Part shown: in pieces, positions 1 through 60,093 of the stretch
How the letters are laid out: the number at the start of each line of letters is the position of its first letter
Position numbering within the stretch: the stretch's first letter is position 1
From: an uncultured Clostridia bacterium
GTDB lineage: Bacteria; Bacillota; Clostridia; Oscillospirales; Acutalibacteraceae
DNA length: 60,093 nucleotides
Assembly (NCBI GenBank): GCA_944384815.1
Contig: CALWUW010000031.1
Span: 1 to 60,093 of the forward strand
Direction: 5' to 3'
Notes under the pieces: generated by a model
Database searches by the model: none
What the model was told of the DNA's origin: nothing
Seen by the model: only the letters and a program-made list of their open reading frames with translations
Program-made: the position numbers and the translations under genes

Positions 1-115
1 GTCGGTACAGCTGTTCATCCGACATGGTTGGGTAATGATTTTGAGCCGCCCCTTGCACTTTTCCGCTACGGTAGCTCCAAGGAGGATCTGCATAAATAAT
101 CTGATATTTTCCCAT
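1..115 (-). CDS. MT-A70 family adenine methyltransferase, N-terminal fragment cut by the window edge
   Basis: Reading the minus strand from an ATG at 115 gives 38 residues that begin MGKYQIIYADPPWSYRSGK. The DPPW tetrapeptide at residues 10-13 is the catalytic motif IV of MT-A70 / N6-adenine methyltransferases, and its place within the first 15 residues, behind a short hydrophobic strand, is typical of the compact phage- and ICE-borne members of this family. An AGGAGGA Shine-Dalgarno lies 5 bases upstream of the start, so this is the true N terminus. The rest of the gene is beyond position 1. Such genes usually modify DNA at a short site, often without a restriction partner, and commonly travel on mobile elements; that matches the IS110 element immediately upstream. 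Function is inferred from the motif only. Confidence 0.75.
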   Translation of the reverse strand, partial: MGKYQIIYADPPWSYRSGKVQGAAQNHYPTMSDEQLYR

Positions 116-183
116 GCCAATCCTCCTCGTATAATAAGTTTGAAAGTTAATAATTCAGATATCAGCAGGCTTAGAGATGCCCG

Positions 184-192
184 TGATACAAT
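184..192 (+). promoter_or_regulatory. Possible extended -10 promoter in the IS110 left end
   Basis: TGATACAAT at 184-192 is an extended -10 (TG-N-TACAAT) with no convincing -35 box. A transcript starting near 199 would cover the whole leader of the transposase gene. Weak on its own; it matters because of the candidate bridge RNA that follows. Confidence 0.3.
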
Positions 193-453
193 AGCTGTAG
201 GACAGCAGGGTCAAGTCCTAGTGCCTCCAGTTGAGCCGCAAGGTTACTTCAAACATAGTCCGTTCCCCTGAGCCGGAAGTTAGCTGCAAACTCATTGGCT
301 GTTTGCCGGGGACAAGACCGCCCTTTCAGCAGTAAGGGATATCGCATTGGCCTTCTCCGGAATGATTCTGATATGCGAGGTTGCATTTGCTCCGGTTATC
401 ATGGGTATCTCAAAGCCTGCTGGCCTGAAATCTCCACGAGGGAGGTGAAAACT
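193..453 (+). ncRNA. Candidate IS110 bridge RNA in the transposase leader
   Basis: About 260 non-coding bases separate a possible extended -10 site (184-192) from the transposase ATG. In IS110-group elements this left-end region is transcribed into a structured bridge RNA whose internal loops pair with the target and donor DNA. Self-complementary blocks are visible here, for example the GTTCCCC run near 262-268 against GGGGAC near 309-314, and two CTCCGG segments near 356 and 392 that flank a loop. The loop assignments are not worked out, and the 5' and 3' ends are guesses. Identification rests on position relative to the transposase plus knowledge of the family. Confidence 0.4.
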
Positions 454-1680
454 ATGAATCCGCTATTCGTTGGCATTGATGTGAGTAGCAGAAGCAATGT
501 TGCCTACCTGATGAACCCTGACGGCAGCAAACACTCCAGTTTTTCCGTGCAAAATAACCTTGGCGGTGCTAAACTGTTGTCAGAGAGAATCGTGTCGGCC
601 CTGCGTTCCATGCAGCTCAGTGATGTGGTGATTGGCTTGGAGGCCACCTCCATCTATGGAGACAGCTTGGTTTACGCTCTCCGGGAAGATGGAAGCCTTG
701 GCCGGTTCCAGCGAAAGATCCATGTCCTCAATCCCAAACAGGTTAAAAAGTTCAAGGAAGCCTATCCTGACCTGCCCAAAAACGACTTCGTGGATGCCTT
801 TGTGATTGCCGACCATCTCCGTTTCGGCAGGATTGCCAAGGAGGTTTATATGGACGACTATCACTATCAGGCGCTCAGAACTCTGACCAGGGCCAGATTT
901 GATGTCATTCAAAACCTGACCCGAGAAAAGCAGCGCTTTGCCAACTACTTATTCCTGAAATGCTCCGGCATGGCTCAGGACAAAGGCATTCAGAACACCA
1001 GCGCCACCACCATTGCCCTCATGGAGCGGTTTGAAACGGTGGATGATTTGGCAAACGCTGATCTGGAAGAACTGACCGCCTTTGTTACTGAGGCGGGTCA
1101 TGGCAGATTCAAAGACCCGGCAGCCACCGCCAAGGCGGTACAAGCTGCGGCCAGAGGTTCCTACCGGCTGCCCAAAACTGTAAACGACACGGTAAACCAG
1201 GCTATGGCAGTTTCCATTGCTTCTATGCGTGCCTTGAAAGAACAGGTCAAGGTGTTAGACAAGGCCATTGAACAACAGTTTGAAATCATCCCAAATACCT
1301 TGACTTCCATCCCTGGCATTGGCAAGGTCTACTCCGCCGGTATTATCGCTGAAATTGGCGATATTCGCCGTTTTAACTCTCAAGCCTCTGTCGCCAAATT
1401 TGCCGGTCTTGTTTGGTCTCAGCACCAGTCCGGCGAATTTGAAGCAGAACACTCCCGGATGATTAAGTCCGGCAACCGCTATCTCCGTTACTATCTGCTG
1501 GAAGCCGCCAACTCTGTGAGAAGATGCGACTCCGAGTTCCGGCGCTACTATGACCGAAAATACCATGAGGTCAACAAGTACCAGCACAAACGCGCACTCG
1601 CCTTAACTGCCAGAAAACTGGTTCGGTTGATCTTTCGACTGCTGAAGGACAACCGCCTGTATATCCCGCCGGAGGGCTAA
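454..1680 (+). CDS. IS110-family transposase (DEDD recombinase)
   Basis: A 408-residue recombinase that excises and inserts its element under guidance of a bridge RNA. The N-terminal RuvC-like half carries the acidic tetrad: Asp9 in GIDVS, Glu63 in GLEATSIYG, and Asp111/Asp114 in NDFVDAFVIAD. The C-terminal half is the Transposase_20 domain, with the helix-hairpin-helix LTSIPGIGKVYSAGIIAEIGD and the later HQSGEF and SGNRYLRYYL blocks; IS110 enzymes are known to use a conserved Ser in this region as second catalytic residue. ATG 454 was preferred over an in-frame start at 295 because GGAGG lies just before it and upstream codons look non-coding. Length and both domains are complete, so the copy may be active. 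It stands apart from its neighbours in strand. Confidence 0.93.
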   Translation: MNPLFVGIDVSSRSNVAYLMNPDGSKHSSFSVQNNLGGAKLLSERIVSALRSMQLSDVVIGLEATSIYGDSLVYALREDGSLGRFQRKIHVLNPKQVKKFKEAYPDLPKNDFVDAFVIADHLRFGRIAKEVYMDDYHYQALRTLTRARFDVIQNLTREKQRFANYLFLKCSGMAQDKGIQNTSATTIALMERFETVDDLANADLEELTAFVTEAGHGRFKDPAATAKAVQAAARGSYRLPKTVNDTVNQAMAVSIASMRALKEQVKVLDKAIEQQFEIIPNTLTSIPGIGKVYSAGIIAEIGDIRRFNSQASVAKFAGLVWSQHQSGEFEAEHSRMIKSGNRYLRYYLLEAANSVRRCDSEFRRYYDRKYHEVNKYQHKRALALTARKLVRLIFRLLKDNRLYIPPEG

Positions 1681-1707
1681 GCGCACTGCTTGCTGCTCTG
1701 ACGTTCC

Positions 1708-1745
1708 AGCCCTGTTTCAAAAAACCTCAGGGGCAGGGCTTTGGT
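1708..1745 (+). terminator. Weak hairpin after the IS110 transposase
   Basis: AGCCCTG (1708-1714) pairs with CAGGGCT (1734-1740) across a 19-base loop, followed by a T/G-rich stretch. It could stop the transposase transcript or form part of the right end of the element. Confidence 0.35.
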
Positions 1746-1837
1746 TGGTGTTGTCTTTTCCCTGCCTACATGGTCCTTTTTACTCATTCCCATTTGAAAT
1801 TTTCTTGCATCACCTACTTGACTTCATACCATTGGAC

Positions 1838-2569
1838 TTAGTTCCAAAGTCCTGCCGGCAGCAAATGAGCCGGCAGAAGGTTCGCGTACAAAATGGAAAG
1901 CGCCATAGCCCCCAGCATACTGATGGGCAGAGCGAAATTTTCCAGCCATTTCACTTTCAAGACCTTGACGAACACGCCGCAGATACCCATAAGCAGCGCG
2001 GAGGTCAGCAGGGTGAGAATGGACAAAAGACCGTCGGAAATTCCCATGCCCAGAAATGCGGAGATCATTCCCAGGAACATGGCGGTAAGGAACAGATCTC
2101 CCCAGTGATTGTCCCGCTTCTGCAGCTTGTGGATCCCGCCCTGGATCTTTTTGAGGAACAGGGGGATGATCAGCAGAGGCGTGATGCAGCCTAGGGTCAT
2201 TACCCAGGCCACAGCTGTAAAGGAAGAGGGATCGGTAATGGGAGTGGAAATGGATTGCCCCACAGCGTTCAGCGCCGCTGTGGCTGCCGGGAGCTCATAA
2301 GTGACGGCCCCCAGAACGCTTAAACGGATCCAGGGAAGAGGGAGCCCCAAGGCGCTGGCCAGCGTGATCAGCCCCAAGAGAATGGAAACGGAAGGCAAAA
2401 TGGCGAAAACGGCGCTGGAAGCCACCGTCTTTTTCAGAACGGAGGAAGAAATTCCCAGCTCTTTGCTACGGCGAAGAGCCCGGATCAGAAAGAACAGAGA
2501 TTGTGCGATGACAAAAACGCCTACGATTCCGCCGATAATGTACATAAATGCGCTGTTTTTAAAATCCAT
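1838..2569 (-). CDS. DUF5058 family integral membrane protein
   Basis: A 243-residue protein with about six hydrophobic segments and short polar loops, matching the DUF5058 family of Firmicutes membrane proteins. The family has no established biochemical role. The start at 2569 (MDFKNSAFMYI) has an AAGGAG site at good spacing; an ATG 14 codons earlier has none. It lies 48 bases downstream of the aminopeptidase C gene on the same strand, so the two probably share a transcript; in other Clostridia DUF5058 genes often sit beside peptidases, which hints at a peptide or amino-acid transport role, but this is inference. The C terminus ends where the IS110-bearing interval begins. Whether the insertion changed its last residues cannot be told without an uninterrupted homologue. 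Confidence 0.75.
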   Translation of the reverse strand: MDFKNSAFMYIIGGIVGVFVIAQSLFFLIRALRRSKELGISSSVLKKTVASSAVFAILPSVSILLGLITLASALGLPLPWIRLSVLGAVTYELPAATAALNAVGQSISTPITDPSSFTAVAWVMTLGCITPLLIIPLFLKKIQGGIHKLQKRDNHWGDLFLTAMFLGMISAFLGMGISDGLLSILTLLTSALLMGICGVFVKVLKVKWLENFALPISMLGAMALSILYANLLPAHLLPAGLWN

Positions 2570-2617
2570 ATGAATTCTCCTTTGCAGGTATTTGAAAGCG
2601 GAAAAAAGCAAAAGAGC

Positions 2618-3988
2618 TTATAAAGCGAGATTTGCCTGGGAAGCGCAGAGAGCCAGCGTTCCCATGGGGTCCCAAGGAGGAAGGACGGAGGCTTCCGTTT
2701 CCAAAGCGGCAAGCTGTTTTGCGGTGAGATATTTTTTCCGGATAACCGCCTGATACACATACCGGTCAAACCAGGAAGCGCTCATCAGGTAATATCCTTT
2801 TTCCCCGTGGTCTTCGCCCCAGCTGTTCTGGATCTTCCAGCGGGTGGGCGTGCCGGCTTCATCCAGGGAAACGCCGGTAATGACCATGGCATGGTTCATG
2901 GCGCTGTCCAGATAATCCAGCTGCTGCTCTTTGGAAATGGAAAAATCCATGGAGAAAGCGGAGGAATAGTCATAGGCTTTGTCATTCCAGACGCCGCTGT
3001 CCCGTTCGCCGAATTTGCCTACATCGCTTCCGAACCATACCGGTTCTCCTGCCTGCAGCTGGCAAACAATGGCTTGCTTCATTTCCTCCATGGTCAGGTT
3101 CAGGTAGCGGACAGGATCCCCTTCCACCACATTGCCCAGATATTCCACTGTATAGGTTTGGTCAAAAGGTTTATCCCGGGTGGGAGAATGGATCAGGCTT
3201 ACGGATTCTTCCAGAAGGCCGTCCTCAAAGCCTTCCAGGAATGCCTGGGGGGTCAGCGCTTTCTCAATATGATAGGCGCCGTCTTTATCCTTATACTCAA
3301 AATCAAAGCAAGTAGGCGGAACGCCGAAATTGGTGCAGAGGAACTGGAAAAGCTCCTGCAGAGCAGCCTCCTTCTTTGCCCGCAGGCAGGAGATATCCGC
3401 GCCGTTTTGATGCATTTCCCGAAGCTGGGCGGCACACTGCCGCAGCTTGGTGTTGATAAGACGATTCATGTCCCCGGTATGGCTGCTTTGATAGGTCTCC
3501 GGCATGACGGATTTAGGCACAGCGCCGTATTTTTTCAGCACAGCTGCCAGCATATCCCATTGCCCGCCGTCCTGAATGCCAATGGAAAGCACATAATGCA
3601 GCAAACGATCCTCCAGCGGGCGATCCAGCAGATCCAGGATGGTTTCCAGGAAATAGTTGATCTTTTCAAACTTGTCCCAGAAGGCAGTGTAATTCTGCGA
3701 AAGCTCAAAGGTTTCCAGATTGTATTTCTTGGCAGCCTTTTCCCGAAGCAGGTTCAACCCTGCAAACAGCCAGCACCGGCCTGTGCTTTGCTGGCTGGTG
3801 GCCGGAAGAGTAGGAATATCTATGGAAAAAGCGTAGATGGTTTCCGGGCAGCTTTCAGCTACGAAGGTTACGTCGGAAATGGAGTGTTTGCTCAGGGCAT
3901 GGGTCATGGCCTGCAGGCAGGGATTTTGCCGGTAAGCGCCGGTGAAATGACGGATTTGCTCTGAAGTGACAGATTGAGGAGCTTTCAT
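2618..3988 (-). CDS. pepC: Aminopeptidase C (bleomycin hydrolase-type C1 peptidase)
   Basis: A 456-residue cytoplasmic cysteine aminopeptidase that removes N-terminal residues from peptides. The papain-like catalytic set is intact: Cys72 in QQSTGRCWLFA, His366 in NHAMVITGV and Asn388 in WKIQNSWGED. Length matches the PepC/BLH family (440-460 residues), including the C-terminal tail that enters the active site of the hexamer and gives exopeptidase specificity. The start at 3988 has a weak AAGG site. DUF5058 follows after 48 bases on the same strand. No signal peptide is seen, as expected. It faces a separate transcription unit for a small XRE regulator that has its own terminator. Confidence 0.95.
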   Translation of the reverse strand: MKAPQSVTSEQIRHFTGAYRQNPCLQAMTHALSKHSISDVTFVAESCPETIYAFSIDIPTLPATSQQSTGRCWLFAGLNLLREKAAKKYNLETFELSQNYTAFWDKFEKINYFLETILDLLDRPLEDRLLHYVLSIGIQDGGQWDMLAAVLKKYGAVPKSVMPETYQSSHTGDMNRLINTKLRQCAAQLREMHQNGADISCLRAKKEAALQELFQFLCTNFGVPPTCFDFEYKDKDGAYHIEKALTPQAFLEGFEDGLLEESVSLIHSPTRDKPFDQTYTVEYLGNVVEGDPVRYLNLTMEEMKQAIVCQLQAGEPVWFGSDVGKFGERDSGVWNDKAYDYSSAFSMDFSISKEQQLDYLDSAMNHAMVITGVSLDEAGTPTRWKIQNSWGEDHGEKGYYLMSASWFDRYVYQAVIRKKYLTAKQLAALETEASVLPPWDPMGTLALCASQANLAL

Positions 3989-4094
3989 TACATCAAGACC
4001 TTTCTTCCGGTAAAAGATATTGGCGTTTTACCGGTTGTTTCAGCTAAAAAAGATACCTCTATCATACCAGAAGCCAGCGTTTTTTTCAATAAAA

Positions 4095-4136
4095 CGGATA
4101 AAGCCTCCGCCGTAAAAACGGCGGAGGCTTTATCCG
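4095..4136 (-). terminator. Intrinsic terminator of the XRE regulator gene
   Basis: A perfect 18-bp inverted repeat (arms 4095-4112 and 4119-4136, 6-base loop), GC-rich at its tip. Read on the minus strand it is followed by GTTTTATTG. It lies 9 bases past the stop of the XRE gene. Confidence 0.85.
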
Positions 4137-4145
4137 GAAGGTTTA

Positions 4146-4388
4146 TTACTGTAGTTCCGGCCCTAAATTCGCAAAGGAAGGATCGTTGAAAAACTCTTCT
4201 ACAGAGATCTCAAGACCATCGCAAAGCTTCTTCAGAGTGACAATGCCAATGTCTTTGCGTTCGGAACGCATGAAACTGTAAATGGTGGAAGGGGTCACCC
4301 CGGAAAGATTGGCAAGTTGATTCAGCGCAATGTTACGTTGTTGGCAGATTGAGCGGATGCGGTTTACTACCGCTTCCTTCATTCCCAT
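4146..4388 (-). CDS. Small XRE-family helix-turn-helix regulator
   Basis: An 80-residue single-domain DNA-binding protein. The helix-turn-helix spans roughly residues 9-60: NQLANLSGVTPSTIYSFM is the recognition segment, and TLKKLCDGLEISVEEFF is the usual fourth and fifth helix of Cro/CI-type repressors. There is no sensor domain. ATG 4388 has AGGGTG at 6-base spacing; a GTG three codons earlier overlaps that site and is less likely. The gene is a one-gene unit with a strong terminator, divergent from the malic enzyme gene across about 250 bases, so it may regulate itself or that neighbour. Targets cannot be read from the sequence. Confidence 0.85.
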   Translation of the reverse strand: MGMKEAVVNRIRSICQQRNIALNQLANLSGVTPSTIYSFMRSERKDIGIVTLKKLCDGLEISVEEFFNDPSFANLGPELQ

Positions 4389-4574
4389 AAAAATCACCCT
4401 ATTGTATGATACAAGAAAATTTTAATTTTAGAGTGCGTGATGACGTAATATGCGGATAAATTTTCCGTGCAGCCAAAAGAGAATCGGTTCTTTCCCATGG
4501 AAAATATCATGGGTACCACTCTGTTTCAGAAGAAAACAAAATTAGAATAAAGTAGGATAAAAAGGAAACTTGGC

Positions 4575-4603
4575 TTGCGAAATCGTCAAAAGCGCCGTAT
4601 ACT
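4575..4603 (+). promoter_or_regulatory. Putative promoter of the malic enzyme gene
   Basis: TTGCGA (4575-4580), 17-base spacer, TATACT (4598-4603), about 42 bases before the start codon. Confidence 0.45.
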
Positions 4604-4644
4604 AAACCATAGAAAAAGAACTTTAAAAGATAGGATGGGATGAA

Positions 4645-5817
4645 ATGGATTATGCCGCAGAGTCCCTGCGCCTGCATAAGCAGTGGAAAGGAAAAATAGA
4701 AGTGATTTGCCGGGCTCCCTTGGAAACGCGGGAAGATCTTTCTTTGGCGTATACGCCAGGGGTGGCGCAGCCTTGCCTGGAGATCCAGAAGGATCCGGAA
4801 AAAAGCTGGGAGCTGACCCGCCGCTCCAATCTGGTGGCTGTCGTAACGGACGGAACCGCAGTGCTGGGGCTGGGAGACATTGGCCCCGAGGCGGGAATGC
4901 CGGTTATGGAAGGAAAATGCGCCCTGTTTAAAGCCTTTGGAGATGTGGATGCTGTGCCGCTGTGCGTTCGCAGCAAGGACGTGGACGAGATCGTTCGTAC
5001 CATCAGCCTGTTGGCCGGGAGCTTCGGAGGGATCAATCTGGAAGACATTGCGGCTCCCCGCTGCTTTGAGATCGAACGCCGCCTGAAAGAATGCTGCGAT
5101 ATCCCTGTGTTTCACGATGATCAGCACGGCACCGCTATCGTGGTAGCCGCTGCGTTTTTAAATGCCTGCCGCCTTACCGGCCGGAAGCCGGAAGAGGTTC
5201 GGGGCGTCATCAACGGTGCAGGCGCAGCCGGCACGGCTATTGCCAAATTTTTGCTGAAACTGGGCATCGGCGAGCTGATTCTTTGTGATAAGCAAGGCGC
5301 CCTGGCTCAGGGAGATCCTTCCCTCAGTCCGGCCCACGCGCAGATCGCCGCCATTACCAATCCCCGGAAAAAACAAGGTTCTCTGGCGCAGGTCCTTCCC
5401 GGAGCAGATCTGTTTATCGGGGTTTCCGCGCCTCGAATGCTTACAGGCGAAATGATCCGGACAATGAATAAAAACCCCATTGTGTTCGCTATGGCAAACC
5501 CTGTTCCGGAAATCCTTCCGGAGGAAGCCAAGGAAGCCGGCGCGGCAGTTGTGGGAACCGGGCGCAGCGATTATCCCAATCAGATCAATAACGTTTTGGC
5601 GTTCCCGGGAATTTTCAGAGGCGCTTTGGACGCCAGAGCCCGGGATATCAACGATGCCATGCAGCTGGCGGCCGCTCGGGCTATCGCGGCTTGCATTCCC
5701 GAACAGGAGCTTACCTGCGAAAATATTTTGCCCAGTGCTTTGGATAAGAGCGTTGTGCCCTGTGTTGCCCAGGCGGTAGCGCAGGCTGCCCGGGAATCCG
5801 GAGTGGCCAGAATCTGA
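4645..5817 (+). CDS. NAD(P)-dependent malic enzyme (malate to pyruvate, oxidative decarboxylation)
   Basis: A 390-residue short bacterial-type malic enzyme. The N-terminal malic domain shows AYTPGVA near residues 35-41 and the catalytic lysine region EGKCALFKAFGDVDAVP; the divalent-metal region follows with the HDDQHGTAIV motif. The C-terminal Rossmann part has GVINGAGAAGTAIAKF. The length is that of the single-module enzymes of Firmicutes, without the phosphotransacetylase-like tail of proteobacterial MaeB. It converts malate to pyruvate and CO2 with reduction of NAD(P); cofactor preference cannot be decided here. No malate transporter is adjacent. The start has GGATGGG upstream and is preceded by a plausible SigA promoter. 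The next gene follows after 89 bases and may be co-transcribed. Confidence 0.95.
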   Translation: MDYAAESLRLHKQWKGKIEVICRAPLETREDLSLAYTPGVAQPCLEIQKDPEKSWELTRRSNLVAVVTDGTAVLGLGDIGPEAGMPVMEGKCALFKAFGDVDAVPLCVRSKDVDEIVRTISLLAGSFGGINLEDIAAPRCFEIERRLKECCDIPVFHDDQHGTAIVVAAAFLNACRLTGRKPEEVRGVINGAGAAGTAIAKFLLKLGIGELILCDKQGALAQGDPSLSPAHAQIAAITNPRKKQGSLAQVLPGADLFIGVSAPRMLTGEMIRTMNKNPIVFAMANPVPEILPEEAKEAGAAVVGTGRSDYPNQINNVLAFPGIFRGALDARARDINDAMQLAAARAIAACIPEQELTCENILPSALDKSVVPCVAQAVAQAARESGVARI

Positions 5818-5906
5818 TTTTGGCGGATGCCGGTAGACGGTAAGAAAACCAGGTTTCAGGGCTTCAGAGCTTCAAATTTTGAAATTCCGGAAAGGGAGGA
5901 ACAACC

Positions 5907-6365
5907 GTGCGTATTTTGGTGGACGCAGACGCCTGCCCGGTACGGAGAGAGATTCTGGAAGTGGCAACCGCCGCAGGAATCCCGGTGATACAAGTGGCGG
6001 ACAGCAATCACAACATTGCCGGAGAATGGGTAGTGACGGTAGACCCGGGCAAAGACAGCGCGGATCTTCGTCTGATCAACCTTGCGCAGCCCGGAGACCT
6101 GGTGATCACCCAGGATTACGGCGTGGCGGCGCTGGCTCTGGGAAAAGGCGCGTTTGCTATGGACCCCCAGGGAATGCGGTATACGCCGGACAATATGGAT
6201 TTGCTTTTGTTTCAGAGAAGTTTGGGGCAAAAGATCCGCCGGGCAGGAGGGCGAACACCGGGAGTCAAAAAACGCCGCAAAGACGCCAACGAAATCTTCC
6301 GAAAGGAATTGGAACGATATCTGGAAGAAATTCGTCTTGCTTCTGAGAAAAAATGGAAAGAATAA
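5907..6365 (+). CDS. YaiI/YqxD family protein (DUF188)
   Basis: A 152-residue protein of the UPF0178/DUF188 family. It opens with MRILVDADACPV, the family signature DADACP, followed by a second acidic block at VITQDYGVAALAL; these acidic residues resemble a PIN/NYN nuclease-like centre, and a nuclease role has been suggested for the family but is not established. The C-terminal 30 residues are rich in Lys and Glu and predicted helical. The GTG start at 5907 has GGGAGG at proper spacing. It may be the second gene of a malic enzyme transcript and ends at a strong bidirectional terminator. Confidence 0.88.
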   Translation: MRILVDADACPVRREILEVATAAGIPVIQVADSNHNIAGEWVVTVDPGKDSADLRLINLAQPGDLVITQDYGVAALALGKGAFAMDPQGMRYTPDNMDLLLFQRSLGQKIRRAGGRTPGVKKRRKDANEIFRKELERYLEEIRLASEKKWKE

Positions 6366-6369
6366 AAAA

Positions 6370-6414
6370 CAGGATCTTTGGGATCACTTCAGTATTCCCA
6401 AAGATCCTGCTTTT
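6370..6414. terminator. Bidirectional terminator between yaiI-like gene and surface-protein gene
   Basis: 14-bp arms (6370-6383 and 6396-6409) flanked by A6 on the left and CTTTTA on the right, so it can end both converging transcripts. Confidence 0.85.
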
Positions 6415-6453
6415 ATGTAAGAACCGATCCTGCACTGTATAGTTTGTAGCGGT

Positions 6454-7566
6454 TTAAGTGTCCGGAGGAGAAGGGGGATGGAGACTGTCCTTCTTCCTTT
6501 CCTCTTCACCAGCTTCCCAGGAGAGTTTTTTGGTTCCCTTCGTTTTTCGTTTATTGTTTGAACGGTAGAGCAAAAGAAATAGCAGAAAAGAACCTCCGGA
6601 AAAGAACACGCAGAGCAGAAGCAAAGCGTCAGAAAAATTGTTTTGAACCACATTGAGGGGTGGGTTTTCGAAGGAATCAGTCATGCTTTGGGAAGGAGGA
6701 AGAGAGTTTTGCTCATAGTTGAAACTCTCGTCCGGGTCCGATGTTTCTATGCCGGCGGATAAAGGAAGATCCGAGCGGAAAACACAGATGGTATAAACCG
6801 TTTTTCCTCCGGAAGGGGCCGTAAGAGTGATCCGGATCTCTGTAGAACTACCTGCCGGATTCAAAGTCTTTCGGCTGACGGAAACGGAGCTGTCATTTTC
6901 CGGAGAAGCGGTAAAATAAATTTCTTTTGTATTTGTGGGAACGGATAAAAGATAGTATAAAGTTTCCGGAGAAAATGCGGGAGAAAGGGTTCCGCAGCTG
7001 GGCTCCAGGGAAGTGAGAAGACCTCCGGAGAACTCTGCAGGAGGAAGCCGTATTTCCTGTTCATATACCATGTTTCCCCATAAGGGTTCCCCGTTTTCAT
7101 CTGTAAACTGATCGGCCCAAAGATGAAAAACGATCTCTTCGCCGGAAGACGAGGAAGTGCTTTCGTTGGATCGAAAGCAAAAACGAAGAATAGTTCCGGA
7201 AAGGTACGCCGCTTCCCCGCCTGGGGCGGCGTATACGCAGGAAACCTCCTGCCCACTGATATAGCAATACAAGGCATTTTGGGAAATGGAGGAATTTCGC
7301 TGGACGGATACACATTCCATGTCTCCGGAAGAACAGCAAATTCCCGCGCGCATACCGGATAGCGCTTCCGTTCCCTCCGGAAGGATCAGAGAAATGTACA
7401 GGTTCTTTCCCGGAGCCGTGCTTCCTTCTATGGCGTAGCAAAAATTCCCCACTGCGTGGGCAGTGGGGAACAGAGGGCAAGAAGGACAAGGGATCAGAAA
7501 AGACAATAGTCCCGTCAGAAAGAAAAAGCCTGCGGCAATTCTTCCTCTGCGTCTGCGCCGATTCAT
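6454..7566 (-). CDS. Membrane-anchored surface protein with cohesin-like and cadherin-like beta-sandwich regions
   Basis: A 370-residue exported protein. Residues 1-40 form a signal peptide (poly-Arg, hydrophobic core, then PTAHA). Residues about 40-170 look like an all-beta domain whose pattern (LYISLILPEG, then GTILRFCFRS) recalls cohesin-type modules. Residues about 185-270 fit the cadherin-like beta-sandwich family common in Clostridia: SLEPSCGTLSPAFSP then YYLLSVPTNT and TVYTICVFRSD. A Ser/Pro-rich linker leads to one membrane helix (ALLLLCVFFSGGSFLLFLLL) and a basic cytoplasmic tail. The ATG at 7566 overlaps the TGA of the preceding acyltransferase-like gene (ATGA), so translation is probably coupled; an earlier in-frame start has no ribosome site. 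The cohesin assignment is tentative. Confidence 0.7.
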   Translation of the reverse strand: MNRRRRRGRIAAGFFFLTGLLSFLIPCPSCPLFPTAHAVGNFCYAIEGSTAPGKNLYISLILPEGTEALSGMRAGICCSSGDMECVSVQRNSSISQNALYCYISGQEVSCVYAAPGGEAAYLSGTILRFCFRSNESTSSSSGEEIVFHLWADQFTDENGEPLWGNMVYEQEIRLPPAEFSGGLLTSLEPSCGTLSPAFSPETLYYLLSVPTNTKEIYFTASPENDSSVSVSRKTLNPAGSSTEIRITLTAPSGGKTVYTICVFRSDLPLSAGIETSDPDESFNYEQNSLPPSQSMTDSFENPPLNVVQNNFSDALLLLCVFFSGGSFLLFLLLYRSNNKRKTKGTKKLSWEAGEEERKKDSLHPPSPPDT

Positions 7567-8087
7567 GCGGTTACACGCTGGGTGGCGCAATCTTTCTGAT
7601 GAGCAGCCTGATCCCGCAAGACTTTCTTCCGGACCACAAGAAGACGAAAACGGTTATACCGCTGAATGATCCCGAAAGGAACATTGCCCAACAGAACCAG
7701 AAATGTGATGCCGAAATTCCAGCCGAAAGGATTCAGCACCATGGTGAAGATTCCGCAAAGGCAGTTGTTCAGATGGAACCATTCCCCTCTGCAGGTCTCC
7801 ATAATGAATTCGTCCAGATATTCTACGGACATATTGGTAATATGAGCCTTGGAAAAGCCATCTTTCTTGATGTGCTGAGGAAGACGATCCTTCCAAACGT
7901 TAATTTTCAGATTATCCCGGTACCAGCGCCCGCCTCGTTCCCATTCTTTAGCCTTAAACCTGCTTTTTTTGCAGTCAAAAAAGGAAGAGGGCAGCCTTAC
8001 GCAGGCGATAAACATGGCAGTATGCCAAATCAAAACCAGAAGGATATTCCAAAACAAAATCTGCAATGCGGAAAACCCTTTAAGCAT
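7563..8087 (-). CDS. CrtO-like (glycosyl-4,4'-diaponeurosporenoate) acyltransferase family membrane protein
   Basis: A 174-residue membrane protein with hydrophobic segments at the N terminus (residues 5-28) and around 120-145. It matches the CrtO-type acyltransferase family: WERGGRWYRDNLKINVWKDRLP, then the conserved YLDEFIMETCRGEW block and the closing NVPFGIIQRYNR. The characterised member acylates the sugar of staphyloxanthin, but no other carotenoid gene is near, and most clostridial members have no known substrate. The start at 8087 (MLKGFSALQ) was chosen because AAGGAG precedes it; upstream codons to 8117 overlap that site. Its stop is fused to the start of the surface-protein gene, suggesting that the two act together, perhaps in lipid or glycan modification at the membrane (inference). 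Confidence 0.72.
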   Translation of the reverse strand: MLKGFSALQILFWNILLVLIWHTAMFIACVRLPSSFFDCKKSRFKAKEWERGGRWYRDNLKINVWKDRLPQHIKKDGFSKAHITNMSVEYLDEFIMETCRGEWFHLNNCLCGIFTMVLNPFGWNFGITFLVLLGNVPFGIIQRYNRFRLLVVRKKVLRDQAAHQKDCATQRVTA

Positions 8088-8233
8088 AGAAAAAACTCCT
8101 TTCCTACCAGCCGCCACACAAAAAAACTGGACTTATCAATCTTCTGTGGTACAATAGAAGAAACCCATACGATCACACGAAAAACCATATATAATTATGG
8201 TACAGTATACTACAAATGACAGGAGAGTGCAAG

Positions 8234-9259
8234 ATGAAAACGCAAAGTGTTCTTTTTATCGGCGGAACAGGAACGATCAGTACGGCTTGCGTTCAGTTGG
8301 CTCTGAAGCAAGGATGGAAGGTGACATGTCTCAACCGGGGAACTCGGGGCGAAAGACTTCCGGAAGCCGTGGAATGGATCCAGGGGGATTGCAAGGATCC
8401 GGAATCGTTAAAGAAGGTATTGGCGGGAAGGACCTTTGACGTAGTAGCGGATTTTATTGTTTTCTCTCCAGAAGAGGCAGAGCGGGATATAGAGCTGTTT
8501 CGGGAACGCTGCGGGCAGTATATTTTTATCAGTTCCGCTTCCGTATATCAGAAGCCTTTGCCGTATTACAAAGTAACGGAAAGCACACCGGTAAAAAATC
8601 CATACTGGCTGTATGCCCGGAATAAGATCGCCTGCGAGCAAAAGCTGATGAAAGCATATCGGGAGTGGAATTTCCCTGTGACCATCATCCGCCCTTCCCA
8701 CACATATTGCTGCCGGGCCATTCCCATGGGAGTGGAGGGGAAATACGGCAGCGCGCAGATCCTTCGCAGAATGCAGCAGGGAAAACCGGTTATTGTTCAC
8801 GGAGACGGAACTTCCCTGTGGACGTTTACGTACAGCACGGATTTTGCCAAAGGCTTCTGCGGCTTGATGGGGAATCCCCAGGCTTTGGGAGAGACGGTGC
8901 ATATCACCAGCGATGAAGTGCTTACCTGGAACCAGGCATACACCATTGTGGCAAATGCTTTGGGAGTGCAGCCGGCGCTGGTGCATATTCCTTCTGATTT
9001 TATTGCGGCTTTTGACCCCAGCCATATGGGGTATCTGTTAGGAGATAAGTCCAATTCCGTGGTGTTTGACAACAGCAAGATCAAACGACTGGTGCCGGGG
9101 TTCTGCGCCCAGGTTCGGTATGACCAGGGAGTGAAGCTGTGCCTGGAGTATTTGGAGAAGCATCCGGAAGCCTGGCCGGAAGATCCGGAATACGACGCTT
9201 GGTGTGATCGGTTGATCGCCCGGTATTTTTCCGGCGGCTGCGAAAATTCCGCTGGCTGA
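8234..9259 (+). CDS. NAD-dependent epimerase/dehydratase (atypical SDR)
   Basis: A 341-residue Rossmann-fold protein. The nucleotide-binding loop is FIGGTGTIS near residues 9-17, a variant of GxxGxxG, and the catalytic pair is seen as YARNK near residue 135, preceded by FISSASVY. The rest resembles NAD-dependent epimerase/dehydratases acting on sugars or sugar nucleotides, and proteins labelled as mRNA-binding-like SDRs; the substrate is not identifiable. ATG 8234 has AGGAGAG at 6 bases; a start six codons earlier lies before that site. A -10-like TATACT lies at 8206-8211 without a clear -35. The gene stands alone, divergent from the CrtO-like operon and convergent with the glycerophosphodiesterase gene. 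Confidence 0.85.
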   Translation: MKTQSVLFIGGTGTISTACVQLALKQGWKVTCLNRGTRGERLPEAVEWIQGDCKDPESLKKVLAGRTFDVVADFIVFSPEEAERDIELFRERCGQYIFISSASVYQKPLPYYKVTESTPVKNPYWLYARNKIACEQKLMKAYREWNFPVTIIRPSHTYCCRAIPMGVEGKYGSAQILRRMQQGKPVIVHGDGTSLWTFTYSTDFAKGFCGLMGNPQALGETVHITSDEVLTWNQAYTIVANALGVQPALVHIPSDFIAAFDPSHMGYLLGDKSNSVVFDNSKIKRLVPGFCAQVRYDQGVKLCLEYLEKHPEAWPEDPEYDAWCDRLIARYFSGGCENSAG

Positions 9260-9379
9260 ATTTTTAAATCGGTTCTTGCTTTATTTATATGAGGCGTTCG
9301 GAAGAACATGCATGGAATCCATTTCCGGAAAAACGGCCCTTTTTTTGCAGCCGTACCGAAAAAGCTTTTTCCATATTTA

Positions 9380-9430
9380 AAACCCAGAGGAGGCAAACGA
9401 GCACAGTTCGCCTCCTCTGGGTTTATTTTA
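9380..9430. terminator. Terminator between SDR and glycerophosphodiesterase genes
   Basis: 15-bp arms (9380-9394 and 9410-9424) followed on the plus strand by ATTTTA; T-rich on the minus side as well (complement of ATTTAA). Confidence 0.75.
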
Positions 9431-9487
9431 GCGCAAAAATTTTCCAGAGCCAGTCCGCTCCAATGGCAATTTTCAAAAAAGGTTGGC

Positions 9488-10222
9488 TTAAAAGGAATCG
9501 CTGGAAGAAAGCAGTTTCATGCACACGTCCGGATGGTTGGTGATAATGCCGGAAATGTTCTGCCGGATCAGCCATTGCATATGTAGAGGCCGATTTACGG
9601 TCCAGGCGTTGATGCCCACTCCCAAAGCCGCGCATTTTTGGATTTCTTCCGGAGAAATGGAAGAATATTCGGGGTGGATATATTGCACCCCGCAGGCTTG
9701 GGCGTATGCCCCGCAGTTTTCCACAGGAACGGTGCACAAAAAGCCGGCGGAAATTTCCGGAGCCAACTGGCGGCAAAGAAGAATAGAGGCATTATTAAAA
9801 GAAGAAAAAATCACCCGATCTTCCAAATGAAATTCCCGAACCAGGCGGATCACTTCTTTTTCTAATCCCGCATAATAGTATTCGCTGTTTTTGAGTTCAA
9901 TGTTGGTAAAAACAGGAAAATTCTTAATATAAGAAAAATACTCCGCCAAAGTAGGGATCTTCTGGGGACCGCAGGAAAGAGAAAAGTCTCCTGACGCGTC
10001 CAGCGCCTGAAGATCGCTTAGGGAATAGGTATGCACAGGCCCTCGGCCGTTGGTGGTTCGGTCCACGGTTTCGTCGTGAAGGATCACCGCCTGGCCATCG
10101 GAAGTCAGCTGAACATCCAGCTCAATGCCATGGCATCCGGTTTCCACCGCCTTTTGAAACGCTAACATGGTGTTTTCCGGATAACAGGCGCTGAAGCCTC
10201 TGTGGGCAATGCATTGTGTCAT
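9488..10222 (-). CDS. Glycerophosphodiester phosphodiesterase
   Basis: A 244-residue cytoplasmic-type GDPD. The TIM-barrel signature is clear: AHRGFSACYPENTMLAF near residues 5-21 (catalytic His and the Glu of ENT), then GIELDVQLTSDG and the catalytic HDETVDRTTNG. It hydrolyses glycerophosphodiesters from lipid turnover to glycerol-3-phosphate and an alcohol. No signal peptide is present. The start at 10222 has AAAGGAGGG; twelve upstream codons are unsupported. It is a single gene divergent from the small protein at 10333, with no glycerol-3-phosphate transporter nearby. Confidence 0.93.
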   Translation of the reverse strand: MTQCIAHRGFSACYPENTMLAFQKAVETGCHGIELDVQLTSDGQAVILHDETVDRTTNGRGPVHTYSLSDLQALDASGDFSLSCGPQKIPTLAEYFSYIKNFPVFTNIELKNSEYYYAGLEKEVIRLVREFHLEDRVIFSSFNNASILLCRQLAPEISAGFLCTVPVENCGAYAQACGVQYIHPEYSSISPEEIQKCAALGVGINAWTVNRPLHMQWLIRQNISGIITNHPDVCMKLLSSSDSF

Positions 10223-10332
10223 ATAAAGCCCTCCTTTAGATAAAAGGAATTTTCCCAAAGCTTTCTCACCGCCTCTGGGTGTGCAGGAGCAAATTCAGCA
10301 GCGGGGAATACACTGATAAGGGAGGTGAGAAT

Positions 10333-10521
10333 ATGGAAATGAAAATGAAGATTTATCATTGCACCGATCCAAAAGAAAACCCTCTTCCGGGCTGGATGCG
10401 GGTATTCCCCAAAAAGCCGGAAAAGCCGCAGGTTTCTTTGCCTCAGGATCCTGTGCAGCAGTTTAAGGAGCATCCGGAGCTGTTTTTCCCTGAATTCATG
10501 AAAAACATCCAGCGGTTCTGA
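10333..10521 (+). CDS. Small conserved-looking protein of unknown function (62 residues)
   Basis: A 62-residue polar protein starting at ATG 10333 with a strong GGAGGTGAG site. It has a basic, methionine-rich N terminus (MEMKMKIYHC), a central Pro/Lys segment (FPKKPEKPQVSLPQDP) and an aromatic C terminus (PELFFPEFMKNIQRF). There is no membrane segment and no known domain that I recognise. It lies alone between two minus-strand genes, the 3' end facing ktrA. A TACACT box at 10309-10314 is too close to the ribosome site to be a convincing SigA promoter with a long leader. The good ribosome site and protein-like composition support it as real. Confidence 0.6.
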   Translation: MEMKMKIYHCTDPKENPLPGWMRVFPKKPEKPQVSLPQDPVQQFKEHPELFFPEFMKNIQRF

Positions 10522-10538
10522 AAAAAGGTAAAACAGAT

Positions 10539-11183
10539 TCAGCGGATCAGCTTCTCAACATTTTCGTTTTTCCCCATTACAATCAGACTTTCGCTTTCTT
10601 TAAAAATATATTCGGCAGAGGGGAGCGGGTGCACGACGCCATGCTCCTTAGTAGCTAAAATACTGATATTGTACTTGGTCCGCACAGCCAGCTGCAGAAT
10701 GCTTTTGCCGATCCAGCCTTTGGGGACGGAAATTTCATAGATGGAGTAGTCCGGGGTCAGCTCAATATAATCAAAAATGTGATCCGCACTGCAGGTAACA
10801 GCTAACCGTTCGGCGGTTTCCTGCTCCGGATAAATCACCCGATCCGCTCCGTTGCGGAGAAGAAATTTGGCGTGCACATCCCGGCTGGCGCGGGAGATCA
10901 CGACTTTGGCCCCAAGTTCCTTTAACAGGGAAGTGGTTTCCAGGGAATTTTGAAAATCGTCCCCTATGGCTACGATGCATACGTCGAAATCCGGAATTCC
11001 CAGAGAGTTCAGAAACACTTCGTTGGTGGCGTCTCCGATCTGGATATTTCCGATATAGGGCAGAGCTTCTTCCGCTCTGGATTCCTGGGAATCCACCGCC
11101 AGAACCTCATTGCCCCGTTCCAGTAATTTGCGGGCAATATGCCGGCCAAACCGGCCCAGTCCGATAATAAGAATGCTTTTCAT
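10539..11183 (-). CDS. ktrA: RCK-domain regulatory subunit of a Ktr-type potassium uptake system
   Basis: A 214-residue cytoplasmic regulator of K+ uptake. The RCK_N Rossmann domain starts with IIGLGRFGRHIAR (GxGxxG for NAD(H)/ATP) and includes the acidic AVDSQ at the end of strand 2 and VAIGDDFQNSL; residues about 135-214 form the RCK_C ligand domain, which in KtrA binds c-di-AMP. The single RCK unit and its length match KtrA rather than the double-unit TrkA at 47942. Start 11183 has AGGAGG. No ktrB membrane gene is adjacent, so the partner is either encoded elsewhere or is the TrkH-type protein at 46487. A good minus-strand promoter sits at 11281-11309. Confidence 0.9.
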   Translation of the reverse strand: MKSILIIGLGRFGRHIARKLLERGNEVLAVDSQESRAEEALPYIGNIQIGDATNEVFLNSLGIPDFDVCIVAIGDDFQNSLETTSLLKELGAKVVISRASRDVHAKFLLRNGADRVIYPEQETAERLAVTCSADHIFDYIELTPDYSIYEISVPKGWIGKSILQLAVRTKYNISILATKEHGVVHPLPSAEYIFKESESLIVMGKNENVEKLIR

Positions 11184-11280
11184 AGTATTTCCTCCTGTGA
11201 GTGGTAGGCATTTGGTAGGCGTTTAGTAGAAATTCCCGCCTTAAAAGCTGCGGCAGGATGGTTTTGAAACTTATAATTCT

Positions 11281-11309
11281 AGTATGACATGGGAAAAAGA
11301 TTCTGTCAA
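11281..11309 (-). promoter_or_regulatory. Promoter of ktrA
   Basis: On the minus strand: TTGACA (11309-11304), 17-base spacer, CATACT (11286-11281). It leaves a leader of about 90 bases before ktrA, in which no known riboswitch was recognised. Confidence 0.65.
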
Positions 11310-11378
11310 TTCCGCATTTTCTTTTTGCATCAAAAGTTCTTGCGCAGCGTATTTTCCCAAAATAAATTCTGTAAAGCA

Positions 11379-11425
11379 CAGAGTAAAGGCTCCTTTCTAT
11401 GGGAAGGGAGCTTTTACTCTGTTTT
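11379..11425 (+). terminator. Orphan terminator-like hairpin upstream of the hrcA promoter
   Basis: Nearly perfect arms (CAGAGTAAAGGCTCC at 11379-11393 and the matching 11407-11421) followed by TTTTCC on the plus strand. No plus-strand gene precedes it within about 850 bases. It may insulate hrcA or end an unannotated small RNA. This site, the ktrA promoter, the hrcA promoter and CIRCE are all that I see between 11184 and 11597. Confidence 0.55.
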
Positions 11426-11511
11426 CCATGTGAAAAAGCGGTTCAGAGGGAAGTCTTCACGAAGAAAGAAGAAAAAATTCCCGATTTCATAATTAGTTTA
11501 CAAATAGGCGA

Positions 11512-11540
11512 TTGACAAATCTCCGGAAGGGTGGTACATT
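11512..11540 (+). promoter_or_regulatory. SigA promoter of the hrcA operon
   Basis: TTGACA (11512-11517), 17-base spacer, TACATT (11535-11540), directly before the CIRCE operator. Confidence 0.8.
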
Positions 11541-11549
11541 ATACTTAAG

Positions 11550-11576
11550 TTAGCACTCTAAAACATCGAGTGCTAA
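11550..11576 (+). promoter_or_regulatory. CIRCE operator (HrcA binding site)
   Basis: TTAGCACTC (11550-11558), nine-base spacer, GAGTGCTAA (11568-11576): an exact match to the CIRCE consensus. It overlaps the expected transcription start, so HrcA bound here would block initiation of hrcA-grpE-dnaK-dnaJ and release it on heat stress. Confidence 0.98.
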
Positions 11577-11597
11577 ACCTAAAAGGAGGGAACCGGA

Positions 11598-12626
11598 GTG
11601 GACTTGAGTATCCGCAAGCAGAAAATTTTAAAGGCTGCGGTGGAACTCTATGTGCAAAGCGGAATGCCTGTGGGATCACGGGCCATCTGTGAAGCTCTGG
11701 ATTTCCCCGTTTCTTCAGCGACAGTTCGCAACGAGCTCAGTGATCTTTCCGAGTTGGGCCTTTTGGAACAGCCTCACACGTCTGCCGGTCGGCTTCCGTC
11801 GGCACGAGGGTATCGCTTTTACGTGGATCATCTGATGAAAAAGCGGCTCCTCAGCGGGGAAGAACGCCGGGTTATCGATAGTTTGCTGCTTTCCAGCGCC
11901 TATGACCCGGAAAAGCTTCTCACCAGCGTTTCCAAAGCTTTGGCGGCGTTGACCCGCTGTGCAGCGGTGTCCACCACGCCGGGAGGGAACGCGGCTGTGA
12001 TCCGGGCGGTGCAGTTTGTGCAGACCAGCCGCAGGACGGCCATGGTGGTGCTGATCTCCTCCGCCGGAACCATGAAGACCCGGGTGTTCCATTGTGATTT
12101 TGATATCACACCGGAGATCCTGCGGGTGTTCTTCCGAACGCTGAACGAAAAGCTGGTAGGGCGGGTGCTGGCAGATATTACGCCGGCGCTGATCCAGGGG
12201 CTGGCGGCTTCTTTAGGCGAGATGGCTATTTTGATGAGTTCGGCGCTGATGGCAGTGCTGGATGTGGCCCGGGAATCCGCAGAAGCGGATGTGTGCCTGA
12301 TGGGAGAAAGCAATTTATTGTTTTGCCCGGAGTATGAAGGATCCGGCGTTCGCAGAATCTTGGATTTCCTTTCTCGGCCGGAGGAACTTACAAGGCTTCT
12401 TTTGGAAGGAACAGGAACCAGAGTGCTGATCGGACGGGAGTCCCGGAGGCCGGAATTGTATGCTTCCAGCGTGGTCATCTCCCGATATGCCATTGCCGGG
12501 CGGGACGCAGGCGCCATTGCGGTGATCGGCCCCATACGGCAGGATTACGGCCGGGTGATCGCCGGGATCGAGTATTTGGCAGGTTCGGTGGGTACAATGC
12601 TTACAGAGCTTTTGGATGCAGAATAG
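11598..12626 (+). CDS. hrcA: Heat-inducible transcription repressor HrcA
   Basis: A 342-residue repressor of class I heat-shock genes, binding the CIRCE site 22 bases upstream and needing GroEL for activity. The N-terminal winged-helix is visible (QKILKAAVELYVQSGMPVGS, then SSATVRNELSDLSELGLLE and the wing HTSAGRLPSARGYRFYVD); the GAF-like C-terminal part ends with IAVIGPIRQDYGRVIAGIEY, the usual family ending. The start is GTG at 11598 with AAGGAGGG. It leads the operon, so it represses itself. Confidence 0.97.
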   Translation: MDLSIRKQKILKAAVELYVQSGMPVGSRAICEALDFPVSSATVRNELSDLSELGLLEQPHTSAGRLPSARGYRFYVDHLMKKRLLSGEERRVIDSLLLSSAYDPEKLLTSVSKALAALTRCAAVSTTPGGNAAVIRAVQFVQTSRRTAMVVLISSAGTMKTRVFHCDFDITPEILRVFFRTLNEKLVGRVLADITPALIQGLAASLGEMAILMSSALMAVLDVARESAEADVCLMGESNLLFCPEYEGSGVRRILDFLSRPEELTRLLLEGTGTRVLIGRESRRPELYASSVVISRYAIAGRDAGAIAVIGPIRQDYGRVIAGIEYLAGSVGTMLTELLDAE

Positions 12627-12660
12627 AAGGCGGAAGCCCGCCGTGAAAGGGGTTATTGCA

Positions 12661-13254
12661 TTGGCAAAGGAAAAGAAAGAGAAAAAGCTGCAGGAGCAGG
12701 AAGAAAAGACGGAAGGTTCCTCTTTGGAAGAAAACCAGCAGCCGGCTGGGGAGACCCAGGAGGCCTGCGCCGAAAGCTCTTTCAAGGAAGAAGATCCGCT
12801 GGAAGCCTGCAAAAAGCAGATCGCTCAGCTGGAGGAACAGCTGGCCCGCCAGAAAGATCAGTTCTTGCGAACAGCGGCGGAATACGATAATTTCCGCAAA
12901 CGGACGGAGCGGGAAAAAGCAGCCATCTATAACGACGCCACAGCGGCGGCGGTATCCCGGATCCTTTCCGTGGAAGACAATTTGGAGCGTGCTTTGGCAC
13001 AGGCGGACTGCAGTGTAGAGGATCTGCGAAAGGGCGTGCAGATGGTGCAGACCCAGATGCAGGAAAGCCTTTCAAAACTGGGCGTTTCCGAAATGGGCGC
13101 TCCCGGGGAACCCTTTAACCCGGATCTGCACAATGCCGTTATGCACGTGGAAGACGAAAGCCTGGAAGAAAACGTCATCGTGGAGGTTTTCCAGAAGGGA
13201 TACCGGATCGGGGAAAAGGTCATTCGTCATGCTATGGTGAAGGTGGCCAACTGA
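12661..13254 (+). CDS. grpE: Nucleotide exchange factor GrpE
   Basis: A 197-residue cofactor that drives ADP release from DnaK. A charged, low-complexity N terminus (Lys/Glu-rich, residues 1-50) leads into the long dimerising coiled coil (QIAQLEEQLARQKDQFLRTA, AEYDNFRKRTERE) and the C-terminal beta wing that contacts DnaK (GEPFNPDLHNAVM, FQKGYRIGEKVIRHAMVKVAN). The TTG at 12661 has AAAGGGG at 9 bases and gives the usual AKEKKEKK start; an ATG at 12616 inside hrcA lacks a ribosome site but cannot be excluded. Second gene of the CIRCE operon. Confidence 0.93.
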   Translation: MAKEKKEKKLQEQEEKTEGSSLEENQQPAGETQEACAESSFKEEDPLEACKKQIAQLEEQLARQKDQFLRTAAEYDNFRKRTEREKAAIYNDATAAAVSRILSVEDNLERALAQADCSVEDLRKGVQMVQTQMQESLSKLGVSEMGAPGEPFNPDLHNAVMHVEDESLEENVIVEVFQKGYRIGEKVIRHAMVKVAN

Positions 13255-13276
13255 TTTCGGGTATTTGTAAACCAAC

Positions 13277-13306
13277 AAAAGCTCCGGCTGAAACCCGGCA
13301 GCTTTT
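13277..13306 (+). terminator. Hairpin between grpE and dnaK (possible attenuator or processing site)
   Basis: AAAAGCT-CCGG (13277-13287) pairs with CCGG-AGCTTTT (13295-13306) with one bulged C. The arms end in TTTT. In related operons a stem here affects the ratio of dnaK to upstream messages; that role is inferred here. Confidence 0.45.
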
Positions 13307-13396
13307 CATATAAACCGGAGGACGTTCCGCTCTCCATTTTCCGCAAAATAAAAAAATAGAAAACAACAGATATGACAGAATCTGGAGGTAATGAAT

Positions 13397-15229
13397 ATGG
13401 CAAAGACAATCGGTATCGACCTTGGTACAACAAATTCCTGTGTGTCCGTAATTGAAGGCGGCGAGCCTGTGGTAATCGCTAATGCAGAAGGCGCAAGAAC
13501 GACGCCTTCCGTGGTGGCTTTTTCCAAAACAGGGGAGCGTATGGTAGGCCAGGTGGCAAAGCGCCAGGCTATCACCAATCCGGACCGCACCATCTCTTCC
13601 ATCAAGAGAGAAATGGGAACCGACTATAAGGTGACCATTGACGGCAAATCCTACACGCCTCAGGAAATTTCCGCAATGATCCTGCAGAAACTGAAAAGTG
13701 ACGCAGAAGCCTATCTGGGCGAAACCGTTACTTCCGCTGTTATTACGGTTCCGGCGTACTTCACCGACGCCCAGCGTCAGGCCACCAAGGACGCAGGACG
13801 CATTGCCGGACTGGATGTAAAGAGAATCATCAACGAGCCTACCGCAGCCGCGCTTTCCTATGGTATTGACAAGGGTGAAGAGCAGAAGGTTATGGTGTAT
13901 GACCTGGGCGGCGGCACCTTCGACGTTTCCATTATCGAAATGGGCGACGGTGTTCAGGAAGTTCTGGCAACCGCCGGTAATAACCGCCTGGGCGGCGATG
14001 ACTTCGATAAGCGCATTATGGACTGGATGGTTTCCTCCTTTAAGGCGGAAACGGGGATCGACCTCAGCGGCGATAAAATGGCCATGCAGCGTTTGAAGGA
14101 AGCGGCAGAGAAAGCGAAGATCGAGCTTTCCGGCATGACTTCCGCGGCTATCAATCTGCCCTTTATCACGGCGGACGCCACCGGCCCCAAGCATTTGGAT
14201 CTGACCTTGAGCCGCGCCAAGTTCAACGAATTGACCGCGGATCTGGTGGAAAAGACCATGGGCCCGGTTCGTCAGGCGTTGTCCGATTCCGGCCTGCAGA
14301 TCAGCCAGATCAGCAAAGTGCTGATGGTGGGCGGTTCCTCCCGTATTCCGGCTGTGCAGGAAGCGGTAAAAAACTTTATCGGCAAGGAGCCCTTCAAGGG
14401 CATCAACCCGGATGAGTGCGTGGCCATGGGCGCCGCCATTCAGGCAGGTGTTCTGGGCGGCGAAGTGGAAGGCATGCTGCTGCTGGACGTTACGCCTCTT
14501 TCCCTGGGCGTTGAAACCATGGGCGGCGTAATGACCAAGATCATCGAGCGCAACACCACTATCCCCACCAAGAAGAGCCAGGTGTTCTCTACGGCGGCGG
14601 ACGGCCAGACCCAGGTTGAGGTCAATGTGCTCCAGGGTGAGCGTGAGTTTGCCCGGGATAACAAGCAGCTGGGCCTGTTCAAATTGGACGGCATTGCTCC
14701 CGCTCCCCGTGGAATCCCTCAGATCGAGGTTACTTTCGATATTGACGCCAACGGCATCGTAAACGTTTCCGCTAAGGATCTTGGAACCGGAAAAGAACAG
14801 CATATCACCATTTCCTCCAGTTCCAATATGAGCAAGGAAGACGTGGAAAAGGCTGTGCAGGAAGCGGAGCGGTATGCTGCGGAAGATAAGAAGCGCCGGG
14901 AAGAAGTGGACGCCAAGAATGAGGCGGAAAATCTCTGCTACACCGTGGAGAAGCTGCTGAACGAAAACGGCGACAAGCTGGACGAAAGCGATAAGACGGA
15001 TCTGAACAGCAAGGTAACGGCTCTGAAGGAAGCGGTCAGCAAGAACGATATGGAATTGATCAAGACCGGCAAGGATGAGCTCCAGAAGGCTCTGTACAGT
15101 GTGTCCGAAAAGCTGTATAAGAACGCGGCTCCTCAGCAGGGCGCGGAAGGCCAGCCCCAGCAGGCGCCCAACGGCGGCAATGTTTATGACGCGGAATACA
15201 AGGAAGTAGACGGCGACAATAAGCAGTAA
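13397..15229 (+). CDS. dnaK: Chaperone protein DnaK (Hsp70)
   Basis: A 610-residue ATP-driven chaperone. The nucleotide-binding domain has [14 protein letters not shown] at the N terminus, the [20 protein letters not shown] block, [11 protein letters not shown] near residue 170, and [14 protein letters not shown]; the substrate-binding domain begins after [14 protein letters not shown] and ends in a helical lid and a Gln/Gly/Ala-rich tail. The length fits the Gram-positive form, which lacks a 24-residue loop in the ATPase domain. ATG 13397 was chosen over ATG 13391 because GGAGG is at 8 rather than 2 bases. Third gene of the operon. A long minus-strand open frame overlapping it is a codon-bias shadow. 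Confidence 0.98.
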
Positions 15230-15324
15230 GCCCCTTAAAGTCCGGGATCGCCGGCAGTAAAAATCCGGTTGCTTTTTCCCTTTGGGTATGGGATAATAAA
15301 GAGCAACTTTGTAAAAAGGCTTGT

Positions 15325-15346
15325 AAGGCAGCCCCAGGGCTGCCTT
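15325..15346 (+). other. GC-rich stem in the dnaK-dnaJ gap
   Basis: AAGGCAGCCC (15325-15334) pairs with GGGCTGCCTT (15337-15346). There is no T-run, so it is more likely an RNA-stability or processing element than a terminator. Confidence 0.4.
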
Positions 15347-15440
15347 GCTTGCGTACCGAAAGGGAAAATAAGCCCGGGAACCGGGTGGAGAGAATGAACC
15401 GGTAAACGGAAATGTTCCGTTTGATTTAGGAGTGGTTGGT

Positions 15441-16589
15441 TTGGCAGAAAAAAAAGATTATTATGAGGTTATGGGTGTGCCTAAGAATGCCTCCGATGAT
15501 GAAATCAAAAAAGCGTATCGGAAATTGGCCAAGAAATATCACCCGGACCTGAACCCCGGGGATAAACTGGCGGAAGAAAAATTCAAGGAAGTCAACGAAG
15601 CGTACGAAGTGCTTTCGGATAAGGAGAAGAAGGCCCGGTATGACCAGTTTGGCCATGCGGGAGTGGATCCCAATTTCGGCGGCGGCGCAGGCGGCGGAAG
15701 CCCCTTTACCGGTGGAATTGATTTCGGCGATATTTTCGACAGCTTTTTCGGCGGTTTTGGAGGATCCAGACGGCAGAATCCCAACGCGCCCCGTCGGGGA
15801 AGCGATACGGAGGCCGTGGTGAACATTTCCTTTGAGGAAGCGGCCAAAGGCTGCAAGAAGACCATTTCCTTTGCCAAAATCGAAACCTGCGGGGAATGCG
15901 GCGGCAGCGGCGCAGAAAAAGGGACGTCCGCCAAAACCTGTTCGGCCTGCGGCGGGACAGGTCAGGTTCGTGTCAGCCAGAGAACGCCCTTCGGCGTGGT
16001 GCAGACATCTCGAAGCTGCGATGCCTGCGGCGGCAGCGGCAAGGTGATCGAAAAGCCTTGCAAGACCTGCGGCGGCAGCGGTCGGGTTCGCCGGCAGAAA
16101 AGCATCGAGGTGAACATTCCTGCGGGAATTGACAACGATCAGGTGCTGAATGTCCGGGGGCAGGGCAATGCCGGGCAGAACGGCGGGCCTGCGGGAGATC
16201 TGCAGGTTTATGTGAATGTGCGTCCCCATCCCATTTTTGAACGCCGGGGCAATGACGTTTGGTGCGAGATGCCCATTACCTTTACCCAGGCGGCCATGGG
16301 AGCGGAAGTGACGGTTCCTACCATTGACGGCCGGGTCACCTATCAGGTTCGGGAAGGCACCCAGCCCGGAGATGTGTTTAAGCTGAAAGGGAAAGGTATC
16401 CCTTACGTAAACAGCCGCAATCGCGGAGATCAGTATGTGCAGATCACCGTTGAGGTTCCTCGGAATCTTACCCAGAAGCAGAAAGATGTGCTGAAGGAAT
16501 TTGATGCGGCAGTGGACGATACAAAACATTACGCCAAGCGAAAGAGCTTTTTTGATAAGCTGAAAACCATGTTTGGCGAAGAAAAGTAA
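15441..16589 (+). CDS. dnaJ: Chaperone protein DnaJ (Hsp40)
   Basis: A 382-residue type I J-protein that delivers substrates to DnaK and stimulates its ATPase. The J domain (residues 1-70) carries the essential HPD in [11 protein letters not shown] Gly/Phe linker ([13 protein letters not shown]) precedes the zinc domain, with four CxxCxGxG repeats: [24 protein letters not shown] and CKTCGGSG, all intact. The C-terminal beta domains follow. TTG at 15441 has AGGAG at 8 bases; a GTG three codons earlier overlaps that site. Last gene of the CIRCE operon, closed by a terminator at 16614. Confidence 0.97.
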
Positions 16590-16613
16590 ACCTTACAGTA
16601 AAATGTTTAGAAG

Positions 16614-16650
16614 ACACGGCTTTTCTTTTTGGAGAAGGGCCGTGTTTTTT
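16614..16650 (+). terminator. Terminator of the hrcA-grpE-dnaK-dnaJ operon
   Basis: ACACGGC (16614-16620) and GCCGTGT (16639-16645) with an 18-base loop, followed by T5. Confidence 0.75.
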
Positions 16651-16658
16651 GTGATTCA

Positions 16659-16687
16659 TTGACCTGGGAACAGGAAAGGAGTATGAT
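16659..16687 (+). promoter_or_regulatory. Promoter of the MATE exporter gene
   Basis: TTGACC (16659-16664), 17-base spacer, TATGAT (16682-16687). Confidence 0.6.
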
Positions 16688-16735
16688 AATACAAGAGCTT
16701 CCTTGGGAAGCCAGTGGGGAAGAGGGGGAAGAGTT

Positions 16736-18145
16736 TTGAAAGAAAAGGATGTTTGTAAGGAAAAAGAAGCTTTTTTGGGAAAAGAAGGGCTAGGCGCCTT
16801 AAAAAGCCGATTTTCAGAAGGAAGTGTGCTGGGAAACACACTGCGGATGGCATGGCCTTCCACGCTGGAATCGTTTCTGGTTTCTTTGGTTGGCGTGGTG
16901 GATACCATCATGGTGGGAAGCTTGGGGACGGCGGCTATTGCTTCGGTAGGGCTTTGTACGCAGCCGAAATTTATCGGGTTGGCTGTGTTCCTTTCCATCA
17001 ATACGGCGGTTTCGGCCATTGTGGCTCGACGAAGAGGAGAGCAAAATTCCCAGAAAGCCAACCGGGTTTTGAATCAGATGCTTTTGGTAACGGTGGTGCT
17101 TACAGCCATCATCAGCGTGCTTTTTGTAGTGTTTGCGGATCCGATTCTGTATCTGGCCGGATCAGCCCAGGATACCCATGAGAACGCTGTGGCCTATTTT
17201 CGCATTATTATGGGCGGAATGATTTTTAACACGGTTTCCATGGTGATCAATGCTGCCCAGCGGGGTGCCGGAAATACGAAAATTACCATGCGGACCAATC
17301 TGACATCCAATTTGGTGAACGTGATTTTTAACTATCTGCTGATCGGCGGCAATTTCTCCTTTCCGGCTTTGGGTGTCCAAGGCGCGGCCATCGCTACGGT
17401 GATTGGTTCCGTTGTGGGCTGCGGGATGAGCGTGGCTTCCGTATTGGGAAAGGGATTTATCAGCTGGAGAGTCTATGGGTTTTCCGTAGGATTTGACCGG
17501 GAAACAGTAAAAGCTGTGCTGAATATTGGCTCCAGTGCCTTTGTGGAGCAGGTTTTTCTGCGGATCGGATTTTTCATGTATTCCATGATCGTTGCCCATT
17601 TGGGGACGCTGGAGTTCGCTGCCCATCAGGTAGGCATGAACATTATGAGTATCTCTTTCTCCTTTGGAGACGGCTTGTCTGTGGCGGCGGTAGCCCTGGT
17701 GGGAAGAAGCCTGGGGGAAAAGGATGCCAAAATGGCCCGGCGTTACGGCAGTATCTGTCAGAAAACCGGCGTGGTTTTTGCGGGGATTCTTTCCCTGATC
17801 TTCCTTTCCTGCCATCAATGGATCTTCCGCTTGTTTTCCTCGGAAGAGGACGTTTTGGTGTATAGCCTGATGATTATGAGCATCTTGTCGGTTTCCGTTT
17901 TTCTGCAAATTTCCCAGGTGGTCTACATGGGATGCCTGCGGGGAGCCGGGGATACAAAATATACAGCGTTTATCTCTTTGGTCAGCGTGGCCATTGTTCG
18001 ACCGTTTCTGGGTTGGCTCCTGTGTTATCCTTTGGGCATGGGATTGATGGGGGCTTGGATCGGCTTGGCATCGGATCAGCTGGTGCGGTTTTTAATGGCA
18101 TGGGCGCGTTTCCGAAAGGGGAAATGGACAAAAATATCCCTTTAA
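16736..18145 (+). CDS. MATE family efflux transporter
   Basis: A 469-residue inner-membrane exporter of the NorM/DinF type, normally a Na+ or H+ antiporter for cationic drugs or metabolites. After about 35 charged N-terminal residues there are twelve hydrophobic segments in two matching halves; family marks include LVGVVDTIMVGSLGT in helix 1 and its echo in the second half, plus GAGDTKY before helix 10. TTG at 16736 was chosen because GAGGGGG lies 7-8 bases ahead; an upstream TTG at 16703 lies before that site. The gene has its own promoter. An orphan PTS EIIA gene follows after 124 bases. The substrate cannot be predicted. Confidence 0.9.
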   Translation: MKEKDVCKEKEAFLGKEGLGALKSRFSEGSVLGNTLRMAWPSTLESFLVSLVGVVDTIMVGSLGTAAIASVGLCTQPKFIGLAVFLSINTAVSAIVARRRGEQNSQKANRVLNQMLLVTVVLTAIISVLFVVFADPILYLAGSAQDTHENAVAYFRIIMGGMIFNTVSMVINAAQRGAGNTKITMRTNLTSNLVNVIFNYLLIGGNFSFPALGVQGAAIATVIGSVVGCGMSVASVLGKGFISWRVYGFSVGFDRETVKAVLNIGSSAFVEQVFLRIGFFMYSMIVAHLGTLEFAAHQVGMNIMSISFSFGDGLSVAAVALVGRSLGEKDAKMARRYGSICQKTGVVFAGILSLIFLSCHQWIFRLFSSEEDVLVYSLMIMSILSVSVFLQISQVVYMGCLRGAGDTKYTAFISLVSVAIVRPFLGWLLCYPLGMGLMGAWIGLASDQLVRFLMAWARFRKGKWTKISL

Positions 18146-18269
18146 CCGGAAATTTTTACTGAAATGGCTTCTATCCTTCCCAAGAACCGAATACGGTATA
18201 CGGAAGGAACAGCCGGAAAAACGCAAAATAAAAAGCTGTTCCCAATGATACAAAGGGGGAAGAAAACCA

Positions 18270-18884
18270 TTGAGAACAGCGTATGTCCACCCGGAAGAAG
18301 GGCAAAGGTCCTTATGGTCCCAAGGAAAATTCCTGGAAGGGCATTCCGATTTTTTGCAGGCTCTTTTTCCGGCATGTGTGGACTTTTCCCGGAAATGCGG
18401 GAAAAAGCAGGAAGTTTTGGAGCAGCTTTCCTTTCTGGCGCAGCGCAGCGGTGTTATTGAGGATCGGGGAAAGCTTTTGGAAGATCTTCTGGAACGGGAA
18501 GCGGCGCAGGCAACGGGTGTGGGAGAAGGGATCGCTATTCCTCATGCCCATTCTCCGGCAGTGGGATCTCCCTGCGTGGCGGTTTTGCGTTTGAAGGAGC
18601 CGGTGTCATTTGGCGGTTGGGATGGGATCCCGGCACAGCTTTTGTTTTTGATCGCTACCCCGGAGGGGTGTTTTGCCCAGCATATCCGGCTGCTTAGTCA
18701 CATTGCCAAGCTTCTGATGCTTCCCGGATATATTTCGCGGCTTTTTTCTGCAGATAGCCCGGAAGAATTGCTGGATTGTTTGCTGGCAGGGGAGAAAACC
18801 CTTCTTCTCTCTTCGGGATTTTCTGTAAAAGAGCAGACGAAATGTTCTTTTTTTCAGGGAGATAAAAAAATACAAGCTACATAG
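18270..18884 (+). CDS. Orphan PTS EIIA (fructose/mannitol type 2) domain protein
   Basis: A 204-residue protein whose central part (about residues 45-180) is a PTS_EIIA type-2 domain: GVGEGIAIPHAHSPAV contains the phosphoryl-accepting His, followed by VAVLRLKEPVSFGGWDG and LLFLIATPEG. The first 40 residues and last 20 are not conserved domain. TTG 18270 is preceded by AAAGGGGG. No EIIB or EIIC gene is present, and no transporter or PRD regulator lies next to it, so it may regulate rather than transport, in the manner of EIIA-Ntr proteins; this is inference. It sits 124 bases behind a MATE gene and before a terminator. Confidence 0.85.
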   Translation: MRTAYVHPEEGQRSLWSQGKFLEGHSDFLQALFPACVDFSRKCGKKQEVLEQLSFLAQRSGVIEDRGKLLEDLLEREAAQATGVGEGIAIPHAHSPAVGSPCVAVLRLKEPVSFGGWDGIPAQLLFLIATPEGCFAQHIRLLSHIAKLLMLPGYISRLFSADSPEELLDCLLAGEKTLLLSSGFSVKEQTKCSFFQGDKKIQAT

Positions 18885-18902
18885 GCTGAATAGGGGCAAG
18901 AA

Positions 18903-18928
18903 AAAAGAGCGCCGAAGCGCTCTTTTTT
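18903..18928. terminator. Bidirectional terminator between EIIA and esterase genes
   Basis: AAAAGAGCGC (18903-18912), CGAA tetraloop, GCGCTCTTTT (18917-18926). Confidence 0.9.
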
Positions 18929-19730
18929 ACTCTTCAAAGGAAAACAAATGATTCAGCCACTTTACGCAAAGCTCCAGCCAGGGACGGCATCCGGGGTTGG
19001 GAGTTCCCACTTCCCGGCTGCAGGTGGAAAGTCCGTGTATGCCTTCGGCAAACAAATGGCATTCAAAAGGAACGCGGGCTTTTTGCAGGGCAGCGGCAAA
19101 CAACAGGGAATTTTCCACGGGTACACCGGCATCGGTCACTGTATGCCAAAGAAAAGTGGGAGGGGTATCCGGGGAAACATGTTTTTCCAGGGACCAAAAG
19201 TCCCAGGCTTCTCCCGGTTCCTGGGAGCCGGAGACGTTGACAATGGATGCTCTGTGGGCAAATTCTCCGGCGGTGATCACCGGGTAGCAGAGGACGGCTG
19301 CGTTGGGGCGGTTGCGTCCTTCCGGAAACTCCTTCTGAAGCTGGGGGCAGTTCCAATGCACAGCAAGGCTGCCTGCCAAATGCCCGCCGGCGGAAAATCC
19401 CAGGACTGCAATTTGATCCGGGAGGATCCCCCATTCTTTTGCGTGCAGCCGCAAAGTCTCCATGGCAGCAGAAAGCTCACGCAGCGGCTGAAATCCGGCG
19501 CTGTGGGGCGCTACGGAATAGTGTAGGAGAAACACATGGTAGCCCCGGGAGAAAAAGAACATCGCCGGGGGATCTTCTTCCCGTACAGATACAAATTCAT
19601 ACGCGCCGCCGGGACAGATCAGCACGCAGGGGCGGCGAACGGCATCCGGCATATCTTCCGGATAAATGGAATGCAGGTATCCGGTAAGAAAAGCGCCTTG
19701 TTCCAAAATAGGAAGATGCAGATTTTTCAT
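18927..19730 (-). CDS. Alpha/beta hydrolase (esterase/lipase, BD-FAE type)
   Basis: A 267-residue serine hydrolase without a signal peptide. The oxyanion-hole motif is CPGGAY near residues 39-44, the nucleophile elbow GFSAGGH near 117, the acid in WHTVTDAGVPVENS and the catalytic His in EGIHGLS near 238. This set and the length match intracellular carboxylesterases that remove acetyl or other short acyl groups, often from sugars or xylan fragments. No carbohydrate enzyme is adjacent, so the natural substrate is open. The ATG has AGGAGG upstream. It forms a one-gene unit that ends inside the shared terminator. Confidence 0.88.
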   Translation of the reverse strand: MKNLHLPILEQGAFLTGYLHSIYPEDMPDAVRRPCVLICPGGAYEFVSVREEDPPAMFFFSRGYHVFLLHYSVAPHSAGFQPLRELSAAMETLRLHAKEWGILPDQIAVLGFSAGGHLAGSLAVHWNCPQLQKEFPEGRNRPNAAVLCYPVITAGEFAHRASIVNVSGSQEPGEAWDFWSLEKHVSPDTPPTFLWHTVTDAGVPVENSLLFAAALQKARVPFECHLFAEGIHGLSTCSREVGTPNPGCRPWLELCVKWLNHLFSFEE

Positions 19731-19826
19731 TGAAAACGACCTCCTGTGACGGAAACTCCATGGAAAAGTTTCGATGAATTTATAAAATTAGTATAAGGGA
19801 TAGAAAAGAAAAAATCTATAGAAAAG

Positions 19827-19855
19827 AAGACAGAAAGAAAAAGATGTAGTATACT
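19827..19855 (+). promoter_or_regulatory. Putative promoter of the nitroreductase gene
   Basis: AAGACA (19827-19832), 17-base spacer, TATACT (19850-19855). Confidence 0.4.
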
Positions 19856-19923
19856 AAGAACAGAAAATACGGCAGCAACGGCAGTTTGCGAAAAATGTCG
19901 CAGGAAAGAAAGGAGAGCATAGC

Positions 19924-20427
19924 ATGGCAATTTTGGACTTGATTCAGGAAAGAAGAAGTGTGCGGACGTATTCTTCTCAACCGGTGGAGGAAGAAAAACT
20001 GCAGGAAGTATTGGAAGCAGGACGCTTGGCGCCCTCCGCCCGGAACCGGCAGGAATGGAAATTTGTAGCGGTAAAGAATGAGGAGCTTCGCAGCGCTTTA
20101 AAAGAGGCTTGCTGCGGGCAGAATATGGTAGCCCAGGCGCCGGTGGACTTGGTGATCTGCGCTACAAAGTGCGGACCTATGAACTGCGGGCAGGACTGCG
20201 GAACGGTGGATTGCTCCATTGCCTTAAGTTTTATGATGCTTCAGGCCCAGGAACTGGGGCTGGGCACCTGTTGGCTGGGAGCTTTTGACGCCCAGGCGGT
20301 TTCCAAAGTGCTTTCCCTGCCGGAAGGATGGGTACCGGTGGCGGTTACGCCTTTAGGCTACGGAGAAGAACATCCGCAGGCTCGTCCCCGGAAGTCTATG
20401 GAGGACGTAGCGGTGATTATGGAATAA
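19924..20427 (+). CDS. Nitroreductase family flavoprotein
   Basis: A 167-residue FMN-dependent oxidoreductase. RRSVRTYSSQPV at residues 10-21 and APSARNRQEWKFVAV at 36-50 are FMN-contacting blocks, and LGLGTCWLGAF near 115 and VTPLGYGEEHP near 140 are the family C-terminal marks. The short length fits the single-domain NADH dehydrogenase/nitroreductase subgroup of anaerobes. It has a Cys cluster, CGPMNCGQDCGTVDC near residue 90, unusual in spacing and possibly redox-active or metal-binding, though no complete Fe-S motif is formed. The start has AAAGGAG. It is a single gene with its own promoter and terminator. Confidence 0.9.
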   Translation: MAILDLIQERRSVRTYSSQPVEEEKLQEVLEAGRLAPSARNRQEWKFVAVKNEELRSALKEACCGQNMVAQAPVDLVICATKCGPMNCGQDCGTVDCSIALSFMMLQAQELGLGTCWLGAFDAQAVSKVLSLPEGWVPVAVTPLGYGEEHPQARPRKSMEDVAVIME

Positions 20428-20460
20428 ACCAATCCGCAATATGCCCAATATGTGCAGCAA

Positions 20461-20492
20461 AAAAACCTTCCGGATTTCCGGAAGGTTTTTTA
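20461..20492. terminator. Bidirectional terminator between nitroreductase and purF-like genes
   Basis: AAAAACCTTCCGG (20461-20473) and CCGGAAGGTTTTT (20478-20490), four-base loop, T-rich on both sides. Confidence 0.92.
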
Positions 20493-20519
20493 GTGCGCAA
20501 AAGTGAGGGAATAGAAGGG

Positions 20520-21926
20520 TTATTCTTTTCCGTCCCAGCAATAAGTGCAAAGCTTGCAGCGGTCAATCCCTACGGATTGGATCATATCGTCCAGGCGGTG
20601 ATATTGCAGGGAAGTGAAATTCAGCTTCTTTCCGATATTTTGAACCATGTCCTGATACTCCTGGCATTCAGGATCCGTGTATTTCTGCAGATCGGCTTTG
20701 GAAAGATCCCCTTCCATTTCCAAAATCACCCGGCGGGTAATCAGGTCCATCTCCGAAGTGGAACGGGAGAAGTTCAGATATTTACAGCCATACACCAGCG
20801 GCGGGCAAGCGGGACGCACGTGCACTTCCCGGGCTCCGCTCTGGTAAAGGAATTCGGTGGTTTCCCGGAGCTGCGTCCCCCGGACGATGGAATCGTCGAT
20901 CAGAAGGAGACTTTGATTTTGGATCAGGTCATGCACAGGGATTAGCTTCATTTTGGCAATCAGATTCCGTTTGCTCTGAATAGTAGGCATAAAGGAACGG
21001 GGCCATGTGGGGGTGTACTTAATGAAGGGGCGGGAGAAAGGAATGCCGGAGGTATTGGCGTAGCCGATGGCGTGGGCGGTTCCCGAATCGGGCACACCGG
21101 CTACAATGTCCGGACGTGCGGAATCCCGTTTAGCCAGCAGGGCGCCGCAGTTATATCGCATTTTTTCCACGCTGATGCCTTCATAGGAAGAAGAAGGATA
21201 TCCGTAATACACCCAGAGGAATGTACAGATCTTCATTTCTTTTCCCGGCTGGGACAAAGTCTGCACGCCTTCAGGGGTAATGACCACGATTTCTCCCGGC
21301 CCCAGCTCCCGTTCTTCCGTATAGCCTAAGTTCAGGTAGGCAAAGCTTTCAAAGCAGACGCAGTGGGCGTCCTCTTTTTTTCCGATGGCTACCGGGGTGC
21401 GCCCCAAGCGGTCCCGGGCGGCATAGATCCCTTTGGAGGTGAGAAGAAGGATGGTCATGGAGCCGTCAATGATTTCCTGAGCATAGCGGATGCCTTCGAT
21501 GAGGTTATCCTTCTGATTGATTACGGCAGCCACCAATTCTGTGGCGTTGATGTCTCCTCCGCTCATTTCCAGAAAATGTGTGTTGCCGCTTTTGAAGATC
21601 TCCTTCACAATGGCGTCGGTGTTGTTGATTTTTCCCACGGTGACAATGGCATAGGTGCCATGATGAGACCGGACAATCAAAGGCTGGGGTTCATAGTCGG
21701 AAATACAGCCAATGCCCAGATTTCCTTTCATCTCTCCCACGTCTTTATCAAACTTTGTGCGGAAGGGAGCGTTTTCAATGTTGTGAATGGAACGATCAAA
21801 GCCCTTTTCTGGGTCATACACAGCCATACCGGCTCTGCGGGTCCCTAAATGGGAATGATAATCCGTTCCGAAAAACAGATCGAATACACAATCTTCCTTT
21901 GCTGCTACACCAAAAAATCCACCCAT
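20520..21926 (-). CDS. PurF-like amidophosphoribosyltransferase homologue lacking the catalytic cysteine
   Basis: A 468-residue protein with both PurF domains. The N-terminal Ntn-glutaminase fold is recognisable (DYHSHLGTRRAGM, GNLGIGCISDYEPQP, LTSKGIYAARDRLGRTPV), but it starts MGGFFG where real enzymes have MCGIFG, so the Cys1 nucleophile is Gly. The reading is secure: GGAGG lies 6 bases before the ATG and the codon is GGT. The C-terminal PRPP domain keeps the LLLIDDSIVRGTQ binding loop and the GVPDSGTAHAIGYA block. The C terminus has CKLCTYCWDGKE. Without Cys1 it should not use glutamine, so ammonia-dependent phosphoribosylamine synthesis, another transferase role or regulation are options. 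It is the last of several minus-strand genes after tatD; no other purine gene is near. Confidence 0.88.
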   Translation of the reverse strand: MGGFFGVAAKEDCVFDLFFGTDYHSHLGTRRAGMAVYDPEKGFDRSIHNIENAPFRTKFDKDVGEMKGNLGIGCISDYEPQPLIVRSHHGTYAIVTVGKINNTDAIVKEIFKSGNTHFLEMSGGDINATELVAAVINQKDNLIEGIRYAQEIIDGSMTILLLTSKGIYAARDRLGRTPVAIGKKEDAHCVCFESFAYLNLGYTEERELGPGEIVVITPEGVQTLSQPGKEMKICTFLWVYYGYPSSSYEGISVEKMRYNCGALLAKRDSARPDIVAGVPDSGTAHAIGYANTSGIPFSRPFIKYTPTWPRSFMPTIQSKRNLIAKMKLIPVHDLIQNQSLLLIDDSIVRGTQLRETTEFLYQSGAREVHVRPACPPLVYGCKYLNFSRSTSEMDLITRRVILEMEGDLSKADLQKYTDPECQEYQDMVQNIGKKLNFTSLQYHRLDDMIQSVGIDRCKLCTYCWDGKE

Positions 21927-22014
21927 AATTAGCCTCCGTTTCTATGGTTCCTGCTCCGCACCGATTGCGCCCTGTACGGTTTCGGCCGAGAGCTTGCTTA
22001 CAAAAGAAAAAGGA

Positions 22015-22788
22015 TCAGTTTACTGAAAAAAGTTTGCAGGCGTTTTCTTTTCCTGCCCGGAGAACTTCTTGCACGGAAATTCCCTTGCATTCGGCAATTT
22101 TGGCTGCCGAATAGACGATCATGGAAGAATCGCAGCGTTTTCCCCGGTAAGGGACCGGCGCCATGTAAGGGCAATCGGTTTCGTTTAAAAGCCGATCTAA
22201 GGGGACCGCTTTGGCCACCTCCAGGGGAACGCGGGCGTTTTTGAAGGTTACGGCGCCTCCAAGGCCAATGTACAGCCCCAGCCACACCACTTCCTCCATC
22301 ATTTCCACGCTGCCGCTGAAGCAGTGCACCACGCCTTTGGGCCGGTAGGAACGAAGGATCTCCAGCATATCCCCGTGGGCTTCCCTGTCATGGAGGATCA
22401 CCGGCAAATCATATTCCCGGGCTATCCGGAGCTGTGCTTCCAGAAACTGCTTCTGTACTGGCCGGGGAGCATTCTCCTTCCAGTAATAATCCAGGCCGAT
22501 CTCTCCCAGAGCTACGATCTTAGGCTGGGAAAGAAGGGCATGCAGCTGCGTTTCCCAATCCTGGGGCGCTTCCCCGACACTTTCAGGGTGAAGACCTGCG
22601 GCGGCATAGAAAAAAGGATATGTCTCCGCAAGCTTCAGGGAAAAGCGGGAGCTTTCCAGATCGGAGCCGCAGTTTATCACTCGAAAAACATCTTTCCGGG
22701 GAAGATCCCGGAGAACTTCTTCCCGATCGCCGTCAAAAGACTGGCTGTCGTAGTGGGCGTGGGAATCGAAAATATCCTGTATAGACAT
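22015..22788 (-). CDS. tatD: TatD family metal-dependent hydrolase/deoxyribonuclease
   Basis: A 257-residue TIM-barrel hydrolase with two-metal centre. Metal ligands are seen as DSHAHYD near the N terminus, ALGEIGLDYYW (Glu), VILHDREAHGD (His), VVHCFSGS (His) and LNETDCPYMAP (Asp). Members act as 3'-5' DNA exonucleases and on D-aminoacyl ends; the exact role here is open. It lies downstream of metG on the same strand, an arrangement found in many Firmicutes, here with a nucleotidyltransferase gene between. ATG 22788 has AAAGGAC. Confidence 0.93.
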   Translation of the reverse strand: MSIQDIFDSHAHYDSQSFDGDREEVLRDLPRKDVFRVINCGSDLESSRFSLKLAETYPFFYAAAGLHPESVGEAPQDWETQLHALLSQPKIVALGEIGLDYYWKENAPRPVQKQFLEAQLRIAREYDLPVILHDREAHGDMLEILRSYRPKGVVHCFSGSVEMMEEVVWLGLYIGLGGAVTFKNARVPLEVAKAVPLDRLLNETDCPYMAPVPYRGKRCDSSMIVYSAAKIAECKGISVQEVLRAGKENACKLFSVN

Positions 22789-22842
22789 AGGCCGTCCTTT
22801 CTATAGTCCAAAAGGTTGACATTGATCTTCCGGAAAAACGAC

Positions 22843-23631
22843 TTACCACTCGGCAATAAACGGGCGAGCCTTATACCACCACTGCTCCGTGTCTGCTGTA
22901 TAGCGGGAAAGAATCAGGCTGTAATCCTCCGGCGGACGGTAGGCAATGGAATTCATCACCAGATCCACAAAGCGCTGCATGGTTTCGTTGGTGGGGTGCT
23001 CCACAAAAGCTGTGCAGCTTTCCAAAAGCCCTTCCGGAACATTTTCCATCCGGCGAATGTAGGTATACATGCTTTTGGCGCAAGGAAACAGAACTTCCCG
23101 GTCCTGCATGAACATGCGAAGGCCGAAGAAGGCAATGTCGGAAACCGTTCTTGCTTTCAGAAGGGGATCGGTTTCAATGTATTCCCAGAAATAGTCTTTA
23201 TTCAGCGCCAAAATGGCATAAAAGGCCGCCTGCTTTTCTTCTTTTTCCTGGGTTTGAAACACAGGAATTCGCTCCACCAGCCCGGGAATTTCCGGATCGT
23301 TGGCAAGAACACACCGGCTGCAGAGGAACGAGTTCCGGGTGGGTTCGCTGCCGTGATCCGCGGCGGCGGCCAGGTAATCCTTGGTCATGTATTTAACGTC
23401 AAAATAACCTTCCTCATAGCCGCAGTAACCGAAAATATTTTCCACTGTGCGTTTTTGCTCTTTCAGCTCCTGATAGCGTTCCGGGGTGACCACTACCATA
23501 GCGTCAATATCGGAATCCGGGCGTTCCAGGCCTTTAGCGACGGAACCGCCCAAAATCACCCCTAAAACGCCGGGCTCCTGGGAAAAGTAGGTTTTAAGAT
23601 TTTCAATGGCCTGCTGGTGATGCTTGTACAT
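22843..23631 (-). CDS. Pol-beta superfamily nucleotidyltransferase domain protein
   Basis: A 262-residue protein. The N-terminal nucleotidyltransferase fold is clear: LGVILGGSVAKGLERPDSDIDAM at about residues 22-44 gives the GS motif and DxD metal pair, and a later Asp in YFDVKY may be the third carboxylate. The C-terminal 150 residues are helical and resemble the tail of streptomycin/kanamycin-type adenylyltransferases and of stand-alone proteins of unknown target. It may adenylylate a small molecule or protein; no antibiotic-resistance role can be assigned. AAGGAG precedes the ATG. It lies between metG and tatD on the same strand. Confidence 0.82.
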   Translation of the reverse strand: MYKHHQQAIENLKTYFSQEPGVLGVILGGSVAKGLERPDSDIDAMVVVTPERYQELKEQKRTVENIFGYCGYEEGYFDVKYMTKDYLAAAADHGSEPTRNSFLCSRCVLANDPEIPGLVERIPVFQTQEKEEKQAAFYAILALNKDYFWEYIETDPLLKARTVSDIAFFGLRMFMQDREVLFPCAKSMYTYIRRMENVPEGLLESCTAFVEHPTNETMQRFVDLVMNSIAYRPPEDYSLILSRYTADTEQWWYKARPFIAEW

Positions 23632-23701
23632 GTTTTTTCTCCTTTGCAGCTGTTAGGACAGCGATTGGTTTTGTATAGCGTATAGAGAAACTAGAGAAAC
23701 A

Positions 23702-23750
23702 AGAAAACCGTAAAACAGCCTGCCGCGGCAAAGCCGCAAGGCAAGCTGTT
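23702..23750 (-). terminator. Terminator downstream of metG
   Basis: Imperfect stem with outer arms AACAGC (23714-23719) and GCTGTT (23745-23750) and a GCGGC/GCCGC core; on the minus strand it continues into GGTTTTCTTG. Confidence 0.65.
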
Positions 23751-23768
23751 AAGATGATTCAATTGCTT

Positions 23769-25733
23769 TTAACGGATTTTAGAGCCTGCAGGAATATTGT
23801 CCGCAAAAATTACCCGGGCATCCTCTCCTACATCCGCAGCCAGAATCATGCCCTGGCTTTCCACGCCGCAGAGCATAGCCGGTTTCAGATTGGCTACAAC
23901 GATCACGCTGTGCCCGATAAGATCCTCCGGCGCATACCATTTGGCAATGCCGGAAGCTACTGTACGGGGAGTGCCACTGCCGTCGTCCAAAGTCAGCTTC
24001 AGCAGCTTTTTCGCCCGTTTTACCGGTTCACAGTGAACCACTTTGGCCACCCGCAGTTCCACTTTGGCGAAATCGTCAATGCCGATCATCGCCAATCCCT
24101 GAGGTTTTTCCCCTTCTTTTTTGGGCTCCTCTTTGGAGGCGGCTTTCCCTTGAGCGGCAGGATTGGGGATCAAAGCGTTCAGGGCCTCGATCTCCTTGTC
24201 CACATCAATGCGGGGGAAGAGGGTTTCTCCCTTGGAGATCACAGCCTGAGCGGAAAGAACACCCCAGGACGCGGAAGAAGCATAGGTGCATTCTTCCGGG
24301 CTAAGGCCCAGCTGCGCCTGAATGCGGGGAGAAGTATCCGGCATAAAGGGAGCCAGCAGGATGGAAACGATCCGCAGGGATTCGCAAAGATTATACATAA
24401 CGGCCGCCAGACGGGCACGCTTGGTCTCGTCTTTTCCCAAAGCCCAGGGCATGGTTTCGTCAATATATTTGTTGCTTCTGGAGACCAGCTTCCAGATTTC
24501 AGACAGCGCCGTGGAGAACTGATACCCGTCGATAGCTTTATCGCACTTTTCCTTTAAGCTGCAGGCCATTTGGATCAGCTCCTGATCCAGCGGGTCGGCT
24601 TCCTTTTCTTCCGGGATTACGCCGCCGAAATATTTCTGCACCATAGCCGTTGTACGGGAAACCAGGTTCCCCAAATCATTGGCAAGGTCGGAATTGATCC
24701 GATTGATCAGAGCTTCGTTGGTAAACAGGCCGTCGGAACCAAAGGGGATTTCCCGGAGAAGGAAATAACGAATGGCGTCTACGCCGTACCGCTGGCAAAG
24801 CACATAGGGATCCACCACGTTGCCTTTGCTTTTGCTCATCTTGGTTCCGTCTCCAAACAAAAGCCACCCGTGGCCGTATACCTGCTTGGGCAGGGGAAGA
24901 TCCAATGCCATCAGGATCGCCGGCCAGATAATGGTGTGGAAACGCACGATTTCTTTGCCTACAAAATGCACGTCCGCAGGCCAGTATTTATTGTAATCCG
25001 AAAGATCCGAGGAGCCGTATCCCAACGCCGTGATGTAGTTGGGAAGAGCGTCGATCCATACATAAACCACATGCTTGGGGTCGAAATCCACCGGAACGCC
25101 CCAGGTGAAGCTGGTACGGGAAACACACAGATCCCCCAGACCCTGCTTGATGAAATTGATCATTTCGTTTTTGCGGCTTTCCGGCTGAATAAATTCCGGG
25201 TGTTCCTCATACAGTTTCAGCAGCCGGTCCCCATATTTGGAAAGCCGGAAGAAATAGGCTTCTTCCTCCGCCCATTTTACTTCCCGGCCGCAGTCCGGGC
25301 ATTTTCCGTCTTTCAACTGGGTTTCCGTCCAGAAGGATTCGCAGGGAGTGCAGTACCAGCCTTCGTATTTTCCTTTATAGATTTCTCCCCGGTCATACAG
25401 CTCCCGGAAAATTTTCTGAATGCCTTTTACGTGGTATTCATCCGTTGTGCGAATGAAACGGTCATTGCTGATATTCAGCAGTTTCCACAGGTTTTTAAAG
25501 TTAAGGACGATCTTGTCCACATATTCTTTGGGCGTGACACCCTCCGCTTCCGCCTTCTGTTCGATCTTCAGGCCGTGCTCGTCCGTTCCGGTGAGGAACA
25601 TCACGTCCAAGCCCTGCATTCGCTTATAGCGGGCAATGGCATCGCTGGCCACCGTGCAGTAGCTATGCCCGATATGTGCGTTACCGGACGGATAATAAAT
25701 GGGCGTCGTGATGTAGAAGGTTTTCTTTTCCAT
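23769..25733 (-). CDS. metG: Methionyl-tRNA synthetase
   Basis: A 654-residue class I synthetase charging tRNA-Met. HIGH is at residues 20-23 (SGNAHIGHSYC) and KMSKS in DGTKMSKSKGN. The zinc knuckle is present as CTPCESFW and CPDCGREV, so it is the zinc-binding type. The helical anticodon domain follows, and after an Ala/Lys/Glu linker there is a C-terminal EMAP/Trbp111-like tRNA-binding domain (VELRVAKVVHCEPV, SQGMILAA) that dimerises the enzyme. Start 25733 has GGAGG; an upstream ATG at 25829 has no ribosome site. Transcription continues toward a nucleotidyltransferase and tatD only by read-through of the hairpin at 23702-23750. Confidence 0.98.
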   Translation of the reverse strand: MEKKTFYITTPIYYPSGNAHIGHSYCTVASDAIARYKRMQGLDVMFLTGTDEHGLKIEQKAEAEGVTPKEYVDKIVLNFKNLWKLLNISNDRFIRTTDEYHVKGIQKIFRELYDRGEIYKGKYEGWYCTPCESFWTETQLKDGKCPDCGREVKWAEEEAYFFRLSKYGDRLLKLYEEHPEFIQPESRKNEMINFIKQGLGDLCVSRTSFTWGVPVDFDPKHVVYVWIDALPNYITALGYGSSDLSDYNKYWPADVHFVGKEIVRFHTIIWPAILMALDLPLPKQVYGHGWLLFGDGTKMSKSKGNVVDPYVLCQRYGVDAIRYFLLREIPFGSDGLFTNEALINRINSDLANDLGNLVSRTTAMVQKYFGGVIPEEKEADPLDQELIQMACSLKEKCDKAIDGYQFSTALSEIWKLVSRSNKYIDETMPWALGKDETKRARLAAVMYNLCESLRIVSILLAPFMPDTSPRIQAQLGLSPEECTYASSASWGVLSAQAVISKGETLFPRIDVDKEIEALNALIPNPAAQGKAASKEEPKKEGEKPQGLAMIGIDDFAKVELRVAKVVHCEPVKRAKKLLKLTLDDGSGTPRTVASGIAKWYAPEDLIGHSVIVVANLKPAMLCGVESQGMILAADVGEDARVIFADNIPAGSKIR

Positions 25734-25904
25734 GCTTCTTTCCTCCAAATGTTTCCGAAAGGGATATTTCCGTATCTCTGCCGGAAGATGCTTTTTCCCC
25801 ACACGGGAACGCCGCGAAGCAGCAGGCATCGGGCGCTTAGACCTTTATTATACCATTTTTCAAGGAAAATTCAACACCGAAGAGGTGAAAAAACGGCCCC
25901 AATC

Positions 25905-25942
25905 AAAAAAGCAGCGGATCCCTTCCAAAAGAAATCCGCTGC
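25905..25942 (-). terminator. Terminator of the LCP gene
   Basis: GCAGCGGAT (25911-25919) and ATCCGCTGC (25934-25942); on the minus strand followed by T6. Confidence 0.85.
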
Positions 25943-25956
25943 CAAAGAAGCAGGCT

Positions 25957-27114
25957 TTATTCTTCCGAATTTTCCGAGGCTTCCGTTTCCCCGGAATCAT
26001 ACAAAAATTCCCGCAGGATCCGGCAGTTTTCTTCCAGATCCGGATCCAGCACCCGGGCGCCGTTTGGCAGCCTCAGATCCTCGAAAGCGGTATCGTCCGG
26101 AATGTGCAGGGTGTCCACAGAATAGGACATCATCTGGGGGGCGATGGAGATCAGATACGTTAAATCCCCTTCGGAAAGATTGGTGGTCACATAGGGCAAG
26201 AAGTCGTAGGCCAGCCCGCTGATCTCCAGCGGATTTTTGGAAGCGCACTGTTTCATTACCGTCTGCAGCACTTGCTGCTGCCGCTGGGTGCGCCCGAAAT
26301 CGCTGTCGATTTCCCGGATTCGGACGTAATAGAGAGCCAGGCGGCCATCCAGATGATTCACGCCGGCCTGGAGGTTGCATCCCATTTCCCGATTCATAAC
26401 GGTTGCGGCGGCTTCGCTGATTTCAATGTCAATCCCGCCCAGCTTGTCAATAATAGCTGTAAGACCGTCAAAATCCACTTGCAAATACTTGTCTACGGAA
26501 ATACGGAAATTATTTTCCAAAGTCTGCATGGTCAAAGCGGCGCCGCCTTTGTTGAAAGCGGTATTCAACCGGGCTTTCCCCACTGTAGGAATCTCGATAT
26601 ACAGATCCCGAAGGAAGGAAACCATCCTCACCTTTTGGGTTTTATTGTCGATGGAGACCAGTAAAGTGGTATCCGAACGGCTGGAAAGACCGTCATCCCC
26701 GTTATCCGTGCCTAAAAGAAGGATATTGGTCACTTTGTCGTCATGAATCACTTCCCAGGCAGGAGCGTCGGAGGGCTGCTGCACATAGCTTTCCGTATTA
26801 GCTTCTTCCCGATTCAGACGGCTGAACAGAACACCGGCCCAGGCTGCGGCTCCCAAAGCGGCAAAAATCAGCAGGGAAAAAACCACCATGGCAAACCGCT
26901 TTAAACCCCGATGCCGTCTCCGGGAGGAAGAGCGGCGGGATGTGTTTCTGGTGGAAGAGTGACCGTAAATATCCCGGTCTACATAATTATAGCGATCCAT
27001 TTCTCCGGATCGGGAAGCAGAAGCGCGCCGGGTTCCTGTTTTCCCCGATGAAGATCTGTTTCCGGCAGAATGAGAAGGGCGCTGACGAGGTGGGTAATTT
27101 CCATTGCTGGCCAT
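25957..27114 (-). CDS. LytR-CpsA-Psr (LCP) family cell-wall glycopolymer transferase
   Basis: A 385-residue membrane protein that attaches teichoic acids or other glycopolymers to peptidoglycan at the outer face of the membrane. A basic, Ser/Arg-rich cytoplasmic N terminus of about 70 residues is followed by one helix (MVVFSLLIFAALGAAAWAGVLF) and the LCP domain: NILLLGTDNGDDG, SRSDTTLLVSID, the Arg-bearing VSFLRDLYIEIP, KARLNTAFNKGG and the YVRIREIDSDFGRTQRQQ block near the end. The catalytic Asp and Arg positions of the family are present. The acidic tail (SGETEASENSEE) is not conserved. ATG 27114 has AAAGGAG. It is a separate unit upstream of metG with its own terminator. Confidence 0.95.
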   Translation of the reverse strand: MASNGNYPPRQRPSHSAGNRSSSGKTGTRRASASRSGEMDRYNYVDRDIYGHSSTRNTSRRSSSRRRHRGLKRFAMVVFSLLIFAALGAAAWAGVLFSRLNREEANTESYVQQPSDAPAWEVIHDDKVTNILLLGTDNGDDGLSSRSDTTLLVSIDNKTQKVRMVSFLRDLYIEIPTVGKARLNTAFNKGGAALTMQTLENNFRISVDKYLQVDFDGLTAIIDKLGGIDIEISEAAATVMNREMGCNLQAGVNHLDGRLALYYVRIREIDSDFGRTQRQQQVLQTVMKQCASKNPLEISGLAYDFLPYVTTNLSEGDLTYLISIAPQMMSYSVDTLHIPDDTAFEDLRLPNGARVLDPDLEENCRILREFLYDSGETEASENSEE

Positions 27115-27394
27115 ATTCAAACTCCTTTTGCCTTTGGAGGCTTTATTTCTTTCTATAACTTCCCGCAGAAGTGTGCTTCTTATGGTGCTTCTTTATTCTA
27201 GAGAGCTGTGAAGGGGAAGTCAATAGTTTATGTAAACTTATAAGGGAACAGTTTTGTAACTTTTCTTTAAAAGGTTCTGCAACAGTATAGTTTGCAAAAA
27301 TACTTTTTTCATTCGAAAGATGTCGGAGAAGTAGGGAATACTTGATTTTTTTACTGAGATACGGTAGGATGAAATTCAGAATGGAGGCGTTTTT

Positions 27395-27553
27395 GTGGCA
27401 CAGAGCGGAAAAAGAAAAAATCCAGGAAAAGTTTCCGAAAGATCCAGGCGGGATACAGCCAAAGAAGGCCGGGCACTTTGGGTCCGTATTTTGGCGGGAA
27501 CCGTGGCGTTTTTGCTGGTAGCCGGAGCTGTCGTGTCGGTCTTTTTCATGTGA
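27395..27553 (+). CDS. Small single-pass membrane protein (52 residues)
   Basis: A GTG at 27395, 7 bases after GGAGG, opens 52 codons ending in TGA at 27551-27553. The first 30 residues are strongly basic and polar (AQSGKRKNPGKVSERSRRD), followed by one membrane helix (ILAGTVAFLLVAGAVVSVFF) and an immediate stop. This is a bitopic or tail-anchored layout with the N terminus inside. I recognise no family. It sits between the divergent LCP gene and the paaK operon and is too short to be found by length-filtered gene calling. The clean ribosome site and the composition make it credible. Confidence 0.6.
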   Translation: MAQSGKRKNPGKVSERSRRDTAKEGRALWVRILAGTVAFLLVAGAVVSVFFM

Positions 27554-27619
27554 TGAAGACATTGGGCGGATTTGTGCAGGAGCTTTGTCGGTTTATAGCG
27601 ATAAAAGCCAAAAAGAGAG

Positions 27620-27648
27620 TTGCATTCCCATGAAAAATGCGGTACTAT
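27620..27648 (+). promoter_or_regulatory. Promoter of the paaK-iorAB operon
   Basis: TTGCAT (27620-27625), 17-base spacer, TACTAT (27643-27648). Confidence 0.5.
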
Positions 27649-27714
27649 AAAAAAAGTTTAACCATTTAAACCATCAATAGCCTAAAAGAAGGCTTTGGGG
27701 AGGGAATTGCATTT

Positions 27715-29025
27715 ATGTTTTTTCAGCAAGACGTGGAAACCATGTCCAGAAAAGATCTGGAAGACCTTCAGCTTCGGAAGCTGAAATATATGGTGGAGTA
27801 TTGCTACAATCGGGTCCCATTCTATCATGACCGCCTGGGAAAGGCGGGGATCACTTCCGGTGACAAAATTAAAACCCTTTCGGATATTCAGTATATCCCG
27901 TATACCACAAAAGATGATATTCGGGACCAATATCCTTTCGGATTGCTGGCGGTTCCCATGAAGGAAATCGTGCGGATCCATGCTTCTTCCGGAACCACAG
28001 GGAAGCCCACGGTGGGCTGTTATACCAAAGAGGATCTGGATATGTGGAGCGATGTGGTGGCCCGTCTGGCCATTGCCGCGGGAGCCCGTCCGGAAGATAT
28101 TTTTCAGATTGCTTTTGGGTATGGCTTGTTCACCGGTGCGTTGGGGCTTCACTACGGGTTGGAAAAAGTGGGCTGCACTATTGTTCCCGCTTCTTCGGGC
28201 AATACGGCAAAACAGCTGATGATGTTCCGGGATTTCGGGGTTACCGGCCTGGTGGCCACGCCGTCCTATGCTTTGTATTTAGGAGAATGTCTGCGGGAAG
28301 AAGGGTACCCCCGGGAGGCGTATTCCCTTCGGCTGGGGCTTTTGGGTTCCGAAGGCTGCACACCGGAAATGCGCAGCCGCATTGAGGAGAGTCTGGGTCT
28401 GGTGGCAACGGACAATTACGGCATGACGGAGCTAATTGGTCCCGGTGTTTCCGGAGAATGCCATTTGCGCTGCGGAATGCATTTCGCGGAAGACCATTTC
28501 CTGCCGGAGATCATCAACCGGGAAACCGGGGAGAGAGCGGAAGAAGGGGAATCCGGAGAGCTGGTGGTAACTACGCTGGATAGATGGGGAATGCCTGTGT
28601 TGCGGTATCGCACTAAGGACATTACCAAGATCACGTACGAGCCTTGTGCTTGTGGAAGGACCCATGCCCGGATGGCGAAGCCTATGGGCAGAACGGACGA
28701 TATGCTGATTATCAAGGGCGTGAATGTATTTCCTTCTCAAATTGAGAGCGCGTTGGTGGGAATGGAAGGCATCGGGCCTCATTATCAGCTTGTGGTTCGG
28801 CGCCGCAATTTTATGGATCAGCTGGAAGTGAAGGTAGAGCTTGTTAGCAGCGAGCTTTTGGAAAGCTACGGCGCCCTGGAAATTCTTCGGGGGCGTGTGC
28901 ATGATAAGCTGAAAAGCGTACTGGGGCTGGAAACCAAGGTGACCTTGGTAGAGCCCAAATCCCTGGAACGTTTTCAGGGCAAGGCCAGGCGGGTTCTGGA
29001 TCTTCGGAACCAGCCGGAAGAATAA
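27715..29025 (+). CDS. paaK: Phenylacetate-CoA ligase family (aryl-CoA ligase)
   Basis: A 436-residue adenylate-forming enzyme that joins phenylacetate or a related aryl acid to CoA using ATP. The AMP-binding loop is HASSGTTGKPTVGC near residues 85-98; DNYGMTELIGPG is the aryl-pocket motif and LRYRTKDIT and GRTDDMLIIKGVNVFPSQ belong to the C-terminal lid. Length is that of PaaK. It is the first gene of paaK-iorA-iorB, a grouping common in Clostridia and archaea, in which IOR oxidatively decarboxylates aryl-pyruvates to aryl-acetyl-CoA and the ligase-like enzyme can recover ATP or recharge the acid. The start has GGGAGGG, and a SigA-like promoter lies 67 bases upstream. Confidence 0.93.
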   Translation: MFFQQDVETMSRKDLEDLQLRKLKYMVEYCYNRVPFYHDRLGKAGITSGDKIKTLSDIQYIPYTTKDDIRDQYPFGLLAVPMKEIVRIHASSGTTGKPTVGCYTKEDLDMWSDVVARLAIAAGARPEDIFQIAFGYGLFTGALGLHYGLEKVGCTIVPASSGNTAKQLMMFRDFGVTGLVATPSYALYLGECLREEGYPREAYSLRLGLLGSEGCTPEMRSRIEESLGLVATDNYGMTELIGPGVSGECHLRCGMHFAEDHFLPEIINRETGERAEEGESGELVVTTLDRWGMPVLRYRTKDITKITYEPCACGRTHARMAKPMGRTDDMLIIKGVNVFPSQIESALVGMEGIGPHYQLVVRRRNFMDQLEVKVELVSSELLESYGALEILRGRVHDKLKSVLGLETKVTLVEPKSLERFQGKARRVLDLRNQPEE

Positions 29026-29036
29026 GGAGGATGGGA

Positions 29037-30782
29037 ATGAAGGAGCTTCTTTTAGGAAATGAGGCAGTAGCACGGGGGCTGTATGAAGCCGGGGTGCGGG
29101 TGGTTTCCAGCTATCCGGGAACGCCCAGCACGGAAATCACCGAGGCTGCCGCTAAGTATGAGGAAATTTACTGTGAATGGGCCCCCAATGAAAAGGTGGC
29201 GGCGGAAGTAGCGGCCGGCGCCAGTTTGGGAGGCGCCCGTTCCCTGTGCGCCATGAAGCACGTGGGGCTGAACGTGGCGGCGGACCCGCTGTTTACGTTA
29301 AGCTACATAGGGGTCAATGCCGGTATGGTTTTCGCCGTGGCCGATGATCCTGGCCTGCACTCTTCCCAGAACGAGCAGGATTCCCGGAATTACGCCATAG
29401 GAGCGAAATTGCCCATGCTGGAACCGGCGGATTCGGCGGAATGCCGGGACTTTGCCAAGTTGGCCTTTTCTCTTTCCGAAAAATTTGATACACCGGTGAT
29501 CCTTCGGCTGACTACGCGGGTCTCCCACAGCCGAAGCGTGGTGGAATTGCAGCCGCGGCAGGAAGCGCCGCTGCTTCCCTATCAAAAAGATCCTTCCAAA
29601 AACGTGATGCTGCCGGCTTTCGCGGGCCCCAAGCACAAAGTGGTGGAGCAGCGGACGGAAGATCTTCGCAAATGGGCGGAGACTTGTGAAATCAATCGTT
29701 TGGAAGATAACGGCAGCTCTGTAGGCGTGATCGCCGCCGGAGCGGTGTATCAGTACGCCAAAGAAGTATTGGGAGACTCGGTTTCTTATTTGAAGCTGGG
29801 CATGGTGAATCCTCTTCCGGAGGATCTGATCCGGGAGCTTGCCGCCAAAACCAAAGAGATCTATGTTATTGAGGAACTGGACCCGGTAATTGAAAATCAC
29901 TGCAAGGTTATGGGAATTCCGGTGCATGGAAAAGATGTGTTTCCGCGCTGCGGAGAGTTTTCTCAGGCGGTGATCGCCCGCTGCATGGGAAAAGAGCTGC
30001 CGGCGTCTACCGCTGTGGAGGAAACGATTCCTGTGCGGCCTCCGGTTATGTGCTGCGGCTGCCCGCACAGAGGCGTGTTCTACACGCTGAAAAAGAACAA
30101 GGTATATGTCAGCGGGGACATTGGCTGCTATACGCTGGGCGCGTCCGCGCCGCTGAGCGCTATGGATACCTGTATTTGCATGGGCGCCTCCGTTTCGGCT
30201 CTGCATGGCTATAATAAGGCCAAGGGCGCGGAAGGGGAAAAGAAAAGTGTGGCCGTGATCGGCGATTCCACCTTTATCCATTCTGGAATTACCGGTTTGA
30301 TCGATATTGCCTATAACCAGAGCAACTCCGTAGTAGTGGTTCTGGATAACTCCATCACCGGTATGACAGGCCATCAGCAAAATCCCACCACCGGGTATAC
30401 CATTAAGGGCGATCCCACTTCCGCTGTGGATCTGGAAGCTTTGTGCAAAGCCGTGGGGATCCGTCGTGTGCGGGTTTGCGATCCGTATGATCTGAAGGCG
30501 CTGGATTCGGCTCTGAAAGAAGAGCTGGAGGCAGAGGAGCCTTCGGTGATCATCAGCCGGCGCCCCTGCGCTTTGCTGAAATATGTGAAGCATAATCCGC
30601 CTTTGGAGGTGGATGCGGCCAAATGCATTGGCTGCAAAGCCTGCCTGGGCATTGGTTGCCCGGCCATCAGCTTTAAGGAAGGCAAGGCCGTAGTGGATCA
30701 CACCCAGTGCGTAGGCTGCGGCGTCTGCACAGGGCTTTGCCCCAAGGGAGCCATCGGGAAAAAGGAGGAGCGGCCGGAATGA
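29037..30782 (+). CDS. iorA: Indolepyruvate:ferredoxin oxidoreductase, alpha subunit
   Basis: A 581-residue, oxygen-sensitive thiamine diphosphate enzyme that oxidatively decarboxylates aromatic 2-oxo acids to acyl-CoA and reduces ferredoxin. The N-terminal pyrimidine-binding domain begins LLLGNEAVARGLYEAGV with the family block SSYPGTPSTEI; TPP/metal binding is seen in the C-terminal half (SGDIGCYTLGASAPLS, VIGDSTFIHSGITG). The last 60 residues hold two ferredoxin-type clusters: CIGCKACLGIGCP, with the IOR-type altered spacing, and CVGCGVCTGLCPKG. ATG 29037 has AGGAGG at 6 bases, whereas ATG 29031 abuts that site. It follows paaK by 11 bases and overlaps iorB. Confidence 0.97.
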   Translation: MKELLLGNEAVARGLYEAGVRVVSSYPGTPSTEITEAAAKYEEIYCEWAPNEKVAAEVAAGASLGGARSLCAMKHVGLNVAADPLFTLSYIGVNAGMVFAVADDPGLHSSQNEQDSRNYAIGAKLPMLEPADSAECRDFAKLAFSLSEKFDTPVILRLTTRVSHSRSVVELQPRQEAPLLPYQKDPSKNVMLPAFAGPKHKVVEQRTEDLRKWAETCEINRLEDNGSSVGVIAAGAVYQYAKEVLGDSVSYLKLGMVNPLPEDLIRELAAKTKEIYVIEELDPVIENHCKVMGIPVHGKDVFPRCGEFSQAVIARCMGKELPASTAVEETIPVRPPVMCCGCPHRGVFYTLKKNKVYVSGDIGCYTLGASAPLSAMDTCICMGASVSALHGYNKAKGAEGEKKSVAVIGDSTFIHSGITGLIDIAYNQSNSVVVVLDNSITGMTGHQQNPTTGYTIKGDPTSAVDLEALCKAVGIRRVRVCDPYDLKALDSALKEELEAEEPSVIISRRPCALLKYVKHNPPLEVDAAKCIGCKACLGIGCPAISFKEGKAVVDHTQCVGCGVCTGLCPKGAIGKKEERPE

Positions 30783-31387
30783 GCGAAAAGGGAAAAAATG
30801 CTGTAAAAAGTGTAATGATCGTAGGTGTAGGCGGCCAGGGAACGCTGCTGGCCAGCCGGGTTCTGGGAAGCGCCATGCTGCAGAAGGGCGTGGATGTAAA
30901 GGTTTCGGAAGTGCACGGCATGAGCCAGAGAGGCGGCTCCGTGGTGACCTATGTGCGGTATGGAGAAACGCCGGAGGATCGTGTCTACTCTCCTGTTATC
31001 GAACGGGGAGAGGCGGATGTTCTCCTGGCTTTTGAGGCTCTGGAAGCGGCACGCTTTCTGCCTTACCTGAAAAAAGGCGGCACAGTGGTGGTAAATACCC
31101 AGCAGATGGATCCCATGCCGGTGATCACCGGGGCCGCGCAGTATCCCCGGGACATTCTGGAAAAAGTGAAAGAGCAGGGCGTGCATGTATTGGCGTTGGA
31201 TGCTTTGGCTCTGGCGGAGAAAGCCGGATCCGCCAAAGCGGTGAACGTGGTTCTGATCGGCGCCATGGCCCAGCACCTTTCCCTGCCCAGAGAAGTGTGG
31301 GAGGAAACTATCCGTTCCACGGTTCCTGAGAAATTTATCAATATGAATTTGCAGGCGTTTGAACTGGGCTTTACCACCGGGGTTTGA
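30779..31387 (+). CDS. iorB: Indolepyruvate:ferredoxin oxidoreductase, beta subunit
   Basis: A 202-residue gamma-type (POR_N family) domain that pairs with IorA. It begins with the nucleotide-like VMIVGVGGQGTLLASRVLG near residue 11 and carries the conserved VSEVHGMSQRGGSVVTYVRYG. The ATG overlaps the iorA stop as ATGA, which couples their translation and supports a 1:1 complex. An upstream start at 30707 lies inside iorA and has no ribosome site. The operon ends at the hairpin 31464-31506. Confidence 0.96.
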   Translation: MSEKGKNAVKSVMIVGVGGQGTLLASRVLGSAMLQKGVDVKVSEVHGMSQRGGSVVTYVRYGETPEDRVYSPVIERGEADVLLAFEALEAARFLPYLKKGGTVVVNTQQMDPMPVITGAAQYPRDILEKVKEQGVHVLALDALALAEKAGSAKAVNVVLIGAMAQHLSLPREVWEETIRSTVPEKFINMNLQAFELGFTTGV

Positions 31388-31463
31388 TCTGTATTTCCAA
31401 AAGCCGGTGATGTTCAGACGAGCTTTGCCTGGAGAAACGGGAAAATTCTTGTAAAAATAAGGA

Positions 31464-31506
31464 ACGCGGTTCTGCCTGTGAAAGCAGGGAGGCCGCGTCT
31501 TTTCTT
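31464..31506 (+). terminator. Terminator of the paaK-iorAB operon
   Basis: ACGCGG (31464-31469) with CCGCGT (31493-31498) and an inner CTGC/GCAG stem, followed by CTTTTCTT. Confidence 0.65.
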
Positions 31507-31556
31507 AAGTAAAAAAGTTTTGCCGTGATAAATTTTTGAAAATAAGAAAAAGCAAA

Positions 31557-31585
31557 TTGCACAAAGAAAAGAATCGTGCTATACT
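31557..31585 (+). promoter_or_regulatory. Promoter of the ACT-domain gene
   Basis: TTGCAC (31557-31562), 17-base spacer, TATACT (31580-31585). Confidence 0.6.
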
Positions 31586-31679
31586 ATTTTTCAGATGCTT
31601 TTTTCATTTCTTTTATCTGAGACAAATTGAGAATCTTTTGAGAATAAAAATTCCGGAACAGGATAGGAGGTCGTTCGCG

Positions 31680-32108
31680 TTGGTACAGCAAATTTCGATT
31701 TTTGTGGAAAATAAATTAGGGCGTGTTGCGGAAATCACGGAGACCTTGGCGGAGCAAAAGGTAGATATTCGCGCGATTTCAATTTCGGATACCAGTGATT
31801 TCGGTATTTTGCGCATCATTGTGGATCGTCCCGCAGAAGCGGCGGCGTTTCTGAAAGAGGCGGGCTATACAGTTTCTCTGACAGACGTGATTGCTGTAGG
31901 GATTCAGGATACACCCGGTGAATTTGCCAAAGCCATGCGGATTTTAGCAGACGCCGGTGTGGCCGTGGAGTATATGTATGCCTTTGTCAGCCGGGAATAC
32001 GGAAAGGCGTCGGTGATTCTTCGGGTCAGCGATCCGGAAAAGGCTTCCCAGGTGTTGGAGGGAAGCGGTGTGGAGATTCTGGAACCACAGGCGATTTACG
32101 AGATGTGA
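31680..32108 (+). CDS. Double ACT-domain amino-acid sensor protein
   Basis: A 142-residue protein made of two ACT domains and nothing else: residues about 3-66 (QISIFVENKLGRVAEITETL, SDFGILRIIV) and 70-140 (AVGIQDTPGEFAKAMRILAD, ASVILRVSDPEKA). Stand-alone ACT proteins bind amino acids and act on partner enzymes. The same gene follows paaK-iorAB in many anaerobes, so a role in sensing aromatic amino acids or their 2-oxo acids is likely but inferred. TTG 31680 has AGGAGG at 9 bases; codons upstream to 31536 are promoter and leader. It has its own promoter after the ior terminator, so it can be set independently. Confidence 0.9.
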   Translation: MVQQISIFVENKLGRVAEITETLAEQKVDIRAISISDTSDFGILRIIVDRPAEAAAFLKEAGYTVSLTDVIAVGIQDTPGEFAKAMRILADAGVAVEYMYAFVSREYGKASVILRVSDPEKASQVLEGSGVEILEPQAIYEM

Positions 32109-32120
32109 CCAGAAGAAAAT

Positions 32121-32148
32121 AGAGGCGAACAGATTTGTTCGCCTCTTT
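32121..32148 (+). terminator. Terminator after the ACT-domain gene
   Basis: AGAGGCGAACA (32121-32131) and TGTTCGCCTCT (32136-32146), four-base loop, short T-run. It is only about 20 bases before the exporter operon, so read-through could supply that operon. Confidence 0.75.
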
Positions 32149-32168
32149 CGCATGAAGGGGAGAAAACT

Positions 32169-33188
32169 ATGTATGCAGGAAAAGGTAAAAAAACCGCAGC
32201 TTTTTTAGCGCTTTCCGTTTTGATGACGGGATGCGCCATGCTGCCCCAGGAAGAGGAATTTCCGGACATTCGGGTGGAAGCCTCTTCTTCCCAAACACAG
32301 GAGGATTCGGTGCAGGTTTTGCGGGGGACGCTTCGTCGGGAAACAAAGGTGCAGGCGCAGTATTTGCCTTCTTCGGAAGAAGAATTGTATTTTTCCGTGG
32401 AAGGGGAGGAGATCGCGCAGTTTTACGTATCCAAAGGGGATACGGTACATAAAGGCGATCTGATCGCCGAATTGGATATGGGGTCCATTTCCAGAGAATT
32501 GGAGGAAGAGACCTATACGCTTTCCCAGCTTCAATTAGAGAAAAAGCACCAGCAGGAGAATATGGCGCTGCTAGAGCAGCAGGGAAAGAAAGATACGGAA
32601 AGCTGGATCTCCGCATCGAACCGGCTTTTGGAGCTGGAAGAAACACTGCAGGTGCAGGAGAAAAAACTGCAGGAACTGAAGGAAGAGCAGGAGAAACGGC
32701 AGGTGCGGGCAGGAATGGATGGAACCATCCAGCGGATCCAGAATATTGAGGAAACACCCCTTAGTTCTTCCGGGTCTCCTGTAGCGGTGATTCAGGATTA
32801 CGAAAGCTCCCTTTTTATTTCCGAAACCCAATATACGGACTATTTTTCGTTAGGGCAGACGTTGGTGCTGACTTTGACGGATGATCGAGAAGTTCCGGTG
32901 AAAGTGAGCCAAATTGTGGAAGGGGAGCAGGTGTTTTTTGCCTTGCAGGAGCCGGACCCTTCTCTGAAAAAAGGATTTTCTGCCTCGGTGATGTTGGTTC
33001 TGGAAGAAAAAACGGACACGCTGTATGTGCCGCTGGAATATCTCAAAACGTCCGGGGATCAGAATTATCTCTTTGTAAAGGATGAGAACGGTTTGCGGAC
33101 GTTATGCCCGGTTCAGGTGGGCATGGTAACGGATGATTACGCGGAGATTCTGGAGGGCGTGCAGGAAGGCGACGTACTGCTGCAATAA
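32169..33188 (+). CDS. ABC exporter adaptor lipoprotein 1 (HlyD/MacA-like membrane fusion protein)
   Basis: A 339-residue lipoprotein; the lipobox LMTGC ends near residue 22, so Cys22 should be lipidated and the rest lies outside the membrane. A lipoyl-like barrel half is seen around SVEGEEIAQFYVSKGDTVHKGDLIAELD (about residues 75-102), then a coiled-coil hairpin rich in Leu/Glu/Gln (about 105-175), the second barrel half, and a beta-barrel part. Adaptors of this type work with MacB/YknZ-like permeases; in monoderm bacteria they serve peptide or lipid export (YknX, for example). It is the first gene of a six-gene operon. The ATG has GGGGAG upstream. Confidence 0.85.
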   Translation: MYAGKGKKTAAFLALSVLMTGCAMLPQEEEFPDIRVEASSSQTQEDSVQVLRGTLRRETKVQAQYLPSSEEELYFSVEGEEIAQFYVSKGDTVHKGDLIAELDMGSISRELEEETYTLSQLQLEKKHQQENMALLEQQGKKDTESWISASNRLLELEETLQVQEKKLQELKEEQEKRQVRAGMDGTIQRIQNIEETPLSSSGSPVAVIQDYESSLFISETQYTDYFSLGQTLVLTLTDDREVPVKVSQIVEGEQVFFALQEPDPSLKKGFSASVMLVLEEKTDTLYVPLEYLKTSGDQNYLFVKDENGLRTLCPVQVGMVTDDYAEILEGVQEGDVLLQ

Positions 33189-33231
33189 GGTTTGGGGTCC
33201 GCCCACCGGCGGAAGAGAAGGAGTGATAACA

Positions 33232-34371
33232 ATGAAAAAGCAGCGCAAAAGAAACGGTTGCCTTGGAAAAATAGGAAAAGGCACACGTGGGAAGGCTTCT
33301 TTGCTTTGTGCCGTCAGCCTGCTATTGGGGATGCTGCTTTCCGGGTGTGACAATTCCCGGCAAACGGTTCCGGAGTTGCTGGAACCTGCAGATGTGCAGA
33401 AAGATACCGCTGTGGCGGTCCGCCAGGATTGCTACAGTATGGTGACCTATTCAGGAACGGTCTCTCCCGGCACCCGGGAGGTGGAATATCCCGGAGACGG
33501 GACCTTGCTGGAAGTTTTGGTTTCCCGGGGAGAAACGGTCCGGCAGGGGCAGGTTCTGGCCCGGATGGACCAGGGCCAGTGGCTGGATACCATAGAAAGC
33601 CTGGAGCAGCAGCTGGAGGCTCTTCAGCAGGAGCAGGCTTTGCAGCAGATCATCTACCAGGCGGAGCTGAAGATCCTGAAACAGGAAGAAAGCAACCTGA
33701 CAGCCCAGGAGGGCATGCAAGGAGCTTTGGCCAAACAGCAGGAAGTGCAGCAAAAGGAATTGGAGATCCGGCAGTGGACGGAAAACTGCCAGGCAGAAAA
33801 CCAGTATTTGAATGAGAAATTGGAAGAGGCCTATTCCCACGCAGGGGAAGGGGAGATTCTGGCTCCCTGCGACGGGACTGTTCTGTATACAGACCCTTCT
33901 TTTGTGAAATTGGGGTTTGTGCAGGAAGGCGCTGCGGCACTTTATATTTCGGATGCCGAGAACCCCATTGTGCTTTGCCATGAATTGCAGGCTTCCCAAG
34001 TGCGGGACGCCTCCAAACTCATCGGGCGTTCGGGCACGGAAGAATATACGCTGACCTATCTTCCGTATACTTCCGAGGAAACTTTGGCTTTTGCTTTGGA
34101 TGCGGTGCAGCCTCCTTCCCGAATGACAGGGGAGACTTTGCCTCCCTGCGGCTCTTATATGGCGGTATGTGTATATGGAGCGTATAGGGAAGACGTGATC
34201 ACGGTTCCTCCCAATGCTGTTCATAAAGATACCAACGGTGCTTATGTGTACTGTGTGGCTGAGGATGGATCCCAGCAGCGCAGAGATGTGACCGTAGGGC
34301 TTTCTTTGGAAACAGCCGTGGAAATCCAGGAAGGATTGCAGGAAGGGGAGGTCGTGTATGTATCAGAGTAA
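33232..34371 (+). CDS. ABC exporter adaptor lipoprotein 2 (HlyD/MacA-like)
   Basis: A 379-residue lipoprotein with a basic N terminus and lipobox LLSGC (lipid-anchored Cys near residue 39). The half-barrel is VEYPGDGTLLEVLVSRGETV, then a long coiled coil made largely of Gln, Glu and Leu (about residues 115-200), the second half-barrel AGEGEILAPCDGTVLYTD, and a beta-barrel domain with the family ending ITVPPNAVHKDTNGAYVYCV. ATG 33232 has AAGGAG; upstream in-frame codons belong to the tail of gene 1. The protein is a diverged paralogue of its neighbours rather than a recent copy. Its end overlaps the next adaptor by 14 bases. Confidence 0.87.
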   Translation: MKKQRKRNGCLGKIGKGTRGKASLLCAVSLLLGMLLSGCDNSRQTVPELLEPADVQKDTAVAVRQDCYSMVTYSGTVSPGTREVEYPGDGTLLEVLVSRGETVRQGQVLARMDQGQWLDTIESLEQQLEALQQEQALQQIIYQAELKILKQEESNLTAQEGMQGALAKQQEVQQKELEIRQWTENCQAENQYLNEKLEEAYSHAGEGEILAPCDGTVLYTDPSFVKLGFVQEGAAALYISDAENPIVLCHELQASQVRDASKLIGRSGTEEYTLTYLPYTSEETLAFALDAVQPPSRMTGETLPPCGSYMAVCVYGAYREDVITVPPNAVHKDTNGAYVYCVAEDGSQQRRDVTVGLSLETAVEIQEGLQEGEVVYVSE

Positions 34372-35473
34372 AAAAGTAAATCGGCGCGTTTTCCTCAGTA
34401 CACTGCTTGTAAGCTGTATGCTTTGGAGCGGATGCGCTCAAACTTCCCCGGAGCAAGTGTCCTCCCAGGAAAGTTCTTCCGCAGCCCAGGCGGGGCAGGA
34501 AGAGGTAATCGCGGCGTATAAAACTTGCACGGTAGAATTGGGCACCTGCCAGAAGCAGGAAAATTTTTCGGCTACATTGGTTTATCCTAAAAAGGAATGG
34601 GTTTTCTACCAAGGGCAGGCGGCTAAGCTGGAAAAATGGCTGGTAGTGCCGGGGCAAGCGGTGGAAGAAGGGGAAATCTTAGCGCAGTTTTCCGTAGGCG
34701 TCCGGGATTCTCAGATGGAAGAAGCGGAGCTTGCCTTGGAGCAGGCCCAGCGCAGAGAAGAATTAGCGGAGACGGAGCGGCAGCAGGCCTTGCAGGAACA
34801 ACGGGAAAAAGCGGCCGGAGGAGACCCCATAGAAACGGCCTCTCTGGAAAAACTGGAAGCGCAGGTGCAGCTGCAGCGGAAACAGGCAGAAGCCCAGCTC
34901 CAGGAGTTGGAGAAAACAGTGGAGGATTTAGAGGAACAGAAAGCCAATTCCGTTCTTCGGGCGCCTTTTGCCGGTGTTGTGGAATCTCTTTCCGACGTAA
35001 AGAAAAACCAAACCGTCAACCCGGGGCAGGAAATGGTGCTTTTGTATTCCCAGTCTCCCTACTATCTGCAGGCTGTGGACGTGACCAAGAAATTGCGGGT
35101 AGGGATGGAAGTGGAGATTACCGCAGGCAGCGCCGGCAATCCCCAGACCTGTAAGGGAATTGTAGTGTCCGCTCCTTCTTCTCTTCCGGCTGGCTGCGCG
35201 GAAAATACCGCTTACATTCAGGTAGAAGATGGAGGAATTCCGGAAAACACTTTGAAGCAAGGGGCGTCCATTTCCTTTTTTTCTCAGATCGTAGAGGGCG
35301 TACCGGTGGTGCCGGAAGGAGCGATTTATACGGAAAATGACCGGAAATATGTCCGGATCCTGGAAGGAAACGCCGTCCATAAACGGTATGTTACTTTGGG
35401 AATGGAGATTTCTTCCGGAAATGTGTGGATTACCCAGGGGGTGGAAGTGGGCCAAACCCTGATTCTGCGCTGA
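34358..35473 (+). CDS. ABC exporter adaptor lipoprotein 3 (HlyD/MacA-like)
   Basis: A 371-residue lipoprotein, lipobox LWSGC with the anchored Cys near residue 26, then a Ser/Gln/Glu-rich spacer. It has a half-barrel around EKWLVVPGQAVEEGEILAQF, a long coiled coil (about residues 120-195, RREELAETERQQALQEQRE), the second half-barrel NSVLRAPFAGVVESL and the closing beta domains. AGGGGAGG lies ahead of the ATG and the gene starts inside the end of adaptor 2, so the two are translationally linked. Sixteen bases later the permease begins. Confidence 0.87.
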   Translation: MYQSKKVNRRVFLSTLLVSCMLWSGCAQTSPEQVSSQESSSAAQAGQEEVIAAYKTCTVELGTCQKQENFSATLVYPKKEWVFYQGQAAKLEKWLVVPGQAVEEGEILAQFSVGVRDSQMEEAELALEQAQRREELAETERQQALQEQREKAAGGDPIETASLEKLEAQVQLQRKQAEAQLQELEKTVEDLEEQKANSVLRAPFAGVVESLSDVKKNQTVNPGQEMVLLYSQSPYYLQAVDVTKKLRVGMEVEITAGSAGNPQTCKGIVVSAPSSLPAGCAENTAYIQVEDGGIPENTLKQGASISFFSQIVEGVPVVPEGAIYTENDRKYVRILEGNAVHKRYVTLGMEISSGNVWITQGVEVGQTLILR

Positions 35474-35489
35474 AAGGAGGGGGAAAAAC

Positions 35490-38285
35490 GTGCTGAAATT
35501 TATTTTTCGTAAGATGCTGAATAAGAAGTGGATGATTCTGGGGCTGTTTCTGGGGAATCTTTTGATGGTGACAGTAGCCGCGGGAAATCCCATGTATGCG
35601 CAAGCCGTGCTGCAGAAACTGCTGCTGCGGGATTTTTCCGCCTCCATGGAAAAGACGGAAGAATATCCGGGAAGAATCTTTATGTGCGTCACCTCCAACA
35701 TCAAGCATGAAACGGATCGGTTGGATCGGTTTTATCTTTTGGAGGAAAAAGTCCAGGAGCTTCCCCAGCGTCTGCAGACGCCTGCAAAGGAAGTGGTAAA
35801 TTCCGTTTCGGTTCCGGATGTGAAACTGATACCGGAAGTGCCTCTGGAGGGCCGGGATAAAATAGAAATGTCCATGGGATTCTCTTCGGATCTGGAAGAA
35901 CATATTCAGCTGAAGGCAGGCAAAATGTTTTCCCAAACGCCTCAGGATGGCGTGCTGGAAGTGATGGTCAGCCAGGCTACCTTTGAAGAAGAAAAGCTAA
36001 TGCTGGGGGAAAATCTGCAGACAGATGCCCTTACGTTTAAAGACGGTTCCCCTTGCACGCTGCAGGTGGTAGGTGTATTTGAGGCCAAGGACGAAACAGA
36101 CCCGTATTGGTCCGCGTATCGGGACGATATGCTTCTGATTCCCGAATCTCTTTTCCGTGAGGAATTTCTGGATCTGGAAGCGCCCAGATTTTCTTATGAG
36201 GAATCGTATGTAACCTTGCTGGACTATACACAAATGGGAGCGGAACATATTTCTTCCATTTGTGATGAAATGCAGCGCCTGGAACGGGAACTCAGCGAAA
36301 TGGGGCAGACCCGGTATACGGAGAATTTTCTTTCCGTTTTGAAGGCGTATCTTCCCAAATCCCAGCAGCTGAATGTGACGCTTTGGGCCTTGCAGACGCC
36401 GGTGTTTGTGCTTTTGGCGGCGTTTATTTTCATGGTGTCCAGGCAGATGCTTTCCATGGAAGAAAACGAGATCGCTGTTTTCAAAAGCCGTGGAGCCGGT
36501 AGAGGACAAATCCTGAAGCTTTATTTACTGCAGAGCTTGTTGCTGGCTGCAGGCGCGTTCCTTCTGGGGATTCCCATGGGGCTTCTCACCTGCCAGCTTT
36601 TGGGCGCCTCCAATTCTTTCCTGGAATTTGTGCAGAGATCGGCTTTGCCGGTGAAAATCACAGGGCAGTCTCTGCTGTTTGCAGCAGGAGCGGCGCTTTT
36701 GTCTGTTTTGGCCATGACGATCCCGGCGTTCCGATATTCCAAGGTAGGAATTGTAGCCCACAAGCAAAGAAAACAAAGCCGGTGGAAAGCGCCTTTGTGG
36801 CAGAAGCTGTTTTTGGACGTGATCCTGATCGGCGTTTCCCTGTATGGCCTTTTCTCATTCCAGCAGCAAAAAGACGAATTAACCCAGCGTGTTTTGCAGG
36901 GGGCATCGCTGGATCCCCTGCTGTACTTTAGTTCTTCCCTTTTTATGCTGGGATTTGGTCTTCTGGCCCTTCGGCTGTTTCCATGGTTGGTGCGGGGGAT
37001 CTTTACGCTGGGCAAGAAACGTTGGAGCCCGGCTATGTATGCCTCGTTCCGGCGTATTTTGGGTACGGTGAACGAACAGGGCTTCATGATGATATTCCTG
37101 ATTCTCACCATCTCCATGGGCGTATTCAGCGCTCAGGCGGCTCGGACCATCAATTCCTCTGCGGAAGAGCAGATCTATTATGAAATGGGTGCGGATATCG
37201 TTTTGAAAGAAAAATGGGCCCAGGAAATGCAGTCCACACAGCAAAGCCGCCCGGTATATGTGGAGGCGGATTTCAATAAATTCAGCGATATTCCCGGTGT
37301 GGAAAGCGCAGCCAGAGTGCTGAAGGCTACGGACGGGAAGGTAAAGGTGTCGGACGGAACCGTGTCTTCCGTAACGCTTCTGGGTATCCATACAAAAGAA
37401 TTCGGAGAGACCGCCTGGATGAAATCCGGCGTTTTGCCCCAGCATTGGTATAACTATCTCAATGCGTTGGCCCAGAATTCCCGGGGAATTCTGGTCTCCA
37501 CGGATTTCCAAACGGAGCACGGGTATCAGATCGGAGATGTGCTTACTTACACTTCTTCCTCCGGAGACCTTTTGGAGGGTGTGATCTGTGGGTTTGTGGA
37601 TTACTGGCCGTCCTATTTGCCCCAGGAGACCAAGCAGGACGCTTTTGGAAACGTAACGCAGACCCGCAATCATTTAGTGGTGGCGAATCTGCAGCAGGTG
37701 CAGTCCCAGTGGGGAATACAGCCGTATGAAGTGTGGCTGCGGGTAGAAGGATCCACCCTTCCCGTCTACGAATACCTGGGAGAACATCCTATGAATCTTC
37801 TGAATTTTGAGGATGTAAACGAAAAGCTGACGGATCTGAAAAATGACCCCATGCTTCAGGGAACCAATGGAATTTTGACGGTAGGGTTTGTGATTGTCCT
37901 TCTGCTGTGTACAGTAGGCTTCCTGATTTACTGGGTGCTGTCCATCCAATCCAGAGTGCTCCAGTTTGGTATTTTCCGGGCCATGGGTATGTCCCTCAGG
38001 GAAGTGCTGCAAATGCTGGGCAATGAGCAGCTTTTCATTTCCGGTGTTTCCATTGCTGCCGGCGCAGGGATCGGCGCCGCGGCTTCTCATCTGTTTGTCC
38101 CCTTGATCCAGATGGCCTACGCTTCTTCGGATCAGTCCCTTCCCCTGGAGATCGTGCAGCAGGCTTCCGATGCGGTTCGTCTGACAGTGGTGATCGGCGG
38201 AATGATCGTTTTGTGCATGGTGGTACTGGGAATGCTGATTTCCCGGATCCGCATTGCGCAGGCACTGAAATTGGGCGAGGATTGA
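35490..38285 (+). CDS. Large FtsX/MacB-type ABC permease
   Basis: A 931-residue permease. One helix near the N terminus (about residues 14-36) leads to a large outer domain; a first FtsX-type three-helix set follows around 297-415 (VFVLLAAFIFMVSRQML, LLLAAGAFLLGIPMGLL), then additional helices near 440-455 and 475-505, a helix at 530-552 that opens a second outer domain, and a final three-helix set at 795-925 (IVLLLCTVGFLIYWVLS, VVIGGMIVLCMVVLGML). The doubled layout resembles large clostridial FtsX permeases rather than the four-helix MacB, so one polypeptide may do the work of a dimer. GTG 35490 has AAAGGAGGG. Two ATPases follow. The substrate is unknown. Confidence 0.9.
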   Translation: MLKFIFRKMLNKKWMILGLFLGNLLMVTVAAGNPMYAQAVLQKLLLRDFSASMEKTEEYPGRIFMCVTSNIKHETDRLDRFYLLEEKVQELPQRLQTPAKEVVNSVSVPDVKLIPEVPLEGRDKIEMSMGFSSDLEEHIQLKAGKMFSQTPQDGVLEVMVSQATFEEEKLMLGENLQTDALTFKDGSPCTLQVVGVFEAKDETDPYWSAYRDDMLLIPESLFREEFLDLEAPRFSYEESYVTLLDYTQMGAEHISSICDEMQRLERELSEMGQTRYTENFLSVLKAYLPKSQQLNVTLWALQTPVFVLLAAFIFMVSRQMLSMEENEIAVFKSRGAGRGQILKLYLLQSLLLAAGAFLLGIPMGLLTCQLLGASNSFLEFVQRSALPVKITGQSLLFAAGAALLSVLAMTIPAFRYSKVGIVAHKQRKQSRWKAPLWQKLFLDVILIGVSLYGLFSFQQQKDELTQRVLQGASLDPLLYFSSSLFMLGFGLLALRLFPWLVRGIFTLGKKRWSPAMYASFRRILGTVNEQGFMMIFLILTISMGVFSAQAARTINSSAEEQIYYEMGADIVLKEKWAQEMQSTQQSRPVYVEADFNKFSDIPGVESAARVLKATDGKVKVSDGTVSSVTLLGIHTKEFGETAWMKSGVLPQHWYNYLNALAQNSRGILVSTDFQTEHGYQIGDVLTYTSSSGDLLEGVICGFVDYWPSYLPQETKQDAFGNVTQTRNHLVVANLQQVQSQWGIQPYEVWLRVEGSTLPVYEYLGEHPMNLLNFEDVNEKLTDLKNDPMLQGTNGILTVGFVIVLLLCTVGFLIYWVLSIQSRVLQFGIFRAMGMSLREVLQMLGNEQLFISGVSIAAGAGIGAAASHLFVPLIQMAYASSDQSLPLEIVQQASDAVRLTVVIGGMIVLCMVVLGMLISRIRIAQALKLGED

Positions 38286-38300
38286 AAGAAGGGAGGAATC

Positions 38301-38981
38301 GTGTTGGAATACATGGTAGAAGCCAAAGAAGTGACCCGTTCTTTTCCGTTGGAAGGCGGGAACAGTATTCAGGTCCTGAAGGGAATCTCCTTGCAGATCC
38401 CCAAAGGTGAATTTGCCATTCTCAGAGGGAGATCCGGTTCCGGAAAAACTACGCTGATGAACCTTTTGGGAGCGCTGGACGCCCCCACCTCCGGGCAAAT
38501 CTATTTGGAAGGCCAGGAGATCGGAGGGCTCAGCGAGGCGGAAAGAGGGAAGATCCGAAGGAAACAGGTGGGATTTGTTTTTCAGTCCGTGGCGTTGATC
38601 CCCACCATGAACGCCTATGAAAATGTGGAATTTTCTCTTCGTTTGGCCAATATCCGGGAGAATCGGAAAAAACGGGTGGAAGAATGCCTGCGGATGGTAG
38701 GCCTGGGCCACAGAATGGACCACATGCCCCAGGAGATGTCCGGCGGTGAACAGCAGAGAGTGGCCATTGCCAGAGCCATTGCCCATCGTCCCCAAGTTTT
38801 GTTTGCGGACGAACCTACGGCGGAGCTGGATTCCGCCACAGGGCTGAAAGTGGTTCACATTTTTAAGGAACTGACCCGCCTGGAAGGGATCACCGTAATT
38901 ATGACCACCCACGATGTGGGCCTTATGGACGCGGGAGATCGTGTGTTTACAATGGAGGACGGTGAGCTGATCAATGGCTGA
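38301..38981 (+). CDS. ABC transporter ATPase (LolD/MacB type), first of two
   Basis: A 226-residue nucleotide-binding subunit with Walker A GRSGSGKTT near residue 44, Q-loop VFQSVALIPTMN, signature [15 protein letters not shown], Walker B VLFADEPTAELDS and switch His in TTHDVG, all intact. Its class is that of ATPases serving FtsX-fold permeases. GTG 38301 is close to GGGAGG; the TTG codon after it has better spacing and may be the real start, changing the product by one residue. It follows the permease by 15 bases and overlaps the second ATPase by 8. Confidence 0.95.
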   Translation: MLEYMVEAKEVTRSFPLEGGNSIQVLKGISLQIPKGEFAILRGRSGSGKTTLMNLLGALDAPTSGQIYLEGQEIGGLSEAERGKIRRKQVGFVFQSVALIPTMNAYENVEFSLRLANIRENRKKRVEECLRMVGLGHRMDHMPQEMSGGEQQRVAIARAIAHRPQVLFADEPTAELDSATGLKVVHIFKELTRLEGITVIMTTHDVGLMDAGDRVFTMEDGELING

Positions 38982-40095
38982 GAAATGGCTGAAGAGAAAA
39001 AAGACGGTAAAAGAAGAGGATAAGCCGGCAGAATCTCCTTCTCCGGAGGAATCGGCCCGTTTGTCGGAATCCGGGCAGCCTGGGGAAGATTCCGGCGCGC
39101 CGGAACCTAAAGAAGAGAAGAGGGCTTCCGAGAGCACGGAGAAAGCGCAGCCGGAGGACGGTTCCTCCGCTGTGGATCCTTCTTTGATGATCGACTGCGA
39201 GGATCTGGTGAAGATCTATAAAACCAAGGAAAGCGAAGTTTTGGCGCTGCAGGGATTGGAACTGCAGGTTCCCCGGGGGGAATTGATGGCCATTATCGGA
39301 AACAGCGGCAGCGGAAAAAGCACGTTTTTGAATATGATTGGCGGGCTGGATCGTCCTTCTGCCGGGCGGCTGTTTGTGGACGGAAAAAATCTTTTTCAGC
39401 TGTCGGAACAGGAACTGGTGGTGTATAAGAAAAAGACTGTGGGCTTTGTTTGGCAGAACAACGCCAGAAACCTGCTTCCTTATCTGACAGCCTGGCAGAA
39501 TGTCCAGACGCCTATGCTTTTTTCTCCGGAAAAAATCTCCGCCTCCGCCAGACGGGAAAAAGCCAGGGAGCTTTTGGAACTGGTGGGCATGGGAGCTAAA
39601 CGAAACAGCCGGCTCAATCAGCTTTCCGGCGGTGAACAGCAGAGAGTGGCCATTGCCATTGCTTTGGCCAATGACCCGGCGCTTCTTCTGGCGGACGAAC
39701 CCACAGGCTCTGTGGACGTAAATACCGGCAACTATATTTTGGACGTTTTCCGGACCTTGAACCGGGAGAAGGGGCTCACCATTGTCATCGTTACCCACGA
39801 TCGGCAGCTTTCCCGAAAGGTAAGCCGAGTGGTGGCCATCCGGGACGGAAAAACCAGCACGGAATTTGTTTCCAGAAACAGCTACGCGGCTTTTGAGACT
39901 TCTCTGGAAGGGAAAGCAGGCGCCTTGGAGTTTGAGGAAGAACACCAGGAATACGCTGTGCTGGACAAAGCCGGACGTGTGCAGATCCCCCGGGAGATGC
40001 TGGAGGAGCTGGGCGTGGACGGCAAAAAAGTGCGGATGTCTTTGCAGGGCGGGCGAATCATCATCGAAGCGCCGGAGAAAGAGCCGGTTGCCTGA
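38974..40095 (+). CDS. ABC transporter ATPase, second of two, with acidic N-terminal extension and AbrB-like C-terminal domain
   Basis: A 373-residue ATPase. Residues 1-70 are a Lys-rich start followed by a Ser/Pro/Glu disordered stretch. The ATPase core runs from about 72 to 300: Walker [10 protein letters not shown] at 109-117, signature [15 protein letters not shown], Walker [13 protein letters not shown] and THDRQ. Residues about 321-373 form an unexpected tail; [20 protein letters not shown] followed by GV has the sequence pattern of the SpoVT/AbrB swapped-hairpin fold. In AbrB proteins this fold dimerises and binds DNA; here it could dimerise the ATPase or sense something, but there is no direct evidence. 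It starts within the end of the first ATPase gene, and a strong terminator closes the operon. Confidence 0.9.
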
Positions 40096-40143
40096 ATTGC
40101 CTGAATTTTGTGAATTGCCGGGATGATCCGGTTCGGGACAAAG

Positions 40144-40187
40144 AAAAAGCCTCCTTGGAGAAGATTTTTTCTCCAAGGAGGCTTTTT
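40144..40187 (+). terminator. Terminator of the six-gene exporter operon
   Basis: 18-bp arms (40144-40161 and 40170-40187) with A5/T5 at the base; strong in the plus direction and also T-rich on the minus strand. Confidence 0.92.
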
Positions 40188-40207
40188 GCATTCGTTCTTA
40201 CGGCTGG

Positions 40208-40291
40208 AGGCTGTAGGCCGGAGTGCGAAGTTCGTAGACCGTAAACCGGAGGCCGCAGGTTGCAAGTCAGAGGTCGCAGGTCACAGGACAT
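40208..40291. repeat. Degenerate 7-bp tandem repeat (12 units)
   Basis: Twelve consecutive heptamers starting at 40208 keep the frame AGGCCGN: AGGCTGT, AGGCCGG, AGTGCGA, AGTTCGT, AGACCGT, AAACCGG, AGGCCGC, AGGTTGC, AAGTCAG, AGGTCGC, AGGTCAC, AGGACAT. The array lies between the exporter terminator and the stop codon of the minus-strand UroD-like gene, ending exactly at that stop. It is not coding in any convincing frame. Confidence 0.75.
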
Positions 40292-41362
40292 TCAATACGT
40301 ACCTAGTTCCAGAGCTTTTTTCAGGAAATAGCAATAGGTGTCGTAGTGAACGGTATTGGGAATGGAATGATCGCTGTGGAGCATATAGTTGAATCCGTTT
40401 TTCACCACGGGGATCTTTTCCTCCAGCTCTTTGTCGATGACAGCCCGGTCATTGGTATACAGCGTCCGCACGTCAATACCGCCCATAAAGCAGATCTTAT
40501 CCCCATATAAGCGGTGCAGCTTTAAAAGATCCATTCCCGCCTTGATTTCAATGACCTGCAGGCAGTCAATGCCGGCTTCGATCATATGGGGCAGAAGAGG
40601 TTCCACAAAACCGCAGGAGTGCATGATTACCGGAAGCCCCAATTCTTTGGCGTAGGAAATGGTTGCGATATGGGCGGGCTGGATCAGCTGGCAATACATT
40701 TGAGGGGACATAAAGGGCCGCTCTTTAAATCCCATATCCTCATAATACCAGATGCCGTCCGGGTATCCTTCGGCCTGAAAAAGGATTTTCTGCAGTTCCA
40801 CAATCAGGGAGGCATATGTGTCCGCCATATCCTTCACCCATTCCGGATCCAGCACCATGCCCATCAGCATGTTTTCATGGCCGCAAACCGGGTGGATGCA
40901 TTCAAATACATTCAAGCCGCTCCAGACGAAAAACCGACCGGCTTTGGCGGCTTCTTCCTTGGCCTTTCGGTATCCGGCAAAATCAATGCGCCGGGGGTCG
41001 GGGGTAAGCAGAGGTTTGATCTTTTCCCAGCCTTCCCGGTCCTTGACCTGAAAGTCCACATGTTCCGGGGTGGTATCGTGAAATTTGTGCCGTCGGAGAG
41101 AAGCGCCGTTTCCGTCCAGATATGTGATGGTATCTTCGGTTTCCCCTACCACCTGCGGTTTGAAATCCAGGTCGGCTATAAGATTGAAAGCCCAAAATTC
41201 CTGCATATCCAGCCCGAAATGGTCCTCATAGGATTCATTGGGCTTTAGGTAACCGCCGGATTCCCAGGCTTTGTGGGTATCGTCCCAAAAATGCTCATAT
41301 ACACCGATCCTGTCAACGGGTTCATGTTTCAGGATCTTTTGCATCCGTTCTTTTCCTGTCAT
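40292..41362 (-). CDS. Uroporphyrinogen decarboxylase (URO-D) family protein
   Basis: A 356-residue TIM-barrel protein. The URO-D superfamily is seen in the N-terminal helix MTGKERMQKILKHEPVDRIG and the barrel strands with VIMHSCGFVEPLLPHMIEAG and CFMGGIDVRTLYTN near the C terminus. It lacks the Arg-rich N-terminal signature expected of haem-pathway HemE, so it more likely belongs to the corrinoid methyltransferase-like branch (MtaA/CmuA relatives) or to the sugar-catabolism URO-D-like group; no corrinoid protein is adjacent. The HSCG motif could supply a zinc-binding His/Cys pair. ATG 41362 has AAAGGGGG. The divergently placed, now broken AraC gene behind it probably regulated it. Confidence 0.85.
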   Translation of the reverse strand: MTGKERMQKILKHEPVDRIGVYEHFWDDTHKAWESGGYLKPNESYEDHFGLDMQEFWAFNLIADLDFKPQVVGETEDTITYLDGNGASLRRHKFHDTTPEHVDFQVKDREGWEKIKPLLTPDPRRIDFAGYRKAKEEAAKAGRFFVWSGLNVFECIHPVCGHENMLMGMVLDPEWVKDMADTYASLIVELQKILFQAEGYPDGIWYYEDMGFKERPFMSPQMYCQLIQPAHIATISYAKELGLPVIMHSCGFVEPLLPHMIEAGIDCLQVIEIKAGMDLLKLHRLYGDKICFMGGIDVRTLYTNDRAVIDKELEEKIPVVKNGFNYMLHSDHSIPNTVHYDTYCYFLKKALELGTY

Positions 41363-41456
41363 AAAAATCCCCCTTTTCCCGTGGTTGTTACTATCAGCAT
41401 ACAGCACAAAGGGAAAAGGGGGGTAGCATGGAAATATACAGAATAGGACAAAACTC

Positions 41457-42299
41457 TCACGGAGATTCTGTCATTTTCCGGTAAGCCAGAGGCGTCATGC
41501 CGGTATGATGATGAAACACCCTGGAAAAATATACATGATCCGGATAACCGCAACAGGCACCGATTTCTCCGATAGGCGTCTGGGTGAAGCTGAGAAGATT
41601 TTTGGCTTGATCCACTCGCAGTTTGGTGATATAGGCGCCGGGAGTGAGTCCGGTTTCCCGGCGGAAGCGGCGGTGGAAGGAAGAGGGACTCAGCCCGGAT
41701 AGGCGGATCAGTTCTTCCACGGGGATGGCCTGGGTGAAATGTTCGCGGATATACTGCAAGCTGCGGCGGATGGCGCCGGTATTGCCGGTGATTTGCTGGC
41801 TGGCGCTTTCCTGAAACAGCTCGGAAAACAGAAAGTACAGGCTGGAACGCACCTGAAAAAGGGAAAGATCCGTAAGAGAATCCTTGTTTTGGAAGATGGT
41901 TTCAAATAAGCCGGAAACCAATTCCTTTTTGGCAGGCACCAACCGGTCCGGAAGGGAAAGCAGCAAGGGATTTTCATAAGCTTCCTAGGCTTCCTCCGGG
42001 CAGCCAAATCCAAAATTCTGGCTGCGGGAGGTATTGCCCAAAAGATCCACCACCAAAATGTAGCACTCGTAGGGCGGGATTCCCTGTACCACTTGGCCGG
42101 GCTTGCGTATGTTGATCTCTCCCGGGGCGAAAGGGACGTAACGTCCGTTGATTCGGATGCCCCCTTCGCAGCGAATATAATATTCCAGCTCATATTCATA
42201 TACAGTTCGCTCCGCATAAGGCTCCTGCTGAAAGGCGTACCCGTCAAACCGGCTGCACCGAAGCAGAGCCGGCGTAATATAAAGCGTAGGCAGCTTCAC
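41457..42299 (-). pseudogene. AraC-family regulator interrupted by an in-frame amber codon
   Basis: Read from GTG 42299 (AAGGAGG at 6 bases), the N-terminal cupin-like sensor (ALLRCSRFDGYAFQQEPY, FAPGEINIRKPGQVVQG) runs 104 residues to GCPEEA and then meets TAG at 41987-41985. The same frame continues without a shift as EAYENPLLLSLPDRLV and on to a complete AraC DNA-binding domain (IPVEELIRLSGLSPSSFHRRF; PIGEIGACCGYPDHVYFSRVF) ending at 41457. Joined, the product would be 280 residues, the normal size. A single substitution (from CAG, TGG or similar) explains it; a sequencing error is also possible. A restart after the stop would lack a ribosome site. Its likely target is the UroD-like gene just downstream. 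Confidence 0.85.
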
Positions 42300-42318
42300 A
42301 GGCATCCTCCTTTGGATG

Positions 42319-42340
42319 AATATTCAGACGTCTGAATATT
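42319..42340. promoter_or_regulatory. Perfect 22-bp palindrome upstream of the araC-like gene
   Basis: AATATTCAGAC (42319-42329) is followed at once by its reverse complement GTCTGAATATT (42330-42340). With no loop it is more like an operator for a dimeric regulator than a terminator. It lies 20 bases before the GTG of the AraC-type gene, in its leader. Confidence 0.55.
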
Positions 42341-42385
42341 TCCGAAAATCTTTTAAGAGAAGTATAGATGCTTTTTGGGGGTTTG

Positions 42386-43738
42386 TCAAATGCTCAGAAG
42401 GAAAAGAAGCACGCCGTAAAGCAAAAGGGAACCTATAGCCCAGGGCAGCAAAGCTTTTCCCAAATCCGGCTTTAGCCGTGTGACTTTCAAAAGCCGGGCA
42501 ATACTTAACGTGGCATTGAAAATTTCGCTGAAAAATAAAACAGAAATATAACCGGCAATTCCCCATAGAGGCAGAAGCAGGGATAAAAACAGAATTCGCA
42601 AAACGGAGTCGGCAAAATTATATTTAAACGAATAGGATTGCTGGTCCAGCCCTTTCAGCATGCCGTCCACAACGTTGTCCAGGTATAAAATGGGGACAAT
42701 CGGCGAAAGAATTTTCAGAAAGGAACCGGCAGTGGGATTTTTGTAAATTAAGACACATAAAGGCTCTGCCAAAGCCAGAAACACAGAAAGAACAAGAAAG
42801 GAAAATCCCAAGGTAAGGCCCATGGAGCGGCGGGCGGTGCGGCGGATAAACGAGTGATCCCCGGCAGCGGAAGCCCTGGCCATTTCCGGGATCAATAACG
42901 TGCACAAAGATCCGGCAAAGGAGGCGGGAAAAAACAAAAGCGGCATTACCATTCCCTGAACCATACCATACTGGGACAAAGCCTCCCCTTGCCCGCTGCC
43001 GTGCAGCCGGAGGCCTTTGGGAATCAGAAGGTTTTCTACGCTGCTGAGCAAGCTTCGGATAAAGGAACCACAGGTCACGGGTGCGCCAATGTGAAGAAGT
43101 TTCTTTACGGAAACAGTCTGGGCCGTCCCTGTGTTTTTGCGTTGCTTTTTCCGCCATCCCAGGTAAACGAGCAAGCAGGAGGAAATTTCTCCCAAAGTGG
43201 AGCCCGCCATAAAAGCTTCCAAAGGAGGAAGAAGGCCCAAAAGAAAAAGGGAGGCTGCAATGGTAAAGAGCTGCTCGATCAACTCCCCTATGGCCGGGAT
43301 CAGGGTGTTCCCTTTGGCCAGAAACCATCCTTTCAGACAGGAACAAAGGGCCATAAAGGGAAGCCCGGGGGCCAGAAGACAAAGGGGAGCCGCGGCCTCA
43401 GGCGCGTTCAGAAGAAATATGGCCATGGGTCGGGCGGCCGCTGTCAGCAAAAGGGCCGCAGGAAGGCTGACGGCCAAAGCCAAAAGACAGCACTTTCGTA
43501 GCACATGGGGGGAATCTTTTCCTTCCGCTGTCAGACGGGTGGCTGTAAAACCGGCTCCGGAGGTGCATAACGTGGATGAAAGGACGAACAAAGAAAAAAT
43601 CAGCTGATACAGCCCCATGCCTTGAGCACTGATCTGTTGGGTAATATAGGAGCGGAATCCGATATTTAAAAAGCGTAAAAGCAGGGACCCGCAAGTAAGA
43701 ATCAAGGCATTGCGGAGAAACAACTGCTTCCGAGTCAC
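42386..43738 (-). CDS. SpoVB/MurJ-type polysaccharide flippase (MOP superfamily)
   Basis: A 450-residue membrane protein with 12-14 hydrophobic segments. The start (LRFLNIGFRSYITQQISAQG, then GLYQLIFSLFVLSSTLCTSG) is characteristic of the stage V sporulation protein B / polysaccharide biosynthesis subgroup of MOP flippases, and the middle has LLSSVENLLIPKGLR and QYGMVQGMVMPLLFFP, also typical. Such proteins move lipid-linked cell-wall or spore-cortex precursors across the membrane. Several spoVB paralogues are usual in Clostridia, so a sporulation role for this copy is probable but not proven. GTG 43738 has GGAGG. It has no partner on the same strand upstream. Confidence 0.85.
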   Translation of the reverse strand: MTRKQLFLRNALILTCGSLLLRFLNIGFRSYITQQISAQGMGLYQLIFSLFVLSSTLCTSGAGFTATRLTAEGKDSPHVLRKCCLLALAVSLPAALLLTAAARPMAIFLLNAPEAAAPLCLLAPGLPFMALCSCLKGWFLAKGNTLIPAIGELIEQLFTIAASLFLLGLLPPLEAFMAGSTLGEISSCLLVYLGWRKKQRKNTGTAQTVSVKKLLHIGAPVTCGSFIRSLLSSVENLLIPKGLRLHGSGQGEALSQYGMVQGMVMPLLFFPASFAGSLCTLLIPEMARASAAGDHSFIRRTARRSMGLTLGFSFLVLSVFLALAEPLCVLIYKNPTAGSFLKILSPIVPILYLDNVVDGMLKGLDQQSYSFKYNFADSVLRILFLSLLLPLWGIAGYISVLFFSEIFNATLSIARLLKVTRLKPDLGKALLPWAIGSLLLYGVLLFLLSI

Positions 43739-43793
43739 CCCCAGCGCCTCCTTTCTTTTCCCAAGTCCTTAAACAGAATTTTCCTGCAGGGAT

Positions 43794-43870
43794 GGATCAC
43801 TGCTGAATCACTGCTGAATCACTGCTGGATCATTGCTGAATCACTGCTGGGTTACTGCAGGGTCACTGCT
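43794..43870. repeat. 11-bp tandem repeat (7 units) upstream of prmA
   Basis: Seven contiguous units of consensus GAATCACTGCT starting at 43794, 43805, 43816, 43827, 43838, 43849 and 43860. Units 2, 3 and 5 are identical; the others differ at one to four positions. The array lies in the gap between the divergent spoVB-like and prmA genes, about 30 bases before the prmA promoter. A period of 11 places each unit on nearly the same face of the helix. Confidence 0.85.
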
Positions 43871-43901
43871 ATATGTATGCGGAAAAGAGAGAAAATAGGT
43901 C

Positions 43902-43930
43902 TGTTTTTTCCCGGCGTTTGGGTATATAAT
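43902..43930 (+). promoter_or_regulatory. Putative promoter of prmA
   Basis: TATAAT at 43925-43930 with a poor -35 (TGTTTT at 43902-43907), 17-base spacing. Confidence 0.45.
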
Positions 43931-43985
43931 AGAACCTGGGATATAATTCAGAAACAATAGTAGAAATAACGGCGTGGAGGATCCT

Positions 43986-44936
43986 ATGGAAATGGAAAAG
44001 CAGGAAATGAATCAAGCATGGACGGAGATATGTGTTACCGTTCCTTCAGAAGACGTGGACCGGGCCGGCGATATCGCCCAGATGACAGTTCCTTACGGAA
44101 TTTATGTGGAGGACTATTCCCATTTGGAAGAAGAAGCCTGGGAGATCGCCCATATTGACCTGATCGATGAGGAACTGCTGCAGAAAGACCGGACGAAAGG
44201 AAAAATCCATATTTATATCAGCCCGGAGGAGAATCCGGCAGAGGCGATTTCGTTCTTAAAAGAACGGTACCAGGCGGAAAAGATCAATTACAGCATCGAT
44301 ACGGCCTCCTGTGCCCAGGAGGATTGGATTCACAACTGGAAAAAGTATTTTAAACCTATCCCGGTGGGCAAGAAGCTTTTGATTCGCCCGGCTTGGGAGG
44401 AAACCACCAATCCGGAAAATCGGGTGATTCTGGATTTGGAACCGGGTTTGGCGTTTGGCACAGGTACCCATGAGACCACCCGGCTGTGTATGGAACTTCT
44501 GGAAGAATATGTTTCTCCGGGATGCACTTTGTTGGATGTAGGCTGCGGCAGTGGTATATTGTCCATTGCTGGGCTGCTTTTGGGAGCGTCCTCCGCTGTT
44601 GGCGTGGATATTGACGAATTGGCGGTAAAAACAGCGGTGCAGAATGCCCAGCGGAATCATGTGGAAAATCGGTTCCAGGGTATTTGCGGAAATTTGACGG
44701 AAAAAGTGGAAGGAACTTTTGATATCGTTGTTGCTAATATTGTGGCAGATGTGATTCTGATGCTTACGGATCAGATTCGGCCTTTCATGAAACCCCATAC
44801 GGTCTATCTGATGAGCGGCATTATTGACAGCAGGGAGCAGGATGTTTTAGAAGGGCTCCGGGGAAAATTCCAGATCATCGGCCGCCGGGAAGAAAAGGGC
44901 TGGATCGCTTTGGCAGCCAGACCAATCCAAGAGTAA
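43986..44936 (+). CDS. prmA: Ribosomal protein L11 methyltransferase
   Basis: A 316-residue SAM-dependent enzyme that trimethylates ribosomal protein L11. The N-terminal substrate-recognition part includes WTEICVTVPSEDVDRAGDI; the linker EDWIHNWKKYFKPIPVGKKL and LDLEPGLAFGTGTHETTRLC are diagnostic for PrmA. The SAM fold has LLDVGCGSGILSIAGLLLGA, then VGVDIDELAV and DIVVANIVADV. ATG 43986 has GGAGG at 5 bases; an ATG two codons later is equally usable. In many Firmicutes prmA is near dnaK-dnaJ; here it is separated from it by 27 kb. It is a single-gene unit. Confidence 0.97.
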   Translation: MEMEKQEMNQAWTEICVTVPSEDVDRAGDIAQMTVPYGIYVEDYSHLEEEAWEIAHIDLIDEELLQKDRTKGKIHIYISPEENPAEAISFLKERYQAEKINYSIDTASCAQEDWIHNWKKYFKPIPVGKKLLIRPAWEETTNPENRVILDLEPGLAFGTGTHETTRLCMELLEEYVSPGCTLLDVGCGSGILSIAGLLLGASSAVGVDIDELAVKTAVQNAQRNHVENRFQGICGNLTEKVEGTFDIVVANIVADVILMLTDQIRPFMKPHTVYLMSGIIDSREQDVLEGLRGKFQIIGRREEKGWIALAARPIQE

Positions 44937-44954
44937 TAAAACGCACAAGCAAAT

Positions 44955-45000
44955 AAGCCGTCCGGAAATCCCAATCAACAGGACTTCCGGACGGCTTTTC
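44955..45000 (+). terminator. Terminator of prmA
   Basis: 13-bp arms (44955-44967 and 44985-44997) followed by TTC and a further T-rich run. Confidence 0.8.
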
Positions 45001-45008
45001 TGCAAAAG

Positions 45009-45045
45009 AAAAGCGTGTATCTTTGTGCAAAGATCCACGCTTTTT
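45009..45045 (-). terminator. Terminator of the YjiH-like gene (usable in both directions)
   Basis: AAAAGCGTG (45009-45017) and CACGCTTTT (45036-45044) with an inner CTTTG/CAAAG stem; on the minus strand followed by CTTTTGCAG. Confidence 0.75.
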
Positions 45046-45067
45046 AATTGAAAGCTCGAAAGGTCTC

Positions 45068-46249
45068 TTACAGGAACAACGCTACCAGCTTGAAGATCCA
45101 GTTAGCAGCAATACCAGCGCAGAAACCGCCTACCGTATGGCTGAGAATAGCGCGGCCGGTGAGCTTGCGGCAATTGAGGCCGTCCATCATGGCGATGTGG
45201 GTGCTCAGATAGCCGCTCCAGCACATGCACATAGCGGTGAATACGGCTACGTCACCTGCATGGGCCAGGCCGTCTTTCATCAGGTTGGGAACCAAGCCGA
45301 TGGCAGCGCCTGCCGCTCCCAAGGACGTTACGGGAACGGAAATGCCGGAACCGCTGGAGAATCCAAACAGAGGCTGCAAAACGAACTGCACTTTTTCCGC
45401 CAGCATGGGCAGGAAACCTACGCCCTCATAGGCTGCGCCTGTGTATGTACCGGCTTCAGAAGGACCGTTGGTAAGCATCATCACCAGTGTGCAGATAATC
45501 AGCACGCCAGGAATAATGGCCATGCCGTTCTTTACGCCGGATTTTCCGCCTTCCAGCAGGGATTCGATCAAACGAGTTCCCACGCCGCCTTCACGGACAA
45601 CGCGGTAGTTTACCATATCAAAGCTGTCCTCTTCGGAATCGGGAACGCAGGGTTCATCTTTTCCGTAGATCTTCTTGGTCTGGAACAGCATCAGCCGGGT
45701 GCTGATAATGCTTCCAATCACAGCGCCCAGATTTCCCACCAGGACCGCTGCGGTAAGATTTTCATTATTGGGGTTGGGCAGAGTCATCATAAAAATAGTG
45801 ATAATTAGGCCCATGCCGAAAGCCGTACCCAGATTGGTCAAAGCGGGGAGCTGATACTTTTTAAAGTACCGGCGGAAACGGGTATCGTCACAAATGGTAA
45901 GGATAGCCGGGTTATCGGAGAGGTAGCAGGTGAGAATACCGATAACACTGGCACCGGGCAGATCGTAAATAGGACGAATGATGGGGGAAAGAATCTTGTT
46001 GATCATGGCCACTACGCCGAATTCCGTCAAAACGCCTGCGATGGCGCCGGCCAGAACAGCAATAGCCATAATATAGAATACTGTGTTCATCAGCAAGTCG
46101 AAAGCTGTCTGCAGCATGGTGTTTACCATATTGATCCCGCCCATCACTGAGCCGATGGGAATAAAGATCAGCAGAATTACAGCAATACAAATTACACCTT
46201 CCAGACTCACAGCTCTTTTGACCGTAAGCTTTGTCTTTGGTTGTGGCAT
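45068..46249 (-). CDS. YjiH / CD0519-type membrane protein with nucleoside-recognition (Gate) domains
   Basis: A 393-residue protein with about nine hydrophobic segments. Two Gate-like repeats are visible, the first around VFYIMAIAVLAGAIAGVLTE and LTCYLSDNPAILTI, the second around AIIPGVLIICTLVMMLTNGP and ATSLGAAGAA-like SVPVTSLGAAGAAIGL. Gate domains occur in nucleoside transporters, FeoB and the spore proteins SpmA/SpmB; members of this group have no proven substrate. GGAGG lies ahead of the ATG at 10 bases. A single-gene unit between prmA and trkH. The same fold recurs in spmA and spmB 7 kb further on, but these are distant relatives. Confidence 0.8.
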   Translation of the reverse strand: MPQPKTKLTVKRAVSLEGVICIAVILLIFIPIGSVMGGINMVNTMLQTAFDLLMNTVFYIMAIAVLAGAIAGVLTEFGVVAMINKILSPIIRPIYDLPGASVIGILTCYLSDNPAILTICDDTRFRRYFKKYQLPALTNLGTAFGMGLIITIFMMTLPNPNNENLTAAVLVGNLGAVIGSIISTRLMLFQTKKIYGKDEPCVPDSEEDSFDMVNYRVVREGGVGTRLIESLLEGGKSGVKNGMAIIPGVLIICTLVMMLTNGPSEAGTYTGAAYEGVGFLPMLAEKVQFVLQPLFGFSSGSGISVPVTSLGAAGAAIGLVPNLMKDGLAHAGDVAVFTAMCMCWSGYLSTHIAMMDGLNCRKLTGRAILSHTVGGFCAGIAANWIFKLVALFL

Positions 46250-46486
46250 ACCTTACCATCCTCCATATGATTCACAAATTCAGCAGTCTTTTTGCCGTTT
46301 CAAAAAATGCCCGGCAATCTAGCTTGTTTATTTTACGCATCTGTTATCTTAACACAAATGTTGCAGCAAAACAATACTCTTTTCATCAGGAATTCATTTT
46401 TTCTTCATAGTGCCGCCATAAAAAAGGAAAAAATTCAGATTTGTGAAAATTTTGCCGATTTTAATGGGGTATTCCGGAAGAAAAGG

Positions 46487-47926
46487 TTAAAATCTTTTCC
46501 ATGTTTTAGGGTGGAACAGCATGAGAAGGGGGAAAAGTTCCAGCCTGCCGGCTAACATATCAAAGATCAGCACCAATTTGGAGCCGTCGGAAAAACCTCC
46601 GAAGTTCTGGGTGGGACCAACCAATTCCAGGCCCGGGCCTATATTGTTTAACGTGGCGGCTACAGCGGTGAAATTGGTAATCAGATCTTTTCCGTCAAAC
46701 CCGACCAACAAAACAGAAAGGGAAAAAACCAGGATATACATTACCATAAATACGTTTACGGAACGCACCACTTCATGTTCTACCGGCCGTCCGTCCAGTT
46801 TGATCTTTCGTACAGCGGTAGGATGAACATACTGATGCAGCTCTTTAAATAAGGATTTCAGCAAAATCAAAAAACGGGAAACTTTGATGCCGCCGCCGGT
46901 GCTGCCGGCGCAGGCTCCCACGAACATCAGCATGATCAGTGTAGTCCTGGGGACTTCCGGCCACAGATTGAAATCCGTTGTGGCAAATCCTGTGGTGGTG
47001 ATAATGGAGGCCACCTGGAACGACGCGTGACGAAGAGCGTCCCAAATAGAACCGTAAAGCCGGGAGATCTCAAAGGTGATTACAAGAATCGTTACAGCGA
47101 TAATGGAGAGGTATCCCCGAAGCTCCTCTGAGCGCAGCGCCTGCTTAGGCTTACGGATCAGCAGGAGAAAATAGAGGTTGAAGTTTACTCCGAATAAGAT
47201 CATGAATATCGTGATCACATTTTGCAGGTAGGGGGAATAGCTAGCAATGCTGTCATTTTTGATGCCAAAGCCGCCGGTTCCCGCTGTGCCGAAGGAGGTG
47301 GTCAAAGCGTCAAATACCGGCATCCCTCCCAACAGCAGAAGAAGAATTTCCAGCAAGGTCAGGGCAATGTAGATCCCATACAGGATCTTGGCGGTGGATT
47401 GTGTACGGGGAACCAGCTTGCTTACGGAAGGGCCCGGGCTTTCTGCCCGCATCAGATTCATATGGTATCCGCCCCGAAGGGGAAGAACGGAAAGAATAAA
47501 GACCAAAACCCCCATGCCGCCGATCCAGTGGGTGAAACTGCGCCAGAACAGCAGGCAGCGATCTAGAATTTCCACGTCGGACAAAATGCTGGCGCCGGTT
47601 GTGGTAAATCCGGACACGGTTTCAAACACCGCGTCGATCCAGTTGGGAATGGCCTCACTGAGAACAAAGGGGACAGCGCCCATGATACTCATGATGATCC
47701 ATCCCAAAGCCACGGTTACAAATCCTTCCCGAGCCTGGATCACCTTGTTTTTCAGGCCATGGACAGTTCGGGGAATTCCAAGGAGAAGACAGAAGAAAAT
47801 GGTAATGACAAAGACCCATCCGCTTTCTTCTCCGTAGATGGCAGCCACTAAACAAGGGAGGGTCATGAAGATGGCCTCAAAATTTAGGAGCCATCCAATA
47901 ATATAGGTAATAGCGGAATAATTCAC
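46487..47926 (-). CDS. trkH: Potassium uptake channel subunit TrkH
   Basis: A 479-residue K+ translocating protein with four M1-P-M2 units. Selectivity-filter segments carry the conserved Gly: VSGFTTTGASIL, GTAGTGGFGIKN, ITTTGFATTDFN and LNNIGPGLELVG. It pairs with the TrkA made from the gene 15 bases upstream, and takes up potassium across the membrane. GTG 47926 has GGAGGG. The order trkA-trkH on one transcript is usual in Clostridia. Confidence 0.95.
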   Translation of the reverse strand: MNYSAITYIIGWLLNFEAIFMTLPCLVAAIYGEESGWVFVITIFFCLLLGIPRTVHGLKNKVIQAREGFVTVALGWIIMSIMGAVPFVLSEAIPNWIDAVFETVSGFTTTGASILSDVEILDRCLLFWRSFTHWIGGMGVLVFILSVLPLRGGYHMNLMRAESPGPSVSKLVPRTQSTAKILYGIYIALTLLEILLLLLGGMPVFDALTTSFGTAGTGGFGIKNDSIASYSPYLQNVITIFMILFGVNFNLYFLLLIRKPKQALRSEELRGYLSIIAVTILVITFEISRLYGSIWDALRHASFQVASIITTTGFATTDFNLWPEVPRTTLIMLMFVGACAGSTGGGIKVSRFLILLKSLFKELHQYVHPTAVRKIKLDGRPVEHEVVRSVNVFMVMYILVFSLSVLLVGFDGKDLITNFTAVAATLNNIGPGLELVGPTQNFGGFSDGSKLVLIFDMLAGRLELFPLLMLFHPKTWKRF

Positions 47927-47941
47927 ATCTTTTCCCTCCGC

Positions 47942-49297
47942 TTACGCTAAAATGTCCCGAATATCCTGCAGCCCCGGAACGGTGGTAACAACAATGACAG
48001 TGTCTCCCACCTGAATCTGATCGGTTCCGCCGGGAAGGAAGATCCGTCCACCCCGGTTGATATAACAAATCAGAAGGTTGTCCTTCAGCTTTAAATCCGC
48101 AAGAGGAATATCGGTGATTTCCGACGGGGTACGCACGGAAAATTCCAGAGCTTCCGCCCGGTCATCCAGAATATGATACAGCGTTTCCACATTGCTCCCG
48201 ATGGTATTCTGCATAGCCCGGACATATCGCAGGATATAGTCCGCTGTAAGATACTTGGGATAGATGATGCTGTCAATATCCAGACTGTCGATCACATCAT
48301 GGAAGGTCAGGCGGTTTACTTTTGCCACTACTTTGGCGGAGGAATGCTTCTGGGCGAAAAGAGCCAGAAGGAGATTTTCTTCATCCAGATTGGTAAGGGT
48401 GACAAAAGCTTCCGCGTTGGGAAGTCCCTCACTTAAAAGAAATTGCTGGTCAATACCGTCGCCGTTAAGAACGGTGACATCCGGAAGCAGTTCCGCCAGT
48501 TGCTGGCAGCGGCTGTCATCCAACTCAACAATCCGAACCTCTATATTGGATTCCCGAAGCAGCCGTGCCAAGTAAAATCCGATGCCGCCTCCCCCTATGA
48601 TCATGGCGTTTTTGACCTGATGGGTCTCCATGCCGATTTTCCGGAAAAAAGCAGAAATGTCTTTAGGAGCACCCATAACAGAAAGCATATCGTTGTTTTG
48701 AAGGGTAAAAGTGCCGTTGGGAATATAGACGTGTTTTCCTCGTTCCACGCCGCAGATCAGAATATTGCATTTTAATTTCCGGATTGCGGAAGCCACGGAC
48801 AAACCGTCCAGAGAAAAGGAAGGAAGAAGCTTGACCTTGTGAAGCTCTACCCGGCCTTTAGCAAAGGCGTCTATTTTAATGGCGGAGGGAAAGCGCAGGA
48901 TCCGGGCGATTTCCGAAGCAGCCGTAAGCTCGGGATTAATGATCATGGAAATTCCCATTTGTTGCCGGATAAAATGAAGTTCTTTGCTGTAGATAGGATT
49001 GCGCACCCGGGCGATGGTATGGCAGCTGCCTGCTTTTTTGGCAATCAGACAGCACAGAAGGTTCAGCTCATCCGATCCGGTTACGGCGATCAAAAGATTA
49101 GCCTGTGCCACACCGGCATCCTGTAAGACCGTATAGCTTGCGCCGTTTCCCACAACACCCATAATGTCCAAAGCATTTGCCGTGCTTTGCAGGCGTTTTG
49201 CGGAAATATCTACCATCACAATATTGTGGCCTTCACTGCACAATTGCTCAGCCAGGGTGGCGCCTACTTTGCCGCATCCTACAATAATGATGTCCAT
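47942..49297 (-). CDS. trkA: Potassium uptake regulator TrkA (two RCK units)
   Basis: A 451-residue cytoplasmic ring-forming protein that binds NAD(H)/ATP and gates TrkH. Two RCK_N Rossmann units begin with DIIIVGCGKVGATLAEQL at the N terminus and AMIIGGGGIGFYLARLLRE near residue 230, each followed by an RCK_C domain (about 140-215 and 370-451). Length and double structure distinguish it from the single-unit KtrA at 10539. AGGAGG precedes the ATG. It is the first gene of trkA-trkH. Confidence 0.95.
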   Translation of the reverse strand: MDIIIVGCGKVGATLAEQLCSEGHNIVMVDISAKRLQSTANALDIMGVVGNGASYTVLQDAGVAQANLLIAVTGSDELNLLCCLIAKKAGSCHTIARVRNPIYSKELHFIRQQMGISMIINPELTAASEIARILRFPSAIKIDAFAKGRVELHKVKLLPSFSLDGLSVASAIRKLKCNILICGVERGKHVYIPNGTFTLQNNDMLSVMGAPKDISAFFRKIGMETHQVKNAMIIGGGGIGFYLARLLRESNIEVRIVELDDSRCQQLAELLPDVTVLNGDGIDQQFLLSEGLPNAEAFVTLTNLDEENLLLALFAQKHSSAKVVAKVNRLTFHDVIDSLDIDSIIYPKYLTADYILRYVRAMQNTIGSNVETLYHILDDRAEALEFSVRTPSEITDIPLADLKLKDNLLICYINRGGRIFLPGGTDQIQVGDTVIVVTTVPGLQDIRDILA

Positions 49298-49473
49298 ATG
49301 TTCCTCCTGTGGCTTTTACCTGCTTCAACAAATTTCTTTATATTTCCTTCACATAACCTTCAAAAATATGTATATATCATACCACGTTCTTTGATCTTTG
49401 CAAGGATTTCTTCCGGAAATGCAAAGGAACGGTCGGAAACTTTTGGGGAAATTAACTTCCGGAACGGGCCGTA

Positions 49474-49518
49474 AAAAATACTCCCTGTTCGGCAGTTGAT
49501 TTCTGCCGGGCAGGGAGT
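49474..49518 (-). terminator. Terminator of the PPK2 gene
   Basis: ACTCCCTG..CGGCAG (49480-49495) pairs with CTGCCG..CAGGGAGT (49503-49518); on the minus strand followed by ATTTTTTAC. Confidence 0.88.
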
Positions 49519-49583
49519 GTTTCAAAACGCGGCAACACGTTTGAAAATATGCCATAGAGAAGGAACCGGAAGGGGGCGTAAAA

Positions 49584-51056
49584 TCATCCTTTCAGCGCTT
49601 TTTCCAGTGTGTCCACCAGAATGCGCAGAGCCTGAATGCGGGCAAACTTTTTATCATTGGAAGGAAGAATATGCCAGGGAGCCAGTTGGGTGTTGGTCTT
49701 TTCCAGCATTTCATTGACGGCTTCCTGGTAAGCCGGCCATTTTTCCCGGTTGCGCCAATCCTCGTCCGTAATTTTCCACTGCTTTTCAGGGGTATTCTGA
49801 CGTTCCTGGAAACGGGAAAGTTGCGTCTCCGGGTCGATATGAACCCAGAATTTCAGCACCACGGCGCCCCAATAGGCAAGCTCTTTTTCGAATTCGTTGA
49901 TCTCGGTGTAGGCACGTTTCCAGTCCGTTTCCGTGCAGAGGCCTTCCACACGTTCCACCAACACCCGGCCGTACCAGCTCCGGTCAAAAATGGCGATATG
50001 CCCATCCTTAGGAAGGCGGGTCCAAAACCGCCAGAGGTAGTGCCGAGCCAGCTCATGGGGTTCCGGCGCGGCGATGGGATGCACCTGAAATCCCCGGGGA
50101 TCCAGGGCGCTGGTCACTCTGCGGATGTTGCCCCCTTTACCGGCTGCATCCCAGCCTTCATATGCGATCACCACAGGGATCTTTTTCCGATACAAAATAT
50201 TGTGCAGCTCCTGGAGGCGATCCTGAAGAGAGTCCAATTGTGCCTCATATTCTTTTTGAGACAAAGACGCGGAAAGGTCTACCTTTTGCAAAGGAATAAA
50301 TTTCCGCATAGGGAATTCCTCCTGAGGCAGCTGAGCCTGGGGAATCCCGTTTTCCAGAGCGTTGCTGATGGCGGAAGTAAGCAGCTGCAAAAGATTCCAA
50401 ACCGCTTCGGAGCGTTTGGTGCCGTCAAGGATATGCCAGGGAGCCCAAGGCGTGGACGTATCTTCCATATACCGGTCAAAATTATCTCGGCAATCTTCAT
50501 AATGGAGGTTTTGCCAACGATCATGGACGCTGACGCGCCAGGCAGTGTTCTTGGAATTTTCCAGTTTCTCCAGGCGCTTGCGTTGCTCTTTCTGGGAAAT
50601 ATGAACGAAGACTTTAATCAGAAGATACCCATTGTCGGAGAGCTGGCGCTCAAAGGCGTTGATGCTGGCAATACGGGCCTTATATCCCTTTTTCTTCAGC
50701 TCGTCTCTTTCCATGGCGCGAACGGTATCCTGCATCCATCCCGTATCGAAAAAGGCCAGTTTTCCGGCTTCCGGGATCCGGGAAAAATGACGCCACAGGA
50801 AAGGATAGCGGTCTTCTTCCTGAGGAGTGGAGCTTTTGGTGTTTACCGTGTAGAAGCGGGGATCCAAATCCCGGATAACCTTGCCGATCAGGCTGCCTTT
50901 GCCTGCGGCGCCCCATCCTTCCATCATCACTACAACAGGAAGTTTGTGGGCTTTCAGCTGCAGCTGCAGCGAGGAAAGCTTCTCTCTGCACGCGGTAATT
51001 TGTTCTTCCGAGGGAGGAACAAATTTTTTGGCCTGCTTTTCGAATTCCTTCAGCAT
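49584..51056 (-). CDS. Tandem-domain polyphosphate kinase 2 (polyphosphate:AMP phosphotransferase type)
   Basis: A 490-residue protein built from two PPK2 domains. Each has a P-loop, MEGWGAAGKGSLI near residue 46 and YEGWDAAGKGGNI near residue 290, and a histidyl lid region: LWRHFSRIPEAGKLAFFDT in the first and LWRFWTRLPKDGHIAIFDRSWY in the second. Two-domain PPK2 enzymes phosphorylate AMP to ADP with polyphosphate. In the characterised PAP enzyme only the C-terminal half is active, which fits the fact that the first half here has FDTGWMQ where the second keeps the canonical FDRSWYGR. AAGG precedes the ATG. It is a single-gene unit between trkA-trkH and the divergent cotJ operon. Confidence 0.93.
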   Translation of the reverse strand: MLKEFEKQAKKFVPPSEEQITACREKLSSLQLQLKAHKLPVVVMMEGWGAAGKGSLIGKVIRDLDPRFYTVNTKSSTPQEEDRYPFLWRHFSRIPEAGKLAFFDTGWMQDTVRAMERDELKKKGYKARIASINAFERQLSDNGYLLIKVFVHISQKEQRKRLEKLENSKNTAWRVSVHDRWQNLHYEDCRDNFDRYMEDTSTPWAPWHILDGTKRSEAVWNLLQLLTSAISNALENGIPQAQLPQEEFPMRKFIPLQKVDLSASLSQKEYEAQLDSLQDRLQELHNILYRKKIPVVIAYEGWDAAGKGGNIRRVTSALDPRGFQVHPIAAPEPHELARHYLWRFWTRLPKDGHIAIFDRSWYGRVLVERVEGLCTETDWKRAYTEINEFEKELAYWGAVVLKFWVHIDPETQLSRFQERQNTPEKQWKITDEDWRNREKWPAYQEAVNEMLEKTNTQLAPWHILPSNDKKFARIQALRILVDTLEKALKG

Positions 51057-51329
51057 ATACAGATACCTTCTTTCTGGGTCTCGTCTGTAAATTTTTGATC
51101 TGTGGAGCTATACTCCCCTGTAATTTTGAGACAAACAATTCTATACATCCATTATTCTACACGTTTTTTAAATAAAGTGAAATGGATTTCTACCTTTTTT
51201 TTATTAAATTTAAGTAAAATTATAGGATTTGCTTTGGAAATAATTTTATTCTTTTGCTTTTCTGTGCCAAAAAAAGTTTGGCGCATAGAATGGAACAGGC
51301 GATGAATTCGCCGGAAAGGAGAATGAAAG

Positions 51330-51530
51330 ATGATAACAGCCAATATGGAGCCGTCCTGCACTTTGCAGGATCCGGAGCCTTTTCCCAAGGATCCGGTAGT
51401 GGCCATGGCATATATACCGTTCCAGCAATACGGTGAGGTTTATTCGCCGGAAAAAGCTTTGGATCAGGGAACACTTTTCCCCGATTTGGATAAACCTTTT
51501 TACGGAAGAAGGGGGGAGCCCAGAAGATGA
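51330..51530 (+). CDS. cotJA: Spore coat associated protein CotJA
   Basis: A 66-residue protein with the family core VAMAYIPFQQYGEVYSPEKA and GTLFPDLDKPFYGRR. It is laid into the inner coat of the forming spore together with CotJC. ATG 51330 has AAAGGAG at 7 bases. A CATAGAAT box at 51284-51291 resembles the -10 of mother-cell sigma factors (SigE/SigK), but no matching -35 was secured. First gene of cotJABC. Confidence 0.92.
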   Translation: MITANMEPSCTLQDPEPFPKDPVVAMAYIPFQQYGEVYSPEKALDQGTLFPDLDKPFYGRRGEPRR

Positions 51531-51784
51531 GTGAACAAGAAAAACTATACCGCCGCATTACGGCACACAGTTTCTCCATTTGGGAACTGCATTTGTTTTT
51601 GGACTCCCATCCCAACAATGCAGACGCGGCTAAAAAATTAGAGCAATGCCGTAAAAAGAGGGAAGAGTTGGTGGCGGAATACGAGGCCGCATACGGTCCG
51701 TTGAATGAATTGGGGTCCCAAACCAGCCGTTGGGCCTGGATCACCGGGCCCTGGCCTTGGGAAACAGGAAAGGAGGAAGACTGA
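51527..51784 (+). CDS. cotJB: Spore coat protein CotJB
   Basis: An 85-residue helical protein. HSFSIWELHLFLDSHPNNADA and the closing WAWITGPWPWE identify CotJB. Its ATG overlaps the cotJA stop (ATGA), so the two are translationally coupled, and its TGA shares a base with the cotJC ATG. Its precise coat role is not known. Confidence 0.94.
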   Translation: MSEQEKLYRRITAHSFSIWELHLFLDSHPNNADAAKKLEQCRKKREELVAEYEAAYGPLNELGSQTSRWAWITGPWPWETGKEED

Positions 51785-52395
51785 TGTGGGTTTATGAGAA
51801 AAAACTTCAGTATCCGGTAAAAATCAAGACGCCCAACCCGGCGCTGGCAAAACTGATCATCGCCCAGTATGGCGGACCGGACGGCGAGCTGGGTGCGTCC
51901 CTTCGATATCTCTCCCAGCGGTATACCATGCCGTATCCGGAGCTGAAAGCGATACTGACGGATATAGGTACAGAAGAGCTGGCGCATCTGGAAATGATTG
52001 GAGCCATTGTATACCAGCTGACCCGGAATCTCACCCCGGAGGAGATCCGTTCCGGTGGCTTTGATGCCTACTTTGTGGATCACACCACGGGAATCTATCC
52101 TTCCGGAGCCAACGGAGGACCTTTCTCCGCAGCAGCTTTGCAAGTGAAGGGGGATCCTATTACGGATATACACGAAGATCTGGCTGCCGAACAGAAGGCC
52201 AGAACCACGTATGATAATATCCTTCGCTATGCGGATGATCCGGATGTTCGGGATCCCATCCAATTTTTGCGGGCGAGAGAAGTTGTCCATTATCAACGTT
52301 TCGGTGAGGGGCTGCGAATCATTACCGATAATCTGGACAGCCGGAACTTTTACGCATTCAATCCTTCTTTCGACAAATCCAAGAAAAGATCGTAA
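51784..52395 (+). CDS. cotJC: Spore coat protein CotJC (manganese catalase family)
   Basis: A 203-residue ferritin-like protein of the Mn-catalase family. The metal ligands appear as YPELKAILTDIGTEELAHLE, then EDLAAEQKARTTYDNILRYA and LRAREVVHYQRFGEG. CotJC is a coat component and may destroy peroxide. It starts at 51784, overlapping the last base of cotJB; a start at 51730 lies inside that gene. A strong terminator follows within 5 bases. Confidence 0.96.
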   Translation: MWVYEKKLQYPVKIKTPNPALAKLIIAQYGGPDGELGASLRYLSQRYTMPYPELKAILTDIGTEELAHLEMIGAIVYQLTRNLTPEEIRSGGFDAYFVDHTTGIYPSGANGGPFSAAALQVKGDPITDIHEDLAAEQKARTTYDNILRYADDPDVRDPIQFLRAREVVHYQRFGEGLRIITDNLDSRNFYAFNPSFDKSKKRS

Positions 52396-52397
52396 GC

Positions 52398-52436
52398 AAA
52401 AAGCAGAGGGCATTTTTATATGCCCTCTGCTTTTAA
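52398..52436. terminator. Bidirectional terminator between cotJC and spmB
   Basis: AAAAGCAGAGGGCAT (52399-52413) and ATGCCCTCTGCTTTT (52420-52434); A/T-rich on both flanks. Confidence 0.92.
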
Positions 52437-52444
52437 TATTGTGG

Positions 52445-52972
52445 TTAGCCATTTTGGAAAAAGAGACCTACAAACAAGAAAGAACCGGCAAAGGCCGCGA
52501 CGTCCGCCAATAAAGCGCACAAAACGGCGTGGCGGGTTTTTTGTATATTTACTGCCCCGAAGTAAACGGCGATGCAGTAAAAGGTGGTTTCGGAAGAGGC
52601 GGCCAGCACGGAGGCGACTCTTCCGGGAAAACTGTCCGGCCCGCAGGTGGAAAAGACATCTGTCAAAAGCGCGGTGGATCCGCTGCCGGAAAAAGGCTTC
52701 ATCAGAGCCAAAGGGAGGACCTGGGAGGGAATTCCCAGAAAATCCGTTACAGGCTGAAGCAGCTGGGAAAGAAGTTCAAAGGCGCCGGACGCCCGAAGCA
52801 TAGAGGTGGCGGTTAGCAGACCGATCAATGTAGGAAGGATCGTCAGGCAGTTTTGCAATCCTTCTTTGGCTCCCTGGGAAAAGACGGAAAAAATAGGGAT
52901 ACCTTTTCTCAGCCCAAAGAAAACCGGCAGCAGCAGGCAGAGAGGGATCAGAAATCCGGCGGCGTTATCCAT
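52445..52972 (-). CDS. spmB: Spore maturation protein B
   Basis: A 175-residue membrane protein with the nucleoside-recognition (Gate) fold. LLPVFFGLRKGIPIFSVFSQGAK at the N terminus and LMKPFSGSGSTALLTDVF, then SSETTFYCIAVYFG are the SpmB marks. SpmA and SpmB are needed for spore-core dehydration. The ATG at 52972 overlaps the end of spmA by 8 bases and has GGAG at 7; ten upstream codons to 53002 are inside spmA and lack a ribosome site. Confidence 0.95.
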   Translation of the reverse strand: MDNAAGFLIPLCLLLPVFFGLRKGIPIFSVFSQGAKEGLQNCLTILPTLIGLLTATSMLRASGAFELLSQLLQPVTDFLGIPSQVLPLALMKPFSGSGSTALLTDVFSTCGPDSFPGRVASVLAASSETTFYCIAVYFGAVNIQKTRHAVLCALLADVAAFAGSFLFVGLFFQNG

Positions 52973-53537
52973 AAAAACGCTCCAAAAGTTTGGTAGCGGC
53001 AAGTCCTGTAAGCAGTGCCGTCAAAGAGGTGCACCAAACAGCCGGCAGGATCTCCAAAGGGGCTGCGGAACCTGCGGAAGCCCGCAAAGAGGCCAGCATG
53101 GTGGGGATCAGCTGAATAGAAGCCGTGTTCAATACCACAAAACGCACCATGGAATTGGAAGCGCGGGCAGGCGAATGCTTTGCCATGGCTTTCATGGCGG
53201 CGATCCCTGTGGGAGTGGCCGCGTTTCCCAGGCCCAGAAGATTGGCTGTAATATTCATGGAAACAGCCTCCAGAGCGGGAGGATCCTCTTTGTGATCCGG
53301 GAGAATGTGCCCAAGAAAAGGCTGGAGGGTTTTACTGAGCCAATGGGTTATTCCTCCCGCTTCCGCGATCTTTAAAAATCCCGTCCAAAGAGCCATTGTG
53401 CCGGAAATGGAAAGGACCAGCTCTACAGCTTGCGTTCCCCCTTGAAAAATAGCTCCAGAAAGAGTGTCCATACGCCCGGTAACACATGCGCAAAAAAAGC
53501 TGACGAAGATCATTCCTGCCCAGATGGTGTTCAGCAT
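52965..53537 (-). CDS. spmA: Spore maturation protein A
   Basis: A 190-residue membrane protein of the Gate family. It starts MLNTIWAGMIFVSF, typical of SpmA, and carries AVSMNITANLLGLGNAATP and FVVLNTASIQLIPT. Partner of SpmB in spore-core dehydration. ATG 53537 has AGGAGGG. First gene of spmA-spmB. The flippase gene upstream ends in its own terminator, so spmA needs a promoter within the roughly 65 bases before it. Confidence 0.95.
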   Translation of the reverse strand: MLNTIWAGMIFVSFFCACVTGRMDTLSGAIFQGGTQAVELVLSISGTMALWTGFLKIAEAGGITHWLSKTLQPFLGHILPDHKEDPPALEAVSMNITANLLGLGNAATPTGIAAMKAMAKHSPARASNSMVRFVVLNTASIQLIPTMLASLRASAGSAAPLEILPAVWCTSLTALLTGLAATKLLERFYG

Positions 53538-53599
53538 GTAAATCCCTCCTGCTGCTTTGTATATGCAGGTTTTCAGGTTTTCATGCTTCAGAGCAGAAA

Positions 53600-53631
53600 A
53601 AACAAAATCGCCGGCGCGGCTGCCGGCGATT
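53600..53631 (-). terminator. Terminator of the YbhN-type flippase gene
   Basis: AATCGCCGGC (53606-53615) and GCCGGCGATT (53622-53631), six-base loop, followed on the minus strand by TTGTTTTTT. Confidence 0.88.
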
Positions 53632-53641
53632 AAAAATGGGT

Positions 53642-54751
53642 TTATTTTGAGTCCTGTTCCTTTTTGGAAAAATTCTCTTCCAAGGCTTCCAGCGGGCTGG
53701 CAGGTTCCGTGATTTCCTGAACGGTGTATTTCTTTCCGCCCCAGGTGGAGAAGACGGCGCCCAATGCAATGTGAAGATAGTAGGTGATCGTACGCCAAAG
53801 TAAAACGGCCGGTGCAATGGTATCCCCGAAAAATTTTCCGAAAAACAGCAGGAAGCTTCCTTCCGCTCCTCCGGAAGCGCCGGGGAGAGGGATAAAGGCG
53901 GAAACCATAGCCACAAATTGTTGAGCAGCCAGCATCGTCCACAGAGAAACGTTCTCCGGAGGCAGGCCAAAGCTAAGATAGATCATGTAGGGAATGGAAC
54001 AGCTTAATGTGATCTGCAAAATGGTCAAAAGGATCACAGGCAAATACAACTTCAAAGAAAGCCCAATCATTTTGGAGCTCATGTGAAACATGGAGAGCTG
54101 AGAATGAATCTGGTGGTAGCGGTGTAGCGGTTTCCGGCAAAGGCGAAAACGATACAAGAGCCGCAGGAAAAAGCGCAGGATCTTATCTGTTCCTTTGGCG
54201 CTGACGGTAAAGAGGAAAACAATAGCAATAAATGTGGAATTAGACAAGATTCCCACAAGCGTCAAAAAAGAAAAGTTACTGATATTGGTTTGGAAGAAAC
54301 GCAGCTGCGTACATACCAGAAGCAAAGCGTATAAAACCATGACAACTTGATAGGAGAGAGTTTTCATGGCAATGATAGCGCCGGCCTTTCCGGTGTCCAT
54401 CCCCATTTTCCGCATGGCGTAGATCTGCATGGGCTGACCGCCGGTGGAAAAAGGAGTGATGGCGCTGTAAAGGGAACCGGTCATTCCCACGGAGAATGAA
54501 CGTCCGTATGTCCATTTGGGATACAGGTGCAGACAAAACAAATGCAGAGAAAGACCTTCCAAAAGCAGAGTCAGAATCACAGCCGCAAGAGAAAGAAAAA
54601 TCCACTCTCCCCGGATCTGCTGCGCCAGCATGGCCAAGGTTTGAACTCCGTCGTTGGAGAACAAAAAGATCAGCATAATGACCAATGCCAGAGAAGTGGT
54701 AATAATGGGAAATAAATTACGTCTGAGTTTAGGCGCCAGACTTTCAGTCAT
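53642..54751 (-). CDS. Lysylphosphatidylglycerol synthase TM region / YbhN (UPF0104) family membrane protein
   Basis: A 369-residue integral membrane protein with about eight hydrophobic segments and no cytoplasmic synthase domain. SLYSAITPFSTGGQPMQIYAM and IPLPGASGGAEGSFLLFFG are the conserved blocks of the LPG_synthase_TM (MprF flippase-like) family. It may flip or transport a lipid-linked compound; no substrate is established for stand-alone clostridial members. The ATG has GAGGT upstream. The tail (LEALEENFSKKEQDSK) is charged. It forms its own unit upstream of spmA with a strong terminator. Confidence 0.87.
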   Translation of the reverse strand: MTESLAPKLRRNLFPIITTSLALVIMLIFLFSNDGVQTLAMLAQQIRGEWIFLSLAAVILTLLLEGLSLHLFCLHLYPKWTYGRSFSVGMTGSLYSAITPFSTGGQPMQIYAMRKMGMDTGKAGAIIAMKTLSYQVVMVLYALLLVCTQLRFFQTNISNFSFLTLVGILSNSTFIAIVFLFTVSAKGTDKILRFFLRLLYRFRLCRKPLHRYHQIHSQLSMFHMSSKMIGLSLKLYLPVILLTILQITLSCSIPYMIYLSFGLPPENVSLWTMLAAQQFVAMVSAFIPLPGASGGAEGSFLLFFGKFFGDTIAPAVLLWRTITYYLHIALGAVFSTWGGKKYTVQEITEPASPLEALEENFSKKEQDSK

Positions 54752-54937
54752 AAATAAGAACCTCGCACTTCATTTCTGTAAACTGAAATCAGCTTACGAT
54801 ATACCCTGAACTACAAAACACACAGCCATTATTTTACCCTATTTTTCTCGGAAAAACAAGTGCTTTTCCGGGAAATCCAAAGGAGAGGGAAAAACAGAGG
54901 AAGAAGTGAAAGGTCTGAGAAAAGAAGGTTTGAAGGT

Positions 54938-55915
54938 TTATCCATAACTTTTGCGGTAAAGAACAAAATCCGATACGGTTATATTTCCGTCGCCATTGTA
55001 GTCCGCTGCCAAAAGTTCCAGCTGCCCAGGGGTTTTCAGCCCCAGTATGTACTGCGCATACAATTGGCGGTCTGCGGAGATACTCCCGCCGCCAAGGTCA
55101 CCGGGAACAGCCAGATAAATGGTCTTTTCTAAAACAGAACCGTTCCAGAACTGTACGCTCCAACCGGTTTCTACAGTTCCTTTCTCCCGAATGGTGCCGG
55201 TTCTATCCAGAAAAAATAATTGGTAGGAAGAGGAAGAGTAAAGTGATTTTAAGGAAGATACCGTGGATCCTATAGAAACTTTTTCCATATATGTGCTGTG
55301 AGAAGAAGAGGAAGAGAAAGAGGAAGGCGGAGAAGAACTGAAAACCGGGGGAGAGGAGGAAGGGGATAAAGAGGAAACGGGAAGGGATGGCTCCTGGGAG
55401 GAAGAGGGCAGAGGCAGTTCTTGACGTCCTTCCAAAACAGGGGATGTATCGGTAAAATCAAAAAGAAACCATTTGATCTGTTCCGGCTGGTCGGCTTCTG
55501 CGCCTAAAAAATACAAAAGGCCGTTTCGAATTTCCCAGCGGGTAGGGGAAAGAAAGGTAACTTGAGCGAAAGGAGAAAACACCGCCTCCACGGAGGACAA
55601 AGATACGCGGCCAATTACCAGTTGGGAAGAAGTTTTAGAAGAAGTGCCGATCAGGTACAGATGTTCCTGGTAAACCCCTGCATCCTGAATATAAAAAGGC
55701 ACATATAGCGTCCAGAGAGTTGCGGAGTCCACAGCAAAACGTTTTATATTAGTGGCGGATTCTGTTTTTGGCTGAATTTCGATCCACGTTCCGTCTGAAA
55801 AATGAATTTTGCGGTTTTCATCCAAGCGAAGGGCTTCCTCCCCAAGAACAGGGAAAGAATACAGACTGAAAATCAGAAAAAACAAGAGTAAAATTATGCT
55901 TTTTCTGCGTTTCAA
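54938..55915 (-). CDS. Secreted protein with Ser-rich linker and C-terminal dockerin-like module
   Basis: A 325-residue exported protein. TTG 55915 with AAGGAGGG opens a signal peptide (LKRRKSIILLLFFLIFSLYSF then PVLG). Residues about 20-175 are beta-rich with repeated hydrophobic/aromatic strands and might be a small beta-propeller. Residues about 180-220 are a Ser/Pro-rich linker of almost only S and P. Another beta-rich part follows. The last 60 residues look like a dockerin: the second half (AADYNGDGNITVSDFVLYRK) has a full calcium loop D-x-N-x-D-G-x-I-x-x-x-D, while the first (GDLGGGSISADRQLYAQYIL) has lost most acidic ligands. Dockerins bind cohesins. Role unknown. Earlier in-frame codons to 56065 lack any start signal. 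Confidence 0.72.
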   Translation of the reverse strand: MKRRKSIILLLFFLIFSLYSFPVLGEEALRLDENRKIHFSDGTWIEIQPKTESATNIKRFAVDSATLWTLYVPFYIQDAGVYQEHLYLIGTSSKTSSQLVIGRVSLSSVEAVFSPFAQVTFLSPTRWEIRNGLLYFLGAEADQPEQIKWFLFDFTDTSPVLEGRQELPLPSSSQEPSLPVSSLSPSSSPPVFSSSPPSSFSSSSSHSTYMEKVSIGSTVSSLKSLYSSSSYQLFFLDRTGTIREKGTVETGWSVQFWNGSVLEKTIYLAVPGDLGGGSISADRQLYAQYILGLKTPGQLELLAADYNGDGNITVSDFVLYRKSYG

Positions 55916-56391
55916 GAGCCTCTCCCTCCTTTCTGTGATTTGTGGGCCGCGGTATAGTATAGCACGAAAGGGGATAAAAGAATGAAAATGTGAAGTTATT
56001 GCGCATGCAGAGATTTTGACAAGTAGAAGTTTTCCTTTTTTTAAAGTCAAGGCTTTACTTAACATAACGTTAAAAAAAGTTTTTAATGGATTTTGTTTTC
56101 AAAAAAGTTCTTCACATTTTCCACAGAGTTTTCCACAGGAAAAGCAAAAAAAGCGCCAGATTTTGCAAGTGAAAGTAAGAAATACGGAAAGAAAGAGCGG
56201 AAAAGGCCGGGGGAAAAATTAAAAGATCTTAAAGTTTACATAATTTTAATTTTTAAAATTTCCTTGGTTACAAATAACAGGCAAAACAGGTTTTCTTGTA
56301 TGTGAAAAAGCTATTGAAAAAAGCGGCGGGATGTTTATACTAAAAAGTGAAATCAATACCTGCCGGATGGATCCGGAAGAAAGGAAGAATT
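55916..56391. other. AT-rich 476-bp non-coding gap with two DnaA-box-like sites
   Basis: No credible gene is present. Two TTTTCCACA sequences, one mismatch from the DnaA box TTATCCACA, lie at 56117-56125 and 56129-56137, exactly 12 bases apart, beside A/T-only runs at 56045-56110 and 56225-56270. The gap separates two divergent genes, and the promoter of the right-hand gene is at 56314-56341. Nothing else was recognised. Confidence 0.5.
56314..56341 (+). promoter_or_regulatory. Promoter of the CARF-nuclease gene
   Basis: TTGAAA (56314-56319), 16-base spacer, TATACT (56336-56341). Confidence 0.55.
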
Positions 56392-57582
56392 ATGGCGATC
56401 GAAACCATTATTGAGCTGTATGACGAGGAACCGATTTTTAATATTTTGGCTGTATCTTCCCTTCGCCCCCAAAACGTGGTTTTTCTGGGAGGAAAACTGA
56501 TGCGTCCCCAGTGCCGGGAACGTTTGATTCGTTGGATGCGGGCAGAAAATTTGCCGGTGAAGCCATACTTTTTCTCCATAGACGCCAACCGGATCCCAAG
56601 CTTGGTGCAGCGGATGGAAGAAATCACCGCTCGTTTTCCCAACAGTATTTTGGATATTACAGGGGGCAGCAGTCCTATGCTGTTTGCCTCGGGAATTTTT
56701 TGCCGGGAGTCGGGAATGCCGGTGATCGTTTATGAGAAGGAGAAAGAGCGATTTTTAAATGTGCAGAATTGTCCCCAAGCGGCGGAATTCCCCGGAAGCG
56801 TTCGATTCCGGGCGGAAGATTTTCTGATTTTGGCCGGCGGGTCTTTTCCCCGATGCGGGCATATCAGCGGGAAAGAAATCGTGGGCGAAATGGAAACGCT
56901 GGTTCGGCGAATCTGGAACCTCTATCAGGCGTATTTTCTGGATTGGAACGCACATGTCCAGTATTTGCAGGCGGTTTCCGGCGGAGAGGAAAACAGAACG
57001 CTGCGTGTGGATGCTCCCCTGCAATTTAAAGGAACGGATGGACGGAAGAAAAAATGCTTCCCGGAAATTTTACGAAAGCTGGAAGAAGCGGGTGCCATTC
57101 TGGATTTAAAATTCCGAAGATCCCGGGTTTCCTTTTCTTATAAAAGCCATCTTCTGCGCAATTGCCTGTGCGATATCGGTATCTGGCTGGAATTGCATTT
57201 ATATTTGACAGCCAGGGACAGCGGTTATTTTGATGACGTGCAGGTCAGCGTTGTGATTGATTGGGAAGGGGAAGAAGGGAAAGGTCCGGGAACGCAGAAT
57301 GAAGTGGATCTGATCCTTACAAAAGGATCCACACCGGTGTTTATTTCCTGCAAAACGGGAACCCCCAATACCCAGGCGCTGAATGAACTGCAGGTGCTTA
57401 CGGAACGGTACGGAGGATACTGGGCAAAAGGTGTGTTGGCTACCATGAGCCGCTTGTCCCGGGCAAATCCGGCTGTCTATCGTCGGGCGGCGGATATGGG
57501 AATTTATGTGCTGCAGCAGGAAGATCTGCTGGGGAATGATCTGGCGGAAAAGCTGAAAAGAATCGTAAAATCCCGGGGGTAA
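56392..57582 (+). CDS. DUF1887 / Card1-like protein: CARF domain plus PD-(D/E)XK-type nuclease domain
   Basis: A 396-residue protein. Residues 1-145 form a CARF-like Rossmann domain (NVVFLGGKLMRPQCRERLI; SILDITGGSSPMLFASGIF, where typical members read TGGTKxM). A middle winged-helix-like stretch leads to a C-terminal restriction-type fold from about 255: CDIGIWLELHLYL with Glu267, NEVDLILTKG with Asp306, and VFISCKTGTPN with Lys321. In Card1 the motif is D-ExK; here the Glu place holds Ser319. Card1/Can2 proteins are cyclic-oligoadenylate-activated effectors of type III CRISPR; no CRISPR or cas gene is in this window, so its activator is unknown. ATG 56392 has AAAGGAAG. It lies alone between an AT-rich gap and rnpB. 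Confidence 0.82.
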   Translation: MAIETIIELYDEEPIFNILAVSSLRPQNVVFLGGKLMRPQCRERLIRWMRAENLPVKPYFFSIDANRIPSLVQRMEEITARFPNSILDITGGSSPMLFASGIFCRESGMPVIVYEKEKERFLNVQNCPQAAEFPGSVRFRAEDFLILAGGSFPRCGHISGKEIVGEMETLVRRIWNLYQAYFLDWNAHVQYLQAVSGGEENRTLRVDAPLQFKGTDGRKKKCFPEILRKLEEAGAILDLKFRRSRVSFSYKSHLLRNCLCDIGIWLELHLYLTARDSGYFDDVQVSVVIDWEGEEGKGPGTQNEVDLILTKGSTPVFISCKTGTPNTQALNELQVLTERYGGYWAKGVLATMSRLSRANPAVYRRAADMGIYVLQQEDLLGNDLAEKLKRIVKSRG

Positions 57583-57616
57583 CGCTGGGCAGCGGCGGAC
57601 AGAAGGGAAAAACGTT

Positions 57617-57645
57617 TTGACTTTTTTTCCAAAATCCGTTACACT
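57617..57645 (+). promoter_or_regulatory. Promoter of rnpB
   Basis: TTGACT (57617-57622), 17-base spacer, TACACT (57640-57645); predicts a start at the first bases of the RNA. Confidence 0.8.
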
Positions 57646-57652
57646 AGAGCAC

Positions 57653-57996
57653 GTGAGCAGTTCGAACGGCTGCGGGCGAAGCCCTAAAGGGCTCGCCTGA
57701 GGAAAGTCCGAGCTCCAAAGGGCAGGATAGCGGCTAACGGCCGCCGGGGGCGACCCTAGGGAGAGTGCAACAGAGATATACCGCCGCGTTAAGCGGTAAG
57801 GGTGGAAAGGCGAGGTAAGAGCTCACCAGCCGGCAGGAGACTGTCCGGCTCTGTAAACCCTATCCGGAGCAACACCGTGGAGGGGCATATGCGCCGGCCC
57901 GGCGCGTCCTGTGGAGGTGGCATTGAGCCGTTGCGGCAACGCACGGCCAAGATAGATGGTCGTTCAAGACAGAACTCGGCTTATAGAACTGGTCAC
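57653..57996 (+). ncRNA. rnpB: RNase P RNA (catalytic component of RNase P)
   Basis: The 344-base RNA removes 5' leaders from tRNA precursors. Universal core segments are present: GAGGAAAGTCCGAGCTCC near 57698-57717, the AGAGTGCAACAGAGATATACCG region near 57763 and ACAGAACTCGGCTTAT near 57969-57984. The ends pair as helix P1 (GTGAGCAGTTC at 57653-57663 with GAACTGGTCAC at 57986-57996). It follows a SigA promoter at the right distance and is closed by a terminator at 58001. The core resembles the common ancestral (type A) form, although the class was not modelled. Confidence 0.97.
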
Positions 57997-58000
57997 ATTT

Positions 58001-58038
58001 AAAAGCTTCGCCGCAGAATCCTGCGGCGGCTTTTTTGT
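58001..58038 (+). terminator. Terminator of rnpB
   Basis: AAAAGC..CGCCGCAG (58001-58016) with CTGCGGCG..GCTTTTTT, four-base loop, then T-rich sequence. Confidence 0.9.
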
Positions 58039-58115
58039 TTTGACCGGTAAAAAATTGCCGATGTATTGTAATTTTTGAAAAGATATTGGAAAAAAGAATA
58101 GAAACGGTTTCTCGG

Positions 58116-58144
58116 TTGACAAACCCAAAGAATCCTTCTAAAAT
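58116..58144 (+). promoter_or_regulatory. Promoter of the Mrp ATPase gene
   Basis: TTGACA (58116-58121), 17-base spacer, TAAAAT (58139-58144). The leader to 58247 contains a GC-rich inverted stretch (GGCGCCG near 58176, CGCCGGCGC near 58212) but no known riboswitch. Confidence 0.75.
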
Positions 58145-58247
58145 GAACACAGAAATGAAATAAATGCTTTGCGAAGGCGCCGTATAGGGCAAAGGAATGG
58201 CTCCCGTACGCGCCGGCGCTTGTTGCATAAGAAAGGTTTGAACAGAT

Positions 58248-59084
58248 ATGAGCGAAGGTTGCAATCACGATTGTGAACACTGCAGTGAAAACTGCGGCTC
58301 CCGGAAGGTCAATCCGGCGGATTTCCTGGAAGCGCCCCATTCTATGAGCAGCATTAAAAAGGTGATCGGTGTAGTCAGCGGCAAAGGCGGCGTAGGCAAA
58401 AGCTTGGTAACGGCTCTTATGGCGGTGACCATGAATCGCCGAGGAAACCACAGCGCCGTTCTGGATGCGGATATCACAGGCCCTTCCATCCCCAAGGTGT
58501 TTGGTCTGCACGAAAAAGCCAAAGCTTCGGAAATGGGGCTTTTGCCGGTTGCTACCAAGACCGGTATCGACGTAATGTCCGTAAATCTTTTGCTGGACGA
58601 TGAATGTGCGCCGGTGGTTTGGCGCGGCCCCATTATTGCCAATACGGTGAAGCAGTTCTGGACGGATGTGATCTGGCAGGATGTGGATTACATGTTTGTG
58701 GACATGCCTCCCGGAACCGGAGATGTTCCGCTGACTGTTTTCCAGAGCATTCCCCTTTCCGGTATTATTATCGTCACGTCTCCCCAGGAATTGGTATCCA
58801 TGATTGTTTCCAAAGCGGTGACTATGGCTCAGATGATGAATGTGCCGATTTTGGGAATTGTGGAGAATATGAGCTATGTGAAATGTCCGGATTGCGGCAA
58901 GGAGATCCGTGTGTTCGGGGAAAGCCACGTGGAAGAAGTAGCGGAAAAATACGGATTGCAGGTGTTGGGGCGGATCCCCATGGACCCGGATCTGGCAAAG
59001 AATTGCGACGCCGGCTTGGCGGAGCTGTATACCGGAGATTGGCTGGAAGCGGCGGCCGATGCGGCGGAAGCGCTTTCTAAATAA
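58248..59084 (+). CDS. Mrp/NBP35 family Fe-S cluster carrier ATPase (ApbC-like)
   Basis: A 278-residue P-loop ATPase. The deviant Walker A VVSGKGGVGKSLVTAL is at about residue 42, with LDADITGPSIPKVFG and VDMPPGTGDVPLTV. The Fe-S-binding pair is CPDCGKEI near residue 212. The N terminus has a Cys/His-rich lead (CNHDCEHCSENCG at residues 5-17), seen in anaerobic NBP35-like proteins and likely a second cluster site. Such proteins assemble and deliver 4Fe-4S clusters, here perhaps to the many ferredoxin-type enzymes of an anaerobe. It has its own strong promoter after rnpB. AAAGG precedes the ATG. Confidence 0.95.
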   Translation: MSEGCNHDCEHCSENCGSRKVNPADFLEAPHSMSSIKKVIGVVSGKGGVGKSLVTALMAVTMNRRGNHSAVLDADITGPSIPKVFGLHEKAKASEMGLLPVATKTGIDVMSVNLLLDDECAPVVWRGPIIANTVKQFWTDVIWQDVDYMFVDMPPGTGDVPLTVFQSIPLSGIIIVTSPQELVSMIVSKAVTMAQMMNVPILGIVENMSYVKCPDCGKEIRVFGESHVEEVAEKYGLQVLGRIPMDPDLAKNCDAGLAELYTGDWLEAAADAAEALSK

Positions 59085-59123
59085 AAACGGCAGGATAACA
59101 ACAGCGAGCGAGGGGGAAAGCGC

Positions 59124-59660
59124 GTGCTGAAAAACAAAAAAAATGAGATCTGCAGGGGAACTTGGTTGGTTTTAGCCGTTCTTTTGGTATTTGGGGGGAT
59201 CCTTTCTCTGGTGACGCCCGCCGGCACCCGGCCTCATCTGGCGTTTACCTTTGGTCTGATCATGGCTTTATCCGCCCTGGGCTGCTTTTTGGTTTACGCT
59301 TTGCAGCATTCGGAGCCCTTGGGCGCAGAATGGATCCTGGCGGATGGATTGGTAGCCCTTTCTCTTTGCGGGCAGGTATCCCGGGATCAGTGGATCGCCT
59401 TTGCTATGGGCGCCTGGCTTTTGTTTTCCGGGGTGACAAAATGGATCTCGCTGGTGCTCCTGAAAAGAAATAAGGTGAAAAATTGGGGATTGATGGCGGC
59501 TCCCGGTGGAGCACTGATGGTGTTCGGCCTGATTTCCCAGTATGTTTTTGTGGATCCTGCGTATTCCGGCTTGTTTATGGGCCTGGCCTTTTTGCTGCAG
59601 GGGGCGCATTTCGGATTTCTCTGGTGGTTTTGGAGCCAGATGGCGAAGGAAGAGGAATGA
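59124..59660 (+). CDS. DUF308 (HdeD-like) membrane protein
   Basis: A 178-residue protein with six hydrophobic helices in three hairpins, the usual make-up of DUF308 proteins: LVLAVLLVFGGILSLVTP, TFGLIMALSALGCFLVY, then WIAFAMGAWLLFSGVTKWIS and GGALMVFGLISQYVF. E. coli HdeD is linked to acid resistance, but clostridial members are uncharacterised. GTG 59124 has GAGGGGG at 8 bases. It follows the Mrp gene by 39 bases and may share its transcript, ending at the hairpin 59746-59783. Confidence 0.8.
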   Translation: MLKNKKNEICRGTWLVLAVLLVFGGILSLVTPAGTRPHLAFTFGLIMALSALGCFLVYALQHSEPLGAEWILADGLVALSLCGQVSRDQWIAFAMGAWLLFSGVTKWISLVLLKRNKVKNWGLMAAPGGALMVFGLISQYVFVDPAYSGLFMGLAFLLQGAHFGFLWWFWSQMAKEEE

Positions 59661-59745
59661 TCTTACTTTGCTTTATAGTTTAGTGACAAAGAAAAAACAG
59701 CTGCCGGTTTGCCTCGGGTCAATAAGGAAGTATTTTAGAAGAGAT

Positions 59746-59783
59746 GGTGTAACCTCAGTAATATGGGGTTACACCTTTTCTTT
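59746..59783. terminator. Terminator at the boundary with the right-edge mobile remnant
   Basis: GGTGTAACC (59746-59754) and GGTTACACC (59767-59775) followed by TTTTCTTT on the plus strand. It ends the DUF308 transcript or, in reverse, the recombinase remnant. Confidence 0.8.
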
Positions 59784-59946
59784 ATGCGGATTTTTCTGAT
59801 ATTTCTTTTTGCCTTTTCAGCTCGGCAACTGTCTTTAACAGTTCTTGTTCTGTTGGAATATCAAATAATCCAATGGCTGTAAAGTAAATATCCACCTTAA
59901 CATTATTGTGCGAATGCTTCTTTTCATTGTTGTGTAATAAAAGAGA
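59782..59946 (-). pseudogene. C-terminal remnant of a large serine recombinase (DUF4368-type tail)
   Basis: The minus strand encodes about 55 residues ending at a TAA at 59784-59782: LLLHNNEKKHSHNNVKVDIY then FTAIGLFDIPTEQELLKTVA. This pattern (HNNEKKHS.., VDIYFxxIG, DIPTEQE) fits the C-terminal DUF4368 region of Tn4451/TnpX-like recombinases. Upstream the frame turns into low-complexity sequence, and a different frame gives a separate short protein-like piece, so the rest of the gene is missing or shifted. Base composition is more AT-rich than the neighbouring genes. I read it as a relic of an integrated element. Confidence 0.5.
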
Positions 59947-59994
59947 ACTTGAAACGCTCAAAATTAAAATTAATATGAACTTCCCAATTCAGCC

Positions 59995-60023
59995 TTGACT
60001 TCTTGCGGGTTTCCCTATATAAT
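59995..60023 (+). promoter_or_regulatory. Strong promoter reading out of the right edge
   Basis: TTGACT (59995-60000), 17-base spacer, TATAAT (60018-60023). Confidence 0.7.
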
Positions 60024-60050
60024 AAAAAGCAAATTATTCAAAGAAGGGAA

Positions 60051-60093
60051 TTGAAAGACTTACTATGGACAACGCCGACAGTAGCGACGCTGA
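60051..60093 (+). other. Possible start of a gene cut by the right edge
   Basis: GAAGGG at 60043-60048 lies between the strong promoter and two candidate starts in different frames: TTG 60051 (too close) and ATG 60065 (rather far). Both frames are open to the end of the window, too short to identify. Confidence 0.25.

Follow-up and report, generated by a model that had tools for sequence, protein, structure and literature searches.

A bacterial family of PurF paralogues without the glutaminase nucleophile, often the only PurF found and predicted to use ammonia

PurF catalyses the step, dependent on glutamine, that commits metabolism to purine synthesis, and it is a textbook ammonia-channelling enzyme, in which a flexible loop of the phosphoribosyltransferase (PRTase) half shuts the active site and helps to build the ammonia channel. 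We take the canonical protein to be glutamine PRPP amidotransferase (EC 2.4.2.14), as represented by the family TIGR01134 and the structures 1ao0, 1gph and 1ecb. Published passages assign roles to several of its residues: Arg73 and Thr76 touch a glutamine analogue, Tyr74 builds the wall of the ammonia channel together with Ile335 (PMC7953260), and Tyr258 contacts pyrophosphate, alteration of its Arabidopsis counterpart having nearly abolished activity (PMC7056826). When Cys1 of E. coli PurF is replaced by Ala or Ser, no glutamine activity is detectable while ammonia is still used (Mei and Zalkin, 1989, as related in a passage of PMC3261824). Passages of the same paper, published in 2011, describe the crenarchaeal PurF', a paralogue without the N-terminal Cys (many carry Ala or Val in its place) that is encoded near purF and other pur genes, each Crenarchaeon having one PurF' and one true PurF, and propose as a hypothesis that PurF' is an ammonia-dependent PRPP aminotransferase (PMC3261824).

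The gene considered here lies in a stretch of 60,093 nucleotides from an uncultured Clostridia bacterium, the whole of which is referred to as the window. It occupies 20520..21926 on the minus strand as an intact ORF of 468 aa with an ATG start, and its product, a glutaminase-dead paralogue of PurF, is labelled PurF*. As the original prediction had stated, the protein is a full-length PurF homologue that opens with MGGFFG; the start codon and the Gly-Gly at the canonical Cys1 place span 21918..21926 (-), and the first Cys comes no earlier than residue 13. In an NCBIfam scan the TIGR01134 match reaches 189 bits, below the cut-off of 350 bits, and the top score against this model among PurF* confirmed in the family and order samples described below, 198.5 bits (G224), likewise falls short. 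Despite this difference from canonical PurF, length and overall architecture are alike. The best sequence match among solved structures is B. subtilis PurF 1ao0, over PurF* residues 3-405, and an AlphaFold2 model (pLDDT 84.5, built from 43 aligned sequences) has the PurF fold, an Ntn-type domain joined to a type I PRTase domain: 1ao0_A heads a fold search of the PDB (TM 0.80/0.82, E 4.1e-36), and the first 17 matches are all PurF. The low-confidence stretch of the model, residues 303-315, corresponds to the flexible PRTase loop. Beyond the end of the gene, an inverted repeat with flanking A and T runs was spotted by eye at approximately 20461-20492; it sits between PurF* and a convergent nitroreductase-like gene and is probably a terminator shared by both.

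The N-terminal, pseudo-glutaminase half of the protein (residues 1-228, boundary approximate; 21243..21926, minus strand) matches Pfam GATase_7 with 31.9 bits. To place its residues, 135 distinct PurF* sequences were compared, in E. coli mature numbering, with 31 canonical PurF sequences comprising that of E. coli and canonical copies from the fetched loci; a first version of the comparison held 112 PurF* sequences. PurF* starts were trimmed with a Gly/Ser/Ala motif, by which only L182, a fragment without a start, and L208, which begins MGGFFG and was missed by the filter, were lost, so that no Cys start is hidden; one canonical frame (L169) was excluded as a wrong frame. All 31 canonical proteins carry Cys at position 1 and none of the 135 PurF* sequences does, 126 having Gly and nine Ser, in agreement with the earlier statement that the glutaminase nucleophile is absent. 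Cys-containing stretches found ahead of the start in three genomes (an in-frame CGGFV just before an LGGFFG start in G271 and G289, a Cys codon in G215) are taken as untranslated.

The loss extends well past the nucleophile. Arg26 is replaced by Leu in 135 of 135 sequences and Gln28 by Thr in 130, the others having Ile, Lys or Met, while the positions of Arg73, Tyr74 and Thr76 fall in an alignment gap throughout (135/135), which places the deletion of the glutamine loop (RY.T, E. coli 73-76) at about residue 75, approximately 21699..21704 (-). At the position of Asn101 every sequence has Val, Ile or Thr, and the Asp127 column, where an adjacent gap makes the alignment less certain, is mostly Gly, with no Asp among its four commonest residues (129/135). 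Of the glutamine-binding set, Arg73, Thr76 and Asn101 are absent throughout, and Asp127 appears to be lost in most. Gly102, kept in 117 of 135, is the only glutaminase position examined that PurF* largely preserves. The suggestion that other residues of this half had been conserved from the glutaminase does not stand, as the motifs then cited prove to be features of the PurF* family itself: DYHSHLGTRR occupies the place of QHRGQ in canonical PurF, and DYHSHLGT, IHNIEN..FR.KF and IGCISD recur as PurF*-specific motifs. From its sequence this half is probably a conserved non-hydrolysing domain with a structural or regulatory part to play, and a scaffold or a site of nucleotide feedback would be a guess at that part.

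The PRTase half presents a different picture. The PRPP loop, DDSIVRGT (residues 344-351, 20874..20897, minus strand), retains its invariant positions in all 135 sequences (D, D, S, R and T, E. coli 366, 367, 368, 371 and 373), as do Tyr258, Asp303 and Lys326, with Arg332 present in 134; the PRPP-binding site and the pyrophosphate loop of canonical PurF are kept. Four cysteines, C234, C381, C460 and C463, sit at what we take to be the Fe-S ligand places of B. subtilis PurF, the last two forming the motif CTYC at 20538..20549 (-) and presumably furnishing two of the four ligands of a [4Fe-4S] cluster; among 112 PurF* sequences they are kept in 112, 112, 111 and 111, respectively. The flexible loop, KYTPTWPRSFMP (residues 303-314, 20985..21020, minus strand), replaces the canonical K-N-x-Y-x-x-R-[TS]-F-I. 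Within it K303 (135/135), R310 (134/135) and F312 (135/135) are constant, T307 stands at the place of canonical Tyr329 in 134 of 135, and the loop is one residue longer than its canonical counterpart.

A search for related loci returned at least 589, of which the best 80 have 75-87% identity to the PurF* of the window. The search patterns left the N-terminus untouched, and all of these best 80 carry Gly or Ser, never Cys, after the start, which makes a sequencing error very unlikely. A plasmid collection contains more remote relatives: Peptoclostridium acidaminophilum carries one of 60% identity, and records of Phocaeicola, Parabacteroides and Bacteroides carry others of 49-50%. In a tree, which had been called for at the outset and was built by a quick method, PurF* forms a clade apart from canonical PurF (SH-aLRT 100), the two being separated by long branches with a root that is not settled. 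The PurF* of operon type form one group (99), and that of G251, which lies in an operon and is the sole PurF of its genome, joins the side of the window's protein (85).

The distribution of PurF* among genomes bears most directly on its function. When 117 genomes of the same order, each at least 90% complete, were searched with TIGR01134, 85 had a canonical PurF, 24 had a sub-cut-off match only, and eight had neither at E 1e-35. Each of the 24 sub-cut-off matches was confirmed as PurF*, with 56-71% identity to the protein of the window, and no second PurF match was found in these genomes at E 1e-10. A match of PurF* type, assigned by score and place and in most cases without confirmation by a second search, is also held by 33 of the 85 genomes with canonical PurF. 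Among 60 genomes of the window's own family PurF* occurs in 24, G212 having no more than a fragment; a canonical PurF that passes the cut-off accompanies it in nine, but not in 14 others or in G212. That a canonical PurF lies hidden under the threshold in such genomes was considered and rejected. In the 14 family genomes a TIGR01134 search at E 1e-3 yielded PurF*, matches restricted to a glutaminase half within other proteins 379-696 aa long, and three weak matches in ORFs of 230-289 aa, with no canonical PurF surfacing, and in the 24 order genomes a search at E 1e-12 found none, the extra matches covering only a GATase half in proteins 603-729 aa long.

In the order sample purD is present in 23 of the 24 with PurF* alone (22 over the cut-off and a fragment in G360; none in G274), and in the family sample in 13 of 14, with a fragment in G235 and none in G224, a genome that is 72% complete and has PurF* only, with no operon context. 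Canonical PurF is missing from 24 of 57 order genomes that carry PurF* and from 8 of 60 that do not (p 8e-4), or from 23 of 56 and 5 of 57 when only purD-bearing genomes are counted among those without the canonical enzyme (p 7e-5); since the genomes are related, these p values are a guide only. All genomes with PurF* as sole PurF are multi-contig drafts, and because five of the eight without any PurF match at E 1e-35 carry purD (G268, G275, G316, G352 and G370), drafts do at times lose purF, which limits what sole-PurF status can show; these five represent either incomplete assembly or yet another type of PurF. As a separate observation, purD of G285, G324 and G312 lies in frames of 616-625 aa, most others being roughly 420-490 aa, and is possibly a fusion.

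In many relatives PurF* also takes the operon slot of canonical PurF. It stands immediately upstream of purM in 20 operons that were read (12 from the family sample and eight from the order sample), with enzyme names assigned at L123 and L124 and extended to the other loci by BLAST. The gene order purE-(purC)-PurF*-purM holds in 12 of the 14 family genomes with PurF* alone. Where the contig permits, purN-purO-purV-purD-purL follow purM in these, together with fhs in several; in G225, where PurF* is split across two contigs, the slot is taken from coordinates alone. Among the eight order-sample operons, no purC was seen in G304 and the contig of G349 ends just ahead of PurF*. A ZMP/ZTP riboswitch lies directly before purE in all ten operon loci scanned with Rfam, of the 20 read. 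Seven further order genomes have PurF* and purD within about 6 kb on one contig, an arrangement that in total describes 15 of the 24 order genomes with PurF* alone, the two genes lying on separate contigs in G363, G306, G285, G288, G324, G312, G269 and G360.

Two further enzymes are encoded in pur operons such as that of L123 (there at 10408-12321): an AICAR formyltransferase of one domain (NF005492) and a PurO-like IMP cyclohydrolase, which with 57 of 150 bits stays under the archaeal PurO cut-offs. A link of PurF* to PurO and PurV in place of PurH was considered and set aside as not specific, PurO (PF07826) being found in 44 of 60 family genomes, many of them without PurF*.

Taken together, the residues and the genome context suggest, with a probability of roughly 0.7, that PurF* is a PRPP aminotransferase that uses ammonia and is able to replace PurF. 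It would convert PRPP and ammonia to 5-phosphoribosylamine without hydrolysing glutamine, and in a large set of genomes of the same order it alone would start purine synthesis, having replaced the canonical enzyme. This is the simplest reading because purD is present and no other PurF has been found, and of the three functions first suggested free ammonia fits best, since in many genomes the protein lies beside purine genes and no other PurF was found. Catalytic activity, ammonia as donor and the purpose of the N-terminal half are matters that we infer, and the altered flexible loop, with Thr for Tyr329 and an extra residue, weighs against the reading. Judged by residues, PurF* would be expected to resemble the E. 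coli Cys1 mutants known from passages of PMC3261824, with glutamine use abolished and ammonia use retained, and it resembles a naturally occurring counterpart that has diverged much further: beyond the change at Cys1 seen in the laboratory point mutants, its glutamine loop is gone, and with it Tyr74 of the channel. Like crenarchaeal PurF' as described in those passages, it is a paralogue of PurF that lacks the N-terminal Cys and is encoded close to pur genes in many genomes, whereas by the same description it is set apart in having Gly or Ser, in being bacterial and in often being the only PurF found. A search of the open-licence literature found no paper on a bacterial PurF family of this kind, and a bacterial family serving as sole PurF is what is new relative to the PurF' hypothesis.

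An alternative, rather unlikely on present data, is that a separate ammonia-releasing protein docks on the pseudo-glutaminase half and feeds the synthesis of phosphoribosylamine by PurF*. Such a partner might account for the fact that this half, with its own motifs, lags only slightly behind the rest in conservation: across 400 sampled pairs mean pairwise identity is 67% in the N-terminal half and 70% in the remainder, compared with 0.54 and 0.57 in the canonical set. Nitrogen-handling neighbours are also to be found. The gene directly after PurF* is pepT in two Bacteroidota records, in both of which gcvT is next, and in one from Peptoclostridium (L092 12001-14787; L093 10001-12684; L091 8001-10800), and in the phylum-level relatives L088-L090 the neighbour of PurF* belongs to a single gene cluster, its L088 member being the C-terminal portion of a carB-like gene for the large subunit of carbamoyl-phosphate synthase. 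These neighbours, however, are not common across lineages, and between purE and purL there is no unnamed gene common to three or more clustered loci.

Less probable is a regulatory or structural partnership in which PurF* joins canonical PurF in a mixed tetramer. Proximity of the two genes speaks for it, a canonical PurF lying inside the fetched flank at 10 of the best 80 loci, often with purB between, and tandem copies occurring in G201 and, by coordinates, in 7 of the 33 order genomes with both. A gene of one cluster, a representative of which is purB, stands directly upstream of PurF* in 16 of the best 80 loci, and these flanks link PurF* to purine genes in some of the genomes that carry it as a second copy. 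Regulation of a true PurF, as originally envisaged, nevertheless fails as a general function, for canonical PurF was not found in 24 of the 57 order genomes with a PurF*-type match.

Phosphoribosylamine is the known substrate of PurD, and this makes it slightly harder still to credit the remaining functional alternative, namely that PurF* is a phosphoribosyltransferase acting on another acceptor. New near-invariant residues in or near the PRTase site (Thr307, Trp308, His285 and Cys374, each in 110-112 of 112 sequences) would be consistent with a changed acceptor, but such a function is unlikely where PurF* occupies the place of purF in a purE-(purC)-purM-purN-purD operon and no other PurF is found. 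A decaying duplicate or a sequence error, conceivable when a single sequence with one missing Cys was first noticed, can be discarded in view of 135 concordant homologues and of purifying selection, to which both the near-equal identity of the two halves and low dN/dS point (in comparisons with its two closest relatives in the alignment, L006 and L007, the ratio spans 0.036-0.049 over the N-terminal half and 0.058-0.084 over the remainder, rough values at high dS; both halves were computable for three of eight pairs, the others being dS-saturated in one or both), and the early view that the gene is not decaying is thereby upheld.

The genome from which the window derives (G000) is among those with both proteins. 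A canonical PurF, the search for which had been proposed at the outset, is present on contig C20 (494 bits, with EECGVFG behind a short leader), although not within a pur operon, where that proposal had placed it: the operon, on contig C28, reads purE-purM-purN-purO-purV-purD and has no purF. PurF* lies away from both. Its upstream neighbour on the same strand is tatD (22015..22788, minus strand; TIGR00010, 253 bits), a protein with a nucleotidyltransferase domain (PF01909; 22843-23631, minus strand) is encoded between tatD and metG, and no pur genes were found beside PurF* in the stretch read. The Rfam scan returned a class A RNase P RNA in the window (57654-57999, plus strand) and no ZTP riboswitch there or at either of the G000 and G306 pur operons. 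The initial placement of PurF* outside a purine operon is accordingly correct in the case of the window and incorrect as a statement on the family, many relatives having it in the purF slot.

In five genomes (G306, G285, G288, G324 and G312) a PurF* 65-71% identical to that of the window is the only PurF found; all have purD, and in each PurF* lies outside any pur operon seen. These five are left out of the tree. In G306 and G288 a pur operon without purF is accompanied by a PurF* elsewhere, just as in G000, but no canonical copy was found, and this arrangement is the best argument that the PurF* of the window does the same chemistry. The best reading, which extends the role to this protein by homology, is that in G000 a normal PurF is supplemented by PurF* as a second isozyme that would use ammonia.

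The consequences of these findings begin with annotation. In three public records that were read, PurF* is called amidophosphoribosyltransferase in two and hypothetical in one, and because of current annotation and the family score, genomes that carry it would be taken as glutamine-using or, by the cut-off, as lacking PurF. The genomes in which PurF* stands alone turn what has been a possibility, an ammonia-dependent PurF, into a strong and testable prediction. As a tentative extension, many Clostridia-type bacteria of this order might commit to purine synthesis with free ammonia, with the N-terminal half rebuilt around its DYHSHLGT, IHNIEN..FR.KF and IGCISD motifs into a new domain to sense or deliver ammonium or nucleotides, and species with both enzymes, perhaps including the Bacteroidota, might switch between a glutamine-fed and an ammonia-fed route. 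If the main reading is true, the PurF' hypothesis of 2011 would become directly testable in bacteria, and a natural sole PurF that makes no use of glutamine would mean that the enzyme can do without its ammonia channel, perhaps where the habitat is rich in ammonia.
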